This document shows positions 1 through 64,000 of a DNA stretch of 64,000 nucleotides, in pieces. The notes beneath the pieces were generated by a model, which saw only the letters and a list, made by a program, of their open reading frames with translations, was not told the DNA's origin and searched no databases. Source of the stretch: Synechococcus sp. BL107 (GTDB taxonomy: Bacteria; Cyanobacteriota; Cyanobacteriia; PCC-6307; Cyanobiaceae). The translations under genes and the position numbers were made by a program. The stretch is taken from the NCBI RefSeq assembly GCF_000153805.1, contig NZ_DS022298.1, positions 965,137 to 1,029,136 on the forward strand. The letters run 5' to 3'. Position 1 is the first letter of the stretch, and each line of letters opens with the position of its first letter.

Positions 1-47
1 ATCGCTCGAGGGAATTTGGGTCATGGCGGACGTTCATCCAGCACAGA

Positions 48-488
48 ATGGCAATCATTATGGAGGCAGAACGGCTTGTCACGCTTTGCAACGACTGGCC
101 TTTCCTACCGTTCGTCAGCAAGATTTCTGTGCTTGATCAAGACTCTTCATCGGCTGTTAATCCCCTCGGTGTGGAGGAGGTGATTGGCTGTCTACGCCAG
201 CGCTGGAGGGCGACTTACGACCTTCAACTGGTGGTGCGACGCCGCCGTCTCTACCTGCACGTGATGTGGGCATTTTTAGAGCAACAGTCCTTCCCCATGG
301 ATGAAAACAGCTATCGAGGCCACCTTGCAGAGGTCTTGGATGTTGTGAATCGTCTTGGTTTGGCGGATGAAGTGCGCAATTGGCTGTTTACAACGCGCGA
401 TAAACCACGTCTCGGGAAAGCGTTGAGCCTCCAATTGCAGTTGGAGGGACCTGAAGCGGAGAGCTTGCTTAAGGAGTTTCTGGTTTGA
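48..488 (+). CDS. DUF3067 family protein
   Basis: 146-residue protein of a small family found in cyanobacteria and plastid-bearing organisms. The family core starts near residue 40 (PLGVEEVIGCLRQRW) and includes the conserved stretch YDLQLVVRRRRLYLHVMW, with no signal peptide or membrane segment. The function is not established from this sequence. Its 3' end overlaps the 3' end of the converging tatC by 20 bp. The start is the first ATG; a second in-frame ATG four codons later is also possible, and the first 35-40 residues are outside the conserved core. Confidence 0.75.
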   Translation: MAIIMEAERLVTLCNDWPFLPFVSKISVLDQDSSSAVNPLGVEEVIGCLRQRWRATYDLQLVVRRRRLYLHVMWAFLEQQSFPMDENSYRGHLAEVLDVVNRLGLADEVRNWLFTTRDKPRLGKALSLQLQLEGPEAESLLKEFLV

Positions 489-1272
489 GTTTTTCGGTGA
501 AGGCGACAAGCCCGACGCCAATAATGAAGAGACCTGTAATCGCACTGGCCAACAACAACATCGTGATTGGATCGGTGGAGGGGGTGAGTACGGCTCCCGC
601 CAGGGCTGATCCCAGCACGACCCAGCGCCAAGCCCCGAGCATGGAGCGCCAGCGAACAAGCCCAAGAACGCCAAGTAAGAGTTGGAGCACCGGCAGTTGA
701 AAAGCCAACCCTGTGGCCAACATCAGCAGTAAAACGAAATCGAGATAGCGCTCAATCGACCAAAGCGGTTCCACCACATCAGCCCCGTAGCTCACCAAGA
801 AGTTCAATGCCGCTGGAACCAGGGCCCACCAGGCAAAGATGAGACCCACCAAAAACAACACCGCTGATCCCGCGACGGCCGGGGCAATTAAGCGGCGTTC
901 GCGCACGGTGAGACCCGGCAGCACAAATGCCAATAACTGGAACAACACATAGGGCAGGGCGAGGGTGAGTCCCGCATAGCCGGCCACTTTCAACGAGACG
1001 AATAGGAACTCTCCAGGCGCGAGTTGCAGGAAGTGAATTCCCTTTGCAGGCGCTTCCAAAAGGCGAACGAGGGGTTTGACAACCACCAGGCAAAGCGCTG
1101 CACCGATGACCACCGCTAGAAGACTCTTCAGAACCCTTCCGCGCAGTTCTTCCAGGTGCTCCATGAGGGGCATTTCCACCTCATGGGGTAAGTCGACATC
1201 GTCTGGCCCTCGACCAATGCGAATCGGAGGAGGGGGTTGGAGCGCTGGGGGACCGTCGGGGCGTTCAGGCAC
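469..1272 (-). CDS. tatC: Sec-independent protein translocase TatC
   Basis: Polytopic receptor of the twin-arginine translocase, which moves folded proteins such as the Rieske protein across the thylakoid and plasma membranes. The family-defining N-terminal motif MEHLEELRGR lies near residue 37, followed by six predicted membrane helices. The length (267 aa) is usual with a short proline-rich N-terminal extension. The chosen start is GTG; MPLMEHLEELR gives a shorter alternative. No tatA gene is visible next to it. It converges on the DUF3067 gene. Confidence 0.95.
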   Translation of the reverse strand: MPERPDGPPALQPPPPIRIGRGPDDVDLPHEVEMPLMEHLEELRGRVLKSLLAVVIGAALCLVVVKPLVRLLEAPAKGIHFLQLAPGEFLFVSLKVAGYAGLTLALPYVLFQLLAFVLPGLTVRERRLIAPAVAGSAVLFLVGLIFAWWALVPAALNFLVSYGADVVEPLWSIERYLDFVLLLMLATGLAFQLPVLQLLLGVLGLVRWRSMLGAWRWVVLGSALAGAVLTPSTDPITMLLLASAITGLFIIGVGLVAFTEKLKPETP

Positions 1273-1298
1273 GGACGCGGGAGGGGCGAAGGTTCAAG

Positions 1299-2969
1299 TC
1301 AGCCCGTCTTTTCAACCAAGCTAGGGGGAAAGAGGCGTTCCTTAATGCGTTGCGGATGTCCCCAGCGAATTTCACCTGATCCATGGCGCACGGTGCCGGG
1401 TCCTGCTCCAGCAATTCGCTGCAGTTGATCGGTTGGAACCATCACCACCGAGGCGATGGAGTTCCCCCGTGCTCGACTGAAGTAGGCGGCAAGATCCGTC
1501 GCGAGTTGAAGGTCGTCTTCATCCGCTGGAGCATTGGAGCTTTTAAGCACGACATGGCTACCCGGACATTCCTGGGCATGAAACCAAAGGTCGCCGCTAC
1601 GAGCCTGGCGCAAGCTGATCCAGTCGTTCTGCCGATGATTGCGACCCACTTGAACCAAGATGCCACTGGGGCTCGTGAGCTCCAGTGGTTGAGGCTGGTT
1701 CTGTTTTTGCCGACGTCTTGATTGCGGAGGCTCCCCTGGCGATAGAAGATCGTCGAGTTCCCGTTGAAGTTCCTGTAAGCCGATTTTTCGAGCTAGGTCG
1801 TCTTGCCACATCGCATCGAGTTGCTCTTCGATAAAGCCTTCGCTGCCGTGAATTAAAGCGAGGCGTTGCTGGTGGTGATCGATCCGTTCATTCAGGATTG
1901 CAACGGACCGTCGCAATTTTCTCGCCCGTTTGTAGAGCTTTTGTGCTTCGTTGATTTGGTCTCGGTTGGGTTGCCGCAGAGAAAGCAGAGCATCAGCTTG
2001 TTGCTGAATCTCGGCATGGTTTTCGGTGGCCTTGAGTCTCTGCTGTTGGTCGTTTAACTCTGACTCTTCTTTGGAACGCCAGCGCTCGATTTTGTGCCGC
2101 AGCTCCTCTTGGGCTTTGGCCAAGACGCGTTGCCCGAGCCGTTCTTGATAAAACTTGCCTAAGCCAAGGGCCAGCGAATCTTGCGTTGCCGCTGGATTCT
2201 CTCCCCAAACGCGGTAGCTCCCATTGGGATTGGTTTGGAGTGCAAAGGTTTCCAGGTCCATCTGCTCTAGCCATCGACACCAGCGGCGATGCAAGGTTTC
2301 CCACTGTTCAGCCTTCAGCTGATCCACAGGGGTTGTGAGCCAACTCCCCGCCAGTTGAGTGGCCAATGCGGGGCTAATCCCTTGATAAGTCTGTTGAAGA
2401 GCCTTCTTGAGCGGGATCGGAATCAAGCTCAGCCGCTCTTGCCAGCGTTCGAACCGCTCCGTTTTGTCCGGTCGATGTCCTTGAAGCGGGGGAGGTGGGC
2501 AGTAATCGTCGCCAGTGCTGATCGGACGAATTCTGGATTGATGGTCGCGGACCTGTCGTCCGGGAGCGATGACGCGTCTTTGCTCATCAAGCAACAGCAG
2601 ATTGCTGTGGCGACCCATGAGTTCTAAGACCAGCACCCGTTGAATGGGCTCTCCTGGTCTGGGCGCGAAGTGAAATTCCACCACGCGCTCGAACCCCTCT
2701 TGGTGGAGCTTCACAAGGGCTAATTGACGCAAGCTGTGTTGGAGTTGCTGCGCCAAGGTGCTGCCAGCCCCCTCTCTGGGTGGGGCCTCGATTGCAGTGA
2801 GGCGGGGTGAGTCTGCTTGCCAGCTCAGTTCGAGCCAAACCATGCCCTTAAGGCTGCGAAACCCCAATTGAATGGTGCCTGGGCTGGGTTGTTGTGCTTT
2901 TTCGAAACGACTGGGCAGAACACGGCCGCGCAGATCCCACAGCACCGCCCGCAGGGTGGTGAGATCCAT
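1299..2969 (-). CDS. rqcH: NFACT family ribosome quality-control protein RqcH
   Basis: About 556 aa. The N-terminal NFACT-N domain contains the typical [12 protein letters not shown] segment (about residues 115-130), the middle is a long charged coiled coil ([20 protein letters not shown] onward), and the C-terminus is an NFACT-R (DUF814) domain with the [18 protein letters not shown] signature. Bacterial RqcH binds stalled 50S subunits carrying peptidyl-tRNA and adds alanine tails for degradation. I chose the ATG at 2969; an in-frame TTG ten codons upstream is less likely. It is divergent from gmk with about 77 bp between them. The older annotation for this family is fibronectin-binding protein. 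Confidence 0.9.
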
Positions 2970-3046
2970 GGGTTGAAGACTGGCCGTCGCTTTCACCAAA
3001 TGGCAGTGGGAAGCTTCCTACTCTGCTTGCTCACGTAGTTCTCCGG

Positions 3047-3610
3047 ATGGCACACAACGGCAGGCTCACCGTGCTTACAGGTCCAAGCGGCGTTGGTAAG
3101 GGAACGTTGGTGAAGCGACTGTTGGAGCAACATCCTGAAATTTGGCTCTCCGTTTCAGCAACAACAAGGGATCCGCGCGCTGGGGAAGAAGAGGGGGTGA
3201 GTTATTTCTTCCACCCCCGCGACACCTTTGATGCGCTTGTCGAGTCCGGCGGATTGCTCGAATGGGCTGAGTTTGCCTCCAATTGCTACGGCACCCCCCG
3301 TGCTCCGGTGGAGCAGCAGCTTGCGGCCGGTCGGCCTGTGCTTTTAGAAATTGAGCTTGAGGGTGCCCGGCAGGTGCGTCGTAGCTTTCCTGACGCTTTT
3401 CAGGTGTTCCTCGCTCCCCCCAGTTTTACGGAATTAGAGCGGCGGATTCGAGGTCGGGGTACCGACACGGAGGATGCGATTCAACGTCGACTCGCCCGAG
3501 CCAGTGAGGAGCTCAATGCCCAAAACGAATTTGATGCGGTGGTGATCAACGACGATCTTGATCAGGCGTTGAAACAGCTCGAGACGCATATGCAATTGCC
3601 TGCTGATTAA
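3047..3610 (+). CDS. gmk: Guanylate kinase
   Basis: Phosphorylates GMP to GDP with ATP in purine nucleotide metabolism. The P-loop GPSGVGKGT is at residues 12-20, followed by the GMP-binding region ([20 protein letters not shown]) and the lid Arg residues ([17 protein letters not shown]). At 187 aa it is full length for the family. The start is an ATG shortly after the divergent rqcH. A hairpin downstream lies between gmk and psaJ, but its T-tract serves the minus strand. Confidence 0.95.
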
Positions 3611-3635
3611 GCGACGCCTTACCCAGCATCAGCTC

Positions 3636-3668
3636 ATAAAAAAAGCCCCCTCTGGAAGGGGGCTTTGC
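3636..3668 (-). terminator. Rho-independent terminator after psaJ
   Basis: A 9-bp perfect stem (AAAGCCCCC at 3642-3650, GGGGGCTTT at 3658-3666) with a 7-nt loop. A run of A residues on its left side becomes a U-tract on the minus-strand transcript. It sits about 30 bp after the psaJ stop codon, so it most likely ends the psaF-psaJ transcript. It may also stop gmk transcription weakly in the other direction. Confidence 0.85.
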
Positions 3669-3696
3669 CAGATATTTATCTAGCGCTTGAGACCCA

Positions 3697-3813
3697 TTAC
3701 ATCGGGTGGAACAGAAGATCAGGGAAAAAGCGGTTCCATTCGATCAGGATTCCAGCGGTTGCTGTAAACCAAATCGCTGCAACAACGGGAGCGGTGGTGA
3801 GAAATTTTTTCAT
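3697..3813 (-). CDS. psaJ: Photosystem I subunit PsaJ
   Basis: 38-residue single-span membrane protein of photosystem I. It begins [20 protein letters not shown] and ends FPDLLFHPM, which is the typical PsaJ pattern: a short stromal N-terminus, one hydrophobic helix, the conserved [11 protein letters not shown] segment, and a C-terminus in the lumen. It starts about 30 bp after the psaF stop on the same strand and is followed by a strong terminator. PsaJ sits next to PsaF in the complex and stabilises it, which fits the gene pairing. Confidence 0.95.
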
Positions 3814-3843
3814 GGGTACCGACGGTGGTGAGTGGGCAGTGGA

Positions 3844-4320
3844 TCAGCGCGGGGAGACGGTCACCTTGGCGTCGTCTTCCGTCAGTTTTCCACTTGTTAA
3901 TTCGCCAAAGGCTGCCAGGGGCCAGCTAGCAGCTGCCAAGAGGCTTTTAAACGCAATGCTGAGATCGATTTGGATCTCATTCATGGCTGCGTTCTTGCCA
4001 CGGGTTGCTTTGAGATATTCGCGACCAGCCCAACCAATACATCCATTGATGTAGAGGAACATGATCCCGGGAAGGACGAAGTCACCGGCGTGGCTCCAAC
4101 GGCCATCAACGATGAGATGGGGCAGACCATCTTCTCCGCATACCGCTTGGCTGTACATCTCAAACCGGGCTTTCGCCTGGGGTGTTGAAGCAGCAGAAGC
4201 GCGTTGCTGGAAGCGTGCGCTTTCAGCGCAGGGGGTTAAGCCGGCCACATCCGCCTTAGCGACGGGGGCGAAGCCGAACACCAGGAGGGTCGAGAGCACA
4301 ACGGCGAAAAGACGACGCAT
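3844..4320 (-). CDS. psaF: Photosystem I subunit III PsaF
   Basis: 158 aa. The N-terminal signal peptide (MRRLFAVVLSTLLVFGFAPVAKA, cleavage after AKA near residue 23) exports the luminal domain, which has the conserved TPCAESARFQQR start and a second Cys (AVCGEDGLPHLI). A C-terminal membrane segment follows (FVLPGIMFLYINGCIGWAGR). PsaF is the luminal docking and core-stabilising subunit of photosystem I. It heads the psaF-psaJ operon. Its promoter must lie in the 78 bp shared with the divergent tsaD. Confidence 0.96.
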   Translation of the reverse strand: MRRLFAVVLSTLLVFGFAPVAKADVAGLTPCAESARFQQRASAASTPQAKARFEMYSQAVCGEDGLPHLIVDGRWSHAGDFVLPGIMFLYINGCIGWAGREYLKATRGKNAAMNEIQIDLSIAFKSLLAAASWPLAAFGELTSGKLTEDDAKVTVSPR

Positions 4321-4398
4321 CGGACGATTCCTGTTTTAAAACTGCCCGTTGAAAGGCAGGATGTCTCTTGCGGAGAGTAGGGGAGGGCCCAGACCAAA

Positions 4399-5472
4399 AT
4401 GCATACCGTGCTTGCCCTCGAAACAAGTTGTGACGAGTCAGCCGCTGCGGTTGTACGCCACAAAACCGATGGCAGCGTTGAGGTTTTGGCGTCTGGGATT
4501 GCGTCACAAGTTGAGGAGCATGCTCTCTGGGGTGGGGTTGTTCCAGAGATTGCCTCGCGTCGTCATGTGGAGGCTTTGCCCGCATTAGTGCGGGCAGTTT
4601 TGCGGGACTCCGGGCTGTCGATTTCTGAGTTGCATGCGGTCGCAGCAACCGTGGCACCAGGCTTGGCAGGCGCTTTGATGGTGGCGTCAGTGACGGGTCG
4701 CACCCTTGCGGCTTTGCATCAGGTGCCTTTTTTGGGAATTCATCACCTCGAAGGGCATTTGGCATCAGCCGCCCTGGGTGAGCATGCCCCCGCTCCTCCT
4801 TATCTAGTTCTTTTGGTGAGTGGTGGTCACACCGAGCTGATTCGTGTGGGTCTCCACGGAGAGATGGAACGACTCGGCCGAAGTCATGACGATGCCGCTG
4901 GTGAAGCCTTTGACAAGGTGGCTCGGCTGCTGGGTCTTGGGTATCCGGGTGGTCCCGCGATTCAGGCCATCGCTGCTTCAGGGAATTCCAAACGTTTTTC
5001 ACTGCCGAAAGGACGGATCTCTCTGCGGGGTGGTGGATTTCATCCCTACGACTTTTCCTTCAGTGGATTGAAGACAGCCATGTTGCGCACTGTTGAGTCG
5101 TGCCAGTGCTCTGGGGGTGAACTGCCTCTGGCCGATCTCGCGGCCAGTTTTGAGCAGGTGGTGGCTGATGTCTTGGTGGAACGCGCTATCCGTTGTGCCC
5201 TTGATCACAACCTCACGCAGCTTGTGATGGTGGGTGGTGTGGCTGCCAACCAACGTCTAAGACTCCTGATGGCGAAACAGGGCAATCAGCATGGTGTTGG
5301 CGTATCCATTGCTCCTTTGGCGTATTGCACCGATAACGCCGCCATGATTGGAGCCGCAGCGCTCAACCGGTTGAAGCGTGGGATGGTGTCGTCAAGCGAC
5401 GAAACAGGGGTAGCAGCTCGCTGGCCATTGGAACGGGCTGATGCGCTTTACGAAGCTTCACCTGCCTTTTGA
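4399..5472 (+). CDS. tsaD: tRNA N6-threonylcarbamoyladenosine synthase subunit TsaD
   Basis: Transfers the threonylcarbamoyl group to A37 of tRNAs that read ANN codons, together with TsaB and TsaE. The ASKHA ATPase fold is visible: ALETSCDES at the N-terminus, the metal-binding [10 protein letters not shown] motif (about residues 115-124), SGGHTELI, and [10 protein letters not shown] near the C-terminus. At 357 aa it is full length. It is divergent from psaF and followed by a small HLIP gene after 37 bp. Confidence 0.96.
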
Positions 5473-5509
5473 AAAATGCCCTTAAGGTGGCACACAAAAA
5501 AGGGGGGGC

Positions 5510-5695
5510 ATGGCAGATCAGTCAGGGCAAAAAACAGCAATGCAGACCTCTGAACCCGTGGGATCTGCTGAACTCAACGAATGGAAGCGCGGCTTCACAC
5601 CTCAGGCGGAGATTTGGAATGGACGGCTCGCCATGATTGGTTTATCTGCAGGAATGGCCGTGGTGCTGGTGTCGAGGGTGTTCAACGCGGGTTGA
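5510..5695 (+). CDS. hli: High-light-inducible protein (HLIP)
   Basis: 61-residue single-helix thylakoid protein of the chlorophyll a/b-binding superfamily. The chlorophyll-binding motif EIWNGRLAMIGLSAGM (residues 35-50) has the conserved ExxNGRxAMIG pattern. HLIPs bind chlorophyll and carotenoid and protect newly made photosystem II and chlorophyll under light stress. A G-rich Shine-Dalgarno-like run (AAGGGGGGG) stands just before the ATG. The TGA stop abuts the TGA of the converging pilT with no base between them. Confidence 0.92.
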   Translation: MADQSGQKTAMQTSEPVGSAELNEWKRGFTPQAEIWNGRLAMIGLSAGMAVVLVSRVFNAG

Positions 5696-6920
5696 TCAAT
5701 CTCGTCCGCGTAGGGCCTGGGCGAGCTCATGCGGTTTCAAGCTCACCGCAACAGCTCGATCTGATGTAACGCGATACGCTTCAACAAGGGCTTGAAGCGA
5801 TTGATTTGATGTGACCATGCCATCAAAACTGCTTCGCGACATGATGTCTTCCACCTCATCAAGGCATCCCTGCTGGATGTAATCCCTGCAGGCATCTGTA
5901 TTGACCAGGATGTCGTGATAAGCAGCCCGTTTGTTGTCGTTGGTGCGAATCAGCCCCTGAGCGATCACCCCAACTAAGGATTCGGAGAGTGATCGGCGAA
6001 TGCTGGATTGTTCCTCAGGCGCATACATCCCGAGCACTCTCTCTACGGTTTTAACTGCTGAGTTGGTGTGCAGCGTCCCAAACACCAAGTGACCGGTTTG
6101 AGCTGCTTCAAGCGCTGTTGAAAGGGTCTCCTGATCTCGGATTTCCCCCACCAGGATCACATCTGGATCTTCTCGTAAGGCGGCCCGCAAGGCGTGATGG
6201 AACTTCAGGGTGTTCAAGCCCACTTCGCGGTGACGAATCAGGGACTTTCGGCTTTCATGCACAAATTCCACCGGATCTTCGATAGTGAGGATGTGGCAGG
6301 TTTTGTTGCGATTGATCCAATCGATCATGGCGGCCAAAGTTGTGCTCTTTCCAGATCCAGTCGGTCCTGTCACCAGCACGAGTCCCTTGGGACGTGCTGC
6401 TAAATCTTTGAGCACCTCTGGAAGGTTGAGCTCCTCCATGCTGAGGATGGTTTGAGGGATGAGCCGCAGCACCATCGCTGGGCCACGCAATGAGCAGCAC
6501 CATCGCTGGGCCACGCAATGAATCGAGCAAATTGATCCGCACGCGCACGAAGGGAAAAGCAAAGGCGCTGTCGAGTTCTTTATTCCGATAAAAGGAATCG
6601 ATTTGCTGCGGCGAGAGAATTTCACGAAGCCATCCCTGAAACACCGCGTCATCGGTGGTAGGCCAGTCGGTGGTTTGAATGTCGCCACGCGCTCGAAAGC
6701 GCGGACGTTCTCCCACGCCAAGGTGAACATCCGAATGTCCCGCGTTATCGGCAATGCGCAGGATGGTCTCCAGGGATGGGGATCCTTTTGTGCCCCGCAC
6801 GTCCGGAGTTGTGGCCTCCGCAGTGGATGCGGCTTGAGAAGGTGATGCCGGAGAGGGAGGATTGGCTGAGTTGCCGGCAGAGCGCGGCGGAAAGCTAGGA
6901 GGAAAGACCGGCTGATCCAA
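5696..6920 (-). pseudogene. pilT: PilT-type twitching motility ATPase, frame broken by a 28-bp tandem duplication
   Basis: Type IV pilus retraction ATPase in two reading frames. The N-terminal part starts at a TTG (position 6920), has a Pro/Ser-rich leader, and reads to NLLDSLRGPAMVL. The C-terminal part resumes at MVLRLIPQTILSMEELNLPE and carries Walker A GPTGSGKST, the Walker B region DPDVILVGEIRD and HLVFGTLHT. The break lies exactly at a perfect 28-bp direct repeat. Removing one copy restores one frame of about 398 aa, with no other defect seen. As it stands, the upstream frame ends after about 221 aa, before Walker A. The second copy supplies an ATG that could start an isolated ATPase domain. 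It could be a real null or switchable allele, or an assembly error. Confidence 0.85.
6466..6521. repeat. Perfect 28-bp tandem duplication inside pilT
   Basis: Two identical head-to-tail 28-bp units, 6466-6493 and 6494-6521. Each begins GCAGCACCATCGCTGGGC and ends CAATGA. The flanking bases differ, so the repeat is exactly two units. Since 28 is not a multiple of 3, the extra copy shifts the pilT frame by one. The peptide SLRGPAMVL is therefore encoded in two frames side by side. Confidence 0.97.
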
Positions 6921-7034
6921 CGATCTTCGAGACGATGTGATTCCAGGATCGTTCCGATGTGGCTGCTGGCAAGTGATTGATGGAGGTCTCAGATTCCTGA
7001 ACGCCCGTAGGATCCCTCTACACGAGCGGATTTC

Positions 7035-8147
7035 ATGGCCGATCAGCCCCGCGTCACCATCGTTTTAGGGACGCGCCCTGAGGCGATCAAGCTCGCTCCT
7101 GTGATCCGCACTTTTCAAGCGTGTGAGGCCCTAACGACCCGGGTTGTGTTGACCGGTCAGCACCGGGAAATGGTGACCCAGGTGATGGATCTCTTCGGTT
7201 TGCAAGCCGACAAGGATCTCAACTTGATGGCACCACGCCAAACATTGACCCACGTCACCTGCGCTGCGTTGCAGGGCTTGCGGGACGATTTTCAGGATTT
7301 TCCTCCCCAGATTGTTCTGGTTCAAGGGGATACGACCACGGCATTTGCGGCCGGTTTGGCAGCGTTCTATGAGCAAATACCGGTCGGTCATGTGGAAGCG
7401 GGTTTACGAACCGACAACCTGTTGGATCCGTTCCCCGAGGAAGCCAATCGACGTTTGTTGTCTCAGATCGCCACATTGCACTTCGCTCCGACCCTCAAGG
7501 CTGAGCAGAACCTTCGTGCATCTGGGGTTGTTGGAGACCTTTCGGTGACAGGAAACACCGTGATTGATGCGCTGTTGTTGATGGCAGAAAAAGCGCCTGA
7601 GGTGCAGTTTGAGGGGCTCGATTGGACATCCCAGCGCGTGATTTTGGCCACGGTCCATCGACGCGAAAATTGGGGAGATCGCTTAACCGACATCGCATCG
7701 GGGATTCGATTGGTCTTGGATCGTTTCCCCGACACCGCCCTCTTGCTCCCACTGCATCGCAATCCCACGGTGCGAGACCCCTTGAAATCCCTCTTGGGGG
7801 ATCATCCGAGGGTCTTCCTAACCGAGCCGCTGGATTACGACCGCCTCGTAGCGGCGATGAAGGGGTGCACGATGTTGCTCACCGACTCCGGTGGACTTCA
7901 AGAAGAAGCACCAGCCCTTGGTAAACCAGTGCTTGTACTGCGTCGAACCACCGAACGCCCAGAAGCGGTCGATGCCGGTACGGCTCGGCTGGTTGGCACC
8001 GATCCCACTGTCATCTTGGAGGAAGCTTCTCGTCTTTTAGGGGATGCAGAGGCCTACGAATTGATGTCTCGAGCGGTCAATCCCTTTGGTGATGGGCAAG
8101 CAAGTGCGCGCATCCTCGATCTCTGCCGGCGCCATCTCGGCGTCTAA
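7035..8147 (+). CDS. wecB: UDP-N-acetylglucosamine 2-epimerase (non-hydrolysing)
   Basis: Interconverts UDP-GlcNAc and UDP-ManNAc for cell-surface polysaccharides. Family landmarks are TIVLGTRPEAIKLAPVI at the start, QGDTTTAFAAGLAAFY, HVEAGLRTDNLLDPFPEEAN (about residues 119-138), TVHRRENWG, PLHRNP, and the C-terminal LTDSGGLQEEAPALGKPVL nucleotide-binding stretch. It is 370 aa, full length. No other polysaccharide gene is directly adjacent. The following DUF1643 gene overlaps its 3' end. Confidence 0.95.
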   Translation: MADQPRVTIVLGTRPEAIKLAPVIRTFQACEALTTRVVLTGQHREMVTQVMDLFGLQADKDLNLMAPRQTLTHVTCAALQGLRDDFQDFPPQIVLVQGDTTTAFAAGLAAFYEQIPVGHVEAGLRTDNLLDPFPEEANRRLLSQIATLHFAPTLKAEQNLRASGVVGDLSVTGNTVIDALLLMAEKAPEVQFEGLDWTSQRVILATVHRRENWGDRLTDIASGIRLVLDRFPDTALLLPLHRNPTVRDPLKSLLGDHPRVFLTEPLDYDRLVAAMKGCTMLLTDSGGLQEEAPALGKPVLVLRRTTERPEAVDAGTARLVGTDPTVILEEASRLLGDAEAYELMSRAVNPFGDGQASARILDLCRRHLGV

Positions 8148-8706
8148 CGCAAGCTTCAGTGCCAACCGTCAGTATCGCTGGTGGTTGCATCGTCAGTGGA
8201 CGTTGGGGTTGGGACTTCTGTTGTTTATTGGACTGAATCCTTCCCGAGCTGACGGAAAGCGTGACGACCCCACCTTGAGGAGGCTTCAGACATTCGCGAA
8301 GTCGTGGGGATATCAAGAATTATTGGTGGTCAATTTGTTTGGGCGAATTTCCCCCCATCCAGCCGTCCTGCAACGTGCCAGCGATCCGGTAGGAGTCGAC
8401 AATGACAAGGTTCTTCAGGTCTGTTTTGAGCGTTGGGCCTGTGATCCTCAGATGGATTTGTGGTGTGGCTGGGGTGTGAGCGGTGGCCGTGGCCCCCGTG
8501 CCCGTGATGTCCTTCGCATGCTTCAACCGCTGAGTCGGCAACGGCAAATGATCTGTCCAAACTCAGACGGTCCCCTCAGCTTGGCGTTGACGCAATCGGG
8601 GGAACCGCGGCATCCGCTTTATGCCCCCCGGCAATCGACGCTGAGCCCCTTTCATTGGGCAGAGACCAGAGCAATCCGCCATCCTGAGGCAATCACTACG
8701 GATTGA
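8086..8706 (+). CDS. DUF1643 domain protein
   Basis: Soluble protein with the DUF1643 core (LLFIGLNPSRADGKRDDPTL, about residues 45-64) and a GWGVSGGRGPRARDV segment. The function of the family is unknown. The reading frame overlaps the 3' end of wecB, and several in-frame ATG and GTG codons between 8086 and about 8104 make the exact start uncertain. The first 25-30 residues, encoded in the overlap, look non-conserved, so translation may begin later. It ends two bases into the frame of the next small gene, suggesting translational coupling. Confidence 0.7.
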   Translation: MVMGKQVRASSISAGAISASNASFSANRQYRWWLHRQWTLGLGLLLFIGLNPSRADGKRDDPTLRRLQTFAKSWGYQELLVVNLFGRISPHPAVLQRASDPVGVDNDKVLQVCFERWACDPQMDLWCGWGVSGGRGPRARDVLRMLQPLSRQRQMICPNSDGPLSLALTQSGEPRHPLYAPRQSTLSPFHWAETRAIRHPEAITTD

Positions 8707-8717
8707 CGTCTGCGCTG

Positions 8718-8963
8718 ATGCCTCGCACCCCCCGTCGCTATGCCGTGCATCTCCACCTCGTGGGAGGGCAAACCGAACGAGTGTTTTTCCCGAAATTAGA
8801 AACCTTTCAGGAGTGGTATCAGGGGGTTGTTAATGCGGAGACTCAGGGAGGTTTTGTGAATGTACCGATGAGCGACCTGGATGGTGAGTACCTCGTTGTG
8901 CGTCCGCAGGCGGTGATTGGTGTTCGGGTAGAACCACAGTTTTCGGCAGTCGATGACGCCTGA
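8718..8963 (+). CDS. Conserved small protein of unknown function
   Basis: About 81 aa, soluble, with no recognisable domain. It starts MPRTPRRYAVHLHLVGGQ at an ATG 12 bp after the DUF1643 stop; an in-frame TTG at 8703 would overlap that stop. The C-terminus ends FSAVDDA and overlaps the next gene, an antiporter, by 11 bp. That overlap implies co-transcription and perhaps coupled translation. The sequence reads like a compact alpha/beta domain, and codon use matches the neighbours. I do not recognise a function. Confidence 0.65.
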   Translation: MPRTPRRYAVHLHLVGGQTERVFFPKLETFQEWYQGVVNAETQGGFVNVPMSDLDGEYLVVRPQAVIGVRVEPQFSAVDDA

Positions 8964-10197
8964 GCGGCTTGGCCTGCTGTGGGGAATCACCGTGTTCTCC
9001 GGGGCAGCAGCGCGTTTGGTGGCGGCCTTCTCCGGGTTGCCCGGGGTGGTTTTGCTCTTGCTTTCAGGACTGTTGATTGGGCGGTCGGGGCTAGGGCTTG
9101 TGGAACCCCTCGATCTCGGCCCGGGCCTCGGGACGATCGTTGGACTCCTGGTCAGCCTTGTGCTCTTCGACGGGGGCATGAACCTCCGTCTGCCTGGCGA
9201 CACGATTAAGGCAACGGTGCAGCGCATCGCTGTTCTGCGGTTGGTGATTTCCCTTGGTGGTGGCTTGCTTGCGGCCCATTGGTTAGCGGGTCTGAGTTGG
9301 TCGGTGGCAGCTGTGTTCAGTGCAATTGTTTTGGCCACAGGCCCAACTGTGGTTACCCCGTTGGTGCGTCAAATCCGCTTGGCAGCTCCGCTGGGGGATG
9401 TGCTGGAGGCTGAAGGTCTGCTGTTAGAGCCCATTGGGGCCGTTCTTGCGTTGTTGTTGTTGGAGTTAGTGCTCGGGAACCTTCATGGCTGGAGGGAGCT
9501 GGCGATTGGTTTGCTATCCCGGCTTGGTGGTGGAGTGTTGATTGGTGCGGGGGTGGGGTGGCTTCTCTCAGAGGTGTTGCGTCGTCTTAAGCCTGAGCAA
9601 TCCTCTGGTTTGCCCTTGCAACTGAGTTTGGGGATGCTGTTTCTGATGTATGGCGTCAGTGAGTGGCTGTTGCCGGAATCAGCATTGCCTGCGTCCGTTG
9701 CGGCGGGAATCGTTGTGGGGCGTCGGCCTGGCTTTTACACAGCTGAATTTGAACGTTTGATTCAAGAGCTAGCGCAGTTGTCGATCACGATGCTTTTTCC
9801 CTTGCTGGCGGCGGATGTGTCTTGGGCTGAACTCAGTCCTTTGGGCTGGGGCGGAATTCTTTGTGTTCTCACGTTGATGTTTGTCGTGCGGCCTATTGGT
9901 GTTGGTGTTGCCACGATTGGGTTGCCATTAGACCTCCAGCAAAGGTTGTTTCTCGGTTGGCTCGCGCCCCGTGGCATCGTCACGGCGTCTGTGGCCTCGT
10001 TGTTCTCCATTCGTCTGGAGCAAGCCGGAATTCTTGGAGCTGGCCGTTTGCAGGGTTTGGTTTTTTTAACGATTTTGATGACTGTGGGCTTGCAGGGGCT
10101 GACAGCTCAGCCTTTGGCGCGAATGCTGGGGTTGATCCAAACGGATTCGGAGTCCGGCGAGGAGGAATCAGCTGAGGCAGCGCTGAAGGCGGGGTAA
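8953..10197 (+). CDS. Cation:proton antiporter (CPA family)
   Basis: Integral membrane protein of 414 aa with about 11-12 hydrophobic spans and little else. It shows the Na+/H+ exchanger pattern: [18 protein letters not shown] in the first half and [17 protein letters not shown] around residues 118-134, which corresponds to the ion-binding helices of NhaP-type antiporters. The C-terminal tail is short and acidic ([13 protein letters not shown]). It probably exports Na+ or K+ in exchange for protons. Its end overlaps the converging gltX by 30 bp. Confidence 0.85.
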
Positions 10198-11604
10198 GTC
10201 GTCGCTAATTTTTGCCAGTAGCGACCAAGTGGTGAGGAGGTCGGGGCCCTGCAAGCGACCCAGAAGTGCAGCGCGCAGCGATTTCATCATCACGCCTTTT
10301 TTCACCCCAGCAGCTTTCGCCGCATTGCCAAGAAGTGTTTGGGCCTGGTCGAGATCGGTTCCCATCCACCGCTCCGCTTGGAGTGCATCGACAAGATGAC
10401 CGATGGCAGCCTTAGCCCCTTCGCTCTGAAGCTGGTTGAGCCCATCGTCTTCAAGATCTGGACATTCAAAAAATGGTGCGGCTTGGTCGACACCGTCGTT
10501 CAGCAGCGTCAGAGAAGGGCCAAGTAACTCACAAAGCTCTAAGGCCCAGCCTTTGTTATCACTGGGGATTGTCCAGCCGTTCTTGAGCCAAAGAGGACGA
10601 AGCACCTCCAGGAGTTGTTCTGAGCTCCAGCCATGGAGCACCTGGGCGTTTAACCAATTCAGTTTGTCCCAGTCAAAGCGTGCTCCAGCTTTGTTGACTC
10701 GATCAAAGCTGAATTGATCGGCGGCTTCCCTCAGGGTGAAGCGTTCCTCCATTCCCTCAGGTACCGACCAGCCCAGCAAGGTCATGTAATTCGCAATCGC
10801 CTCGGCCGTGTACCCCATCGAGCGGAACTCGTTGATGGACGTGACGCCATCCCGTTTCGACAGTTTCTTGCCGTCTGCGTTGAGGATCAGTGGTGCATGG
10901 GCGAAGGTTGGCGCCGGAAGGCCGAGGGCCTCGTACAGCAGAAGTTGCTTCGCTGTATTGGCAATGTGGTCTTCACCACGGATGACATGGGTGATCTCCA
11001 TGGCGGCGTCGTCCACCACAACCACGAGGTTGTAGAGGGGATCACCGATTTGATCCGCAGGAGCGCGTCTGGCGACCACCATGTCGCCACCAAGATCGCC
11101 CCCTCGCCAACGCATTGTGCCGCGCACCAGGTCATTCCAGTGGATGTTCGCATCGTCATTGATGCGAAAGCGGATCACAGCATCCCGACCTTCGGCTTGA
11201 AATGCGGCTTCTTGCTCTGCGGTGAGATTTCGGTGGCGGTTGTCGTAACGGGGAGCCTGGTTGGCTGCCTTTTGTGCATCCCGCATGGCCGCCAGCTCAG
11301 ATTCGTTGGCGTAACAGCGATAGGCCAGGCCGTTGTCGAGGAGTGTCCGAATGGCGTCGCGATGGTGTGCGACCCGTTCGCTTTGAATTACAGGGTCCTC
11401 TGACCAGTCGATTCCGAGCCATTGGAGGCCCTCAAGAATGTTCTGGGTGAACTCCGGTTTGGATCGTTCCTTATCGGTGTCTTCGATGCGGAGCAAAAAG
11501 ACTCCGTTCTGACTTTTGGCGAAAAGCCAATTGAACACGGCAGTTCGTGCTGTGCCGATATGCAGCGTGCCCGTTGGGCTTGGGGCCAGACGAACGCGCA
11601 CCAT
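10168..11604 (-). CDS. gltX: Glutamyl-tRNA synthetase
   Basis: Class I synthetase that charges tRNA with glutamate. In cyanobacteria the product also feeds tetrapyrrole synthesis and GatCAB-dependent Gln-tRNA formation. The HIGH-type motif [10 protein letters not shown] is at residues 8-17 and the KMSKS-type motif KKLSKRDG is near residue 250. At 478 aa it is full length. The start [12 protein letters not shown] is unambiguous. tRNA-Asp lies 22 bp upstream on the same strand, so the two may share a transcript. Confidence 0.97.
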
Positions 11605-11626
11605 TGCCGCATCGGATAATTAAAAA

Positions 11627-11700
11627 CGGGACCGACGGGATTCGAACCCGCAACTTCCGCCGTGACAGGGCGGTGCTCTAACCGATTGAACTACGGTCCC
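11627..11700 (-). tRNA. trnD: tRNA-Asp (GTC anticodon)
   Basis: 74-nt cloverleaf on the minus strand. The acceptor stem is GGGACCG/CGGTCCC, the anticodon loop CTGTCAC carries anticodon GTC, the T arm is GCGGG-TTCGAAT-CCCGT, and the discriminator is G as usual for tRNA-Asp. The 3' CCA is not encoded. It lies between the PSHCP gene and gltX, all in the same direction. Confidence 0.97.
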
Positions 11701-11891
11701 AGATCTGATTGGATTCGTCCAAGACGCGCTTGAAGGAACCAGACCTGTGTCGCATGGCGACCAAGTCAGTATCAACTGCCGCCCTGCCCTCCGTCAACAA
11801 CTCGATAGGAGAGGTTGTGCAAATCAGCTTGAAGGGTGTCAATAAGGAGGCTTGTGCGAAAACGTGTCCAATCTCGATCGAAGCCAAGACA

Positions 11892-11922
11892 AATACCCCA
11901 ATGGAAAAACCATCGGGGTATT
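11892..11922 (-). terminator. Strong hairpin after the PSHCP gene
   Basis: Inverted repeat with 13-bp arms, AATACCCCAATGG at the left and CCATCGGGGTATT at the right, pairing with one G-U and a 5-nt loop. It sits 46 bp downstream of the PSHCP stop and about 190 bp before tRNA-Asp. The U-tract is weak (ATTTGTCTT), so it may be a terminator, an RNA processing or stabilising element, or both. Confidence 0.6.
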
Positions 11923-11967
11923 CGAATGTGTCAGGGCGACACGATGATCGAAGCCGACTGGACGTCG

Positions 11968-12156
11968 TCAGGGACGAAATCCAGCGGGCTCGATTAGACG
12001 GACTTGGTTGCCGCGGGCGGTGAATTCACGACCTTGGTCGCTTTGCACAACCACACGACCACCAGATTTGACGCGGATGACACGGGCGCGGACCCAGCCA
12101 AGAGCGGCTGACTCCAACACCTTCACAACATCACCAGGTTGAAGATCCAACTCCAT
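11968..12156 (-). CDS. Hyper-conserved 62-aa protein (PSHCP), Tudor-like RNA-associated protein
   Basis: Exactly 62 residues, beginning MELDLQPGDVVKVLESAALG and ending VRLIEPAGFRP. The sequence and length match my recollection of the Prochlorococcus/Synechococcus hyper-conserved protein, reported as nearly invariant across marine picocyanobacteria and absent elsewhere, with a Tudor-like fold and ribosome/RNA association. What can be seen is a small beta-rich, basic protein (RARVIRVKSGGRVVVQ) compatible with an SH3/Tudor barrel. An upstream in-frame extension would run into tRNA-Trp, so the ATG at 12156 is the start. It lies in line with rplS, tRNA-Trp, tRNA-Asp and gltX, which supports a role in translation. 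Confidence 0.9.
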   Translation of the reverse strand: MELDLQPGDVVKVLESAALGWVRARVIRVKSGGRVVVQSDQGREFTARGNQVRLIEPAGFRP

Positions 12157-12192
12157 GCTGAGACTCGAGAAACTGCACGAGGGGTCATCGGA

Positions 12193-12265
12193 CGCGCCGT
12201 GGAGGACTTGAACCCCCGACATCAGGTTTTGGAGACCTGCGTTCTACCAACTGAACTAACGGCGC
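12193..12265 (-). tRNA. trnW: tRNA-Trp (CCA anticodon)
   Basis: 73-nt cloverleaf on the minus strand. The acceptor stem is GCGCCGT/ACGGCGC, the anticodon loop CTCCAAA gives anticodon CCA, and the discriminator is G. The 3' CCA is not encoded. It is flanked by rplS upstream (61 bp) and the PSHCP gene downstream (36 bp), all co-directional. Confidence 0.97.
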
Positions 12266-12326
12266 AAGGCGATGAACCCCTCAGCCAACATTGATGTTGG
12301 CGACTGGATTGAACGAGGTCGAAACC

Positions 12327-12779
12327 TCAGCGATCGAAGCGCTGCTTCACGCGGGTGGCCTTGCCCACCCGTTCCCGCAGATAGAAAAGCTTCGCCCGAC
12401 GTACTTTACCGCGCCGTTCAACCTTGATGTTGGCGACTTGTGGGCTATGGACCATAAACACGCGTTCAACGCCGATTCCTTGGAAAATGCGTCGGACAGT
12501 GATCGTTTGATTCAGTCCACCGTGGCGCTTAGAGATCACCACCCCTTCGTAGGGCTGGACACGCTCGCGGTTCCCTTCGCTGATCCTGACGCCGACACGA
12601 ACGGTGTCTCCGACATAGATCTCGGGAAGATCATCTTTCTGTTGAGCGCTCTCAAACTCGCGTATGAGCTCTTCCGCACAAAGCTTCTTCGAAGCTGCCG
12701 CAGGCTTTGCCTTGGTCGCCACGGTTTCTTGTTGAGTGCTCTCTTCGGTCACCGTGGTGTCCTTCTGGTCGGCCGCCAT
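12327..12779 (-). CDS. rplS: 50S ribosomal protein L19
   Basis: 150 aa. The L19 core starts near residue 40 ([20 protein letters not shown]) and includes [19 protein letters not shown] and the basic C-terminus [19 protein letters not shown]. The first 35 residues are an extra Thr/Ala/Lys-rich tail ([16 protein letters not shown]) not present in the roughly 115-aa E. coli protein; such tails occur in marine cyanobacteria. L19 sits at the 30S-50S interface. It heads the minus-strand translation cluster. Confidence 0.96.
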
Positions 12780-12806
12780 CCCAGCTCCGCGTTTATCGCC
12801 AAAGAA

Positions 12807-13091
12807 TCAGTGTACCTGTCGTCGCCAACGTTCGATCAAAAGAGCGAGGCCGGTGATCAGCATCCAAAGCAAGCCAATGGCATTCATCAGCACCACAACT
12901 GGTTCGAGGGTTGGTCCTAACCACTCCCCTTCGTGCAGGGTCATTAACCAGTGCACTTGCTCACGGCTGGCTCCAAACCAGTCGCGGGCAAGGCGATAGC
13001 CAACGCCAGAGCAAACAGTGACGAATAACGGCAGAAGGACAAATGGAGCGATGCGTTGGTGGAGTTCGCGCACGCGCACAAGCAACGTCAT
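12807..13091 (-). CDS. PepSY-associated small membrane protein
   Basis: 94 aa with two hydrophobic spans (IAPFVLLPLFVTVCSGVGYR and VVVLMNAIGLLWMLITGLAL) separated by a loop holding LMTLHEGEWLG. This pattern is typical of cyanobacterial proteins related to the PepSY-associated transmembrane family. Two such helices with a conserved HEGE between them suggest a small membrane scaffold, but the function is unknown. It lies directly upstream of rplS on the same strand, 27 bp away, and is divergent from map. Confidence 0.7.
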   Translation of the reverse strand: MTLLVRVRELHQRIAPFVLLPLFVTVCSGVGYRLARDWFGASREQVHWLMTLHEGEWLGPTLEPVVVLMNAIGLLWMLITGLALLIERWRRQVH

Positions 13092-13144
13092 GACCTACAC
13101 CCAACCGCAAGCCGTTGATAGCGTGACCAATATTGAGCAGGCCA

Positions 13145-13990
13145 ATGAATCTTTTCGCCGATCTGCTGGCCACAACTCAGGCAGCTCAGGGACAAACCAC
13201 TGCAACCGGACCACGAATTCAGAAACGACGCGGGGTGGAGATCAAGTCTGCCCGCGAAGTCAAGATCATGCGCCAGGCCAGCAAAATCGTGGCCACCGTT
13301 CTCCGAGAGGTGATGGCCATGGTGGAACCAGGGCAAACCACCGGAGATCTTGATGCGTTTGCTGAACGCCGCATCCGCGAAATGGGAGCGACTCCCAGCT
13401 TCAAGGGTTATCACGGCTTTCCAGCAAGCATCTGCGCCAGTATTAACAACGAAGTTGTCCATGGCATCCCGAGTGCCAAACGTGTGATTCACCGCGGCGA
13501 TCTCCTCAAGGTGGATACCGGTGCCTATTTCGAGGGGTATCACGGGGATAGCTGCATCACCGTTTGTGTTGGGGACGCATCGAAAGAAGCTCAAACCCTG
13601 AGTCGTGTCGCACGCGAATCGCTGATGGCTGGCATCGGCCAGGTGAAAGCAGGCAATACGCTTCTCGACATCGCTGGCGCCGTCGAAGACCACGTCAAAG
13701 CCAATGGTTTCAGTGTTGTTGAGGATTACACCGGCCATGGCGTGGGCCGCAATCTCCATGAAGAACCGTCGGTGTTCAATTTCCGTACTGACGAGCTGCC
13801 GAATGTGACGCTTCGTCCTGGGATGACCTTGGCGATTGAACCGATCCTGAATGCGGGGAGCAAAGGCTGCCGGACGTTGCGGGACCGTTGGACGGTAGTT
13901 ACGCGGGACGGTGCGCTTTCTGCGCAGTGGGAGCACACCGTTTTGGTCACCAGTGATGGTTGTGAAATCCTTACCGATCGGGGCGACTGA
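13145..13990 (+). CDS. map: Methionine aminopeptidase, type I
   Basis: Removes the initiator methionine from nascent proteins. Metal ligands of the pita-bread fold are present: [14 protein letters not shown] (two Asp), [14 protein letters not shown] (His), AIEPIL (Glu) and WEHTVLV (Glu). The substrate-gating EVVHGIP motif is also there. About 281 aa from the [11 protein letters not shown]; an upstream in-frame TTG would add four residues. A roughly 30-residue N-terminal extension precedes the catalytic core. Its end overlaps the converging SDR gene by 20 bp. Confidence 0.95.
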
Positions 13991-14735
13991 GGATTCGGCT
14001 GTAAATCCGTCTTCCTAGCTCGGTGACGGGCATTAGGAGATAGGTCAAGGGATTCGGCGTCACGATGATCAATCTCAACCCCCAGCTGGCTTGGTTTAAA
14101 ACCTGATTGGCAACCCAATTGGCGTCCATGATTCCGATTGGGTTGAGATCGGACCGGAACGGACCTAAGACAAGTTTTCTGATCACCAATTGGTTGCGTT
14201 CGTCCGCAGGACGCGTGGCTCCCCGCAAACTCACCAATTGGCCCAACAAGCGTTTGGAGATCTCATAAACAGGGCTCACTGCGGGTTGGATTTCTGCTTC
14301 TGATGTGTTGATCCAAATCTCCATGGGCGTCTCTCGTCCTTGATGCTTTCTGATGTTGCAGCGACTGATCTCCTCGTAGCGCTGCATCAGGCGCCAACTG
14401 CTGAGTGCATTGATCTCCAAGGCTCGGTTCACGTCCTCAGGGCTCTGACTGCCTTTCGGATTGATGCCGTGGTTCAGCACCAGAACATCGAACTGTGCCA
14501 AGTCACCATCAAGGGCGATTTCGTCGCCGCACTGCCAGGAGATCCAACGGTGGGGCCCCTCGTCGTCTTTGATCTGGGGAGGTGAGCTGTGGGTCAGGCC
14601 AACAACTTCAGCACCCCTGGCACGAAAAGAGCGCGTCAGGGCACAGCCGAGCGTGCCGCTGGCACCGGTGATGCCGATGCAGCGGTTCTGATAGGTCGTT
14701 GGTGTGAGCTGGTCCATCCCTCCAGCTTGCGGCAT
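13971..14735 (-). CDS. Short-chain dehydrogenase/reductase
   Basis: 254 aa. A Rossmann nucleotide-binding motif [17 protein letters not shown] lies near residues 23-39, the NAG-like motif appears as NHGINP, and the catalytic YxxxK pair is in [10 protein letters not shown]. The C-terminal part is hydrophobic and ends in basic residues. The substrate cannot be read from the sequence. SDRs of this shape act on sugars, lipids or small alcohols. It is divergent from the next small gene with about 30 bp between. Confidence 0.85.
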
Positions 14736-14765
14736 CCTTCAAATGGATCATCGGCCCGTTGCGTC

Positions 14766-15035
14766 TTGTCTGACGACGCCTTACAGGTGCTTTTTGCACC
14801 CTATTGCGGTGGTTTAGCCCGCTCAGAAGCGCTTCTGGATGCGTTGAGGCTCCTCCAAGGTCAAAAGCTTGAGGGGTGCAGGCCTGTGGCAGGGGCTGAC
14901 GGCCATGGATTTGTTCTCAGCTGGAGTGACGAACGGGCACCGTTGGATGTGATCCACTGCCAGCTTTTTTTCCGACACAACCGGATTCTTCGCGAAAGTT
15001 CAGTCTTCCGACGCATCAATTGGTGTCTTGGCTGA
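14766..15035 (+). CDS. Conserved hypothetical small protein
   Basis: About 89 aa starting at a TTG in the short gap after the divergent SDR gene; no ATG is available in frame at a sensible distance. Codon use is good across the frame (DALQVLFAPYCGGLARSEAL, then VIHCQLFFRHNRILRESS). There are three Cys and no membrane segment. I do not recognise a family. Its stop codon overlaps an ATG that opens a further 32-codon frame. The start is the weakest part of this call. Confidence 0.5.
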   Translation: MSDDALQVLFAPYCGGLARSEALLDALRLLQGQKLEGCRPVAGADGHGFVLSWSDERAPLDVIHCQLFFRHNRILRESSVFRRINWCLG

Positions 15036-15133
15036 TGGATTGTTCAGCATTCGTTGGTGAAAAACCTGATCTTCCAGATGCCTTTTGGTATTGGGTGCTT
15101 GTGGAGCAGAACGATGCGGTTGCAGACGCCTAG
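15035..15133 (+). CDS. Possible 32-aa coupled small protein
   Basis: A short frame beginning MDCSAFVGEKPDLPDAFWYW whose ATG shares one base with the stop of the preceding gene (TGATG), the classic layout for translational coupling. It ends in an acidic tail (EQNDAVADA), 26 bp before the next gene. Codon use looks like the neighbours. It is too short to assign, and could instead be a C-terminal part of the upstream gene displaced by a frame change. Confidence 0.35.
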   Translation: MDCSAFVGEKPDLPDAFWYWVLVEQNDAVADA

Positions 15134-15159
15134 ATTCATCGACGACTGAAGTGCGGTTC

Positions 15160-16257
15160 ATGGGAACGACTTTGCTGATCGGATCATGCGAACCGTTCAG
15201 CGGAAAGTCCGCTCTTGTTTTGGGTATTGCTCAGCAGCTCAATCAGTCCGGTCATTCGATTCAATTCGGTAAGCCGCTTGCCACAAGCTTGGATTGGGAT
15301 CCCAACCAAGGGCCGTTGCCCCAACCGCTCATTGACGACGATGTGCGGTTTGTTGGCGAGACCCTCGGATTTGAGGCTGATCGCTTGATGTCGTCTCTGC
15401 ATCTGCTGTCTCCGACAACGGCGACGAGTCGTCTGGGTCTGGGGCAGTTGGACGCCGGAGAGGGGTTTGACCAACTTCGGCAGCAGGTGGATAACCACGA
15501 TGGACTGACCCTCCTCGAGGGTGCTGGAAGCTTGAATGAGGGGCTTCTGTATGGCTTGAGTCTTCCGCAACTGGCCGAGGGGTTGGAAGCCAAGGTGGTG
15601 CTGGTGCATTTGTGGCAGGACAGCCGCAGTGTGGAGCCCCTCCTCGCTGCGAAACAGTCCCTTGGAGAGCACCTTGTCGGTGTTGTTCTGAATGCTGTAA
15701 CGCCCGAGGAGGTCGATAGCTTGGAACGTCAAGTTGTGCCCACGCTTGAGAATCTTGGCCTCACGGTGTTTGGCGTGATGCCGAGGTCACCGTTGTTGCG
15801 CAGCGTCACGGTCGGAGAGCTGGTGCGGCGTTTGGATGCCCGTGTGATCTGTTGCCAGGACCGTCAAGAGCTCTTGGTTGAAACCCTGAGCATTGGAGCC
15901 ATGAACGTGAACTCTGCAATGGAGTTCTTTCGTCGACGTCGAAATATGGCGGTGGTCACCGGTGCCGACCGTACGGATATTCAATTGGCGGCTTTGGAGG
16001 CATCAACACAATGTTTGATCCTGACGGGTGCTGGAGAGCCCCTGCCCCAGCTGATTAGTCGTGCGGAAGAGCTGGATGTTCCACTCTTGAAGGTTGAGCA
16101 CGACACCTTGGCTACTGTGGAAGTGATTGAGCAGGCGTTTGGCCATGTGCGCTTACACGAAGCGGTGAAGGCCACCTATGCCTTTCGTCTTGTGGAAGAG
16201 CACTGCCATCTCGATCGACTGTTCTCTGCTCTGAACTTGAAAGTCCAGAACGTCTAA
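15160..16257 (+). CDS. Phosphotransacetylase-like protein: BioD-type NTPase plus DRTGG domain
   Basis: About 365 aa. The N-terminal half is a P-loop domain of the dethiobiotin synthetase/CobB type, with GSCEPFSGKSALVLG at residues 8-22 and LLEGAGSLNEGLLYG as the second conserved stretch. The C-terminal third is a DRTGG domain (NMAVVTGADRTDIQLAALE). This is the N-terminal portion of large phosphotransacetylases without the catalytic PTA domain, so PTA activity is not expected. It may be a nucleotide-sensing regulator. A start at 15160 removes a non-conserved leader. The next gene follows after 31 bp. Confidence 0.8.
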   Translation: MGTTLLIGSCEPFSGKSALVLGIAQQLNQSGHSIQFGKPLATSLDWDPNQGPLPQPLIDDDVRFVGETLGFEADRLMSSLHLLSPTTATSRLGLGQLDAGEGFDQLRQQVDNHDGLTLLEGAGSLNEGLLYGLSLPQLAEGLEAKVVLVHLWQDSRSVEPLLAAKQSLGEHLVGVVLNAVTPEEVDSLERQVVPTLENLGLTVFGVMPRSPLLRSVTVGELVRRLDARVICCQDRQELLVETLSIGAMNVNSAMEFFRRRRNMAVVTGADRTDIQLAALEASTQCLILTGAGEPLPQLISRAEELDVPLLKVEHDTLATVEVIEQAFGHVRLHEAVKATYAFRLVEEHCHLDRLFSALNLKVQNV

Positions 16258-16288
16258 TGGTTGCTAGTTTCCAGTGATCTCAGGCGGG

Positions 16289-16807
16289 ATGTCGTTGGGT
16301 CAGTCATTGGATCTGCCGTCCCTTGATCGGGTCGACACGCTGGCGCAAGAACTAGCGCTGTTACAGGACAAAGGAAAGCGGCGAATCGCGATCCTCGGCA
16401 GCAGACATGTGCCGGTGGTTGCAATTCATTTGGTTGAGCTTGTCGCTCGTTCCCTCGTTCAGGAGGGCCATTCGCTGATTACGTCTGGCTCCCAGGGGGT
16501 GAATGCCGCCGTCATCCGTGGTGTCTTGGAGGTCGATCCGTCCCAGCTCACGGTGCTGCTGCCTCAGAGCTTGGATCGCCAAGCTGTTGAGATTCGAGAT
16601 TTGCTCGAGCGAGTTTTACACCTGGTCGAAAAGCCCGAACAGGATGAACTGCCCCTCCCGATGGCCAGCAGTCTTTGCAATCAAGAAATTATTAGCCGAT
16701 GTGATCAGCTGATTTGTTTGGCATTTCATGACAGCGAAACGTTGTTGGCGAGTGCGCGAACAGCGGAAGATATGGGCAAGGTGGTGAGCTTGCTTTACTT
16801 CGATTAA
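16289..16807 (+). CDS. DprA-like Rossmann-fold protein
   Basis: About 172 aa. It contains the Rossmann-type core seen in DprA and LOG proteins: RIAILGSRHVPVVAIHLVEL, then GHSLITSGSQGVNAAVIRGV and LTVLLPQSLDRQ. It is shorter than true DprA and has no N-terminal SAM or C-terminal winged-helix domain. The cyanobacterial family is labelled DNA recombination-mediator protein A, but the role is not shown. A GTG five codons earlier is an alternative start. It follows the DRTGG gene on the same strand and its stop abuts the converging MAPEG gene. Confidence 0.7.
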   Translation: MSLGQSLDLPSLDRVDTLAQELALLQDKGKRRIAILGSRHVPVVAIHLVELVARSLVQEGHSLITSGSQGVNAAVIRGVLEVDPSQLTVLLPQSLDRQAVEIRDLLERVLHLVEKPEQDELPLPMASSLCNQEIISRCDQLICLAFHDSETLLASARTAEDMGKVVSLLYFD

Positions 16808-17260
16808 TTAGTTGCCCAAAAAAGCCTTAAGCCCTTCGCTGTAAAGGATTCCGCTACACAGCAGGCCGCTAGCCCAACAGAGTCCCCTAGCGGGGGGCAC
16901 ATTGCCGACATAAGCCGCGATGTAGGCAAATCGAAATGCTGGATGGGCAAAAGCTGCTACGACGGCAGCCGCTGGAAGGGGACCGGAGTGTTCCACAGCA
17001 ATCAAAGCAAGTAAGGCGGCGGGAGCATGCAGGGTGAAGGCTTCGAAGCTGTTTTGGTGAGCCCAACTGGCCCGTTTCCCCCACGCTGGGAAGCGATCAA
17101 ACATGGCGCGTGGTGCGGCCATGTCTTTCATTTCGAAATTGGATGCTGAACGAGCTGCGCCCAGAGGAATGATGCTGGCGACGACGCTTCCACCTGCCAA
17201 AACCAAAGACCAGGCGTAGGGCGTTGCGTTTGTAGCTGTGAAAAGTTGCAGCAGCGACAT
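16808..17260 (-). CDS. MAPEG family membrane protein
   Basis: 150 aa with four predicted membrane helices, the MAPEG layout. The conserved region between helices 1 and 2 is RFPAWGKRASWAHQNSFEAF, where the aromatic/Asn/Glu pattern (AHQNSFEAF) marks the family. Eukaryotic MAPEG proteins are glutathione-dependent membrane enzymes of lipid-mediator and detoxification pathways. Cyanobacterial members are uncharacterised. It is divergent from the YajQ gene by 56 bp. Confidence 0.8.
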   Translation of the reverse strand: MSLLQLFTATNATPYAWSLVLAGGSVVASIIPLGAARSASNFEMKDMAAPRAMFDRFPAWGKRASWAHQNSFEAFTLHAPAALLALIAVEHSGPLPAAAVVAAFAHPAFRFAYIAAYVGNVPPARGLCWASGLLCSGILYSEGLKAFLGN

Positions 17261-17316
17261 GGTGTGGGCTCAGTTCCTGGCCTTTTCTAAGCTGTGAACA
17301 GCAGTGACCGTGCGCT

Positions 17317-17814
17317 ATGGCCAGTTCGTCCTCTTTCGATGTCGTTTCTGATTTCGACCGACAGGAGCTGGTCAATACCCTTGATCAGGTGCGTCGGGAT
17401 GTTTCGACCCGCTACGACTTGAAGGATTCCAAGACTGAGATTGTGCTGGAGGAAACCGAGATGGTGATTACGACAGCCAGCGACATGACGCTTCAGGCCG
17501 TTGAAGATGTGCTGCGCGCGAAAGCGACAAAACGGAAACTTTCACTGAAAATTTTTGATTTTCAGCCGCCGGAGTCTGTTGGAGGAAACCGCATTCAGCA
17601 GGTGGTGAAGCTGCGCAAGGGGCTGAGCCAAGAAATCGCTAAAAAATTGAGCAAAATCGTGAGAGATGAGCTGAAAAAAGTAACTGTTGCAATTCAGGGT
17701 GAAAGCGTTCGAATCACAGGAAAAAGTAAGGATGATCTTCAGGCAGCTATTCAATTAGTGAAAAGTAAGGAGGATGAATTAGATGTACCCCTGCAGTTTG
17801 AGAACTATCGCTAA
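17317..17814 (+). CDS. YajQ family nucleotide-binding protein
   Basis: 165 aa, full length for the family (FDVVSDFDRQELVNTLDQV at the start; VTVAIQGESVRITGKSKDDL near the C-terminus). YajQ proteins have two ferredoxin-like domains and bind nucleotides; some members bind cyclic di-GMP. Here only the fold can be inferred. The GC content falls sharply right after this gene. Confidence 0.9.
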   Translation: MASSSSFDVVSDFDRQELVNTLDQVRRDVSTRYDLKDSKTEIVLEETEMVITTASDMTLQAVEDVLRAKATKRKLSLKIFDFQPPESVGGNRIQQVVKLRKGLSQEIAKKLSKIVRDELKKVTVAIQGESVRITGKSKDDLQAAIQLVKSKEDELDVPLQFENYR

Positions 17815-17912
17815 ATCTATTCAATTTTTTTGGAATAGAATAACAGGCAATGATTAAGCTTGAAAATGTTTTTTGAGCGAAGAATCCATCCTAAATTTTA
17901 TTTTGTTGATGC

Positions 17913-17945
17913 AAAAAGAAAGGGGGTAAATACCCCATTCTTTAA
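17913..17945. terminator. Possible bidirectional terminator between YajQ gene and a small membrane protein gene
   Basis: Imperfect inverted repeat AAAGAAAGGGGG / TACCCCATTCTTT around a short AT-rich loop, placed between two converging genes. A/T tracts flank both sides, so it could act on either strand. The stem has mismatches, which limits confidence. Confidence 0.5.
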
Positions 17946-17963
17946 AAGTGCAAAGAGCTTGGC

Positions 17964-18197
17964 TTAGCCCCCATTGCAATGTCGAACAGCCTGCTCATTC
18001 GACTCGCCTTGGGCAATGATTTCCGAAATGCATCCGTTGAACGTGGTGCTTTGCTGCTTGAGCGGGCAAAGGCTTAATGCAATTGCTGCAAGGGAAATGG
18101 CCGATACAACGGTGGCTGAAATTTGGATGAGACCATAGGCCAACATGGCTTTCTTTTTGCCGCCACAGCTCTGATTGGCTTGGTTGTCGTCAGACAT
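17964..18197 (-). CDS. Small membrane protein of unknown function
   Basis: 77 aa. A short polar N-terminus with a Cys and Lys cluster (CGGKKKAM) leads into one or two hydrophobic stretches (LIQISATVVSAISLAAIAL), then a Cys-containing tail (CPLKQQ, NGCISEIIAQ, VRHCNGG). No family recognised. The four Cys residues could form disulphides outside the membrane. It converges on the YajQ gene. Confidence 0.6.
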   Translation of the reverse strand: MSDDNQANQSCGGKKKAMLAYGLIQISATVVSAISLAAIALSLCPLKQQSTTFNGCISEIIAQGESNEQAVRHCNGG

Positions 18198-18355
18198 GTT
18201 TTCTATAACAATCTAATAATCTATGAGCAAAAACTGTTCAGCCTTGATTGTGGAGGGCGTGGATAACCGCCCATAGATTGTTTCGCGCGGGAAGATGGAC
18301 GATTTAAGGCAGTTCGTACATCTAGCCCGCTTTTGTTGGCTATTGGGTTAGCCCC

Positions 18356-18544
18356 TCAGTCGTGGTGGCGATGCTTGAGAGGAGTGTCGCGATAGGGCTG
18401 AACGCCAATCAGTGGTGGTACTTGGCGCTTTTCGTCCAAGTCCACAGCACCCATCGCATGGGCAAATGCATCACCCCACCATTGAAAAAGTGCTTTCATC
18501 ACTGCTCCGGGATCACTACCAAAGTGATACACCTGTTTGATCAA
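18356..18544 (-). CDS. Small soluble protein, probably conserved in picocyanobacteria
   Basis: 62 aa with a protein-like composition: FGSDPGAVMKALFQWWGDAF, then VDLDEKRQVPPLIGVQPYRD and a basic His-rich tail. No domain recognised. It is isolated between stretches with no convincing coding signal. A strand alternative on the plus strand (68 codons) is less protein-like. The start could be the internal Met at residue 16. Confidence 0.5.
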   Translation of the reverse strand: MIKQVYHFGSDPGAVMKALFQWWGDAFAHAMGAVDLDEKRQVPPLIGVQPYRDTPLKHRHHD

Positions 18545-18869
18545 GATTGCACTAGGTACTTAACCTAAGCCGAAGGCTGTCGCTCTGTTATGTGAAAGGA
18601 TCTAAGTAGAAATGCCTGTATTTATTGCATGATTATTTGTTATTCTTGTTTTTGAATCTCAATTTGATGCCATCTGAAGAAAATAATTCTTGTTGAGGAG
18701 GATTGGTCCACGGTATCTTTTTTGGGAAATATATTTGCTGTACTTAGCTTATTTTGTGGCCTCTCCTGAGTCCGTGAGGAGGCGTGTGCTGGATCCTTGT
18801 GAATGTGTGTTTTGCCGGGGCTAACCACCTCAATCTCCGTGGTAGATTTTTATTCAATAGCTAGATGAT
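18545..18869. other. Intergenic region, 325 bp, A/T-rich
   Basis: No convincing gene. It holds a short stem-loop (CTCCT...AGGAG, about 18763-18781) and A/T-rich runs that probably include the promoter of the glycosyltransferase gene that starts at its right edge. A 62-codon minus-strand frame (18640-18828) has an unusual, low-complexity-like composition and no start signal, so it is not called. Confidence 0.6.
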
Positions 18870-19874
18870 GTGGCTAAAAGTTGTGCCATTGTTGTCCGTG
18901 TGTTCGATGGTGAGGCTCCTTACCTTCAATCGTTTATCGACCATCATCGTTCGATCGGTATCGAGCAGTTCTATCCTGTAATTGCGCCAGGGGGAGCACC
19001 CCTATGTCGTGAGATTTTGTCTCGAAATAAGTTAAATTTTACTGAGGTTGAAGGGCAGAAAATTGGTGCTGTTCGTGGCTTGATTAAAGAAGATTATGTG
19101 GCTGTCATTGACGCTGATGAATATTTGCATCCTGATCTCCTCCCATTCATTCAAGAGGAGAAATTTCAGTCGCTGGCCATGCCTTGGCGAATGACTGCCA
19201 CCCTCTCAGATTCAGGCTTTGAATCTGGTTTGAAACGGTTTTTTGTTTTTCCTCAAATTAAGTCTGTGATGCGTACGCGCACATTGACAGGTCTGGGGTT
19301 GCATCGCTCAGGCACAAGGGGGCGCGGACGATGTTTGGATTTGAAAGAGGGCTTGCCCTTCCCTGTTCATCATTACTATCTGCGTGGTTTGGATGACCTT
19401 GTGCTGAAGGAAGGCGGTGTTGTGAAGCGCACATTGGCCAACAGCACGGGGCGAAGGAGTGTCGCTCTTGGGGGAGTGGCCGCGGCGCAGCCACTGGCTG
19501 CTTTTCCGAGTCGGCATGCAAGGGTGGCTTTCCTGTTAAGGGTTCTTGATCATCTGCCTGATCAAAAAGATCCCTATGTGCTATCAACTGATCAGGTGAT
19601 GCTGGATCGATTGCGTGACCAGATGTCCGTTGATTTAGGCTTGGCTAAGGCTGAATTAAAACGGAGCATTAATAATATTTATGGGGTCTTTCGAAAGCAT
19701 TCTATTTGCAATCAAATCAAGGATATTGAGAGGATTCTGGCTGCGAGTCCTAGTAAAATTAGCTATCAAAAAAGAGTGTTGCGTCAATTAAAATCCGATT
19801 ATAAAGCTCGTCAGACTTGGCCTTCTCGATTGCTGAATCGTGTTGGGATTGATAATCATGTTCTCCCAGATTGA
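18870..19874 (+). CDS. Glycosyltransferase-like protein (GT2/GT92-type)
   Basis: 334 aa, starting at GTG. The N-terminal region looks like an inverting GT-A fold: CAIVVRVFDGEAPYLQSFID, the IGIEQFYPVIAP stretch, and a DxD-type motif in YVAVIDADEYLHPD (about residues 77-91). Such proteins transfer sugars to cell-surface glycans. The C-terminal third is basic and helical. Donor and acceptor are unknown. It stands alone in an A/T-richer patch, with no other polysaccharide gene adjacent, which fits recent acquisition. Confidence 0.7.
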   Translation: MAKSCAIVVRVFDGEAPYLQSFIDHHRSIGIEQFYPVIAPGGAPLCREILSRNKLNFTEVEGQKIGAVRGLIKEDYVAVIDADEYLHPDLLPFIQEEKFQSLAMPWRMTATLSDSGFESGLKRFFVFPQIKSVMRTRTLTGLGLHRSGTRGRGRCLDLKEGLPFPVHHYYLRGLDDLVLKEGGVVKRTLANSTGRRSVALGGVAAAQPLAAFPSRHARVAFLLRVLDHLPDQKDPYVLSTDQVMLDRLRDQMSVDLGLAKAELKRSINNIYGVFRKHSICNQIKDIERILAASPSKISYQKRVLRQLKSDYKARQTWPSRLLNRVGIDNHVLPD

Positions 19875-19935
19875 TGGCATGTGAGCGGATCGGACGGCTG
19901 CCATGTTCGATCACGGGAATGGATCATTGGTGGTG

Positions 19936-20199
19936 TCACCTCCTATCGCCGGATCTCTCGGATGCCCGCCGTTGATCAATGATTTTGGCCAGTTCCAGCA
20001 CATAGCCAGCTGTGCACCAGCGTCCATGGCTGCGGGATCGGTTTTCGACATCGGATCGGATCTCCGCGGTTTCTGCCATCAAAAGGTCGAGCTCTCCCTG
20101 CTCGAGCTCATACAGCTCTTGAAGTTCGACGTCACGCGACAGCAGGTGACTGCGGAACCACTTGCGCATCTGCTCTTGGGGAGGAATCTCTTGAATCAT
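19936..20199 (-). CDS. Small conserved helical protein
   Basis: 87 aa, charged and helical: MIQEIPPQEQMRKWFRSHLL, then a Glu/Leu-rich stretch (ELQELYELEQGELDLLMAE) and a basic tail (DQRRASERSGDRR). No membrane segment and no recognised domain. The plus-strand frame over the same bases is less protein-like. It is divergent from the phosphoribosyltransferase gene with 37 bp between, so the two may share a regulatory region. Confidence 0.6.
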   Translation of the reverse strand: MIQEIPPQEQMRKWFRSHLLSRDVELQELYELEQGELDLLMAETAEIRSDVENRSRSHGRWCTAGYVLELAKIIDQRRASERSGDRR

Positions 20200-20236
20200 T
20201 GCTGCTGATCAAGCGTTGAAGTGCCATTCTCACGGC

Positions 20237-20632
20237 ATGAAGCAACTCAACTGGGCTGATTTTGACGCCTGCGTTCAAGTCCTTACAGAGCGATATGGCG
20301 GTCGATCTTTCAAGAGTGTGTTTGGTGTCCCTCGGGGTGGCCTTTGTCTGGCCGTTGGGCTGAGTCATTCTTTAGGGCTTCCTCTTTCGACGACACCCGA
20401 CAACCAATGCTTAATCGTTGATGACGTGTTTGAGACTGGACGGACGTTGAAAGGGCTCCGTGATCAATGGCCTCAGGCCACCTATGCCGTGTGGGTCAGC
20501 AAAGCTCCACCACAATGGTGGGATGCCGCTGAGGTGAGCCTGAGTTCTGAGTGGCTGTTGTTTCCCTGGGAAAATGCAGCAGCAGCCATTGCTGATGAAA
20601 GCAATTATCGCCAATCTCGTCTTGATTTCTAA
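20237..20632 (+). CDS. Phosphoribosyltransferase family protein
   Basis: About 131 aa. It has the PRTase type I fold: the N-terminal VFGVPRGGLCLAVGLSHSLG and the PRPP-binding motif CLIVDDVFETGRTL (about residues 58-71). It is shorter than typical hypoxanthine or orotate PRTases and lacks a clear base-specificity hood, so the substrate is open. The gene ends 4 bp before a nucleoside deoxyribosyltransferase gene, suggesting a joint role in nucleobase or nucleotide recycling. I used the ATG at 20237; an upstream ATG adds seven residues. Confidence 0.8.
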   Translation: MKQLNWADFDACVQVLTERYGGRSFKSVFGVPRGGLCLAVGLSHSLGLPLSTTPDNQCLIVDDVFETGRTLKGLRDQWPQATYAVWVSKAPPQWWDAAEVSLSSEWLLFPWENAAAAIADESNYRQSRLDF

Positions 20633-20636
20633 TTAG

Positions 20637-21104
20637 ATGAGCCACACCATTTATTTGGCCTCGCCCTATGGCTTTTCGGAGCAGTGGAAACGACTATTGC
20701 TTCCTGAATTTGTTGATGCATTAGCTGCGCTTGGGCTGGAGGTTTGGGAGCCTTTTTCGCGGAATAGTCAAATTGATTTTGCCGAGCCTGGCTGGGCTTA
20801 TCGCGTTGCGCAAAAGGATCTCCAAGATGTTCGTGATGCTGATGCGCTCTTTGCGATCGTGAACGGAACACCTCCAGATGAGGGTGTGATGGTTGAGCTC
20901 GGTGCTGCCATGGCTTTGAACAAACCCATTTTTCTGTTTCGTGATGACTTTCGGCGTTGCACTGACTCTGAGGAGTTTCCACTCAACCTGATGCTATTTG
21001 CCGGATTGCCAGAGAGAGATTGGCAAGATTTTGTCTATGAAAATATTACGGATATTGCTAGCCCAGCCAAGGCTCTTGTTCGTTGGTTGCACTCAAATGC
21101 ATGA
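20637..21104 (+). CDS. Nucleoside 2-deoxyribosyltransferase
   Basis: 155 aa. N-deoxyribosyltransferases exchange or hydrolyse the base of deoxynucleosides through a catalytic Glu. The family pattern is visible: IYLASPYGFSEQWKRLL at the start, then DADALFAIVNGTPPDEG and VMVELGAAMALNKPIFLFRD, where the Glu in VELGAA matches the nucleophile position. It follows the PRTase gene after 4 bp and is almost certainly co-transcribed with it. Confidence 0.85.
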   Translation: MSHTIYLASPYGFSEQWKRLLLPEFVDALAALGLEVWEPFSRNSQIDFAEPGWAYRVAQKDLQDVRDADALFAIVNGTPPDEGVMVELGAAMALNKPIFLFRDDFRRCTDSEEFPLNLMLFAGLPERDWQDFVYENITDIASPAKALVRWLHSNA

Positions 21105-21188
21105 AGAGTGATTCAGGAGATTTGTTTTTGTAGCCATTATCTGATTAGACAATTCGTTGTCACCATGTGACTCGGGTAATTGCCTCAA

Positions 21189-21689
21189 TTATGGTTGGCT
21201 GACGCAGCTTCCTTTTGCTAATTCATCCAAACTGTTGATCAATTCGCTTGATACATTCTGTTTTAATGTTGAAATATTGTGCAATTTAAATTGTAATTGT
21301 GCGTTAATTTCTAGCATCCCCTGGATGTAAAGAGTCGATCTATTTATGGCCTTAGAAGTTTCGCCGGGAGTTCGCTTCGCCATGAACCCCATGGGGGTCT
21401 CGTATGACCATGTGTAATTGATTTGTCCATACCCGATAGCTCCTGGTTGCCAGTGTCCGGATGATTGAAAATTTTCAGCCAGGATTGTGAGCCGACTATC
21501 AATCACCGTTCTTGGTTCTACTTTTGCTCCCCCTTTTTTCTGCCCCGTTAGATCCGGTGCACGAATAATGCGGAAGCTTTGATGTTCAAGCTCACGAATG
21601 CCTTGGATCGGGATTGTTAACCAGCTGCTTTCCACCGCCTCGATCGTGCAGATCAAGGCGGGAGGACTCGGAGGAATAGATGCCTGCAA
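21189..21689 (-). CDS. Hypothetical protein downstream of hemL
   Basis: 166 aa from a TTG start, 16 bp after the hemL stop on the same strand. No motif recognised. The first half looks beta-rich (IEAVESSWLTIPIQGIRELE, FRIIRAPDLTGQKKGGAKVE) and the second half has amphipathic helices. There is no signal peptide or membrane span. It is A/T-richer than hemL. The start codon is uncertain, and the region could be less constrained than it looks. Confidence 0.5.
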   Translation of the reverse strand: MQASIPPSPPALICTIEAVESSWLTIPIQGIRELEHQSFRIIRAPDLTGQKKGGAKVEPRTVIDSRLTILAENFQSSGHWQPGAIGYGQINYTWSYETPMGFMAKRTPGETSKAINRSTLYIQGMLEINAQLQFKLHNISTLKQNVSSELINSLDELAKGSCVSQP

Positions 21690-21705
21690 TGATTAAATTT
21701 GAGAA

Positions 21706-23022
21706 CTAGCCGATGGCAGCAAAGCTCTCTCGGAAGGCGTTAATCGTTGCTTCGATGTCGGCATCTGAGTGGGCCAACGATGTGAAGCCGGCTTCGTATG
21801 CCGAGGGTGCGAGATAGACACCGCGCTCCAGCATGGCGCGATGCAGCCTGCCAAAACGCTCAGCATCGGTGGCCTTGGCCTCCTCGAAGTTGCGAACGGG
21901 ACCTTCGCATAAGAAGAAACCAAACATGGCGCTAACGCTGCCACCCGTGATGGGGAAACCGGCCTCTTTGGCAGCACCTTTGATGCCGGTAATCAACCGT
22001 TCAGTCGTGGCTGCGAGCTTCTCATAACTCCCGGGTTGTTTGAGTAATTCAAGGGTCTTGATGCCCGCGGTCATCGCCAGTGGGTTACCGCTCAAGGTGC
22101 CGGCTTGATACATCGGACCAGCCGGAGACACCATCTGCATGATGTCTGCCCTTCCGCCATATGCGCCAACCGGGAGACCGCCTCCGATCACTTTCCCCAT
22201 GGTGGTGAGGTCTGGTGTGACGCCAAAGTGCGCCTGGGCTCCGCCATAGCTGATGCGGAATCCAGTCATCACTTCATCGAACACGAGAAGCGCACCATTT
22301 TCTTTGGTGAGTTCCCGTAAACCCTCGAGGAAGCCTGGTTCGGGCTGAATGAATCCAGCATTTCCAACGATGGGTTCGAGGATCACGCCGGAGATGGCAT
22401 CTGGATTCTCTGCGAACAGCGCTTTAACGGCCTCGAGGTCGTTGTAAGGAGCCGTCAGGGTGTTGGCTGTGGTGCTGCGAGGAACACCAGGGGAATCGGG
22501 AAGTCCAAGGGTGGCGACGCCGGACCCTGCCTTCACCAAAAACATGTCGGCATGGCCGTGATAGCAGCCTTCGAACTTGATCACCTTGTCGCGACCCGTG
22601 AAGGCACGCATGAGGCGAAGCACGGCCATGCAAGCTTCGGTGCCGCTATTCACAAAGCGGACCATCTCGACGCTGGGAACAGCATCGATCACCATTTCAG
22701 CGAGGGTGTTCTCGAGGGCGCAGGGGGCACCAAAGCTGGTGCCCTTTTCAATCGCTTCCTGGAGAGCGCTAATCACTTCGGGGTGGGCATGGCCGCAAAT
22801 GGCGGGCCCCCAGCTCCCGATGTAGTCGATGTATTTATTGCCATCGACATCCCAGGCATAGGGACCCTTGACCCGATCGAACACGATCGGCTGACCACCC
22901 ACAGACTTAAACGCGCGCACTGGAGAGCTCACTCCACCGGGCATCAGGCCCTGCGCTGCGCCGAAGATGGCCTGGGAGCGGCTGGTGTTCAACGTAGGTG
23001 TTGTCACAGGAACCGACGCCAA
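21706..23022 (-). CDS. hemL: Glutamate-1-semialdehyde 2,1-aminomutase
   Basis: Second step from Glu-tRNA to 5-aminolevulinate, feeding chlorophyll, bilin and haem synthesis. The PLP-binding Lys is in [17 protein letters not shown] (about residues 268-284). Other landmarks are [12 protein letters not shown] at the start, [15 protein letters not shown], and [20 protein letters not shown]. At 438 aa it is full length. The reading-frame start is a TTG with a 10-15 residue variable leader; the true start may differ slightly. Confidence 0.96.
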
Positions 23023-23144
23023 GAGGCAAATGCAAACCGTGCATCATCCTGACCCAAGAACGTCCACATGCGTCTGTTCTGTGTCCCAATCGCGGCAGAT
23101 TGCCCGTTCGACCTGCCTAAGGTTGCTTTATCTGGAGGGATGGC

Positions 23145-24596
23145 ATGTCCTACGACTGGTCTGCTCTGGAGAGGGATCTCCGCCGTCTACTTCCCGCCCG
23201 TGGGGTCGTTTCGAAACGTCAGGAGTTACTGAGTTACGACTGTGACGGTTTGACACTGGAGCGCCAATGTCCACCGTTGGCGGTGTTGCCGGAAACAACG
23301 GAGCAAGTCGCTGCTGTTCTTGGTTGTTGCCACGCCCACAGCATTCCTTTTGTGGCGCGGGGTAGTGGAACGGGTTTGTCGGGAGGGGCTTTGGTGGATG
23401 AGGAGGCACTGCTTGTGGTGACGAGCCGGATGCGCAACGTGCTCGAACTGGATTTGGCAAACCACCGCGTCACCGTGCAGCCAGGGGTGATTAACAGCTG
23501 GGTCACCAGGGCTGTGGCAGGTGATGGGTTCTATTACGCCCCGGATCCTTCCAGTCAAGTGGTCTGCAGTATTGGCGGCAATGTGGCTGAGAATTCTGGT
23601 GGTGTGCACTGCTTGAAATACGGGGTGACCAGCAATCACGTGCTCGGTTTGGAGGTGGTGCTTCCCGATGGCAGCGTCACCCAGCTCGGTAATGGCTTGG
23701 CCGAGTCCCAAGAGCTCGATTTGCGCGGCGCGTTTATCGGCAGTGAGGGCACTCTTGGGATTGCTACCGCAATCACGCTTCGTTTATTGCGAGCGCCGGA
23801 GTGCGTCAACGTGCTGCTCGCTGATTTCGAAACGATGGAGGCTGCTGGTGAAGCGGTGCGGGCCGTAACGGCAGCAGGTTTGCTGCCAGCCGGGATGGAA
23901 ATCATGGATAACGTCACCATCAATGCAGTGAATGATTTCTTCGGGTACGACGAATATCCGCGGGACGCTGCGGCGGTGTTGCTAATTGAACTTGATGGCC
24001 AGGAAGCGGAGGTTCAGGCTTCCGCTGAACGGGCTGAGCAGCTGTGTCGTGGGGCTGGTGCTCGCGGACTGCGTCGAGCCGAAGATCCAACCGAATGTGC
24101 GGTGCTTTGGAAAGGGCGCAAATCCGCGTTCTCGGCAGTGGGAAAAATCACCCCCACCTACTACGTGCAGGACGGTGTCGTCCCCCGAAGCAGCCTTCCG
24201 TTGGTTTTGGCGGCGATCGAACGACTCAGCCATGAGCATGGTTTGCCTGTGGCCAATGTGTTCCATGCGGGTGATGGCAATTTGCATCCGCTGATCTTGT
24301 ATTCCGCTGCGGAGCCCGAAGCCGAACAGCGGGTGAAAGATCTCGGCGCAGCAATTTTGAAAGAGTGTCTTGCTGTGGGAGGAAGTATTAGCGGCGAGCA
24401 CGGCGTCGGTGCCGACAAACGCTGTTACCTCGATTGGATGTTTGAGCCTGAGGATCTACACACCATGGGTTTGTTGCGACGCGCTTTTGACCCGGATAAC
24501 CGAGCGAACCCTGGCAAGGTTCTTCCCACCCCACGCACGTGCGGTGAATCTGCGAAGCGTTCCGTGACGCTTCAGTCCACTGTCGAGCTGTTTTGA
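23145..24596 (+). CDS. glcD: Glycolate oxidase/dehydrogenase subunit GlcD (FAD-linked)
   Basis: 483 aa FAD protein of the PCMH/vanillyl-alcohol oxidase family. The FAD-binding region includes PFVARGSGTGLSGGALVD (about residues 70-87) and IGGNVAENSGGVHCLKYG, and the C-terminal cap holds VFHAGDGNLHPLI. In cyanobacteria this enzyme oxidises glycolate from photorespiration, passing electrons to the quinone pool. GlcE and GlcF genes are not nearby. Substrate within the D-2-hydroxyacid group is inferred from family, not shown. Confidence 0.9.
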   Translation: MSYDWSALERDLRRLLPARGVVSKRQELLSYDCDGLTLERQCPPLAVLPETTEQVAAVLGCCHAHSIPFVARGSGTGLSGGALVDEEALLVVTSRMRNVLELDLANHRVTVQPGVINSWVTRAVAGDGFYYAPDPSSQVVCSIGGNVAENSGGVHCLKYGVTSNHVLGLEVVLPDGSVTQLGNGLAESQELDLRGAFIGSEGTLGIATAITLRLLRAPECVNVLLADFETMEAAGEAVRAVTAAGLLPAGMEIMDNVTINAVNDFFGYDEYPRDAAAVLLIELDGQEAEVQASAERAEQLCRGAGARGLRRAEDPTECAVLWKGRKSAFSAVGKITPTYYVQDGVVPRSSLPLVLAAIERLSHEHGLPVANVFHAGDGNLHPLILYSAAEPEAEQRVKDLGAAILKECLAVGGSISGEHGVGADKRCYLDWMFEPEDLHTMGLLRRAFDPDNRANPGKVLPTPRTCGESAKRSVTLQSTVELF

Positions 24597-24597
24597 C

Positions 24598-25446
24598 TCA
24601 AAACAGCAAGTCGTCGTTCTCGTTGTGGCCGTCCTCGTCGTCGTCGCTTGGTGGCCAATCCAAATCAACACTCACGGGAGCGTGGTCGCTGGGTTTGTCG
24701 TTGCCCCGCACGGATTTGTGGATCACACAACTGCGGGCCAAACCCAACAACTCGTCGCATAGATAAATGTGATCAATCCGCCAGCCGCGATCTCGATCCC
24801 ATGCGCCGCTGCGGTAGTCCCACCAACTCCAATGCCCTGCATCCGGTTCGAAAACCCGAAAGACATCCTGTAGGCCGTTAGCAAGTGCCATTTGCAGCGC
24901 TTGACGTTCGGCATCGCTTGCCATGATCCCGCCACTGAGGCGATCGGGGGCATGCATATCTCTGGCTTCGAGAGCGATGTTGAAATCCCCAACGACGCAA
25001 AGAGGCTCACCCCGCTTCAAGGGGTGTTCCAGATAGCGCTTGAGGCACTTCAACCACGTGAGTTTGTAGGGATATTTGTCAGACGTCAGGCTGGAGCCAT
25101 TGGGCACATAGAGATTCACAACGCGAACCCCATCAATCAACGCGCTGATGACGCGCTTCTGCTCTCCCAAGTCAAGCGCTTCTGGATCCTTCTCGAGTTC
25201 TCCAACGAATCCGTAGCGCACGTCATCAAGGGGGGCACGACTCACCAGTGCGACACCGTTGTAAGACTTTTGCCCATGAAAGTTGACCCGCCATCCTTTG
25301 GCCTCAAAAGCTTTTGAGGGAAACAGTGGGTCATCCACTTTGGTTTCCTGCAAGCAAAGCAAATCTGGTTGAGCTTGCTCGAGCCAGCTCAGCACTTGAT
25401 CCAGGCGTGATCGCACTGAATTCACATTCCAGGTTGCGATCCGCAC
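24598..25446 (-). CDS. xthA: Exodeoxyribonuclease III
   Basis: AP endonuclease and 3'-5' exonuclease of base excision repair. The catalytic fold is evident: MRIATWNVNSVRSRLDQVLS, LLCLQETKVDDPLFP, VVGDFNIALEARD, and the C-terminal SDHAPVSVDLDWP, carrying the catalytic Asp-His pair. The 282 aa length includes an unusual acidic C-terminal tail (DDDEDGHNENDDLLF) beyond the E. coli enzyme. Its stop is one base past the stop of the converging glcD. Confidence 0.95.
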   Translation of the reverse strand: MRIATWNVNSVRSRLDQVLSWLEQAQPDLLCLQETKVDDPLFPSKAFEAKGWRVNFHGQKSYNGVALVSRAPLDDVRYGFVGELEKDPEALDLGEQKRVISALIDGVRVVNLYVPNGSSLTSDKYPYKLTWLKCLKRYLEHPLKRGEPLCVVGDFNIALEARDMHAPDRLSGGIMASDAERQALQMALANGLQDVFRVFEPDAGHWSWWDYRSGAWDRDRGWRIDHIYLCDELLGLARSCVIHKSVRGNDKPSDHAPVSVDLDWPPSDDDEDGHNENDDLLF

Positions 25447-25499
25447 GGCTGCTCAGCAATGAACTTGACGCTTAGCATCCGCCAAACCTCAATTTGCCG

Positions 25500-25778
25500 A
25501 TGTCTCGCCGTTGTGCGATGCCTCTGTTGGCCATCGTTGCCCTGCTGCCGGTTGTCAGTTTCCCGGCCGTCGCTCAGATGGGGAGTGCCTATGAGACGCC
25601 CCAAGAGCGTCAGATTTACAGCCCGGACTCCGCTGGATCCGCTGGTGGCAGTGTGCTCGATGCGACCAACCCCATGGACCTCCTGAACCGGATCCGTCAG
25701 TCCAGTGCAATGGACGATGCCACACCCCCATCCGATGCGGTGGATGCAGCACTCAAGGCCTATCAGCAGCAGCCCTAG
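25500..25778 (+). CDS. Secreted small protein of unknown function
   Basis: About 92 aa with a clear signal peptide: a basic start, then MPLLAIVALLPVVSFPAVAQ with cleavage after AVA. The mature part is short and polar (ERQIYSPDSAGSAGGSV, then NPMDLLNRIRQSSAMDD), rich in Ser, Asp and Pro. No domain recognised. I preferred the ATG at 25500 to the TTG two codons earlier. Its last 26 bp overlap the converging TPR gene. Confidence 0.65.
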   Translation: MSRRCAMPLLAIVALLPVVSFPAVAQMGSAYETPQERQIYSPDSAGSAGGSVLDATNPMDLLNRIRQSSAMDDATPPSDAVDAALKAYQQQP

Positions 25779-26568
25779 GCGTTGGACGTGTCGGTTTTAT
25801 GGGGTCCAGACGGGCTGCGCTTAACCCCCATCTCACCGCCAATTGGTCGATTAAGTCGGCATTTTCCCCATCCGCGGCTCGGCCTTGGCGGCGTCGTGCC
25901 TCTTGTAGGAGCGCTTGAACGGCCTCAACCTCTCCTTCATCGCGTTTCATTAACGCCAGGGCCAAGGGAGGACGGATGTCAGCAGGTGATTCATTGGCGA
26001 GCTGTCCATAGAGCTGTTCCGCTACCTGGGGTTGTCCTTTAAGGCGCAGCGCGTCGGCCAGTAATAAACCCAGCTCTAAACGGGTTCCGGGTTGTTGGCC
26101 GTTAAAGCGTTTTTGCAGATCATTTAGGGCTTGCTCTCCATTGCCATTGGTTTGCTCGACCAACAACAACAACTGCAGCACTTGGGCATCGAGTGGATGC
26201 AAACTCAGCAGTTGCTTGAGTTCGCTCACGGCCCCATCGATGTTGCCCGTCAGCCGTTGAAGATCAGCACTCAGCAAGGCGAGATTGAGAGAGCGAGGTT
26301 GCTCCGCAAGCCAAGGCTGGAGTACCAATAAAGCGTCTTCAAAACGACCTCGGGCCAGGAGACGTTCCAGCAGTTTGCGACGGGTGTTTGGGGTCAGCTC
26401 CTCCTGCGCCTCCAGGCGATCGAGGAGCTCCTCTGCCTGGAGATCGTCATTGGTTTGATTGCCTAAAGCAGAGGATTGGGTCGTGAGCGATGCAGCAAGA
26501 CTCCACCCCAAAAACGAAGCACTGACAAGGGACAGGCCCAGCAGGAGCATCCGTGTTGGGCGAGGCAT
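25753..26568 (-). CDS. TPR-containing membrane-anchored protein
   Basis: 271 aa. An N-terminal anchor or uncleaved signal (MLLLGLSLVSASFLGWSLAA) is followed by tandem TPR-like helical repeats (ELLDRLEAQEELTPNTRRKL, FEDALLVLQPWLAEQPRSLN, DGAVSELKQLLSLHPLDAQV). The C-terminus is Pro-rich and basic (PIKPTRPTPRAAADRP). TPR proteins of this type act as periplasmic or membrane assembly scaffolds; no specific partner can be read. It is divergent from the next conserved gene by about 90 bp. Confidence 0.75.
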   Translation of the reverse strand: MPRPTRMLLLGLSLVSASFLGWSLAASLTTQSSALGNQTNDDLQAEELLDRLEAQEELTPNTRRKLLERLLARGRFEDALLVLQPWLAEQPRSLNLALLSADLQRLTGNIDGAVSELKQLLSLHPLDAQVLQLLLLVEQTNGNGEQALNDLQKRFNGQQPGTRLELGLLLADALRLKGQPQVAEQLYGQLANESPADIRPPLALALMKRDEGEVEAVQALLQEARRRQGRAADGENADLIDQLAVRWGLSAARLDPIKPTRPTPRAAADRP

Positions 26569-26657
26569 GGACCTGAATCAGTGCCGCCAGTCTGAGGCGA
26601 TTGCTGAGAGCTGGCTACAGTCACCACACGGATTTTTGCACCGCCCGGACCAGCTCA

Positions 26658-27278
26658 ATGCGCGCCCATCCGATTCCCCCTGTCACCGAGCCGTTGCAGT
26701 TCCGGGCCATCGGTCTTGTTCGCGGTACCTACACCCCGACAGACCCCGATCAAGTCACGCGTGGCGTGCTGACCGATTCCAATGGCCTTGAACTTGAAAC
26801 CGTTGTGCTTGGAAGGGTCTTAACCCTGATGCGCCGTCATCTCGCCATGGATCACCCCCATCTTTGGGTGGTGTATCCCCGTTGTCGGGATAGTGAACAC
26901 CTCCACCTCCAGATCGCGGGTGTTTGGGAACCAAGCACCCTTTCCCCGGATCAAAACGATTTGGACGACACGCTTCCGCAAGGTGACGACTACTTCTCCA
27001 TTCGCGGAGAATTGATTTATACCAAGCCCGAAACGGGTGAGATGGTGGTCAAAGTGCGACAGCTCCCGCGTCCCGATGGCAAACGTCCATTGCCATTCAA
27101 GGTGTCGATCAAAGGGGAACTTCCCCTTGAGCATCTGCGCCATTTCGTGAGCTTCGATCTTCGTCGTCAGGGTCAAGAACTCCATTTGGAGAACCATGAG
27201 GTGATCGCACCGATGCCGACTCGTGGCGGTAAATCCAAGGGTGGCCGGGGAGCGGCTACCACCCGCAGCAGCCGTTGA
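26658..27278 (+). CDS. Conserved cyanobacterial protein of unknown function
   Basis: About 206 aa from the ATG MRAHPIPPVTEPLQFRAIGL. It has an N-terminal region FRAIGLVRGTYTPTDPDQVT and the repeated-looking patterns GELIYTKPETGEMVVKVRQL and FKVSIKGELPLEHLRHFVSF, consistent with beta-barrel or OB-like subdomains. The C-terminus is basic and Gly-rich (TRGGKSKGGRGAATTRSS), so nucleic acid or ribosome binding is possible but only a guess. It heads a four-gene overlapping run; the next gene's ATG overlaps its stop. Confidence 0.65.
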   Translation: MRAHPIPPVTEPLQFRAIGLVRGTYTPTDPDQVTRGVLTDSNGLELETVVLGRVLTLMRRHLAMDHPHLWVVYPRCRDSEHLHLQIAGVWEPSTLSPDQNDLDDTLPQGDDYFSIRGELIYTKPETGEMVVKVRQLPRPDGKRPLPFKVSIKGELPLEHLRHFVSFDLRRQGQELHLENHEVIAPMPTRGGKSKGGRGAATTRSSR

Positions 27279-27925
27279 TGGCAGAGCAGGGTCAGGGCTC
27301 CACAAGCACCTTGCGGGCCGGTTTGGTTGTGGCAGGGATTACCGGACTTGGTGCCTTCGGCCCTGCGATGGGCTTGTCGTCTGCCTGGATTGTTGTGTTC
27401 GTTCTGGGCGGCTTGATCGCCTTCAGCGTCGATGCAGCGAGTTGGCAAGGCATGGGGGGGCACATCTTGGCGGAAGCCCTGCCGGGCGGGCAGGAGCGCT
27501 TGCGCCGAATTGCAGTGCATGAAGCGGGACACCTTTTAGTAGCCGAAACGGAGGCTTTGCCCGTTCAGCGGGTGTTGGTGGGAACGCTCGCTTGTGTCCA
27601 GGCAGGGCTGGCGAGTAACGGTGCCACGGAATTTGTGGTTCCTGAAAGCGTGCGAATGACCCTCGAGGATTTGCGTCGCTGGAGCCGAGTCCTTCAAGCG
27701 GGTATTGCCGCAGAAAAGTTGGTGTTCGGTAAGGCCCGTGGTGGTGCTGACGATCGGGCTCTCCTTGGCCGCCTCTGGGGAATGTCCGGTCATGACGCCA
27801 ATACAGCGCAACGGGAGCAACGCCGCGCCCGTCGCGAGATCGAGCAACAGTTACGTGACCAGCGCGATGAACTTGACCAACAGGCGATAGCTCTGTTGGA
27901 GACCGCCCCACGCCTGGCGAGATGA
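27278..27925 (+). CDS. M41 (FtsH-like) peptidase domain without AAA ATPase
   Basis: About 215 aa. Two N-terminal hydrophobic helices precede a peptidase domain with the zinc motif HEAGH (in RIAVHEAGHLLVAE, about residues 88-101) and a likely third ligand in ARGGADDRALLG, matching the FtsH pattern. The AAA ATPase domain is entirely missing. It may be a membrane-anchored zinc protease or a partner of a full FtsH. The ATG overlaps the preceding stop, and the next gene (larC) starts four bases before its end, so the genes are coupled. Confidence 0.75.
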   Translation: MAEQGQGSTSTLRAGLVVAGITGLGAFGPAMGLSSAWIVVFVLGGLIAFSVDAASWQGMGGHILAEALPGGQERLRRIAVHEAGHLLVAETEALPVQRVLVGTLACVQAGLASNGATEFVVPESVRMTLEDLRRWSRVLQAGIAAEKLVFGKARGGADDRALLGRLWGMSGHDANTAQREQRRARREIEQQLRDQRDELDQQAIALLETAPRLAR

Positions 27926-29163
27926 CCACGCTTTGGGTCGATGCCCCAACCGGTTTGGCGGGAGACATGCTTTTGGCAGGTCTCCTCGACCTTGGTGTTC
28001 CGATCTCGGCGATCGAGGAGCCGCTCAACAGTTTGGGGCTAGCTGGTCGTTATCGCATTGATGTCGTGGAAGCGCGCAGTGGCGGCCTGCGCGGGCAGCG
28101 GGTCAGTGTGACGGGATTGGAAGCCCAACCTCCCCATCGTCACTGGGCTGATATTCGACAGCAAATTGTTGAGGCGCCTCTCTCAACTGCTTTAAAGGAT
28201 CGAGTCTTGGCGGTGTTTACAGCTCTCGCTGAAGCTGAATCAACCGTGCACGGCTCGTCGGTTGAGTCTGTGCATTTTCATGAGGTGGGTGCTGTCGATG
28301 CCCTTGTCGATGTGGTGGGGGTTTGTGCGGCGCTCGACCAGCTCAATCCGTCACGGATTTGTTGCTCTCCTCTGCCCGCTGGACGAGGCACGGTTCAGAC
28401 AGCCCATGGCCTTCTCCCTGTGCCAGTGCCAGCTGTGTTGGAGCTTGCTCGCCGGCACCATGTTCCGCTCCTCCAGAGCCCCCATGCTCCTGAGGGGGAG
28501 CTGGTGACTCCGACAGGTCTTGCCTTAATGGCCGTTTGGGCTGATGGCTTCGTGCCGCCAGCCCGAATCACGCCAGCGTTGGTGGGTATCGGCTTAGGAC
28601 ACCGCGAGTTGGATCGCCCTAATTTGGTGCGGCTGCTGCTCGACACCTCTGATCAACAACTCGCTGATCAAGAACTTGTCGATCAAGAGCTAACGGATGC
28701 TCCGCGATGGCAGCCCCTTGTTGTTCAGGAGGCATGGCTGGATGACGCCACGCCAGAGGATCTGGCCTTGCTCTTAGAACGTCTGCGGGAGGCAGGGGCC
28801 GTTGACGTGGCAGCCCACCCGTTGGTGATGAAAAAGGGACGATCTGGCCATGGGGTGATCGCTTTGGTGGAGCCGGACGTAGCAGAACGGCTGCGGCAGG
28901 TGTGGTTCAACGCCGGCACCAGCATTGGTGTGCGGGAACGTCTTCAGGGCCGCTGGTTGCTCCCACGCCGGATCGGATTGCTCGATACTCCTTGGGGCAG
29001 GCTTCCCGCCAAGCAAGTCAAGCGGCCCGATGGTCGTTGCACGGTGAAACCCGAGGCCGATGATTTGGAGTTGATGAGTCGCCGCACCGGATGCTCGTTG
29101 GCGGAGTTGCGGACGGCGGTGGTGGCGGCTCCATTCATCAGCGATGCGGACTGGAGTTGGTGA
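27922..29163 (+). CDS. larC: Nickel pincer cofactor biosynthesis protein LarC
   Basis: 413 aa, DUF111/LarC family. LarC inserts nickel into the pincer cofactor of lactate racemase and related enzymes. The N-terminal FDAPTGLAGDM-like start appears here as WVDAPTGLAGDMLLAGLLDL. The conserved HFHEVGAVDALVDVVG stretch is near residue 118, and GELVTPTGLALM lies further on. The protein is one uninterrupted frame, unlike the frameshifted Lactobacillus LarC1/LarC2. A short imperfect repeat (DQQLADQELVDQELTD) lies in the linker near residue 240. No larB, larE or larA is in the window. Its stop overlaps the next ATG. Confidence 0.88.
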   Translation: MTTLWVDAPTGLAGDMLLAGLLDLGVPISAIEEPLNSLGLAGRYRIDVVEARSGGLRGQRVSVTGLEAQPPHRHWADIRQQIVEAPLSTALKDRVLAVFTALAEAESTVHGSSVESVHFHEVGAVDALVDVVGVCAALDQLNPSRICCSPLPAGRGTVQTAHGLLPVPVPAVLELARRHHVPLLQSPHAPEGELVTPTGLALMAVWADGFVPPARITPALVGIGLGHRELDRPNLVRLLLDTSDQQLADQELVDQELTDAPRWQPLVVQEAWLDDATPEDLALLLERLREAGAVDVAAHPLVMKKGRSGHGVIALVEPDVAERLRQVWFNAGTSIGVRERLQGRWLLPRRIGLLDTPWGRLPAKQVKRPDGRCTVKPEADDLELMSRRTGCSLAELRTAVVAAPFISDADWSW

Positions 29164-30074
29164 TGGGCAAATGGCGGTCGCCAAAGTTGTGGATCACCCT
29201 GGCGAGCCTTGCATTTATTGGTGTGGCTCTCGTTCAACAGAGTGCCCAATTGCGCCAGCAGAGCTTGGATAGCCAAGGCTGGTGGTGGTTGGTGCTTGGG
29301 CTTGGGCTCACCTGGCTGAGCATCTTGATGAATGGCGTGGCCTGGCGCGTGGTGTTGGGGTGGCTTGGTTCTGTGCCGGACGACCTGGCGGTGGTGCCGT
29401 TGTTTGTTCGCAGCAACCTGCTGAAGTATTTGCCCGGAGGCATCTGGCACCTTGTGGAGCGTGTGCGTTCGCTTCGACCCTCTATGGGAGGGGGGCCAGC
29501 TTTGGCCGGGGTCATCCTTGATCCCCTACTAATTGTGGCGGTATCTCTACTAATGCTGATGGCCGGTGGATGGCAGAACGGGCTGGTTTTGTTGGCTCCC
29601 ATCCCGGCGTTGCTGCTTCTGCCACGCTGGCGAGAGCCAATTCTGGAGCGGTTAGAGCGATCGAAAGCGACGCAGCTTCAGACGGCTGGGGATTGCCCAC
29701 TCGAGGTTGAGGGCAGTGGTCGCATGGGATATCCCTGGTCGCCTTTTGCTGCCGAAATGATGTTTGTGCTGTGTCGCTTTTCTGGGTTTTATTGTTGTGT
29801 TCAAGCCTTTGATCTGGCCCAGCCTGTTCCTTCGCAGTGGCTCGCAGCCTTTGGCTTGGCCTACGCCGTTGGTTTGGTCGTGCCGGGTGCTCCCGGTGGG
29901 TTGGGTGTTTTTGAAGCCACTCTGCTGCTGCGACTTGGCGGAGCTGTGGCTGAAGCTCCACTGTTGGCGGTGGTGCTCAGCTATCGACTGATTTCGACGC
30001 TGGCTGATGTCTTGGCGGTTGGATCGTTCCGTGCCGATCGCCAGATCGTTGAATGGTTTGCCCGGCGGACTTAA
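29163..30074 (+). CDS. UPF0104/LPG synthase-type membrane protein
   Basis: 303 aa with about seven or more membrane spans. The family motif around RSNLLKYLPGGIWHLVERVR and the C-terminal VVPGAPGGLGVFEATLLLRL match the UPF0104 (lysylphosphatidylglycerol synthase transmembrane) family, which lacks the aminoacyl-transfer domain in such short members. A role in lipid or glycan flipping is sometimes proposed. ATG overlaps larC's TGA, so it is the last gene of the four-gene run. It converges with the ABC permease, overlapping by 4 bp. Confidence 0.8.
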   Translation: MGKWRSPKLWITLASLAFIGVALVQQSAQLRQQSLDSQGWWWLVLGLGLTWLSILMNGVAWRVVLGWLGSVPDDLAVVPLFVRSNLLKYLPGGIWHLVERVRSLRPSMGGGPALAGVILDPLLIVAVSLLMLMAGGWQNGLVLLAPIPALLLLPRWREPILERLERSKATQLQTAGDCPLEVEGSGRMGYPWSPFAAEMMFVLCRFSGFYCCVQAFDLAQPVPSQWLAAFGLAYAVGLVVPGAPGGLGVFEATLLLRLGGAVAEAPLLAVVLSYRLISTLADVLAVGSFRADRQIVEWFARRT

Positions 30075-31591
30075 TCCTGAATTGATCTCCTGTTGGAGCT
30101 CTGATCCAGGGTCGGTACCAGGGCCATTGACGCAATCAGACCTAAGACCAAGATCATCAAAGCCGGGAGCAGAGCTTCTGCCAATCGCTCGTCGCTCGCG
30201 TATTGATACACCCGTACGGACAGGGTGTCGAAGTCAAAGGGACGCAATGCGAAGGTGAGTGGAAGCTCTTTGATCGTGTCGACAAAGACCAAGAGGAGTC
30301 CAACGGTCATCGGTCCGCGCAGAAGCGGCAAATGAATTTTGCGGAGAACCTGATGCCAATCGAAGCCCATCCCTGTAGCGGCCTCATCAAGATTGGGACT
30401 GATGCGTTCCAAAGCTGCATCGAGGCCGCTCTTGGCGACGGCTAAAAAGCGATCGCTGTAGCCCCACAGCAACAGGGCGAGAGGGGCGATTTGCCAGGGT
30501 GCTCCAGTGAGGAGAAGGGCAAGCGCTAAAACCGTGCCAGGGATGGCGTAGCCCATGCCTGCCAGAAACGTCAGGCTGCGCAACCAGGGTGCAGTGCTCC
30601 AGCGTTTCGCAATGGCCAGCAACACCGCTGCGCCGACGGCAAGAATCGCCGCGGCTAAAGCAAGAAACAGGCTGCGCAAGCTGAGCTGGAGTAAGTCGTT
30701 GGTGAAGTTGGTTTGGAGTTGATCCAAATTGGTGAGCATCCAAAACAGAGGAGTCCCGAGGCTCAGGAGCGGAGGAATCACTGCGAGTAATTGGGCCGTT
30801 AGGGCACGAACCCCTTGCAAGGGCCAAGCCGTGGCATCCCCACCGGCAACGCCGTCACTCCAGCGGCGGCTGCGTCGGCGCAGTCGCCGCTCCCCCATCA
30901 CAAGACTCAGCACGATCACCAGGGTGATGAGCGCAAGGCTGATCGCACCCGTGGGATTGCCATCGGCTTGCCAGGCTTCAAGAATCCCCGCAGACAGGCT
31001 TGGGATGCCCAGTAGTTGAACGGCACCTAGCTCATTCACAATTTCCATTCCCATCAAGGCCACGCCAGCGCCAATGGCAGGTATGGCGATGGGCAGTGCA
31101 ACCCTGCGGAAGGCGGCCCAAGGCCCCACCCCCAAGCTCCGACAAGCCTCCAGCTGCCGCCGTCCACTCATGGCAAAGCTTTCAGTGCTGAGGAGAAAGA
31201 CATAGGGGTAGGTCGCCAGTGCCATGACCACGACTCCCCAGCCGAGGCCATGGATGCGCCAACCCTGGCGACTTCCGAGGTCGACCAAGGTGGCTGAGAG
31301 GAGATAAGCCGGTGTGGCCAATGGGATTAGCTGCGCAATACGAAGCCATCGCCGTCCAGGGAAGCGGCAGTTGATCAGCAGCCAACCGTTAGCTGTTCCA
31401 ATGACGGTTCCAACGAGGGCGCTTCCGAGGAGCAGGGACAGGGTTCCACGGATTTGACGGCCTCCATCTGGTCCGAGGCTGCCCAACCCGTTGAACAGAC
31501 CTTGCAGCCCTTCTGAGATGAGGTTGAACAGTGGCCATATCGCCAGTAGGGCGAGAGCGGCGGCTAATCCAGCCAGTACTTTCCGGCTCAT
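30071..31591 (-). CDS. futB: Iron(III)-type ABC transporter permease
   Basis: 506 aa, with two fused permease halves of about six membrane spans each. Each half carries an EAA-type cytoplasmic loop: LEACRSLGVGPWAAFRRVAL in the first and LDEAATGMGFDWHQVLRKIH in the second. The double-domain layout matches the FbpB/FutB family of ferric iron transporters. The matching substrate-binding protein and ATPase are not in the window. The gene symbol is by family, and metal specificity is inferred. Confidence 0.85.
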   Translation of the reverse strand: MSRKVLAGLAAALALLAIWPLFNLISEGLQGLFNGLGSLGPDGGRQIRGTLSLLLGSALVGTVIGTANGWLLINCRFPGRRWLRIAQLIPLATPAYLLSATLVDLGSRQGWRIHGLGWGVVVMALATYPYVFLLSTESFAMSGRRQLEACRSLGVGPWAAFRRVALPIAIPAIGAGVALMGMEIVNELGAVQLLGIPSLSAGILEAWQADGNPTGAISLALITLVIVLSLVMGERRLRRRSRRWSDGVAGGDATAWPLQGVRALTAQLLAVIPPLLSLGTPLFWMLTNLDQLQTNFTNDLLQLSLRSLFLALAAAILAVGAAVLLAIAKRWSTAPWLRSLTFLAGMGYAIPGTVLALALLLTGAPWQIAPLALLLWGYSDRFLAVAKSGLDAALERISPNLDEAATGMGFDWHQVLRKIHLPLLRGPMTVGLLLVFVDTIKELPLTFALRPFDFDTLSVRVYQYASDERLAEALLPALMILVLGLIASMALVPTLDQSSNRRSIQD

Positions 31592-31753
31592 GGCTCGAGC
31601 AGGCTTCTGTGGTCAGGATCTGTGTTGTCGTTGCCTCTGCGAGGCAATTCGGCTTGGTTGCTCATCTCATCCGATTCGGCACACGTTGACTCAGACCCTG
31701 CTCAGGCTTTGCGAATGGTTTGTCTTGACCCGCTGCGCTTCGCCGACATAGAT

Positions 31754-31782
31754 AAAAAAAAGCCCCACGGGTGTGTGGGGAC
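31754..31782 (-). terminator. Rho-independent terminator for the yjbQ-phhB-COG0523 run
   Basis: Stem GCCCCAC (31762-31768) with GTGGGG (31775-31780), followed on the minus strand by a long U-tract from the A-run at 31754-31761. It sits about 25 bp after the last gene of the minus-strand operon. Confidence 0.85.
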
Positions 31783-31806
31783 TCTGAGCTGCTCAAAATG
31801 GGCGGG

Positions 31807-31968
31807 TCAGTGCTGGTTCCGACGGACTGGGATTGGGACCAAAACGGGCTGTCTTAAGCCGCCACCACTGTTGTCATCGTCTGAGTCGGCTAATAGCCAC
31901 AACAGAAAGCTTGTGATTAACAGGAGTGAAACAAGGACGAAGGGCTCAGCCATCAAAGTGTCTTGCAT
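31807..31968 (-). CDS. Small single-span membrane protein
   Basis: About 53 aa from MQDTLMAEPFVLVSLLLITS, with one hydrophobic helix followed by an acidic/Gly segment (LADSDDDNSGGGLRQP) and a short basic tail. An ATG five codons later is an alternative start. A longer frame upstream would run into the COG0523 gene and is not preferred. It ends the minus-strand gene run just before a strong terminator. Function unknown. Confidence 0.6.
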   Translation of the reverse strand: MQDTLMAEPFVLVSLLLITSFLLWLLADSDDDNSGGGLRQPVLVPIPVRRNQH

Positions 31969-32005
31969 GCGCGCACGATAGTCGGCTTTTTTGCCTCGTG
32001 CCTGT

Positions 32006-33109
32006 TCAGGAAAAACCCTTTCCAGCATCCTTGGCGACACACTCCTGCAATTGTTGGCGCAGCAGATTGTGGTCGAGGTTTCGGCCGATCAACACGAGTT
32101 GGTTTTTTCGATCACCTGTCCATTCGGAGTCGTCAATGGAAAAACGCTTACCAGCGAGGTGAAAGACATGGCGCTTCTCGCTTTCGTTGAACCAAAGAAT
32201 GCCCTTCGCCCTGAACACTTCTTGGGGCATCTGATTGTCGAGAAAATTTTGAAATTTCCGCAGAGCAAAAGGTCCATCGCTTTGGAATGACAGGGATGTG
32301 AATCCTTCGATTTCCAGATGATCGGCATGGTCGTGCCCATGGCTGTGGTCGTGCCCATGGCTGTGGTCGTGCCCATGGCTGTGGTCGTGCCCATGGCTGT
32401 GGTCGTGCCCATGGCTGTGGTCGTGCCCATGGCTGTGGTCGTGTTCAGAATCTTGGCTGCTGTTCTTGATCTCGGTTCCAACGACCTTGTCGGATTCAAA
32501 GAGGCCGACGCTCAGCATCAGCGGGAGGGGCACATCTCCTTTGACGGAGCGCAAAATCCGTGCGTCATTTTTGACGTCGCGCAATTGTTGTTCGACGCTT
32601 TGGAGGCGATCCTCCGAAACCAAATCGCACTTGTTCAGAAGCAAAATATCTCCATAGATCACTTGAGATCGCCCCACTTCTGTGGCGAGCACGTCATCGT
32701 CAAAATTTTCAGCATCGATCAGGGTGATAATCGAATCGAGGCGGGTTTGATCGCGAAGCTCGCTCCCCAAAAAGGTCATGGCCACGGGTAGTGGATCCGC
32801 CAACCCCGTGGTTTCCACCACGATGTAATCCATCGGTTCCGGACGATCAATAATCCGTTCGACGGCTTCCATCAGCTCGCCATTGATCGAGCAACAGACG
32901 CATCCATTGCTCAGTTCGACCATCTCCTCACCAGTGGTCACGATCAAGTCATTGTCGATGCCGATCTCGCCAAATTCGTTGACAAGCACTGCTGTTTTCA
33001 CACCCTGCTGATTGCTCAGGATGTGATTCAGCAGTGTGGTTTTACCTGCACCAAGGAAGCCACTCAGGATGGTGACGGGCACCCCGGTTGGGGCAGGGGC
33101 GGTGGTCAT
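32006..33109 (-). CDS. COG0523 (CobW/ZNG-type) metallochaperone GTPase with expanded His-rich loop
   Basis: About 367 aa. The GTPase core has Walker A GFLGAGKTT (about residues 17-25), the metal-binding GCVCCSI motif (about residues 68-74) and NKCD. A CobW C-terminal domain follows (LVSVFPL-like region near the end). Between the two lies a roughly 44-residue His/Asp/Gly stretch made of repeated HSHGHD units. COG0523 proteins deliver zinc, cobalt or nickel to client enzymes. The start is ATG 33109 (MTTAPAPTGVPVTILSGF). It sits 19 bp after phhB in the same direction. Confidence 0.9.
   Translation of the reverse strand: MTTAPAPTGVPVTILSGFLGAGKTTLLNHILSNQQGVKTAVLVNEFGEIGIDNDLIVTTGEEMVELSNGCVCCSINGELMEAVERIIDRPEPMDYIVVETTGLADPLPVAMTFLGSELRDQTRLDSIITLIDAENFDDDVLATEVGRSQVIYGDILLLNKCDLVSEDRLQSVEQQLRDVKNDARILRSVKGDVPLPLMLSVGLFESDKVVGTEIKNSSQDSEHDHSHGHDHSHGHDHSHGHDHSHGHDHSHGHDHSHGHDHADHLEIEGFTSLSFQSDGPFALRKFQNFLDNQMPQEVFRAKGILWFNESEKRHVFHLAGKRFSIDDSEWTGDRKNQLVLIGRNLDHNLLRQQLQECVAKDAGKGFS
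32329..32443. repeat. Six perfect 18-bp tandem repeats in the COG0523 gene
   Basis: Unit GGTCGTGCCCATGGCTGT repeats six times without a single mismatch (32329-32436), then a partial seventh unit follows. On the coding (minus) strand it encodes His-Ser-His-Gly-His-Asp repeats. Being a multiple of three, copy-number changes keep the frame. Perfect identity at synonymous positions suggests recent expansion by slippage. Confidence 0.95.
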
Positions 33110-33128
33110 AACGCGAGCTGTTCTGAGG

Positions 33129-33422
33129 TCATGCTGGCAGCAGATCGTCGATTGCAGAGGCCAGCTCCTCGTCAAGGCTGCTGAGCCCACCAAGGTCGTG
33201 GGTGGTGAGCTCGATCGTCACTCGGTTGTAGACGTTGCTCCAATTTGGATGGTGATTGCGTGCTTCCGCTAACAGAGCCACTTGGGCCATGAATCCGAAG
33301 GCCTCAACGAAGTTCTTAAAAACCAATTGGCGCTGAAGGCACGTGTTGATGACTCTCCACTGCGGAAGTCGGCTTGCCAAGGCCTCGATTTGATCCTGAT
33401 TCAGTCGTTGTGCAGTCATCAT
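33129..33422 (-). CDS. phhB: Pterin-4a-carbinolamine dehydratase
   Basis: About 97 aa. The family signature [20 protein letters not shown] and the following [15 protein letters not shown] are clear. The enzyme recycles 4a-hydroxytetrahydrobiopterin; in bacteria without aromatic hydroxylases it may act in folate or molybdopterin metabolism. Two adjacent ATGs (33422 and 33419) are equally possible. It lies 4 bp after yjbQ and 19 bp before the COG0523 gene on the same strand. Confidence 0.9.
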
Positions 33423-33426
33423 CGAA

Positions 33427-34014
33427 TCAGTGGGAATGCCCATCCTGGCTTGGTTTGTCCGCGAGGTCATGGAGACGGTCGACAAGAAAGTCCACCTCGG
33501 TTTCCACCCCTCCATCGCTTGCCCAAGCTTCGGCGTCGTGGCGGGATTGAATGGCCTCGTTAATTCGAAGGGTTTCCCTTGCGAGGGGTTGTTCTTCCCC
33601 CATCAAATGACAGGCCACCGTTCGTTGATGCGGGGCACTGCGGTGCTCCCAGAGGTATACGGCCTGCCAAGTTCCTAATACCAGGCGACCATCTTGAACA
33701 CTCAGGCTCAGGGTTTGGCTCGTCAGGGCGGTGCGGATGTGGGCTGGCATGTCATCGGCGCCTTCGTCGTTATGGACATAAGGACGACTTTCTGGCACCA
33801 CATCCGCCATCCAAGCCTCGAGGTCTTGAAGAACCCGTGGATCGGCATTCTCATTAATCGTGAGGCTGGCGCTTGTGTGGAGGCAGGTGAGATGCAGCAC
33901 ACCTTGGTGCAATCCAGTGGTACGCAGCCAAGTATTCAACGACCGATCGATACGGGTGAAGCCTCGGCCTGGGGTCGATAGGTCCAATTGATGCAGAACC
34001 TGGCGGAGGGGCAT
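33427..34014 (-). CDS. YjbQ (UPF0047) family protein with C-terminal extension
   Basis: About 195 aa. The YjbQ core spans roughly residues 1-140: [39 protein letters not shown], and the closing [19 protein letters not shown]. YjbQ proteins have weak thiamine-phosphate synthase activity. A further 55 or so residues ([40 protein letters not shown]) continue past the usual end. The ATG at 34014 matches the core start; upstream in-frame sequence is not conserved. First gene of the minus-strand run. Confidence 0.8.
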
Positions 34015-34141
34015 TGGTGTGGCCTGAGGACAACGTCGTTGAAGTTTGGAATGGGTCTGGCCTCGCCGCACCGCCCCCAAGATTGGTGGCCACGTTTGTC
34101 CTCGACTTTCGGCCAACGTGGGGATGCCTTGTGTTCTCAGC

Positions 34142-34546
34142 ATGTCCAGTTCTGATCAGTCGGATCTCACATTGCTGTTCGACGGTGGATGCCCATTGTG
34201 CGTCCGAGAGGTTCGCTTCTTACGCGGCCGTGATCGCCATCAGCGCATTGCATTTGTCGATATCGACGCGCCGGATTACGACCCCACGGCTTATGCAGGT
34301 ATCAGTTATCGAACGGCGATGGGGCGGATCCATGCCTTGAACTCGAATGGGGATGTGCTCCAAGACATTGCCGTGTTTCGAGAGGCCTATCGCCTGATTG
34401 GATTGGGCTGGTTGTATGCCCCCACCCGCTGGCCGTTCGTTGCGCCTTTGGCAAATCTTGCCTACGGGTTTTGGGCGTCAAGGCGACTGCAATGGACCGG
34501 TCGGTCGGACTTGGACACTCTTTGCCAAGACCGCTGCGTTCTCTGA
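34142..34546 (+). CDS. DCC family (DUF393) thiol-disulphide oxidoreductase-like protein
   Basis: About 134 aa. The family motif LLFDGGCPLCVREVRFL (about residues 11-27) has the CxxC pair, and the middle holds IAFVDIDAPDYDPTAYAGI. These small proteins have a thioredoxin-like fold and are thought to work in redox reactions, but substrates are unknown. It is divergent from yjbQ by about 127 bp. Confidence 0.85.
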   Translation: MSSSDQSDLTLLFDGGCPLCVREVRFLRGRDRHQRIAFVDIDAPDYDPTAYAGISYRTAMGRIHALNSNGDVLQDIAVFREAYRLIGLGWLYAPTRWPFVAPLANLAYGFWASRRLQWTGRSDLDTLCQDRCVL

Positions 34547-34761
34547 TGAAGAAATGGGGAAAAGAAGCATCGACAAATTGCTTTGCTCCTGAGCGATTTC
34601 CCCGAATTAAATTTAGTTAGTGACGTCATCTTCGATGGGACAAATTGAGCATTATTTTTTGTTGATGTCTGGGCTAAGACCTCGGCTTTGAACATGGCGC
34701 TCACCAGTGGCGCGTCGGGTTCGGATCGGCTACCAAACCTTCAGCCCCTACGCCAATTCTT

Positions 34762-35172
34762 TTGAACCGTTCCATCAGTTTTTCGAGGGCTCTTGATCGT
34801 CTGGGCCGCATTTGTATTGCTGCGCTGTTCGTGAACGCGTTGCCTGGAAAAATGAGCAACTTTTCTGGGACCGCTGCTTTCATTGCATCGAAAGGAATCC
34901 CTGAGCCGTTTTCTAGCGCTCTCTTGGTTTGCGCCATCGTGGTTTTGATTGTTGGCTCTGTGTTCTTGGTTTTTGGGGGCAACACGATTTTTGGAGCTTC
35001 GTTGTTGCTGATTTTTCTTGTCCCTACAACCCTGATCTTTCACACCAATCCCCTTGATCTTCAGCATTTATTCACCAACCTTGCGGTGATTGGAGCGCTG
35101 ATCTTGGCGATTACGCGCTCGACTGGCGGCTCTGTACCTAGTTTCCGCTCCTTAAGAGCCAGACGCCGCTGA
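34762..35172 (+). CDS. DoxX-like small membrane protein
   Basis: 136 aa with four predicted membrane helices (ALFVNALPGKM, ALLVCAIVVLIVGSVFLVFG, ASLLLIFLVPTTLIFH, NLAVIGALILAITRS). This matches the DoxX/DoxD family pattern. The C-terminal tail is basic (RSLRARRR). The frame opens at a TTG; reading frame continues upstream without an ATG, so the start is uncertain. It has about 215 bp upstream with no gene. Confidence 0.7.
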   Translation: MNRSISFSRALDRLGRICIAALFVNALPGKMSNFSGTAAFIASKGIPEPFSSALLVCAIVVLIVGSVFLVFGGNTIFGASLLLIFLVPTTLIFHTNPLDLQHLFTNLAVIGALILAITRSTGGSVPSFRSLRARRR

Positions 35173-35242
35173 TTGGGATGGTCTCCTTTTCCGTCAGAGC
35201 ATGCGCCCCAATCGTCATGATGGTCAAAGTTTTTAGGGCTCA

Positions 35243-36748
35243 GTGGCAGACCTGATCACAGCCTGGGACAAGCTTGGCGCTCATATCCGAGAGACTGCCC
35301 TAACGGGGAGTATTCAAAGCACACTTTATTGGGACCAGAACACGCGACTGCCCAGGAGTGGATCAGCCTGGCGTGGGGAGCAGTTGACCCTTTTGGCGGG
35401 CCAGTTGCACGCGAGGCAGAGTTCGCCTGCCTATGCCGAACTCGTGGCGGAAGCGCGTCAAACATGGGCTGATGGAGAACGCTGTCTTGAGCAAGGACGC
35501 AACCTTGATTTGTTGGAGCAAGATCTTCGCCGTCAGCAGTCGCTTGATCCAGCCTTGGTCAGTGCATTGGCTACGGCGAAAGCCGCTGGCTACAGCTGCT
35601 GGCAACAGGCACGCCAAGATTCAGATTTCAGCTTGTTTGCACCGGCGTTGCAAACGCTGATCGACCTCCGTCAAGAACAGGCGCGGCAATTGGCTGAGCC
35701 GCGCTCCTGTTGGGAAACCTTGGCGCAACCCTTCGAGCCAGATCTCACCTTGGATCGGCTGATGCAGTTGTTTGCGCCGTTGAAAGAGCGCCTTCCTCAA
35801 TTGGTTGCAGAGGTGGCGGCCCCGCCCCGTTCCCGTTCCGCGGCTTGGGAGTTGTCAGAAGATGCGCAACAGTCTTTGTGCGAGCAACTCTTGACGAGCT
35901 GGGGGCGTGATCCGGACTCCACCTGTCTGGCCCGCTCGCCCCATCCGTTTTCGATCACCCTCGGCCCCTCGGACTACCGCATCACAACGCGCGTGGTCTC
36001 GGGCCAGCCCCTCTCCTGCTTTCTCGCGACGGCGCATGAATGGGGCCATTCCCTGTACGAACAGGGTCTGCCTAATCAAAGTCACCAGTGGTTCTCATGG
36101 CCGGTGGGCCAGGCGACATCGATGGCGGTTCATGAAAGCCAATCGTTGTTTTGGGAGAACCGGGTGGCTCGAAGTTTTGCTTTTTCAGAGCAGTGGTGGG
36201 AGCGTTTCGTTCAAGCGGGCGCTCCGCTTCAAGCACCTCGGGATCTTTGGCGTGCCATGAATCCACTTTCACCGGGGTTGAATCGTGTGGAAGCCGATGA
36301 GCTCAGCTATGGCTTGCACATTCTCATTCGGACAGAGCTAGAGATCGCCCTCCTAGAGGGCGGTTTGGCGGTGAGTGATTTGCCGAATGAATGGAACCGC
36401 CGCTACAGCGAACTCCTTGGCGTCACCCCTGAGAACGATGCCGAGGGCTGTTTGCAGGATGTGCACTGGAGTGAAGGGCTTTTCGGTTATTTCCCCTCCT
36501 ATCTCTTGGGACATCTGATCAGCGCTCAAATCAGTGAGGCGATGGTTGAAGCGATTGGTGCCCCTGAGGATCATGTCGCTCGTGGTGATGTGGGCCCTTT
36601 GCTGGCCTGGCTCCGCGAGCATGTGCATCCTTTGGGCCGCTCTGTCAACGCAGAGCAGTTGGTGGAGCGGGTCACGGGTCGCCGTCTCGATGCTGGATCA
36701 TTTCTGACGTACCTCGAGGGCAAGCTGGCAGCATTGAGCGCCGCATAA
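35243..36748 (+). CDS. Carboxypeptidase Taq, M32 metallopeptidase
   Basis: 501 aa, starting at GTG. The zinc site HEWGHSLYEQG is near residue 268, and the third ligand region VHESQSLFWEN follows by about 30 residues, the M32 layout. Such enzymes remove C-terminal amino acids from peptides and are homodimeric and soluble. The length is as usual for the family. It stands alone on the plus strand, 70 bp after the DoxX gene. Confidence 0.95.
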   Translation: MADLITAWDKLGAHIRETALTGSIQSTLYWDQNTRLPRSGSAWRGEQLTLLAGQLHARQSSPAYAELVAEARQTWADGERCLEQGRNLDLLEQDLRRQQSLDPALVSALATAKAAGYSCWQQARQDSDFSLFAPALQTLIDLRQEQARQLAEPRSCWETLAQPFEPDLTLDRLMQLFAPLKERLPQLVAEVAAPPRSRSAAWELSEDAQQSLCEQLLTSWGRDPDSTCLARSPHPFSITLGPSDYRITTRVVSGQPLSCFLATAHEWGHSLYEQGLPNQSHQWFSWPVGQATSMAVHESQSLFWENRVARSFAFSEQWWERFVQAGAPLQAPRDLWRAMNPLSPGLNRVEADELSYGLHILIRTELEIALLEGGLAVSDLPNEWNRRYSELLGVTPENDAEGCLQDVHWSEGLFGYFPSYLLGHLISAQISEAMVEAIGAPEDHVARGDVGPLLAWLREHVHPLGRSVNAEQLVERVTGRRLDAGSFLTYLEGKLAALSAA

Positions 36749-36870
36749 TTGTTGAGAACAATTCCGTGTTGATGACGTGTATATTTATGCACGTTATTGT
36801 TCATTTATGCGGAAATTTGGGTTGATTCGATGTTGCCCCGTAGGATCCCGGGCGCTGTTCTTTGCCTTGC

Positions 36871-37458
36871 ATGGCCAACCTCGATCAGGCTCCGAGCCGC
36901 AGCATGCCCAATCTGTTGCATGTGCTGCCCGCATTCGCTGATGAAGCTGAGCTTCGCCTCAACACGATCGTGGAGTTGAACTCCAACACGATTAATAAGT
37001 ACGAGCTGATCACTGAAACTGGCCACCTCAAGCTTGATCGTGTCGGCTATTCCTCCCTCTCGTATCCGTTTGCCTACGGATGTATTCCCCGTACATGGGA
37101 TGAAGATGGTGATCCTCTTGATATTGAGATTGTCAATGTGACGGAGCCGCTCGTCCCGGGATCCATCGTGGAGGCTCGCATCATTGGTGTGATGACGTTC
37201 GACGACGGTGGCGAGGTTGACGACAAGGTGATCGCTGTTTTAGCGGATGACAAGCGCATGGATCACATCAAGACCTTCGAGGATCTAGGTGCTCACTGGA
37301 AAAAGGAAACCACCTATTACTGGGAGCATTACAAGGATCTCAAAAAGCCTGGTACTTGCACCGTGAATGGTTTCTTTGGGACTGAAAAAGCAGTGGAAAT
37401 TATCAAGAGTTGTGAGGCTCGTTATATGTCTGAAATCGATCCGAAACTCGTCGATTAG
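36871..37458 (+). CDS. ppa: Inorganic pyrophosphatase (family I)
   Basis: About 195 aa soluble enzyme that hydrolyses pyrophosphate from biosynthesis. All family I landmarks are intact: KYELITETGHLKLDR, YPFAYGCIPRTWDEDGDPLD with the three Asp of the metal site, and EHYKDLKKPG. It has about 20 residues of N-terminal leader before the core. A strong terminator follows 22 bp later. A second, divergent homologue occurs at 57 kb. Confidence 0.96.
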   Translation: MANLDQAPSRSMPNLLHVLPAFADEAELRLNTIVELNSNTINKYELITETGHLKLDRVGYSSLSYPFAYGCIPRTWDEDGDPLDIEIVNVTEPLVPGSIVEARIIGVMTFDDGGEVDDKVIAVLADDKRMDHIKTFEDLGAHWKKETTYYWEHYKDLKKPGTCTVNGFFGTEKAVEIIKSCEARYMSEIDPKLVD

Positions 37459-37480
37459 TAGTTCTAGAAAGTATTAATTG

Positions 37481-37507
37481 AAAAGGCGAGTTTCTCGCCT
37501 TTTTTTT
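37481..37507 (+). terminator. Rho-independent terminator after ppa
   Basis: Ten-base arms AAAAGGCGAG / CTCGCCTTTT around a 3-nt loop, followed by a long T-run (to 37507). The A-run on the left could also let it act on the converging dioxygenase-like gene. Confidence 0.92.
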
Positions 37508-37512
37508 ATGGC

Positions 37513-38391
37513 CTAACGCTGATACATGTTCACCAAAACAGTCCGTTTTGCTTTGGGATGCTGGGGATGACCGCAATGGGCTCCCTTTTGAGATGAGAGC
37601 ACCATGTCCCCAGCTTTCGCGAAAAGAGAAATGGCTTCAGCTCCTTGAAGTTGGCTGAATTCAAAGGGACCGAGTTGGTTCTTTTTGTTGAAGATTGCAC
37701 TGCGCCACCATATGCGTCGGCGACGGTGGGACCCTTTGACATAGCAATAGGGACCATCGTTAAGTTCATTGACGTCACTAATATAAACGAATGATTTAAA
37801 TTTCAAGGAGCGACCATCGCAGTGATAGCTCCGTGTATCTTGAACCCCCCGATTTAAATATAGATTGCGGCACTTCACCTTCATTTGATTCAGGCTGCTA
37901 ACGAGCAACAATCTCTGGATTAGTTTTTCGTGCAAGCAGTCTTGGATCCTCTTTCCCAAGTTGGATGAAAGTCGTTCAGGGTGAAAAATATCGATCATTC
38001 CTGCATCACTTCCCGTCCGTCCGTCCGGTCGTTTCACCCGATAATTAATGACAGGACGATCAGCATCTCGAAAGTTGTTATATCCCTTTAAAACGCGATG
38101 GTTTGGAAGATTGAGATAGGCGATGTCTTGCAGATTGGAAAGGTCGTTTGATTCGATGCTCCCTAGTAAGTTGTCAATCTCATCTCGGATCGACGTCAAG
38201 TCTTGATTGGACGCCGCACCGCGTAGGCAGATGATCCCGTGGCGACGAAGGGCCCAAGCTGCGGCAATAAAGCTGCGTTGGCTTCGTACAACCTCGGAAA
38301 ACGGGAAGCTGATGCTGGCAACGGCGTTAGCCAGGGCTTCACCACCCAGCAAGACTGGCTTTTTTGTGGCGATCGTCGTACTGGACAACAC
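37513..38391 (-). CDS. PhyH-like Fe(II)/2-oxoglutarate dioxygenase homologue (paralogue A)
   Basis: 292 aa. It has a likely jelly-roll core with a HxD pair in RSYHCDGRSLKFKSFVYISD (about residue 195) and a distal His in SSQKGAHCGHPQHP, with an Arg (KRTVLVNMY) in the place that binds 2-oxoglutarate in this superfamily. The GSDAGMIDIFHPERLS and NLYLNRGVQDTR blocks are shared with the paralogue at 40 kb. The substrate is unknown. The gene is A/T-richer than its neighbours. It ends 5 bp from the ppa terminator. Confidence 0.7.
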   Translation of the reverse strand: MLSSTTIATKKPVLLGGEALANAVASISFPFSEVVRSQRSFIAAAWALRRHGIICLRGAASNQDLTSIRDEIDNLLGSIESNDLSNLQDIAYLNLPNHRVLKGYNNFRDADRPVINYRVKRPDGRTGSDAGMIDIFHPERLSSNLGKRIQDCLHEKLIQRLLLVSSLNQMKVKCRNLYLNRGVQDTRSYHCDGRSLKFKSFVYISDVNELNDGPYCYVKGSHRRRRIWWRSAIFNKKNQLGPFEFSQLQGAEAISLFAKAGDMVLSSQKGAHCGHPQHPKAKRTVLVNMYQR

Positions 38392-38554
38392 GGCTCCACG
38401 GGATGTGGGAAGGGTACCGCCAGCCCAAAGAACGCTGAGCCCTGACTCTTAAGTCTCGTCCGTGAGATGAAGAGATTCTGAAGGGTTTGAAGCTTGGCTG
38501 ATGATTTGAGGTTTTTTTGATGCGCCGTGAATACGTTTAAGACTAGTAAGACTT

Positions 38555-39055
38555 ATGCGTCTCGTGCGAGTTTCTTGGTGTGTGTTGCCCGTCGTGGCTG
38601 CTGCCCTTGCGACGGCAGTCCCGGTGAGGGCGGAGGAATTGGCTTTGAATGCGCCATCGCCATCGCGCATTCTTTTGGATCTGCAGCGGCGTGAAATCAG
38701 CGTGATGCTGGATGGTCGGATGCATGGTTCTTGGCCAGTGGCGATTGGTGACCCCAAGACCCCGACGCCTCAGGGGGAATTCTCGATTCTCACCAAAGAA
38801 ATGAACCCCATTTACGTTTCAGAAAAGTCTGGTCAGCGCAAGGAGCTCAGCGGTCCAACAAGTCCGATCGGTGATCGCTATTTGGTCTTCCATCGCAACG
38901 GTCGCGGTGAATTCGGAATCCATGGAACCCCCTGGCCCCATTGGGTGAAAACCCGAGCCGCCGTCAGTTTGGGTTGCGTGCGCATGCTGAATGTTCACGT
39001 TCGCCAGTTGTTTGACCTTGTTGACGTGGGGACAACCTTTGAAATCCGAGGATGA
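38555..39055 (+). CDS. L,D-transpeptidase (YkuD family)
   Basis: 166 aa with a signal peptide (cleavage near VRAEE, residue 27). The YkuD active site is in FGIHGTPWPHWVKTRAAVSL followed by GCVRM, with the catalytic Cys in the SLGCVRM element. Such enzymes cross-link peptidoglycan through 3-3 bonds or attach lipoproteins, in the periplasm. It converges with the Coq4-like gene, 11 bp between stops, and is divergent from paralogue A by about 160 bp. Confidence 0.92.
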   Translation: MRLVRVSWCVLPVVAAALATAVPVRAEELALNAPSPSRILLDLQRREISVMLDGRMHGSWPVAIGDPKTPTPQGEFSILTKEMNPIYVSEKSGQRKELSGPTSPIGDRYLVFHRNGRGEFGIHGTPWPHWVKTRAAVSLGCVRMLNVHVRQLFDLVDVGTTFEIRG

Positions 39056-39066
39056 GATCAGCTTCT

Positions 39067-40023
39067 TCAGCCTTTGATGCCCCAGCTTTGCTGCAGCTTG
39101 ATGAGAGGTTGATCTGCCACGGCGAAGTAATCGATGGCGAGGAGGTCTTGCTGGCACTGCCGGCCGCGGCGTAAGGCATGGGCGACCCTTTCGGCCATGC
39201 CGGGTGCGGAGATTTGATGGGGATGACTACCCGTTACAACACTGTCGAACAGGCCGCCCTCGTACATCGCCATCACGCCCAGGAACCACAGCGTGGCGCC
39301 AGGTTTGTTGCTGCTTGCAGCGCCGAAGGCGGCGTTCTCCACTTCACCAATCACAGTGACGTCGTAGTTCCCCAGCACGTGGAGCCAGTCGTGATGGGCA
39401 AGTGCTGCGTTAGCTCCTCCCAATTCTCCAGGGGTCTTGAAGCCATGGCTTTGATAGTGGTTCCAAACGGCTGCACCCAGCGTGCCCTCGGGTAGTTGGG
39501 CGAGTGATCGCCACTGCGCTGCTAAGTCGGGATTTTCTTCCACCGTGAATGTCCATGCCTGGGGGCCGTGTTGCTTGAGTTGTTCTTCGAATCCTTGTTG
39601 TTCTCGGTCTTCCTCTCCCATCCAAAACAGTCGGTAAAAATCGCTCTGGGCCTGAGCCCGAGCTTGCCCGGCCACATCCCTCGCCAGAATTAGCGCTCGA
39701 TCATGAACGTTGAGCTGCTGTGCCCAGTGCTCGAGGGAGTGTTCGAGCTCTTCCGGGATCGGATTCAGCATCATTTCTGTGAGCACCAGGAGCTCAATCA
39801 GTTCACGGCGTTGCACGTCTCCTGGGAAAAGTGCCTGAGCTTGGTCAACATCAATGGCATTGATCGTGTTGAAATCAATGTTGACGTCGAGAAGTTCTCG
39901 AAAGATCAGACTAAGGAAATAAGGTTGAAATTCTGAGTGCCATCGTTCATTCAGTCGACACGCTCCTGCAACAGATGCAGCCACCTGGAGGGCTTGGTCG
40001 GGTGTGGTGTGAGAAAGAAACAT
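39067..40023 (-). CDS. Coq4-like protein with N-terminal helical (TerB-like) region
   Basis: 318 aa. The C-terminal half carries HHDWLHVLGNYDVTVIGEVE near residue 218, an exact HDxxHx11E metal motif as in Coq4 of ubiquinone synthesis, followed by a region with no signal peptide. The N-terminal part is helical (RRELIELLVLTEMMLNPIPE) and resembles TerB-type domains. Cyanobacteria make plastoquinone rather than ubiquinone, so the substrate is open. It is on the same strand as, and follows, paralogue B and hemC. Confidence 0.7.
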   Translation of the reverse strand: MFLSHTTPDQALQVAASVAGACRLNERWHSEFQPYFLSLIFRELLDVNIDFNTINAIDVDQAQALFPGDVQRRELIELLVLTEMMLNPIPEELEHSLEHWAQQLNVHDRALILARDVAGQARAQAQSDFYRLFWMGEEDREQQGFEEQLKQHGPQAWTFTVEENPDLAAQWRSLAQLPEGTLGAAVWNHYQSHGFKTPGELGGANAALAHHDWLHVLGNYDVTVIGEVENAAFGAASSNKPGATLWFLGVMAMYEGGLFDSVVTGSHPHQISAPGMAERVAHALRRGRQCQQDLLAIDYFAVADQPLIKLQQSWGIKG

Positions 40024-40082
40024 AATTAGACCTTAAAATATTGCTCATTATGATTTTGAGTAACTTTATACTGTTGGCACGG

Positions 40083-40976
40083 TTAATGTTTTTTGGGAGA
40101 GTACATTGTGACAAGCACCCGGCGGTGCCCATCTGGCCCTTGAGGATGGCCACGATGGGCACCGCTTTGAGATGAGATGACCATATCTCCTGCAGTTGCG
40201 AGCATTGCCAGAGCATTATTCTTGCCGAGCTGTGTAAATTCGCAAGGATCAATATTGTTCATTGAATTGAATTTGCAGGTGTGATCCCATGCCGAGCTGT
40301 TTCGATGAGTCCCTTTGACATAGCAATAGGGACCGTCCTCTAGTTCTTTGACATCAGTTAGAAATACAAAGGATTTGAATTTGAGAGCTCGCCCATCACA
40401 ATGAAATCCGCGGGTGTCTTGGACACCTTCGTTGATGTATAGATTATGGCACTTTGCCTGAACTTTTTTCAGGGTTGACAGGGAGATTAGCTTTCTAATT
40501 AATGTAATTTGTGTGCAATTTTGTATGGTCTTGTCAAGTTCGCTTGAGAGTTTTTCAGGGTGAAAAATGTCGATCATTCCAGCATCGCTTCCGCTTCGGC
40601 CGTCTGGTCTTGAAAAGCGGGTGTTGATAACAGCTTTATCGGCGTTGACGAGTTTTTTGTAGCCCGCCAGCATCAATTTTTCCTGTGTATTTAAATAGGT
40701 GTTGGCGATATTGTCTGGCAAAATTCCGCTTGTTTGATAGATCTTCAGGCTCTTTAGTAGTTCATTGATTTCATGATTGAGTGTCAACACAAGATTGGGT
40801 GAAACCACACCGGTTAACCGAATAATTCCGTTACGGTTTAAAGCCCACGCTGCTAGGGCAAGAGATCTCCTGCTTTGAGAGATATCGGTATAGCGGAAAG
40901 TGATGCGGTGAAGCTCCCCTTCGAGAGCATGACCCGTCAGGAGTGTTGGCAGTGTTGGGCCCATCTTGGGCTGCAA
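40083..40976 (-). CDS. PhyH-like Fe(II)/2-oxoglutarate dioxygenase homologue (paralogue B)
   Basis: 297 aa. The iron-binding HxD is in RGFHCDGRALKFKSFVFLTD, the distal His in SSQSGAHRGHPQGP, and an Arg in RRVLVTMY. Shared blocks with paralogue A include GSDAGMIDIFHPEKLS, NLYINEGVQDTR and DGPYCYVKGTHR. It begins 8 bp after the hemC stop on the same strand, so it is likely co-transcribed with hemC. The sequence is A/T-richer than hemC, consistent with a different origin. Function unknown. Confidence 0.7.
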   Translation of the reverse strand: MQPKMGPTLPTLLTGHALEGELHRITFRYTDISQSRRSLALAAWALNRNGIIRLTGVVSPNLVLTLNHEINELLKSLKIYQTSGILPDNIANTYLNTQEKLMLAGYKKLVNADKAVINTRFSRPDGRSGSDAGMIDIFHPEKLSSELDKTIQNCTQITLIRKLISLSTLKKVQAKCHNLYINEGVQDTRGFHCDGRALKFKSFVFLTDVKELEDGPYCYVKGTHRNSSAWDHTCKFNSMNNIDPCEFTQLGKNNALAMLATAGDMVISSQSGAHRGHPQGPDGHRRVLVTMYSPKKH

Positions 40977-40984
40977 GGGTTGGC

Positions 40985-41938
40985 TTAGGCCTCGGGGCGG
41001 ACGGCGTCGAAAATCTCCTTAAGAATCTCGCCAGCTCCAAGCCCCTTCAGCGTGGTCGCCAGCGCAAGACCAATGGATTCGGGGTCGGTAGAGGGGCCAG
41101 ATGCCTTCTCTCGGATCAATCGCTTCCCGTCGAGGCTGGCCACCATGCCAGTCAGGATCAATTGGTCGCCTTCGAACCGGGTGTTCACACCAATGGGCAC
41201 TTGACAGCCACCCTCTAGCTCGCGGAGGAAGGCGCGTTCGGCGAGGCAGCGCTGGGACGTGGGCCCATGCTCGAGCACTTTGATGATGTCCATCACTTCT
41301 GGCTTGTTTTCTACGCATTCGATCCCTAGAGCGCCTTGACCAACGGCATGGAGAGAAATGTCTCCAGGAATGGATTGGTCGATGCGATCCGCGAAGCCGA
41401 GTCGACCCAGACCAGCCGCGGCAAGAATTAGGCAGTCGTACGCACCGCTGTCGAGTTTCTCCAGACGGGTTATCACGTTGCCGCGGACGTCCTTGAACTC
41501 CAGATGGGGGTAGTGATGCCGTAGCTGGGCAAGGCGACGGAGTGAGCTGGTACCCACCACAGCGCCTTCGGGGAGTGTCGCAAGATTGAGGTGCTTGTTT
41601 TTGGCGTGCAGCACCAGGGCATCGGCGGGATCTTCCCGTTCTGTGATGCAACCCAGCATCAGCCCCTCAGGGAGATTGGTCGGCAGGTCTTTTAAGGAAT
41701 GAACAGCGATATCCGCACGCCCAATCAGCATTTGGGCCTCGAGTTCTTTCGTAAAGAGCCCCTTATCGCCAATTTTGGCTAGGGCAACATCGAGAATTTT
41801 GTCGCCCTGGGTGGCCATCGCCTCCACTGTGATCGTCAGGCCTGGGTGAGCCTTTTCCAGCTCTGCTTTGACCCAGTTGGTTTGCACCATGGCCAGCTGG
41901 CTGCGTCGAGAAGCGATGCGCAGTTCGGTGAGGGCCAT
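40985..41938 (-). CDS. hemC: Porphobilinogen deaminase (hydroxymethylbilane synthase)
   Basis: 317 aa. Joins four porphobilinogens into hydroxymethylbilane on the tetrapyrrole route to chlorophyll, haem and bilins. The dipyrromethane cofactor Cys is in [14 protein letters not shown] (about residue 247). Other landmarks are [18 protein letters not shown] at the start, [15 protein letters not shown], and [12 protein letters not shown]. Full length. Confidence 0.96.
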
Positions 41939-42060
41939 GAATTCGGCGAGTCAGCCGCCCAGACTACGCAGTCGAGCGCTTCGAAATAGGTCTTTGTGAA
42001 GGGAATGCGTGATTCACATTGTGAACAACGCTTAACATTTGCGAAGTGTTCGGCTGTGCG

Positions 42061-42525
42061 ATGCCAGGTCCAGTGGTTAACGGAGTCCGCCAAGTCGGGG
42101 TTCTTGGTCAGGGACCAAATGACAACTCCGTTCAAGAAGCGGTGCTGCCACTGATGTCTGAAGGACGCATTCGCTTGCTGCTTCTTTCCAGTGGTGAGGT
42201 GTTAATGGCTCGCCTCAGGAACACCACCGACCGGGATGGTGACCATGCATATCAGCTGATTCGGCCTCGTTTGGTTCGGCGAAGCCCCTCCCAAGATTCC
42301 GATTGGAGTTTGCATCCTTATCTTTCGGGTCTCACCACCCAAAGCAATGTGGTGTTGTTCAAATCAGCTGTGGCCTCAGTGTTGGACCCGGATCCACTGT
42401 TGATTCAGGCCTACGCAGAATCCACCAATCAGGAGTGCCCACTGGAAGAAACCCCGGTTGAACGACTGAAACGGGCCTTCCAGGAATTCACCGAAAGCGT
42501 TGATGCCAATCAAGCGTTGGATTAA
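42061..42525 (+). CDS. Conserved hypothetical protein
   Basis: About 154 aa from ATG MPGPVVNGVRQVGVLGQGPN. The middle region IRLLLLSSGEVLMARLRNTT looks like a small beta domain, followed by HAYQLIRPRLVRRSPSQD and a helical, acidic C-terminus (VERLKRAFQEFTESVDANQA). No membrane segment. I do not recognise the family. It is divergent from hemC by about 120 bp and converges with sigA after a terminator. Confidence 0.6.
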   Translation: MPGPVVNGVRQVGVLGQGPNDNSVQEAVLPLMSEGRIRLLLLSSGEVLMARLRNTTDRDGDHAYQLIRPRLVRRSPSQDSDWSLHPYLSGLTTQSNVVLFKSAVASVLDPDPLLIQAYAESTNQECPLEETPVERLKRAFQEFTESVDANQALD

Positions 42526-42568
42526 ACGGTGATCTTGGTGATGGTGCGATCAAATTCTGAGCAAAGAA

Positions 42569-42593
42569 AAACCCCAGTTCAACACTGGGGTTT
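42569..42593 (-). terminator. Terminator after sigA
   Basis: Perfect 10-bp stem AAACCCCAGT / ACTGGGGTTT with a 5-nt loop. The left A-rich run becomes a U-tract on the minus strand, so it probably ends the sigA transcript about 90 bp after its stop codon. It may also stop transcription of the converging hypothetical gene. Confidence 0.8.
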
Positions 42594-42679
42594 GATCTCT
42601 TCCGTGTGAGGAGGGCGTCTCATTTCCCTCGCATCTCTTTATATGCGATCAAGGACGCACTGAAGCGATGGCTTCGTAC

Positions 42680-44035
42680 TTATTTGATGTACTCCTTGAG
42701 GACGCCATTGCGGTTGGGGTGCCGCAATTTGCGAAGGGCCTTCGCTTCAATTTGGCGAATCCGCTCTCGGGTTACATCAAAGATCTGGCCAATCTCTTCG
42801 AGGGTTTTCATACGACCATCATCCAGGCCGTAGCGCAAGCGCAGTACATCTCGCTCGCGGGGGCTGAGGGTGGCCAGCACGCCTTCAAGATCCTCACGCA
42901 GAAGATTTTTGGCAACGTCCTGTTCGGGGTTCTCGATGTCGGCTTCGATGAAGTCGCCCAAGCGGGAATCTTCTTCTTTCCCGATCGGGGTTTCCAGGGA
43001 GATAGGCAATTGAGCGCTCTTGGCGATGAACCGAAGCTTCTCGATGGTCATTTCCATCGATTCAGCAATTTCCTCTTCTGTTGGCTTCCGACCGAATTCC
43101 TGGGACAAAACCTTGGTGGTCTTCTTGATCCTCGAGATCGTTTCGTAAAGGTGAACAGGTAGGCGAATCGTCCGGCTTTGGTCGGCGATCGCCCGTGTGA
43201 TCGCCTGACGAATCCACCAAGTGGCGTAGGTGGAGAATTTGTAACCCTTTTCGTGATCGAATTTTTCAGCGGCGCGGATCAGGCCAAGGCTGCCCTCTTG
43301 AATCAGGTCCTGGAAACTCAGGCCTCGATTCATATATTTCTTGGCAATCGACACCACAAGGCGCAGGTTGGACTGCACCATTTTTTCCTTGGCTCGTCGG
43401 CCCAGCATCAAGCGGCGGCGGAAGCGAATGAGCGGCATTTCAACGAGTGCTGCCCACTCCTTTTTGTCGGGCTCACGACCGTTGTCGCTTTCAAATTGTG
43501 CGGCCAGCTCTTCGAGGTAAAGAAGGTCTGCAATTTTGCGGGCCAGTTCGATCTCTTCGTCAGGTCGCAAGAGGCGAATTCGTCCGATTTCCTGCAGGTA
43601 CACACGAATCGAATCTTCGGTGTAGACCCCCTTCGGACCGATTTTGATGCTGGCCAGAGCCTTCGCTTTGGCTTCTTTTTCTGCAGTGGCAGCTTTGGCT
43701 TTTTCCTCTGCTGTGAGTTCTGGGGCTGCAGTTTTGGCTTTTGTTGTGGCTGCTTTCTTCGCTGTTGTTTTTTTAGCCGCGCTCTTCACAGTCGTCGCTT
43801 TTTTGGCTGCTTTTTTCGTTGTCCCTTCAGCCGCTTTGGTGCTGGTATCTGCATTGGCGAGGAGTTCGTCCGCTGCAGCGCTCAAATCCTCAGCGCTTGA
43901 GTTTGCCTTCCGTTTGCGTGCAGGAGCTTTTTTTGCGGGGCTCTTGGCAATCGGCACCAGATTTTTCACCTGTCCCTCGGCATTCGCCATTAAGACGATG
44001 TCCGGCTTTGCGGATTTGGTGGCAGCAGGAGTCAT
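42680..44035 (-). CDS. sigA: Principal RNA polymerase sigma factor (RpoD/SigA type)
   Basis: 451 aa. Regions 1.2-4 are complete: [20 protein letters not shown], the core-binding [20 protein letters not shown], the -10-binding [20 protein letters not shown], and the C-terminal [20 protein letters not shown] of region 4.2. The first 130 residues are Lys/Ala/Thr-rich ([20 protein letters not shown]), histone H1-like rather than the acidic region 1.1 of E. coli. Two further start Mets are possible; I chose the first. Transcription begins in the hairpin-rich region shared with priA. Confidence 0.96.
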
Positions 44036-44348
44036 AGGTGTAGTGAGTGCGGGTAAAGAAGCGACAGGGACGTGCCTTGATACCGCTTTGGTAGCGGTCT
44101 TCTACGAAAGTGGGGGGTAAGCCAATCGGAAGACCGTCAACACTCCGATTATTTGGAGGGTTAACGGGAGTAAATGAGATGGTGTTTGGTGTGATCGCCA
44201 AACGAGTGGTACACACATTTGTGCTGAGCTGTCCGGGGTGGTCTCAGACTGGTCTGGATGTTTAGAGCGATGCTCTAATTCCAAGACTGCATGTCTTCCC
44301 GCTGGATCGAGCGCAGCGTTGGCTTCCATAGCCAACTTCAATATTTTA
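44036..44348. other. Hairpin-rich divergent intergenic region between sigA and priA (313 bp)
   Basis: No gene here. It contains several inverted repeats. On the sigA side are ACCGCT/AGCGGT (44082-44098) and GTTTGG/CCAAAC (44184-44203). The priA side has the separately listed set of four. It must hold the promoters of both genes. An in-frame upstream extension of priA into this region (from 44238) is possible but not supported by the PriA core, which starts further in. Confidence 0.7.
44263..44336 (+). repeat. Four consecutive inverted repeats upstream of priA
   Basis: Inverted repeats in a row: TAGAGC-GAT-GCTCTA (44263-44277), AAGAC-TGCAT-GTCTT (44283-44297), CGCT-GGATCG-AGCG (44300-44313), and GTTGGCT-TCCAT-AGCCAAC (44318-44336). 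The last ends 12 bp before the priA ATG. They would form four adjacent hairpins in a priA leader RNA. Whether they act as RNA structure, protein sites or nothing is unknown; base-pairing is exact. Confidence 0.7.
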
Positions 44349-46598
44349 ATGAAGTCTTCCGAAGTTTGCAAGTTGCCTTTGCAACCCCAGAGGTTGGTTG
44401 ATGTTTGGTTGGAGGCTGGACGAGATGGACGTTCGTTTAGTTATCGCGCGACTGCAGAGCTAGGGCTTCAATCCGGAGATCTTGTTCGCGTTCGCCTGCG
44501 TGGCCGGTCGATGAATGGATTGGTTGTCTCCGAGCGCGAGTTGGACTCCGCTGGCATGGAGAATTTGCAGCCCGTGGAGGCTTTGCTTCAAAAGGCCGCC
44601 GTTGACCCCTCTTGGAGTCACTGGTTGGAGCAGGTGGCGTTGCGGTGTCATCTCAGTTCCTTTCGCATGGTGAAAGCGGCTCTCCCGTCTGGTTGGTTAG
44701 GGCAAGCGCGCAGTGTTGGCCTCGCAGGTGCACGACAGTTTTGGTGGGTGCAGTGCGTTGATTCGGCTGATGTTGAGCATCGACCAACACCTCGGCAACA
44801 AGAGCTTTTGGATTGGTTGTCTAAGGGGGGCGGAGGTGCCTGGCAGAAAGATCTTGAAGCTGCTGGGTTCGGGGCTGGGTTGCTCCGCCCTCTTGAGCGC
44901 AAGGGTTGGATTGAACGGACCCAGCGGCGTTGGAACGGTGGTGCAACAGAGAGAAGCTCTCATCCTTTGGAGTTGCCGCAATCCCTCAAGCCGGAGCAGG
45001 CAGCAGCGATTGAGGCTTATCAGGCTTTGCCAAAGGGGGCTGGATTATTGCTTTGGGGCGTGACGGGCTCTGGCAAAACCGAGGTCTATCTGCAGCTGGC
45101 TGCGGATGAACTTTCCAAGGGCAGGCATGTGTTGCTCCTTACCCCAGAGATTGGCCTCATTCCCCAATTGGTCGACCGCTGCCGCCGTCGTTTTGGCTCC
45201 AGGGTTGTGGAATATCACAGCGGATGTCGCGACAGTGAAAAGGTGCGTGGGTGGCGCCGTTGTCTGGATCCGGATCAACCCCTCGTCGTGGTGGGGACCC
45301 GTTCTGCCATCTTCATGCCACTGGCCCCCCTTGGGCTTGTGGTCCTCGATGAAGAGCACGACAGTTCCTATAAGCAGGAATCACCGATGCCCTGTTATCA
45401 CGCCCGTGACTTGGCCATGGACCGAGTTGTTCGGCATGGCGCGCGGTTGGTTTTGGGGAGTGCCACTCCTTCCGTCGAGAGTTGGTTGCACTGTCAGCCC
45501 GGTGGTCCCCTGCGTCTGGTGCGGCTGAAAGAGCGGATTTCAAAGCAGCATCTACCTCCGGTGCATGTGGTCGACATGCGCGATGAACTGGCCGATGGTC
45601 ACAAGCGATTGGTGAGTCGTCCTTTGATGGAGCGCCTGGCGGCGCTTCCTGAGCAGGGTGAGCAGGCCGTGGTGCTGGTTCCGCGACGGGGTTACAGCCC
45701 GTTCTTGGGCTGTCGCAGCTGTGGGGAAGTGGTTCAGTGCCCGCACTGCGACGTGGCCCTAACGGTTCACCGAGGTCAGGGGGGGAAGCAGTGGCTGCGC
45801 TGCCATTGGTGTGATCACCGTGAATCGATGGAGACCCGTTGCAGCCACTGCGGATCAACAGCATTCAAGCCGTTTGGTGCTGGGACGCAGCGGGTGTTGG
45901 AGCTTCTCTCTGAAGAGCTGGAAGGCTTGCGTTTGCTGAGGTTCGATCGCGATTCCACCGGTGGCCGCGATGGACATCGCCGCTTGTTGGATCGTTTTGC
46001 GGCTGGTGAGGCCGACGTGCTGATTGGAACGCAGATGCTCGCCAAGGGTATGGACTTGCCTCGTGTCACCTTGGCGGCCGTCTTGGCTGCCGATGGATTG
46101 CTGCATCGCCCCGACCTTCGTGCTGGAGAACAGGCCCTGCAACTGCTTCTTCAGCTGGCAGGTCGTGCCGGCCGAGGGGAGAGACCAGGACAGGTGTTGG
46201 TTCAGACCTACTCCCCAGAGCATCCCGTGATTCAACACTTGGTGGATGGTCGATATGAACTGTTTTTGGCGCAAGAGATTGAGCTGCGCCGTGAGGCGGG
46301 CCTGGTTCCCTTTAGTCGTGCTTGTCTCTTGCGGTTGTCTGGAACATCGGCCAGCGCGACGGCCACTGCTGCATCGGTTCTTGCGGAACGTCTCAAGCCC
46401 CTATGTCAAAAGCAAAATTGGTGGTTGTTGGGGCCGGCTCCTGCCCCAGTTGCGCGAGTCGCTGGACGAAGCCGTTGGCAACTTCTTTTGCATGGGCCAG
46501 TGGGCTCTGCCCTACCTCTCCCGCCGGGGCAGGCGCTTTGGGAGGAATTGCCCCGCGGCGTTGCACTCTCCGTCGATCCTGATCCACAGCAGCTTTAG
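44349..46598 (+). CDS. priA: Primosomal replication helicase PriA
   Basis: About 749 aa. Restarts stalled replication forks. The N-terminal 3'-DNA-binding region begins VDVWLEAGRDGRSFSYRATA. The helicase core has Walker A GVTGSGKTEVYLQLA and the DEEH box LVVLDEEHDSSYKQE. Eight zinc-ligand Cys are in CRSCGEVVQCPHC and LRCHWCDHRESMETRCSHCG. The C-terminal helicase motif is QLAGRAGRGERPGQVLVQTY. The ATG at 44349 is preferred over an in-frame GTG/ATG 111 bp upstream. Confidence 0.95.
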   Translation: MKSSEVCKLPLQPQRLVDVWLEAGRDGRSFSYRATAELGLQSGDLVRVRLRGRSMNGLVVSERELDSAGMENLQPVEALLQKAAVDPSWSHWLEQVALRCHLSSFRMVKAALPSGWLGQARSVGLAGARQFWWVQCVDSADVEHRPTPRQQELLDWLSKGGGGAWQKDLEAAGFGAGLLRPLERKGWIERTQRRWNGGATERSSHPLELPQSLKPEQAAAIEAYQALPKGAGLLLWGVTGSGKTEVYLQLAADELSKGRHVLLLTPEIGLIPQLVDRCRRRFGSRVVEYHSGCRDSEKVRGWRRCLDPDQPLVVVGTRSAIFMPLAPLGLVVLDEEHDSSYKQESPMPCYHARDLAMDRVVRHGARLVLGSATPSVESWLHCQPGGPLRLVRLKERISKQHLPPVHVVDMRDELADGHKRLVSRPLMERLAALPEQGEQAVVLVPRRGYSPFLGCRSCGEVVQCPHCDVALTVHRGQGGKQWLRCHWCDHRESMETRCSHCGSTAFKPFGAGTQRVLELLSEELEGLRLLRFDRDSTGGRDGHRRLLDRFAAGEADVLIGTQMLAKGMDLPRVTLAAVLAADGLLHRPDLRAGEQALQLLLQLAGRAGRGERPGQVLVQTYSPEHPVIQHLVDGRYELFLAQEIELRREAGLVPFSRACLLRLSGTSASATATAASVLAERLKPLCQKQNWWLLGPAPAPVARVAGRSRWQLLLHGPVGSALPLPPGQALWEELPRGVALSVDPDPQQL

Positions 46599-47795
46599 TT
46601 AGGCGGGTAGTTCAGGGAATCCGAAACCCAACTTGCGGCGAACCCCTTGCAAGAGAAGGCTGCAGCCCATCAACACCACAATTAATAAGCTGCCGAGTCC
46701 GAGAGGGCTCCATCGCCAGCGGGATTGATCGAGCTCGACTTGCTCACCGCTGTGCACGGTGTGCTGAATCTGGCCATGGTCGATCCGCAGATTGACTTCC
46801 AGTCCAGGGATGTCGGGGAGATGACGGAGATCAAGATTGAGGTGAAGGTGTTGTTCGATTCCGACCAACCAATTGCGTTCCACGAGGTTGAACTCGGGCG
46901 GCGGTAGCTGCTCAACCCCAGCGCTCCGTCCAGCCAGGGTCACCATCGTTTGCAACAGGAGGTTCAAGTCGCGGGACGATTGAACTCCAGGGGTGATTCG
47001 TTGACGGCCTGGGCTTGGGTGCTCGATATGGAGTTGAGGCAACTCGCGTCTCAAATTTTGCTCAAATCTTCTTTGCCATGGCATCGGCTGGTCGTTGATG
47101 CTCTGCACCTGCCAAGTGAGTTCCATGCGGTCTGGCCCGGTGAGTTCCAGATCGGCGTCAATCCGAACACAGCCGCTCAGTAAAAGGGTGAGGCCGGCCA
47201 GCACGGCGATCACGACGACGGCAAATCCAACGGCTGGAGCCCGTGTGGGCCCGGTGGGTGGTGGCGGTGGTGGCTTTGGTTTTCTGGAGCGGCGTTGGCT
47301 ACTGACGGCTGGCGGAGATCCACCGGTTGCGGTGACCTCAAGCGGAGGCAGTCGCATGGTCCAGCTGTCGGGGCGCTCGAGGCTGGGCGCATCGAGAATG
47401 TTCACAAGCTGTTTGGCCTGTTGGCGCTTGTCCACATCACCGCTTCGGCTCAAAGCGCGGGCCATGGTCAATGCCTGCTCATTTTGGCCTTGACCCATCC
47501 AAGAGGTGATCATCAGGAAGCGCACCTGAGACCCTGCTGGGGTTGAGATGGGGTGTAGGTCGACCAGTGGAGTGAGCAGCTCTAGGGCTTGGCCATAGTC
47601 ACCACGCTCTAAATGGGCATCCACGGCACGGAGGTTGAGCGACGGCTGGTCCTTTTTCACGCCTTGTCCCCCAGGTAGCCCCCGTAACTGTCTCGGTCGG
47701 CGAACATCGCCTTTCAGCCAGCTTTTTAAGCAGTTTATGGACCGCTTGGCTTGGTATGGAGGAGTGGATTTTTGTTGAGGATCGCGATCGATCAC
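46599..47795 (-). CDS. DUF3153 protein fused to an N-terminal TPR-like region
   Basis: 398 aa. Residues about 45-140 look like TPR-type helices (NLRAVDAHLERGDYGQALEL, MGQGQNEQALTMARALSRSG). A Pro-rich linker (KPKPPPPPPTGPTRAP) leads to a hydrophobic helix ending LTLLLSGC near residue 205, lipobox-like but internal. A DUF3153 domain follows and ends with a C-terminal membrane helix. DUF3153 proteins are usually stand-alone lipoproteins, so this looks like a fusion. Function unknown. The GTG start is uncertain. Confidence 0.7.
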   Translation of the reverse strand: MIDRDPQQKSTPPYQAKRSINCLKSWLKGDVRRPRQLRGLPGGQGVKKDQPSLNLRAVDAHLERGDYGQALELLTPLVDLHPISTPAGSQVRFLMITSWMGQGQNEQALTMARALSRSGDVDKRQQAKQLVNILDAPSLERPDSWTMRLPPLEVTATGGSPPAVSSQRRSRKPKPPPPPPTGPTRAPAVGFAVVVIAVLAGLTLLLSGCVRIDADLELTGPDRMELTWQVQSINDQPMPWQRRFEQNLRRELPQLHIEHPSPGRQRITPGVQSSRDLNLLLQTMVTLAGRSAGVEQLPPPEFNLVERNWLVGIEQHLHLNLDLRHLPDIPGLEVNLRIDHGQIQHTVHSGEQVELDQSRWRWSPLGLGSLLIVVLMGCSLLLQGVRRKLGFGFPELPA

Positions 47796-47895
47796 CTCTC
47801 AAGCATCTGCAATTTTTGGCCTTCTGAGGCCAGTGATGTCTTCACAGTGCAAGGTCTGATCTCGATAGTGTCTCGAGACAAATCGGTTCAACACG

Positions 47896-48075
47896 ATGAA
47901 GCGTCATCCGAACATCGCTTTTTTTGGCGGAACTGTTGTGATTGCTTTGATGGTGCTTGCCGCGTTTTCAAACATGGCCGTGGCCGGTGGCTGTGCACGT
48001 AGCGGCGAAAGCAGCACGCTCAGTTCAGAGCCCATCGAACAAAAGCAAAAGCAAAACAGCGACGCTGATGCTTAG
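47896..48075 (+). CDS. Small exported protein
   Basis: 59 aa. The N-terminal hydrophobic stretch (IAFFGGTVVIALMVLAAFSN) ends in an AVAGGC-type cleavage or lipobox-like site near residues 28-33. The mature part is short and hydrophilic (ARSGESSTLSSEPIEQKQKQ). Single Cys after the signal suggests a lipoprotein, but the box is imperfect. Codon use fits. It is divergent from the DUF3153 gene and converges with argB. Confidence 0.55.
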   Translation: MKRHPNIAFFGGTVVIALMVLAAFSNMAVAGGCARSGESSTLSSEPIEQKQKQNSDADA

Positions 48076-48096
48076 TTGTTGTTCGCTCAAGACCGT

Positions 48097-49002
48097 TTAA
48101 TCAACTGTCTTGTTGGGATGATTTTCACGTCCAACCACCATGGTTCCGATGCCTGCATCGGTAAACACTTCCAGTAATAGGGCGTGAGGGACACGTCCAT
48201 CCACGATGTGGGCGGCTGCCACCCCTTGGGCTAAGGCCCGAATGCAACACTCAGTCTTTGGTGTCATTCCCCCAGCAACCACCTCGTCTTCGATGAGCTG
48301 CCGCGCTTCCGACAAGCGGAGTTTGCGAATTAACGATTCAGGATCATCTCGATCCCGCAATATCCCAGGCGTGTCGGTGAGAAGGATCAGTTTTTCTGCT
48401 TGTAGCGACGCGGCTAGCTCCCCAGCCACGGTGTCGGCATTGATGTTGTGGGCTCGGCCGTCGCTCGGAGTCGCTGCCACGCTTGAAATGACGGGTACAT
48501 ACCCCTCGTTGAGCAATGGCTCCAGCACATCTGGGTTGATGCGGGCGACATCCCCCACAAGCCCATGGCTGCCATCACCCCATGGGCGGGCTTCCACTAG
48601 ACCGCCATCGCACCCGCTGAGCCCCACGGCGCGCGCGCCCAGTTGATTTAACCCATTCACGATTTGCTTGTTTACGCGACCCACCAACACCATCTCCACC
48701 ACATCCATGGTGTCGGCATCCGTGACGCGTAAGCCATCACGGAATTCCGCCGGGATTTCAAGACGTTTAAGCCACTGATTAATTTCCGGTCCACCACCAT
48801 GCACCACGACTGGTTGAACGCCGACACAAGCGAGAAGAGCGATGTCGCGAAAAACAGCAGCCTGAAGCTCGGCGTGGGCCATGGCAGCACCGCCGTACTT
48901 GATCACAATCCGACGTCCTGCGAAGCGCTGGATGTAGGGCAATGCCTCACTCAGCACAGAGACGCGTAGGGCGTCATTTGCGGTATGGCTTAAATCATTC
49001 AT
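48097..49002 (-). CDS. argB: Acetylglutamate kinase
   Basis: About 301 aa. Phosphorylates N-acetylglutamate in arginine synthesis and is a target of the PII signal protein in cyanobacteria. The amino-acid kinase core is visible: [12 protein letters not shown], the [20 protein letters not shown] substrate/ATP region, and [20 protein letters not shown]. The ATG at 49002 is preferred to the TTG one codon earlier. The DUF2854 gene ends immediately upstream. Confidence 0.96.
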
Positions 49003-49005
49003 CAA

Positions 49006-49548
49006 CTAGGTGGCCTGAGCAGGCAACAACAAAAGATCTAATTGGTCGCCACCGAGATCTTTGATTTCAGCCCGCAGACCTTTCGCGAAAAAACGGCCCA
49101 ATCGCGCCTCGCGTTCGGTCCAGCGGTCAAGGGAAACTGCTCCCAATTGAAAGCGCATGCGAAGGCCATACCCGTCTTGGGTGTTGAGTTCTTCAATCTC
49201 CTCAAGTTGAGGGGGATTGTCGTCGTCCCAAAGCTTGAGGGCCTCCAGGGAGGATTCGAGATGTGCTTTTTGCCCGTAGCGCCACCGTGTGACGTCATTG
49301 ACTAACTTTCCAAGCTCTGGATCGGCTGCCTCCCGCTCACTGCGGAGGGCTTCCACAGGGGTGATCCTCATGGCTGGAGGTAATTCTGAGGATTTCAGTG
49401 CCAATCCCCCCAGCAAAATTGGGATGCCATAGAAAATCGTCGGCAGGCTGAGATTGGCGCTGCCAGTGGTGTAAGCGATGGCACCAACCACTGTGAGCGC
49501 ACCACCGGCGACCGTAATCAAGCTGCCTGGGGAGAAGTAATCCTTCAT
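49006..49548 (-). CDS. DUF2854 membrane protein
   Basis: About 180 aa from ATG MKDYFSPGSLITVAGGALTV. Two membrane helices are near the N-terminus (SLITVAGGALTVVGAIAYTT and SLPTIFYGIPILLGGLALKS), followed by a cytoplasmic domain (ALRSEREAADPELGKLVNDV; RFQLGAVSLDRWTEREARLG). DUF2854 proteins are found in cyanobacteria and plants with no assigned role. It abuts argB on the same strand. Confidence 0.8.
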   Translation of the reverse strand: MKDYFSPGSLITVAGGALTVVGAIAYTTGSANLSLPTIFYGIPILLGGLALKSSELPPAMRITPVEALRSEREAADPELGKLVNDVTRWRYGQKAHLESSLEALKLWDDDNPPQLEEIEELNTQDGYGLRMRFQLGAVSLDRWTEREARLGRFFAKGLRAEIKDLGGDQLDLLLLPAQAT

Positions 49549-49620
49549 GGATGCCACTGCGTGGTCGCCATTGTGACTGGCTGGCGACCAGGATGGGTAT
49601 TCATTCAAAACTCCGCATCT

Positions 49621-49809
49621 GTGTCCCAGTCCCCGTCATCTGAGATACAGGAACTCCTTCAGGAATTGGATGGAGATCGCAGTTGGTTGCTGCAACAGAT
49701 TGATGGTGGCCGTTGGCCTGAGCTTCGCCTTGATTTGGCCGCCCTTGAAAGGGAGTTGGGACAAATGATTATTCGAGCCACGGAACTTCACGAGGACACC
49801 AGTCCCTGA
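49621..49809 (+). CDS. Small conserved helical protein
   Basis: About 62 aa from a GTG: SQSPSSEIQELLQELDGDRS, then WPELRLDLAALERELGQMII. It is a probable helical hairpin with no membrane segment. A longer start at 49561 would overlap the divergent DUF2854 gene. It ends 6 bp before the converging ssb gene. Function unknown. Confidence 0.55.
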   Translation: MSQSPSSEIQELLQELDGDRSWLLQQIDGGRWPELRLDLAALERELGQMIIRATELHEDTSP

Positions 49810-49815
49810 AGGGCC

Positions 49816-50304
49816 TTAAAACGGAATGTCGTCCGTGTCGGGAACGAGCGGAGCTGCATTCCAGCTCGTTGGTTCAGGTTCGCTTCGTTGTGGAGTGGCA
49901 GCGGGCGCAGCTTTGGGGGTCGGACGCTCAGGTCTGGCGGAGCCACTTGGCGTCGGCGAACCTTGTGGCGACGAATGGGCTGTTGATGAAGAGGTGGGGG
50001 ACGTACCGACCGGATGGAGGCGGGCCAGAGTGAACTCGGCACGTTTTTCCTTCATGCCATCGCCGCGCGGAACGGTGTTCATGCGCAGACGCCCTTCAAT
50101 CAAAAGCCGTTGGCCCACCTGAACGCGATTTTGCAACTCCTGAGCCAGGTTGCCCCAGCCCACCACCTTCAACTCGCTCGGAGGATCTCCATCGCGCAGG
50201 GGATCGAACCGAACCGACATCTCGGCAATGGGGGTCTGATTGTCTTGGGTGTATCGAACCGTCGGTGCGTCGATCACCTCGACCTCGAGCACGCAATGGT
50301 TCAT
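49816..50304 (-). CDS. ssb: Single-stranded DNA-binding protein
   Basis: About 162 aa. OB-fold domain (residues about 1-100) with VLEVEVIDAPTVRYTQDNQT and LKVVGWGNLAQELQNRVQVG, a long Pro/Ser/Thr linker, and the C-terminal acidic tip DTDDIPF that binds repair and replication partners. The ATG at 50304 gives a proper N-terminus (MNHCVLEVEVI). It is divergent from cobK by 29 bp. Confidence 0.93.
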   Translation of the reverse strand: MNHCVLEVEVIDAPTVRYTQDNQTPIAEMSVRFDPLRDGDPPSELKVVGWGNLAQELQNRVQVGQRLLIEGRLRMNTVPRGDGMKEKRAEFTLARLHPVGTSPTSSSTAHSSPQGSPTPSGSARPERPTPKAAPAATPQRSEPEPTSWNAAPLVPDTDDIPF

Positions 50305-50333
50305 GGCTGCTTCTTTCTTCGGCGCACATCCTG

Positions 50334-51128
50334 ATGCACGACCCCCCTCTTGACCAGCCTCGTGTCTGGTTGCTGGCCGGAACCGGCGATGGTCCACGCC
50401 TTACCCGTGCCCTGCTTCAGCGCCATTGTCGGGTGCGGGTGAGTGTTGTAACCCCAGCAGCAGCGGAGGCTTATAGGGGGCTGGCGGTAGAAAGCATGGC
50501 CATTGGTGCCCTCGGGGGTGTGGAGGGGATCGCTGAAGAACTGAAGCGTCAAGCAACGCTCCGCTGGGTGGTGGATGCCACCCACCCGTTTGCAACCAAA
50601 ATCAGCCACGACTTGGCTGAGGTGTGCTTCGCCGCGCAGCAACCGCTGTTGCGGTTTGAGCGCCCGTGGGAGGAGGGTCATGCTGCGACCCATCTGCTTG
50701 AAAATGGTGCAGATCTATCAACCATGGCACTCTCAGGCCAGCGACTGTTGTTAGCCGTTGGTGGACGTCATCTCGCTGCGATCGCGGACTCAGCTCGCTT
50801 GGCAGGAGGCGATCTTTTTGCCCGTGCCATGCCCACACGGTTGGGTTTGCGTTCGGCTTTGGCTGCTGGCTTGCCCCCTGATCACTTGGCGGTGGTGCGA
50901 CCGTTGGAAGGGGCAACACCTGGACAGCTTGAGCGGGCGTTGTGCCGCCGTTGGGGGATTACGGCAGTGGTCTGTCGTCAGTCCGGTGGCATGACAGAAC
51001 GCCTGTGGCGTCGGATTGCGGAAGAGCAGAGTTTGACCTTGTTGCTCCTCAGACGACCACCTTCACCATCGGGTGTGGACACCGTTGTTGGGGAAGCCGC
51101 CTTTTTGAAACGGATCGACCATGGCTGA
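50334..51128 (+). CDS. cobK: Precorrin-6A reductase (CobK/CbiJ)
   Basis: About 264 aa. Reduces precorrin-6A with NADPH in corrin-ring synthesis. Family features: VWLLAGTGDGPRLTRALLQR at the N-terminus, RWVVDATHPFATKISHDL, and ITAVVCRQSGGMTERLWRRI near the C-terminus. Whether it acts on the cobalt-containing substrate (CbiJ) cannot be told. It is followed by cutA, overlapping by 8 bp. Confidence 0.88.
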   Translation: MHDPPLDQPRVWLLAGTGDGPRLTRALLQRHCRVRVSVVTPAAAEAYRGLAVESMAIGALGGVEGIAEELKRQATLRWVVDATHPFATKISHDLAEVCFAAQQPLLRFERPWEEGHAATHLLENGADLSTMALSGQRLLLAVGGRHLAAIADSARLAGGDLFARAMPTRLGLRSALAAGLPPDHLAVVRPLEGATPGQLERALCRRWGITAVVCRQSGGMTERLWRRIAEEQSLTLLLLRRPPSPSGVDTVVGEAAFLKRIDHG

Positions 51129-51453
51129 GTCGAATTCTTTGATGTTGGTGCTCACAACGGAGGGTGATGCAATTCGAGCCAAAGCGTTAGCCCGTTCGCT
51201 TCTCGAACGACGGCTTGTGGCCTGTGTGAGCTTGCAATCCACGGAAGCTCTTTATTACTGGGAGGGGGAGATCCAGATGGATGGTGAGGTGCAACTTCTG
51301 ATGAAAACAACGGCTGATCGCCTGGAGAGGCTTCAGCAGGTGCTTGGAGAGTTACACAGCTACGACACCCCCGAATGGTTGTGTTGGCCAGCGACGCCTT
51401 CGCCGGCCTATGGACGCTGGGCGATGGGGGTTCTCAGCTCAGATGGGTACTGA
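51121..51453 (+). CDS. cutA: CutA divalent cation tolerance protein
   Basis: 110 aa. Trimeric, ferredoxin-like fold, soluble. The family core is ARSLLERRLVACVSLQSTEA, followed by LYYWEGEIQMDGEVQLLMKT, with a conserved YDTPE. Bacterial CutA binds copper and other metals. It overlaps the cobK stop by 8 bp and ends inside the converging PfkB kinase by 20 bp, so it is probably coupled with cobK. Confidence 0.93.
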   Translation: MAESNSLMLVLTTEGDAIRAKALARSLLERRLVACVSLQSTEALYYWEGEIQMDGEVQLLMKTTADRLERLQQVLGELHSYDTPEWLCWPATPSPAYGRWAMGVLSSDGY

Positions 51454-52447
51454 CCAGGTCTTGAAGCGACACCTGAGGACGCGCTCCCAATTGCGTCACG
51501 ATCTGCCCTGCACAAATGGCGCCGAGCTTGCCGCAGCGCTCGAGCGACTCCCCTTTGGTGTAGCCGTGCAGGAATCCGCCCGCATAGAGGTCTCCGGCAC
51601 CGGTGGTGTCGATGAGGTCTCCGAGACCCACAATTCCAATGTTCCAGCGTTGGTCACCGCTCATGACGACAGAACCTTGACTGCCGCGGGTGATCGCGAT
51701 CACGCTGCAACTGCCGCGAACGCTCTCTAGGGCCGTATCGAAGTCGTCGGTTTGGTACAGCGACTTGATTTCAACTTCGTTGGCAAACAGCACATCGACA
51801 TGACCATTCACGAGGTCGAGGAAGCTGTCTCGGTGACGATCGACGCAAAAGCCATCGGAGAGGGACAAGGCGACCTGTCCATTAGCAGCACGGCATGCCT
51901 CAGCGGCTGCGATAAAGGCGCGCTTCGCTGCGGGACTATCCCAGAGATATCCCTCGAGGTAGAGGACTTTGGTATCGCTCACCATCGAGAGATCGAGATC
52001 GTCTGGTTCGAGCTGCGTTGAGGCCCCAAGGAAGGTGCACATCGTCCGCTCTGCATCAGGGGTGACATAGATGAGGCAACGGGCCGTTGTGGCACCAGTG
52101 GTGGCGGCTGGGGTGTCAAAACGAGCGCCGACGGCCCGAATGTCGTGGCTAAAAATGCCCCCCAGTTGATCGTTTTTAACCCGTCCGATGAAGCCTGCTC
52201 GCCCCCCCAGTTGGGCGATTCCCACCATCGTGTTGGCGACCGAGCCACCGGAGGTCTCCAGTCCAGGACCACTGGCTGTGTACAGGGCTTCTGCCTGTTT
52301 TTCGTCGATGAGCGCCATGCCGCCTTTTTGCAGGCTGTGCTGCGTCAGAAAGGCGTCCTCGGTTTGAACGAGCACATCAACGATGGCATTGCCGATGCCG
52401 ACGACATCAAGACTGCAAGTTTTTGGAAATCGGACGTCGGAGGCCAT
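51434..52447 (-). CDS. PfkB family carbohydrate/adenosine kinase
   Basis: 337 aa. PfkB signatures: VVGIGNAIVDVLVQTEDAFL at the N-terminus, GGSVANTMVGIAQLGGRAGF for the substrate side, and the catalytic DTTGAGDLYAGGFLHGYTKG near residue 290. Close relatives are annotated as adenosine kinase or sugar kinase; the actual substrate is not determined by these motifs. Its 3' end overlaps cutA by 20 bp. purA lies 40 bp upstream. Confidence 0.85.
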   Translation of the reverse strand: MASDVRFPKTCSLDVVGIGNAIVDVLVQTEDAFLTQHSLQKGGMALIDEKQAEALYTASGPGLETSGGSVANTMVGIAQLGGRAGFIGRVKNDQLGGIFSHDIRAVGARFDTPAATTGATTARCLIYVTPDAERTMCTFLGASTQLEPDDLDLSMVSDTKVLYLEGYLWDSPAAKRAFIAAAEACRAANGQVALSLSDGFCVDRHRDSFLDLVNGHVDVLFANEVEIKSLYQTDDFDTALESVRGSCSVIAITRGSQGSVVMSGDQRWNIGIVGLGDLIDTTGAGDLYAGGFLHGYTKGESLERCGKLGAICAGQIVTQLGARPQVSLQDLVSTHLS

Positions 52448-52487
52448 GACCAGAGCGCTTGTCGCCCCGAAGTATGGCGGTCGACCG

Positions 52488-53807
52488 TTAAGCGCTTAGG
52501 AGGGCTCGCTTCGGACCATGGATCGGATCTTCCACCACAATCGTTTGATCTCGGCTCGCACCAAGGGAGACGATGGCGATCGGCACCTCCATGAGATCAG
52601 CCAAAAAGCGCAGGTAGTCCATTGCTGCCTTCGGTAGATCCTCAAGCTTTCGGCATTCTTCCGTGGAACACTGCCACCCCTTCATCGTTTCAAAAATGGG
52701 TTTGCAGCGGGCGAAATCATCGGAGCTGCTCGGGAAATACTCGATTCGTTCACCGTCGAGTTCGTAGGCCACGCACACCTGGATCTCATCCATTTCGTCG
52801 AGCACATCGAGCTTGGTGATCGCCAAACAGTCCAGACCGTTCACTTGAACGGCATAGCGGCCAATAACCCCATCGAACCAACCGCAGCGGCGGCGGCGGC
52901 CGGTGGTGGTACCGAATTCACCCCCACGTTCAGTGAGCTGGTCATTGAGGCTGCCGCTGAGCTCAGTCGGGAATGGTCCTTCCCCCACCCGCGTCGTGTA
53001 GGCCTTGGCAACACCAATGACACGGTCGATAAGGGTGGGACCGACGCCTGCACCAATGCAGGCTCCACCGGAAACTGGATTGGAGGATGTGACGTACGGG
53101 TATGTGCCGTGGTCGAGGTCCAACAGCGTGCCTTGGGCACCTTCAAACAGAATGTTTTTACGAGCTTTTGCTGCGCTGTGGATCGCGCGCGTGCAATCCA
53201 CAACGTGCTTAGAGAGCCGTTCGCCGTATCCCAAGTACTCCTGGATGACGGCTTCTCCATCGAGAGGTTCGATGCCGTAAATCTTCGCTAGCAGCTCATT
53301 TTTTTCCTTGAGTGGGCCTTCCAGTCGGTTGCGGAGTCGCTGCTCATCGAGCAGATCGATCACTCGGATTCCACTGCGCTGTGATTTGTCGGCGTAGGTG
53401 GGGCCAATGCCTCGGCCCGTGGTGCCGATCCGGCGATCACCACGCTGTTTTTCCATCGCCAGATCAAGAAGGCGGTGGTACGGCATGGTCACGTGGGCAG
53501 ACGACGCCAGCTGAAGCCCTGAAATATCGATGTCATTCGCGAGCAGCATGTCCAGCTCGCCAAGCATCACCTTGGGATCCACCACCGTTCCCGGTCCGAT
53601 CAGACAGATGGTGTCTGGGTAAAGGATTCCGGAGGGGATGAGATGAAGTTTGAGCACACGCCCGTCAACGACGATCGTGTGCCCAGCATTCACACCCCCC
53701 TGATATCGCACCACCACATCGGCGGAGCGGCTCAGGAGATCGGTGATCTTTCCTTTTCCTTCGTCACCCCATTGAGCGCCGATGACGACAACATTGGCCA
53801 AGGACAC
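52488..53807 (-). CDS. purA: Adenylosuccinate synthetase
   Basis: 439 aa. First committed step from IMP to AMP. The GTP-binding [17 protein letters not shown] is at residues 10-26, with [14 protein letters not shown], the [20 protein letters not shown] region and [20 protein letters not shown]. Full length. It is upstream of the PfkB kinase gene; together the two handle adenine nucleotide production and perhaps salvage. Confidence 0.97.
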
Positions 53808-53892
53808 GGCGGCCCGAAGCCGCAGATCTGCACAATCCGCGAGTATTTCAGATCCAGTGTCCCTACGTCAAAAGTTGTTGTTTTTTGTGGGA

Positions 53893-54318
53893 TCAAGTTC
53901 CCCGAACAACTGCCTTTTGAGCCTTGGTTAATTCCTTGGCTAGACGATCATGCAAAGCCTCTGGGAGGGGGCGATTCGCATAATTGGCGTAATGGCCTGC
54001 AAGGGAATTAAGCGCCGTTTGCATCGTTGTGAAGGAGCTCAGACCGTTCACGCGTGGCTGGGGGCGATAACGCGACACGTAGTCGGTGATCAGTGACCGT
54101 GCGTCGTTTTCCGCTTGTGCATGGCTTGGATCGTCCTGGGGGATATCGATCACTTCGAGAATTGTTTGGGCGACCGAGATCGTGTCATCGGCGTAGTTGC
54201 CTGTCAGCCGAGCATCTGGGTCGCCACTACAAGCGGTCAGCAGCAAACACAGACCCAATCCAAGGGCGACAGCTGCCTTCGTGAGGGGTTTGAACAGGCG
54301 AGCCAGTGCTGAGAGCAT
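53893..54318 (-). CDS. psb27: Photosystem II assembly lipoprotein Psb27
   Basis: 141 aa. The lipoprotein signal peptide ends LCLLLTACSGDPDARLTGNY, with the lipidated Cys near residue 30. The mature four-helix domain has the typical DTISVAQTILEVIDIPQDDP and YRPQPRVNGLSSFTTMQTAL. Psb27 binds CP43 in the lumen and helps assemble and repair photosystem II. Its promoter lies in the 24 bp after proS or further upstream inside it. Confidence 0.94.
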   Translation of the reverse strand: MLSALARLFKPLTKAAVALGLGLCLLLTACSGDPDARLTGNYADDTISVAQTILEVIDIPQDDPSHAQAENDARSLITDYVSRYRPQPRVNGLSSFTTMQTALNSLAGHYANYANRPLPEALHDRLAKELTKAQKAVVRGT

Positions 54319-54342
54319 GACACCGTTGAGAGTTGTCGAACT

Positions 54343-56124
54343 TTAAGGGCGCAGTGTGCTCAGCAGTTCATTCAGAGCATCTGCATGGGGCAGCTTCTGC
54401 ACCCCACGGTTGGCGCGCTCGACCAATTCAACGACCCCGTCGCCTGCATCACGACCCACAACAACGCGCCAGGGAATACCGATGAGATCGGCGTCTTTGA
54501 ACTTCACACCGGCCCGTTCCTTGCGGTCATCGAACAGTGCATCCACCCCAGCTGCAAGCAGTTGCTCATAGAGCGACTCGCCCAGTTCGGCCTGGGTTTG
54601 GTCCTGCATATTGGCCACCACAACGATCGCTTCGTAGGGGGCAATGGCCGGAGGCCAACAGATACCTGCGTCGTCGTGGTGTTGTTCAACGGCTGCTTGG
54701 GCTAGCCGTGAAATTCCAATGCCGTAGCAGCCCATCCAAAAGTGTTCGGTCTTACCGGCTTCGTTGGTGAAGCGGCTATCCATGGCCTCGGAATACTTCC
54801 GACCCAGTTGAAAAATGTGTCCCACTTCGATACCCCGCTTCTCGATCAGGTGAGCCTCAGGGTTATGAACACAGGCTTCACCGGCGCGCGCCTTGCGTAG
54901 GTCGAGGCTTTTGGGCGTGCCACCGAGATCGTCCCAGGTGACGGAGATGCGGTGCTGATCGGTTTGATTTGCCCCACAGATCATGCGATCCATTGCTGCG
55001 GCTGTGCCATCGGTGCAACGCAGAAATTGTTTCGTCCAGCTCCGTGCTGAGCGCAATACAGCGTCGTTCAAGTCCGGTCCGATAAAGCCGAGTGGGATGG
55101 TGTCAATGCCTTGTTTGTCCAGGTCTTCAGCTTGGATCGGACGGCAGTCGAGGATGTCTTGCCCCGTTAAGCGCCCCACGGCATTAATCAATTTCACCTC
55201 GTTGAGGTCTTGATCCCCCCGCAAGCTGATCAGAAGGGGCTGTTCAACGCCGTCGTCTAAGCGGGCTATGAACAGTAAAACCTTGATGAGTTGGCTGGGA
55301 TGCCAGCCATGGGACTGGCAAAGCACGTCGATGCTGGTTTCGTTTGGTGTGCTGATGAGCTCCATCGCAGCCCCATCGAGATCCATCGCCTTGGAAGGAA
55401 CCGAGATGGCCTTTTCTTGGTTCGCGGCATAGGTGCCGTCGTCACTCAACAAGATCAGGTCTTCGCCTGCATCGGCGGTGACCATGAACTCTTGAGAGGC
55501 TGCACCACCGATCGCGCCGCTGTCGGCATCCACGGGTACTGCTGCCAAGCCGCAGCGCTCAAAAATGCGTCGATAGGCCTGATCCATGTCCAGATAGGTG
55601 TTCCGGAGATCGGCCTCGCTGGCATGAAACGAATAGGCGTCTTTCATGATGAATTCGCGCCCACGCATGAGCCCAAAACGGGGGCGAATTTCATCCCGAA
55701 ATTTGGTTTGGACCTGGTAGAGGTTGACCGGCAGCTGTTTGTAGGACTGCAACAGGTCCCCAGCGAGACTGGTCACGACTTCTTCGTGGGTGGGTCCTAA
55801 CCCCAGTTCTCGCCCTTGTCGGTCCTCAAGGTGGAACATGATTCCCTCCCCGGCGGTGTAGCCCTGCCATCGGCCACTGCGTTGCCAAAGTTCTGCGGGA
55901 TGAAGCTGAGGAAGAAGGGTCTCTTGGGCTCCGGCTTTGTTGAGTTCGTCTCGAACGATGGCCGTGATCCGCTGGATCACTTTCCACATCAATGGAAGGT
56001 ATCCGTAGATACCTGAACCAACCCTGCGGATGTAGCCCCCACGCAAGAGCAATTGGTGCGAGGCAATCTCTGCTTCTGCTGGCACATCCCTGAGCGTCAC
56101 CAGCAACAGGCGGGAGACGCGCAT
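54343..56124 (-). CDS. proS: Prolyl-tRNA synthetase
   Basis: 593 aa class II synthetase of the bacterial type with an inserted editing domain. Motif 2/3-like stretches are RPRFGLMRGREFIMKDAYSF and WMGCYGIGISRLAQAAVEQH, and the editing domain begins around SKAMDLDGAAMELISTPN. Full length. It lies directly upstream of psb27, same strand. Confidence 0.96.
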   Translation of the reverse strand: MRVSRLLLVTLRDVPAEAEIASHQLLLRGGYIRRVGSGIYGYLPLMWKVIQRITAIVRDELNKAGAQETLLPQLHPAELWQRSGRWQGYTAGEGIMFHLEDRQGRELGLGPTHEEVVTSLAGDLLQSYKQLPVNLYQVQTKFRDEIRPRFGLMRGREFIMKDAYSFHASEADLRNTYLDMDQAYRRIFERCGLAAVPVDADSGAIGGAASQEFMVTADAGEDLILLSDDGTYAANQEKAISVPSKAMDLDGAAMELISTPNETSIDVLCQSHGWHPSQLIKVLLFIARLDDGVEQPLLISLRGDQDLNEVKLINAVGRLTGQDILDCRPIQAEDLDKQGIDTIPLGFIGPDLNDAVLRSARSWTKQFLRCTDGTAAAMDRMICGANQTDQHRISVTWDDLGGTPKSLDLRKARAGEACVHNPEAHLIEKRGIEVGHIFQLGRKYSEAMDSRFTNEAGKTEHFWMGCYGIGISRLAQAAVEQHHDDAGICWPPAIAPYEAIVVVANMQDQTQAELGESLYEQLLAAGVDALFDDRKERAGVKFKDADLIGIPWRVVVGRDAGDGVVELVERANRGVQKLPHADALNELLSTLRP

Positions 56125-56330
56125 GGAAAAGAGCTCAAGGAGTTTTGGAAGCTATCACCGGCTTGATCTGGTGCCGCTGGCGGAAGTGTCTGTTTCCCTT
56201 GAATACCCCTGTACGACCTGAGTCTCAACTGCTACCGTCCGGACCATCAAGCCGTAGAGCGCGAAGTTCAATGTTCCCTCGATCTGTTGAAAGTGTGGCC
56301 TCACAAATTCAACAATCAGTTGATATCTCG

Positions 56331-56738
56331 ATGGAAACTCCCATCGTTCCAGCGCAATCTGACGCTCTTGTTGGCATTGACGATGTCCAAAAATCTTTAA
56401 ATCGTTCCCGGGCTTCGGTGTATCGCTACACCAACACTGACCCCCGAAATCTCAACCCTCCTTTTAATCCGCGCAAGCTCAATCCCGAGTATCGAAGCGA
56501 TCAAAAAGATCCTCTTTATTTCCACCCCAACGAGGTTGCTCGCTTTGCCAAGGATGTGCTCCGGATCAAGGAGGTCACTGTTGAGGTCTTGAACTCCCCC
56601 TCAACAGCAACGCAGCAAATGCTCGGAGCCATCCTCGAGGAGCTCAGAGGAATTCGTGCTCATCTTGAAGGTTCCGGAGAGGAAGCACCGTCTGATCTTG
56701 CAGCGCGTCGCGATCGTCAAGACCGCCCTGCGGCGTAA
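56331..56738 (+). CDS. Helix-turn-helix-like conserved cyanobacterial protein
   Basis: About 135 aa from ATG METPIVPAQSDALVGIDDVQ. The core (VQKSLNRSRASVYRYTNTDP, then PRNLNPPFNPRKLNPEYRSD) looks like a MerR/resolvase-type DNA-binding segment. The C-terminus is helical, with a coiled-coil-like stretch (TQQMLGAILEELRGIRAHLE) and a basic tail. Related proteins are sometimes called resolvases, but there is no catalytic domain here. An upstream ATG at 56271 could add 20 residues. It is divergent from proS. Confidence 0.6.
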   Translation: METPIVPAQSDALVGIDDVQKSLNRSRASVYRYTNTDPRNLNPPFNPRKLNPEYRSDQKDPLYFHPNEVARFAKDVLRIKEVTVEVLNSPSTATQQMLGAILEELRGIRAHLEGSGEEAPSDLAARRDRQDRPAA

Positions 56739-56813
56739 CGACGCAATCGGTGACAGACTGGTTGGCATCTTTTAACGACGAGTTGTGGATGCTGCTCTGC
56801 AGCGTCCGATTCC

Positions 56814-57074
56814 ATGGCTTCAGACCCATCATTCCCACCCGGTGACGACGGCATCTCTGCCGCTGACTCTGATGAACCGTTCAGTCCGAGGGCACAAATT
56901 ACTGTGATAACAGGGGTGTTGATCGCTTGCTTCAGCCTCGGAGCACCACTGGCTGCTGTCATCACAGATCGTTCGATTTCGCCATCTCGACTGATCCCCA
57001 CCTCCTTGGATCGTCATGAATCTCCGCCATCTGCCCCCGTCTCCCTCACCAGGGTTGATCAACCTTCTCGTTGA
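56814..57074 (+). CDS. Small single-span membrane protein overlapping ppa-like gene
   Basis: 86 aa. Acidic N-terminus (FPPGDDGISAADSDEPFSPR), then one hydrophobic helix (QITVITGVLIACFSLGAPLA) and a basic, Pro/Ser-rich tail. No family recognised. Its last 59 bases are shared, in another frame, with the start of the pyrophosphatase homologue, so one of the two starts may be misjudged. If real, it may be coupled to that gene. Confidence 0.5.
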   Translation: MASDPSFPPGDDGISAADSDEPFSPRAQITVITGVLIACFSLGAPLAAVITDRSISPSRLIPTSLDRHESPPSAPVSLTRVDQPSR

Positions 57075-57525
57075 AATTCCCGCGGGAAGTCGCAACAAGT
57101 ATGAATATTGCGCCAAATCGGGAGTGATGGTTCTTGATCGGGTCTTGCACGCATCAGTGCGATATCCATTCGACTATGGATTTATCCCAAATACGTTGGC
57201 CGAAGACGGCTCTCCCCTCGACGCCATGGTGATCATGGCGGAGCCAACTTTTGCGGGATGTTTGATTCGGGCCCGCCCCATTGGGCTTCTTGATATGAAA
57301 GATCACGGTGTCTATGACGGCAAAATCCTGTGTGTGCCAGATGCCGACCCGCGACAAGCCTCCATCAGCAGCATTCGCCAGATCGGCGCATCACGGCTTG
57401 AAGACGTCGCTGAATTTTTCCGCACTTACCGCAATTTGGACGGACGAGTCGTGACGATTAGCGGTTGGCGGGACGTCCATGCCGTGCAGCCATTACTGGA
57501 CTCCTGCATTGAGGCCGCGAATTGA
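57016..57525 (+). CDS. Divergent family I pyrophosphatase homologue
   Basis: 169 aa. The fold is clear: INLLVEIPAGSRNKYEYCAK, RYPFDYGFIPNTLAEDG, then GLLDMKDHGVYDGKILCVPD. Against E. coli PPase numbering, E20, K29, E31, R43, Y51, Y55, D65, D70, D97, D102, K104 and Y141 are kept. The Asp at the D67 position is Ser (DGSPLD), and K142 is Arg (TYRNLD). D67 is the proposed general base, so activity may be reduced or altered. It is one of two homologues in the window, the other at 36.9 kb being intact. Confidence 0.8.
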   Translation: MNLRHLPPSPSPGLINLLVEIPAGSRNKYEYCAKSGVMVLDRVLHASVRYPFDYGFIPNTLAEDGSPLDAMVIMAEPTFAGCLIRARPIGLLDMKDHGVYDGKILCVPDADPRQASISSIRQIGASRLEDVAEFFRTYRNLDGRVVTISGWRDVHAVQPLLDSCIEAAN

Positions 57526-57595
57526 TCTGAGATTGGTCCCCTCTGGAAGGCCAGATGCTTGTAAGTTGGTGCGCACTAGAGATCCAGCAGAACCC

Positions 57596-57955
57596 GTGCC
57601 CACCATCCGATTTGAGCAGGAAGGAGAACAGGTTGGGTGCATTGAGGGTGCAAATCTCCGCAGGGCGTCCTTGGACGCCGGAATTAATCCCTACAAGAGC
57701 CTCAATAACCTCAACAATTGCAGTGGTGTTGGCCAATGCGGCACCTGTGTCATGGAAGTGGTGGAGGGTCAAGAAAACCTGTCTCCCCGCAGCGACGTGG
57801 AAGAGGTTTACCTCGCCGATCGCCCCGCCAATTTCCGCCTCAGCTGCCGTACAACCGTGTTTGGTGACATCACGGTGCGCACCAAGCCTGAAGAGGGAGT
57901 CGGTCGCGGCTCGAACAGCCTTGTTGGTGCCATCAAGTCGTTGTTTGGCCGCTGA
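57596..57955 (+). CDS. [2Fe-2S] ferredoxin
   Basis: About 119 aa from a GTG (PTIRFEQEGEQVGCIEGANL). The cluster site is NCSGVGQCGTC, with Cx5Cx2C spacing, and a fourth Cys in RLSCRTTVFGD. The spacing is closer to bacterial/adrenodoxin-type ferredoxins than to the photosynthetic PetF. A C-terminal 25-residue tail (VGRGSNSLVGAIKSLFGR) follows the domain. It is 71 bp downstream of the pyrophosphatase homologue, and an ArsC/Spx gene starts 3 bp later. Its electron partners are unknown. Confidence 0.8.
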   Translation: MPTIRFEQEGEQVGCIEGANLRRASLDAGINPYKSLNNLNNCSGVGQCGTCVMEVVEGQENLSPRSDVEEVYLADRPANFRLSCRTTVFGDITVRTKPEEGVGRGSNSLVGAIKSLFGR

Positions 57956-57957
57956 TC

Positions 57958-58320
57958 TTGGCTGAATCGCTTCAGGTTTACAGCTACAACCGCTGCAGTA
58001 CCTGCCGAAAAGCGTTGGCTTGGCTTGTGGATCAAGGAATCGCCCACGATGTGCACGACATCGTGGAAACTCCTCCTTCTCGAAAGGATCTTGATGCTGC
58101 CCACGCCTTTTTGGGCGACAGGAAGTTGTTGTTCAATACCAGTGGTCAGAGCTACCGCACCCTTGGATCCTCTGTGGTGAAAGCCATGTCGGACTCTGAA
58201 GCCCTCGCTGCCTTAGCGAAAGACGGAAAGTTGATCAAACGACCGTTTGTGAAGCGGTCCGATGGATCTTTTCTGGTTGGCTTCAAACCGGAGGTTTGGG
58301 CGTCTGGTCTGCAGGACTGA
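57958..58320 (+). CDS. ArsC/Spx family thioredoxin-fold protein
   Basis: 120 aa from TTG. The CxxC-like motif is in YNRCSTCRKALAWLVDQGI, near residues 11-29, and LIKRPFVKRSDGSFLVGFKP near the C-terminus is the second family hallmark. Members include arsenate reductase ArsC and the regulator Spx; which applies is not clear, as arsenate reductases and Spx proteins share this pattern. It follows the ferredoxin closely. The end overlaps the converging membrane protein gene by 38 bp. Confidence 0.75.
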   Translation: MAESLQVYSYNRCSTCRKALAWLVDQGIAHDVHDIVETPPSRKDLDAAHAFLGDRKLLFNTSGQSYRTLGSSVVKAMSDSEALAALAKDGKLIKRPFVKRSDGSFLVGFKPEVWASGLQD

Positions 58321-59788
58321 AATTCAGCCCATCCAATTCACGAATCAGAGCATCAACATCATCTTGATCCCTGAATTGGCGGAATCCAGATCGCTTGAGG
58401 TCCTCCAAAAAGGAGGTGAGAAGGTCTTGGCTGCGTTCTAAGACGGGTCCTTGTTCCAAGATCACGGCCAGTTCTTCCCAGAGACGGTCGAGGGCATCAG
58501 TTCCGAGTGTTTCCAGCACCTGATCCCGTTGACCAATTCGGTTGCCAGCTCCTCGAGACACATCCAATACGGAATCCACCATCCCTGTTGCAAGTTGTCG
58601 GCTGAATTCAGCCTCGGCGGATTGAAGTGCTGCCACACGACGGAGCGGTTCAGGCATCACGCTCCGACTCAAGCTTTGCTGGAGCAAATGGCCGATCAAA
58701 GCCACAAGTTGGGGTCGTAAAGCGGGCCCAACTTTGGTTAACAACAGCGGAAGCCAAAGTCTGAGGAGCTCGAGTAGTTCCTGGTCCTCGTTTGCATCGC
58801 TGGTTTGATGGCTGCAGAGGCCGCGCACCCGCTCCGGTAGTTGAGGGGATCGGATGAGCTGTTGAAAGGTATCCACCACGCGAATGGTGATCACCTCGAA
58901 GAGCTCGACGGCCAAGAGAGCCACAACGCCGCGGCTAATGACTGCACGCAGCGGTTCCAGTTGGATGAGACCAGCTCTGGACAGTCGCTCTGTGACAGGA
59001 ACAAGGCGCATCCAACGGGCGAAGGGAAGCAACAGTGGGAGGTCGATCCATCGTCGTAGAACCGCATCCCGCCAGCGAATCGCTGGGTATCGCGATTTCA
59101 GTCGAAGACAGCGAAGAGCGATGTCCAGCAGAAAAAGCAGCTGAAACGGTGCGTCAACACGCCAACTCAAGTCCGTCGGTCGACCATTTTCGTCAATGCT
59201 TCGCCAGTAGTTGATTTCAACCAGGGGAAGGATTTGTTGGTTCCAAAATTGCCGTTCGCGATTCCACCCGTTCTGATTGATGTGCCCTTGACTGAGCAGC
59301 AAGTCGGCCGATTGTTGCGCTGAGTTCAAGCCGGTCCGAGCTCTCAGGCGGTTTTTCAGTTGGTCGAGGGCTGCCGCATTACTGGAACTCAACAACCGTT
59401 GAGAACTGATGAGGTTTTCCGTCAGCTTTTGTTGTTGCTTCAGCAGCGTGATGCTGGTTAACCCCAGGCTGCTATCGGTTTGGAGTGCTTGGTCGAGGCG
59501 TTTGAACCCATCGAGATAGGCCTGGGTTTCGCGGTGAGGCTCAATCCCTTTCAGTGGATCCAGGACGGGAGTGATGTCGGGGAGCCAGGGCAGGGGAACC
59601 ACGAGTGGAAGGGATGAAACCGGATACAAGTTGCGCTGCAACCAAAAATTTCGGAGCGGGATATAGCTCAGATCCACGAGCACCCAAGCCAAATTCAAGG
59701 TGGCGATGATCGCCACCATCCGGTCCCACCGACGCCAGGCGCCAGCGTTTTGCTGCGGCTTCAGTCCTTGCCAGCGGGGACGGATCAT
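58283..59788 (-). CDS. Conserved cyanobacterial protein of unknown function, membrane-anchored
   Basis: 501 aa. An N-terminal hydrophobic segment (MVAIIATLNLAWVLVDLSYI) is followed by a second candidate membrane stretch around VDAPFQLLFLLDIALRCLRL and long helical regions (LLSSSNAAALDQLKNRLRAR; LLRLWLPLLLTKVGPALRPQ). No catalytic motif recognised. The C-terminus is acidic and helical (FRDQDDVDALIRELDGLNFS). It is divergent from lepB by about 80 bp. Function unknown. Confidence 0.6.
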   Translation of the reverse strand: MIRPRWQGLKPQQNAGAWRRWDRMVAIIATLNLAWVLVDLSYIPLRNFWLQRNLYPVSSLPLVVPLPWLPDITPVLDPLKGIEPHRETQAYLDGFKRLDQALQTDSSLGLTSITLLKQQQKLTENLISSQRLLSSSNAAALDQLKNRLRARTGLNSAQQSADLLLSQGHINQNGWNRERQFWNQQILPLVEINYWRSIDENGRPTDLSWRVDAPFQLLFLLDIALRCLRLKSRYPAIRWRDAVLRRWIDLPLLLPFARWMRLVPVTERLSRAGLIQLEPLRAVISRGVVALLAVELFEVITIRVVDTFQQLIRSPQLPERVRGLCSHQTSDANEDQELLELLRLWLPLLLTKVGPALRPQLVALIGHLLQQSLSRSVMPEPLRRVAALQSAEAEFSRQLATGMVDSVLDVSRGAGNRIGQRDQVLETLGTDALDRLWEELAVILEQGPVLERSQDLLTSFLEDLKRSGFRQFRDQDDVDALIRELDGLNFSPADQTPKPPV

Positions 59789-59866
59789 GACGGATACACG
59801 CTGCTCCTATCGTGGGCGCAAAGAACGAGCTTGCCCACATTGAACGCGGAGAAAGGACCTTCGGGT

Positions 59867-60532
59867 GTGTCAAGCAAAGTCAGTGCCATTTGGGAGTTCT
59901 GGGCCCCCTTTCTATTCACTGTTTCCATCTATCTCCTGATTCGGCAGTTTGCCTTTGAAGCGCGTTACATCCCATCGGGGTCGATGCTTCCAGGCTTGCA
60001 GGTCGGCGACAAATTGATCGTTGAAAAGCTGTCTTACAAAGCGAAGTCTCCACGCCGAGGTGACATCGTTGTGTTCAATTCACCCAGTGCATTTGATCCG
60101 GTTTGGAAGCTGGATGCCGGCCGCCCGGATCCCTTGAAGTGTGGATTGGTCACCTTCCCAGGGGTGAGCTGGGTCGTCGATCGGGTGCTTGTGCAGCGTT
60201 ATCCAGAGTGCGAAGCATGGATCAAGCGTGTTGTTGGGGTGCCTGGTGATGTCATCGAGGTCAATGCTCAAGGGCAGGTCTCGATTAACGGCAAGAAATT
60301 TGAGGAGCCTTACGTCTCTAATTTCTGCATGACCGACCGTGGAATGCCCGGTTGCAAGGGACTGTATGCATCAGTCCCGAAGGGCAACGTGGTGGTTCTT
60401 GGCGATAACCGGCGGAATAGTCAGGACGCCCGTCGCTGGCCAGGGGGACCCTTTCTTCCTGATGATCAAATTATTGGGCGGGCGGTGTTCCGGTTCTGGC
60501 CTCCGGCTCGCATTGGCCCCCTCAGCGATTAA
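59867..60532 (+). CDS. lepB: Signal peptidase I
   Basis: About 221 aa. One N-terminal membrane helix (FLFTVSIYLLIRQFAFEARY) is followed by the catalytic Ser in YIPSGSMLPGLQVGDKLIV and the Lys in AWIKRVVGVPGDVIEVNAQG. The substrate-pocket motif VVLGDNRRNSQDARRWPGGP is also present. It cleaves signal peptides on the trans side of the plasma or thylakoid membrane. I chose the GTG at 59867, which has GGAGAAAGGA upstream; a TTG 27 bp earlier is possible. Its end overlaps the pyrC-like gene by 11 bp. Confidence 0.88.
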   Translation: MSSKVSAIWEFWAPFLFTVSIYLLIRQFAFEARYIPSGSMLPGLQVGDKLIVEKLSYKAKSPRRGDIVVFNSPSAFDPVWKLDAGRPDPLKCGLVTFPGVSWVVDRVLVQRYPECEAWIKRVVGVPGDVIEVNAQGQVSINGKKFEEPYVSNFCMTDRGMPGCKGLYASVPKGNVVVLGDNRRNSQDARRWPGGPFLPDDQIIGRAVFRFWPPARIGPLSD

Positions 60533-61784
60533 GTCCGCAGGCGATCACGCGTCCTGTCAGCACTTGCCCTAGGTACGGCATGTTGGCCCCCCGGGGAGCA
60601 TGGGGGTCGTCCCTGCGGACGGTCCATTGATGGTTGGGATCAAAGAGGAGCCAACGTCGACTGCCAAGGCGTAGTTCTTCCGGTGGTTGATCGATCAGGG
60701 CTGATGGGCCAAAACTCAAGGCCTGCCAAAGGCGTTCAACGGGCGTGTTCCGCTGCCGAACAAGGGCATCCCAAAGGGCCGGTAGAACAAGGTGATGGCC
60801 GCATAGCCCTGGAGGTCGCTGATCCGGGGGTAACAGCATGTCCTCGTCATCGAGGGACACCGCATGAACTGAAATCGCCGTGATGGTTTGACTGAGCACT
60901 GCATCAATAAGCCGTTCTCGGTCCTTGCTTCCCCCCAGGGAGGGGCGAACCCTCCAGCCAGGATTGCCTGCTGCCAGACCATTGCGATCTGCAAGGAGAT
61001 GCCACCAGTTGACGCTGCTTAGTGGCGGATGGTCTCCGAAGGCCACGAGCTGCTCCACTGCTGCAGCGGTGGACAGGTTCATCAGGCGCAATTGTCGATC
61101 GCGATGGCGTTGATGCAACGCCATCAATTGGCTGATGGGGAGCATTTCACTGCTCAAGGGGTCTGGTGGCCATCCAGCCCGCAACGTCTCGACCCCCTCC
61201 CGCACCATGCCAGCGCCCTGTAAGGCGGGGTCTCGCGGGGCGACGAGAATCGGACAACTGCCCATTTCTCCAAGGACCAAGCCCTGTTCCAGTAACTGGG
61301 GTGAAATCAGGGCGTCGTCGTCGGCTAATCCGATAGCGCCGTGTTCGAGCAAGTCACCATGGGGCGCCAACTGTTCGGATGTTCCGCCTTGGCTGAATCC
61401 TCCCCAAAGATGAAGTTGAACGCCATTTTTGGGGTCTTTGGAAAAGCCCTGAAGGCATTCCGGTTGGTCGCGCCATGTTCGGCCGCGGGGCAACAGAGCC
61501 ACCTGCCCATAGCCGGCTGAAGCAGCGCAACGCCGCAGGCTTTCAATCGTTTCCTGATCACCACTGAAGGGTGTTTCCAGAACGGAATGGGGATCGACTA
61601 AGCATGGTGCCACCAGCTGCTCAGACGCTTCTGTGGGCGTTAGCCCTAGGGCCTTGGCCTTCTGACGGGCGTCGCCGTCAAACGCCGTAAGGATGCCCTC
61701 TTCAACCAGCACCGCCCCCTGCTCAACCGACTGTCCGATGCCTCGCAAGATGCGAACCGGATCGAGCAGAAGGGTCTTGTCCAT
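60522..61784 (-). CDS. Dihydroorotase-like protein lacking the metal-binding motif
   Basis: About 420 aa from ATG MDKTLLLDPVRILRGIGQ. Its length and overall layout match amidohydrolases of the dihydroorotase family. The first metal motif, normally DxHxHxREP, reads LVDPHSVLETPF, so one His is missing and no REPG follows. The usual GGxTTxxDMPNT region is replaced by AGYGQVALLPRGRTW. It is therefore probably a non-catalytic homologue, as seen for PyrX in other bacteria. It follows the phosphatase gene by 4 bp on the same strand. Confidence 0.75.
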   Translation of the reverse strand: MDKTLLLDPVRILRGIGQSVEQGAVLVEEGILTAFDGDARQKAKALGLTPTEASEQLVAPCLVDPHSVLETPFSGDQETIESLRRCAASAGYGQVALLPRGRTWRDQPECLQGFSKDPKNGVQLHLWGGFSQGGTSEQLAPHGDLLEHGAIGLADDDALISPQLLEQGLVLGEMGSCPILVAPRDPALQGAGMVREGVETLRAGWPPDPLSSEMLPISQLMALHQRHRDRQLRLMNLSTAAAVEQLVAFGDHPPLSSVNWWHLLADRNGLAAGNPGWRVRPSLGGSKDRERLIDAVLSQTITAISVHAVSLDDEDMLLPPDQRPPGLCGHHLVLPALWDALVRQRNTPVERLWQALSFGPSALIDQPPEELRLGSRRWLLFDPNHQWTVRRDDPHAPRGANMPYLGQVLTGRVIACGLNR

Positions 61785-61788
61785 GTAG

Positions 61789-63126
61789 TTAAAGGGCGCC
61801 TGCTGCTGTGCGGTCAATCACGCTGCCGAAGTGGGACGTGAGATTGAGGCAGGTCACCACCGCAGGCTGCCCTGAATCCAGAGGGATGTCGACAACGGTG
61901 ACACCGCCATTGCCCTGTTTGATGGCCCAGATGTCCGCTGGTGTTAGTCCCAGGAGATCGCAAAGGATTGTTTTGTTCACAGCATCGTGGGCTACCACAA
62001 GGGCTGTTTCCTCGGATTTCAGGCTGGCAGCGATGTCGCCCCAGCTTTTCACCGATCGGGCCCAGACGTCCTGAATTGTTTCGCCCTCAGGCATTTGAAC
62101 GGTTTCTGGACGCTGCTTCCAGGTCTCCAAAAGCTCCGACCATCCGTCCCGGATTTCCGATTCCAGCTTCCCTTCCCAGAGGCCATGGCCGATTTCCACC
62201 AATCCTTCCGTTTGGCTCAGAGAAACATCGGGATGGGCTTGAAGAATGATTTCTGCGGTTTCGGTGGGCCGCGACATGGTGCTGCTCCAGGCCCGATTGA
62301 TCTTCACACTGCTCAAAAAGTCGCGGGCAGCAGCGGCTTGGCCTCGACCGTTGTCATTGAGAGGGATGTCGATTTGGCCCTGGAACCGCCCAGCTTTGTT
62401 CCAATCCGTTTCTCCGTGGCGGACCAAAATCAAACGGGCACCATCGCCTTTTTTGGGAAGGGGTTGAAGGTGGGTGGTGTTGTTCAGGCATTCGATTTGC
62501 ACTTGAGGGTCCTCGCCCCCAACTCCCTGGCGCAGATTGAAAATCGAGAGGGAGGTGTTGTCGACCCGTAACCGTCGGAATCCCCGCTCTGGTTCACCGA
62601 GAAGGGTGAGCATCAAACAGCGCAGGATGGCGTTGTGGGCCACCACAAGAACCGTGGCATCGCTTTCCACCGGATGACGTTGAATCAGGTCCTCGATGAA
62701 TTGGCGCGCCTGCGCTTGTAGTTCAACAAGCGGTTTGTAAGTCGAACCATCGCGACGCTGCAATTCGAGTTCCAGAGGTTGGCGTTTCCACAAGCTGTAG
62801 TCCTTTGGATGTCGTTCGATGAGCTCCTCGATGCTCTGACCCGACCATGGCTCGAGATCAACTTCAAGAAGTCCCTGGTCAAAGCTGGTGGCTGGTGTTT
62901 CGCCACCGCGCCCCTCCAGGAGGGAGGCGGTGGTGGAGGCAGCGCGTTTCAGCGGCGAGCTGTACACCGCATCGATGCTGACCTCCTTGAGGGAGCGTCC
63001 CAGCGATCTGGCCTGGTCGTGGCCTTCGTCCGTGAGGTTGGAGAGGTCGTCGCGCCCCTGGATCCGGAGCTCTTTGTTGAAGCTGCTCAGACCGTGACGG
63101 ACTAGGAGAAGGCGAATGGACACCAT
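61789..63126 (-). CDS. Two-domain histidine phosphatase (phosphoglycerate mutase-like)
   Basis: 445 aa with two complete histidine-phosphatase domains. The first starts LLLVRHGLSSFNKELR (about residue 6) and has VVAHNAILRCLMLTLL. The second starts LILVRHGETDWNKAGRFQGQ (about residue 225) and has VVAHDAVNKTILCDLL. Both keep the RHG catalytic tripeptide and the later His, so both may be active. Substrates of cyanobacterial relatives include phosphoserine and sugar phosphates, but this cannot be read here. It lies just upstream of the dihydroorotase-like gene. Confidence 0.88.
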   Translation of the reverse strand: MVSIRLLLVRHGLSSFNKELRIQGRDDLSNLTDEGHDQARSLGRSLKEVSIDAVYSSPLKRAASTTASLLEGRGGETPATSFDQGLLEVDLEPWSGQSIEELIERHPKDYSLWKRQPLELELQRRDGSTYKPLVELQAQARQFIEDLIQRHPVESDATVLVVAHNAILRCLMLTLLGEPERGFRRLRVDNTSLSIFNLRQGVGGEDPQVQIECLNNTTHLQPLPKKGDGARLILVRHGETDWNKAGRFQGQIDIPLNDNGRGQAAAARDFLSSVKINRAWSSTMSRPTETAEIILQAHPDVSLSQTEGLVEIGHGLWEGKLESEIRDGWSELLETWKQRPETVQMPEGETIQDVWARSVKSWGDIAASLKSEETALVVAHDAVNKTILCDLLGLTPADIWAIKQGNGGVTVVDIPLDSGQPAVVTCLNLTSHFGSVIDRTAAGAL

Positions 63127-63199
63127 TTGGCTTCAATGCGCGGCCATCGTATGGGGCAAGGGTTGCAGAGGGACAATCAGAGGACATCGCCCTCACCAG

Positions 63200-64000
63200 G
63201 TGTCCAGTTCGTCACGCCAGGTTTCTCCGCGTTGGAAGCTGTTTCTGGCGGCTCTGTCACTGCTTCTGGCAGGGGCCATTTGGCTGTCAGGGTTGGTTGA
63301 CAGTCTGACGAGACCATCGGTTTCGCCCTCGCTCACCCTGCAACAGCAGGAGCTGTCGTTGTTGGCTCAGCCGGCAGTGCCACCGTCGTTGCAACCGGTG
63401 CTGTTGGGCGGAGATCCCCGCGAGGCGTTGCTTCAAGCCTTGGAGGGCAGTTCCCCAGCGGACCGTAACGACCGGCAGCAGTTACTGCTGGGATTGCTGC
63501 AGTCGGATCAGGAGCCTCCTGTGGTTGAGAACCGCTGGCTCACTGATCCGCTCATCCGGCGATTGATTTGTGAGCGACAACCCTCGAGCGTTGATGGTTG
63601 TGTTGATGCCGATGTGGCGTCAGCAGCGGCCTGGCGCCTTGCCGTGAGTGGCCTATTGCCTCTACTCACAGTTTTGCTGGGAAGTTTGCTGTTGTTGGTT
63701 CAAATCGTTCGAGCTTTAAGGGGGCGCCTTCAGCCTTGGCCGGCCGTGGATGGGCCCGCACTCAGCCTGATTGATGTGGTGTTGTTGGTGGCCGGTGGTT
63801 TTGTGGTGATCAGCGCTGTCGGCGTTCCGTTGGTCGCCCTGCCGTTGGTTGCAAGCTTCACCGCCGGGCTCGAAAGTCCACGGCGCGAGGCCGTCACGGT
63901 GGTGATTAATTACAGCGTGATGGCCCTGCCAAGTTTGTTCATCCTTTGGCGTCAGCTCAAGGCACTGCCTCGCGCTCAGGCACCCAAAGGGGGGTGGCTC
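63200..64000 (+). CDS. Membrane protein, probably CPBP-type, cut by the window end
   Basis: 267 codons from GTG to the window end, still open. One N-terminal hydrophobic helix (LFLAALSLLLAGAIWLSGLV) and a polar region containing ICERQPSSVDGCVDADVA are followed by at least three membrane stretches, including SGLLPLLTVLLGSLLLLVQI and DVVLLVAGGFVVISAVGVPL. The overall pattern resembles cyanobacterial CPBP intramembrane proteases, whose catalytic EExxxR motif would lie further downstream, outside this window. That part is therefore a guess. Confidence 0.55.
   Translation, partial: MSSSSRQVSPRWKLFLAALSLLLAGAIWLSGLVDSLTRPSVSPSLTLQQQELSLLAQPAVPPSLQPVLLGGDPREALLQALEGSSPADRNDRQQLLLGLLQSDQEPPVVENRWLTDPLIRRLICERQPSSVDGCVDADVASAAAWRLAVSGLLPLLTVLLGSLLLLVQIVRALRGRLQPWPAVDGPALSLIDVVLLVAGGFVVISAVGVPLVALPLVASFTAGLESPRREAVTVVINYSVMALPSLFILWRQLKALPRAQAPKGGWL

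Follow-up and report, generated by a model that had tools for sequence, protein, structure and literature searches.

A perfect 28-bp tandem duplication breaks a pilT-family gene of Synechococcus sp. BL107, and this is probably a recent, strain-private loss-of-function mutation in an accessory gene, pilT2, whose partner operon is deleted. The gene lies in the window, the whole stretch of 64,000 nucleotides that was analysed. BL107 belongs to clade IV and has a genome of 2.28 Mb (PMC2441476); its assembly (G000) is 2,285,034 bp in one contig, and its nearest complete relative is the sister genome CC9902 (G001, 2,234,828 bp). A replication-slippage type event would have made the duplication and frameshifted pilT2, and the mutation is presumably fixed in the strain. 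The gene may have been free to be lost because the ancestral pilBTC, its putative evolutionary partner, is deleted in BL107, and the present-day pilus would be the product of another, complete cluster that encodes a PilT of its own. The BL107 case would then be one of many independent pilT2 losses accompanying the loss of the ancestral pilus machine.

Table 1 Features at and around the pilT2 locus (positions in the window)
Feature	Position	Strand	Basis or remark
tsaD (O-sialoglycoprotein endopeptidase/tRNA t6A gene), conserved left anchor	4399-5472	+	
Small high-light-inducible-type protein (ExxNGRLAMIG), directly convergent with pilT2	5510-5695	+	Read from sequence
pilT2, TTG start, frameshifted	5696-6920	-	398 aa with one copy omitted; TIGR01420 431 bits, cut-off 319
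pilT2 C-terminal part, other frame	5696-6490	-	Residues 134-398 matched at 100%; intact Walker A, Walker B and His-box
Broken-frame product, 221 aa	6255-6920	-	Native for about 144 N-terminal residues; the rest, up to the stop at 6255, is out of frame
Tandem copy, downstream in gene direction	6466-6493	-	Identity to 6494-6521
Tandem copy, upstream in gene direction	6494-6521	-	Identity; junction private to the BL107 genome within the genus
wecB-like UDP-GlcNAc 2-epimerase gene, conserved right anchor	7035-8147	+	Function presumed, assigned by recognition

The two copies are adjacent and identical at 28/28 positions, and the match cannot be extended on either side. Because 28 is not a multiple of 3, the minus-strand frame from the TTG at 6920 breaks at the duplication. 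With one copy omitted, a single frame of 398 aa is open from this TTG to the stop at 5696 with zero other stops. The earlier note had described exactly this, a perfect duplication breaking an otherwise intact gene and one frame of about 398 aa when a copy is dropped, and both statements hold. The C-terminal part keeps Walker A as GPTGSGKST and Walker B as DPDVILVGE, together with the His-box. PilT hexamers require both domains. A functional split protein is unlikely, because the ATPase core is absent from the N-terminal product and translation of the C-terminal part would have to begin internally.

A scan of the 64-kb window for perfect tandem arrays with periods of 10-399 bp gave just one array besides the 28-bp pair, an 18-bp in-frame repeat at 32328-32443, which excludes a chance origin of the 28-bp copies. 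The 24-base duplication junction, GATGGTGCTGCTCATTGCGTGGCC, occurred once in the BL107 genome when the 34 genomes of the genus were searched and was not found in the other 33, ruling out a duplication common to the relatives. In the comparison with pilT of close relatives that the earlier note proposed, the alignment shows one copy at the site in each of G001, G013 and G025; there is no conserved repeat, and relatives carry lesions of their own.

The broken gene probably encodes the accessory stand-alone paralogue PilT2, not the main retraction ATPase, as judged from its sequence and position. The one-copy protein is a PilT/PilU family ATPase by TIGR01420 (Table 1) and also by PF00437, and is 66% identical to a filamentous cyanobacterial homologue (L046). 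In a tree of intact orthologues, PilT2 forms a clade apart from the operon-borne PilT1 with support of 100/100. The gene lies outside pilBTC, between tsaD and the wecB-like gene, and its orthologues occupy the same site in relatives. The AIRNLIRE motif is linked to retraction in PilT. At this place the one-copy protein reads NTDACRDYIQQGC, where operon PilTs have NTPATANLIREGK or NTPAIANLIRERK, so PilT2 deviates from the motif. Its N-terminus, MDQPVFPPSFPPRSAGNSANPPSPASPSQ, is proline-rich, as in the orthologues, and such an N-terminus is a stated mark of cyanobacterial PilT2 (PMC12288463). In model cyanobacteria, pilT2 mutants are still piliated and transformable, and PilT2 has been proposed to act as a PilU-like helper (PMC12288463). 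Clade, N-terminus, motif departure and mutant phenotypes together suggest that PilT2 is probably not the main retraction motor. The possibility that the gene is the main retraction ATPase PilT1 was rejected, because it stands alone and an intact pilT is present in the pil cluster of the genome. The BL107 gene thus resembles cyanobacterial PilT2 such as Synechocystis sll1533, a second PilT encoded away from pilBTC with a proline-rich N-terminus and a PilT/PilU ATPase core; unlike sll1533 it is frameshifted, and the likeness rests on these described traits.

At least 13 of the 34 genomes of the genus have a broken pilT2 or none (G000, G001, G003, G012, G013, G014, G016, G019, G020, G024, G027, G028 and G029), and at least 8 changes of its state fall on a tree built from the neighbouring genes. 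The lesions differ. In CC9902, pilT2 has a 1-bp deletion near codon 320 and one copy at the duplication site, ruling out one lesion inherited by BL107 and CC9902. The 5' third of the gene is lost in G003, and almost the whole gene is deleted in G012, G028 and G029; other genomes of the genus have frameshifts and stops, and many of the lesions are irreversible. Across the wider family, full-length copies of pilT2 are common; the genomes without one are mainly small, and some of these small genomes retain another pilT and pilB.

The losses follow the state of the ancestral pilus genes. Among near-complete genomes, pilT2 is broken in 0/8 with the ancestral pilBTC and secretin intact (G004, G005, G006, G007, G021, G022, G030 and G033) and lost in 8/10 with the ancestral set damaged or absent (Fisher p = 0.001, or 0.0007 with BL107 added; both values are optimistic owing to relatedness among the genomes). 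Since pilT2 is intact where pilBTC is intact and lost where it is damaged, we infer from this pattern among related genomes that PilT2 worked with the ancestral pilBTC. In G020 (L014, L141), pilBTC is largely intact and pilT2 has two in-frame stops; a search for its secretin detected none, and the pilus seems to have been lost by another route. The exceptions are G002 and G023, with pilT2 intact despite damaged pilBTC. Both genomes (L134 and L142, respectively) have frameshifts in several ancestral pilBTC genes, as if their pilus machine had only begun to decay.

In relatives, the ancestral pilB-pilT1-pilC operon sits between grpE and a flavoprotein gene. In BL107 it is deleted from this interval with about 33 pilB codons left, and in CC9902 it is also lost, with about 53 pilB codons left. 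The close relative G025 has an intact pilT2, and two of its contigs carry pilB, pilC and the end of pilT1. The deletions of BL107 and CC9902 may or may not share an origin: their pilB-side breakpoints differ (193 versus 248 bp matched), and there is very little divergence in the remnants.

BL107 has a complete second pilus cluster at 545-560 kb (545.5-559.7 kb of contig C1; L114:542-14677), in which pilQ, pilN, pilO, pilin-like genes, pilM, pilC, pilT, pilB and a pilin gene are all open. Its PilT is about 51% identical to the ancestral PilT1, and its PilT and PilC group with those of G013, G014, G015, G018 and G021 in a deep, separate clade. A transfer of this cluster from Prochlorococcus was not supported, because PilT and PilC of the ancestral set, the second cluster and Prochlorococcus-sized genomes are three separate clades. 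The divergent second cluster apparently takes the place of the pilBTC deleted beside grpE. BL107 secretes PilA1, which makes up 8.9% of its exoproteome (PMC7994388); a pilus is therefore made, presumably by the second cluster.

To estimate the age of the lesion, we counted codon changes over pilT2 codons 46-391. The BL107 branch has 8 nonsynonymous and 37 synonymous changes, the CC9902 branch 6 and 44, and the G025 branch, with an intact gene, 7 and 36. The long-decayed copy of G013 (L174) has 38 nonsynonymous and 13 synonymous changes; it is in neutral decay, even though the gene is intact in its sister G025, whose tsaD is very close to that of G013. Relaxed selection was thus not visible in the BL107 counts, which are like those of the intact G025 copy, and the BL107 protein has two departures from invariant columns. 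By arithmetic from the branch counts, about 114 nonsynonymous changes are expected under neutrality over the whole BL107 branch; the 8 seen indicate that pilT2 was constrained for about nine tenths of the branch or more. A long-standing pseudogene was ruled out by these counts. The lesion has a trait of recent pseudogenes, inactivation in one lineage with intact orthologues elsewhere. Together with the little-diverged pilB remnants, the constraint makes the pilBTC deletion and the pilT2 lesion look recent in BL107 and CC9902 alike.

The absence of relaxed selection means that the loss is very young or that the lesion is not fixed in nature. An assembly error or a mutation born in culture, the duplication being absent from the wild strain, would also leave a private duplication in a gene that is otherwise intact and under normal constraint. 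In cultured Synechocystis lines, pilT2 has gained a tandem duplication of 6 bp and pilC a frameshift (PMC10068330), a precedent for the culture-born variant. We nevertheless consider either origin unlikely: pilT2 has also been lost in the sister genome and in many relatives, so that a natural loss requires no special cause. A perfect 28-bp tandem duplication would, moreover, be an unusual assembly error. A second possibility is that PilT2 recently assisted the second pilus cluster and that its loss now alters that pilus. Selection on pilT2 lasted up to the lesion, the second cluster is intact, and G021 has both clusters together with an intact pilT2; but pilT2 is ruined in G013 and G014, which have a second-type cluster and in which no intact ancestral set was found. 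In CC9902, whose pilT2 was equally constrained until recently, neither pilBTC nor a secretin was detected, so recent constraint does not need a second cluster. Such a helper role is accordingly quite improbable.

Newly formed tandem duplications are able to revert, and here slippage may achieve this. The earlier note went further, proposing that slippage could remove one copy, restore the gene and give on/off variation of pilus retraction; recombination between the two copies would act in the same way. The copies are perfect, omission of one restores the frame, pilT2 is without relaxed selection, and pneumococcal capsule genes are described as having switches of this kind (Waite 2001, 2003, as cited in PMC4022640). 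Against this, the duplication is known from one genome with no variants seen, and is private, not a conserved repeat; CC9902 has its 1-bp deletion instead, and other relatives have lost pilT2 entirely, by unrelated and often irreversible lesions. The gene is the accessory PilT2, the ancestral pilBTC that it tracks with is deleted, and the one pilus cluster that is complete includes an intact pilT. We therefore regard an on/off variation of pilus retraction as very improbable, and an adaptive switch is without support here. A still less probable reading takes the two-copy allele as a revertible off-state of pilT2 that is naturally polymorphic in clade IV Synechococcus, with populations carrying both forms and varying in the behaviour of the second-cluster pilus. 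Recent loss, which the earlier note had listed as an alternative, fits best: the duplication is private, the ancestral pilBTC is deleted, and relatives lose the gene repeatedly. Two observations count against it, the intact pilT2 of the two genomes with damaged pilBTC and the 8:37 ratio without relaxation. Because the loss would be very young, a mixed or revertible state in culture is possible.

Phase variation of pneumococcal cap3A, cap8E and tts likewise involves a perfect, short tandem duplication that shifts the reading frame and is revertible in principle (Waite 2001, 2003); variants and revertants were observed there, whereas the BL107 case is a single genome with no variants, in which the partner machine is absent. 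Among Synechocystis PCC 6803 substrains, a small insertion or frameshift was likewise found in pilT2 or pilC of a cultured cyanobacterium (PMC10068330), but the GT-T pilT2 insertion is 6 bp and in frame, whereas the BL107 duplication, at 28 bp, causes a frameshift. Marine picocyanobacteria are known to lose type IV pilus genes, with the apparatus absent or partly lost in several strains (PMC7994388). That study tracked PilA, PilB, PilC and PilQ; our analysis shows that the stand-alone pilT2 is lost along with the ancestral pilBTC. No paper describing the pilT2 lesion was found in the limited open literature searched.

By itself, the BL107 lesion is an ordinary recent gene loss. The pattern is of more value: pilT2 seems to go with the grpE-linked ancestral pilBTC, not with the divergent second cluster of some strains, which predicts the machine that PilT2 serves. 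Pilus machinery has been repeatedly lost and replaced in marine Synechococcus, and what resembles a switch in a single genome can turn out to be a newly formed pseudogene.

The other perfect array of the window comprises 6.4 copies of its 18-bp unit, in frame (GHDHSH repeated), within an apparent CobW-type GTPase gene at 32006-33193 on the minus strand. Because the copies are identical, this His-rich, probably metal-binding stretch could vary in length while the gene stays unbroken.
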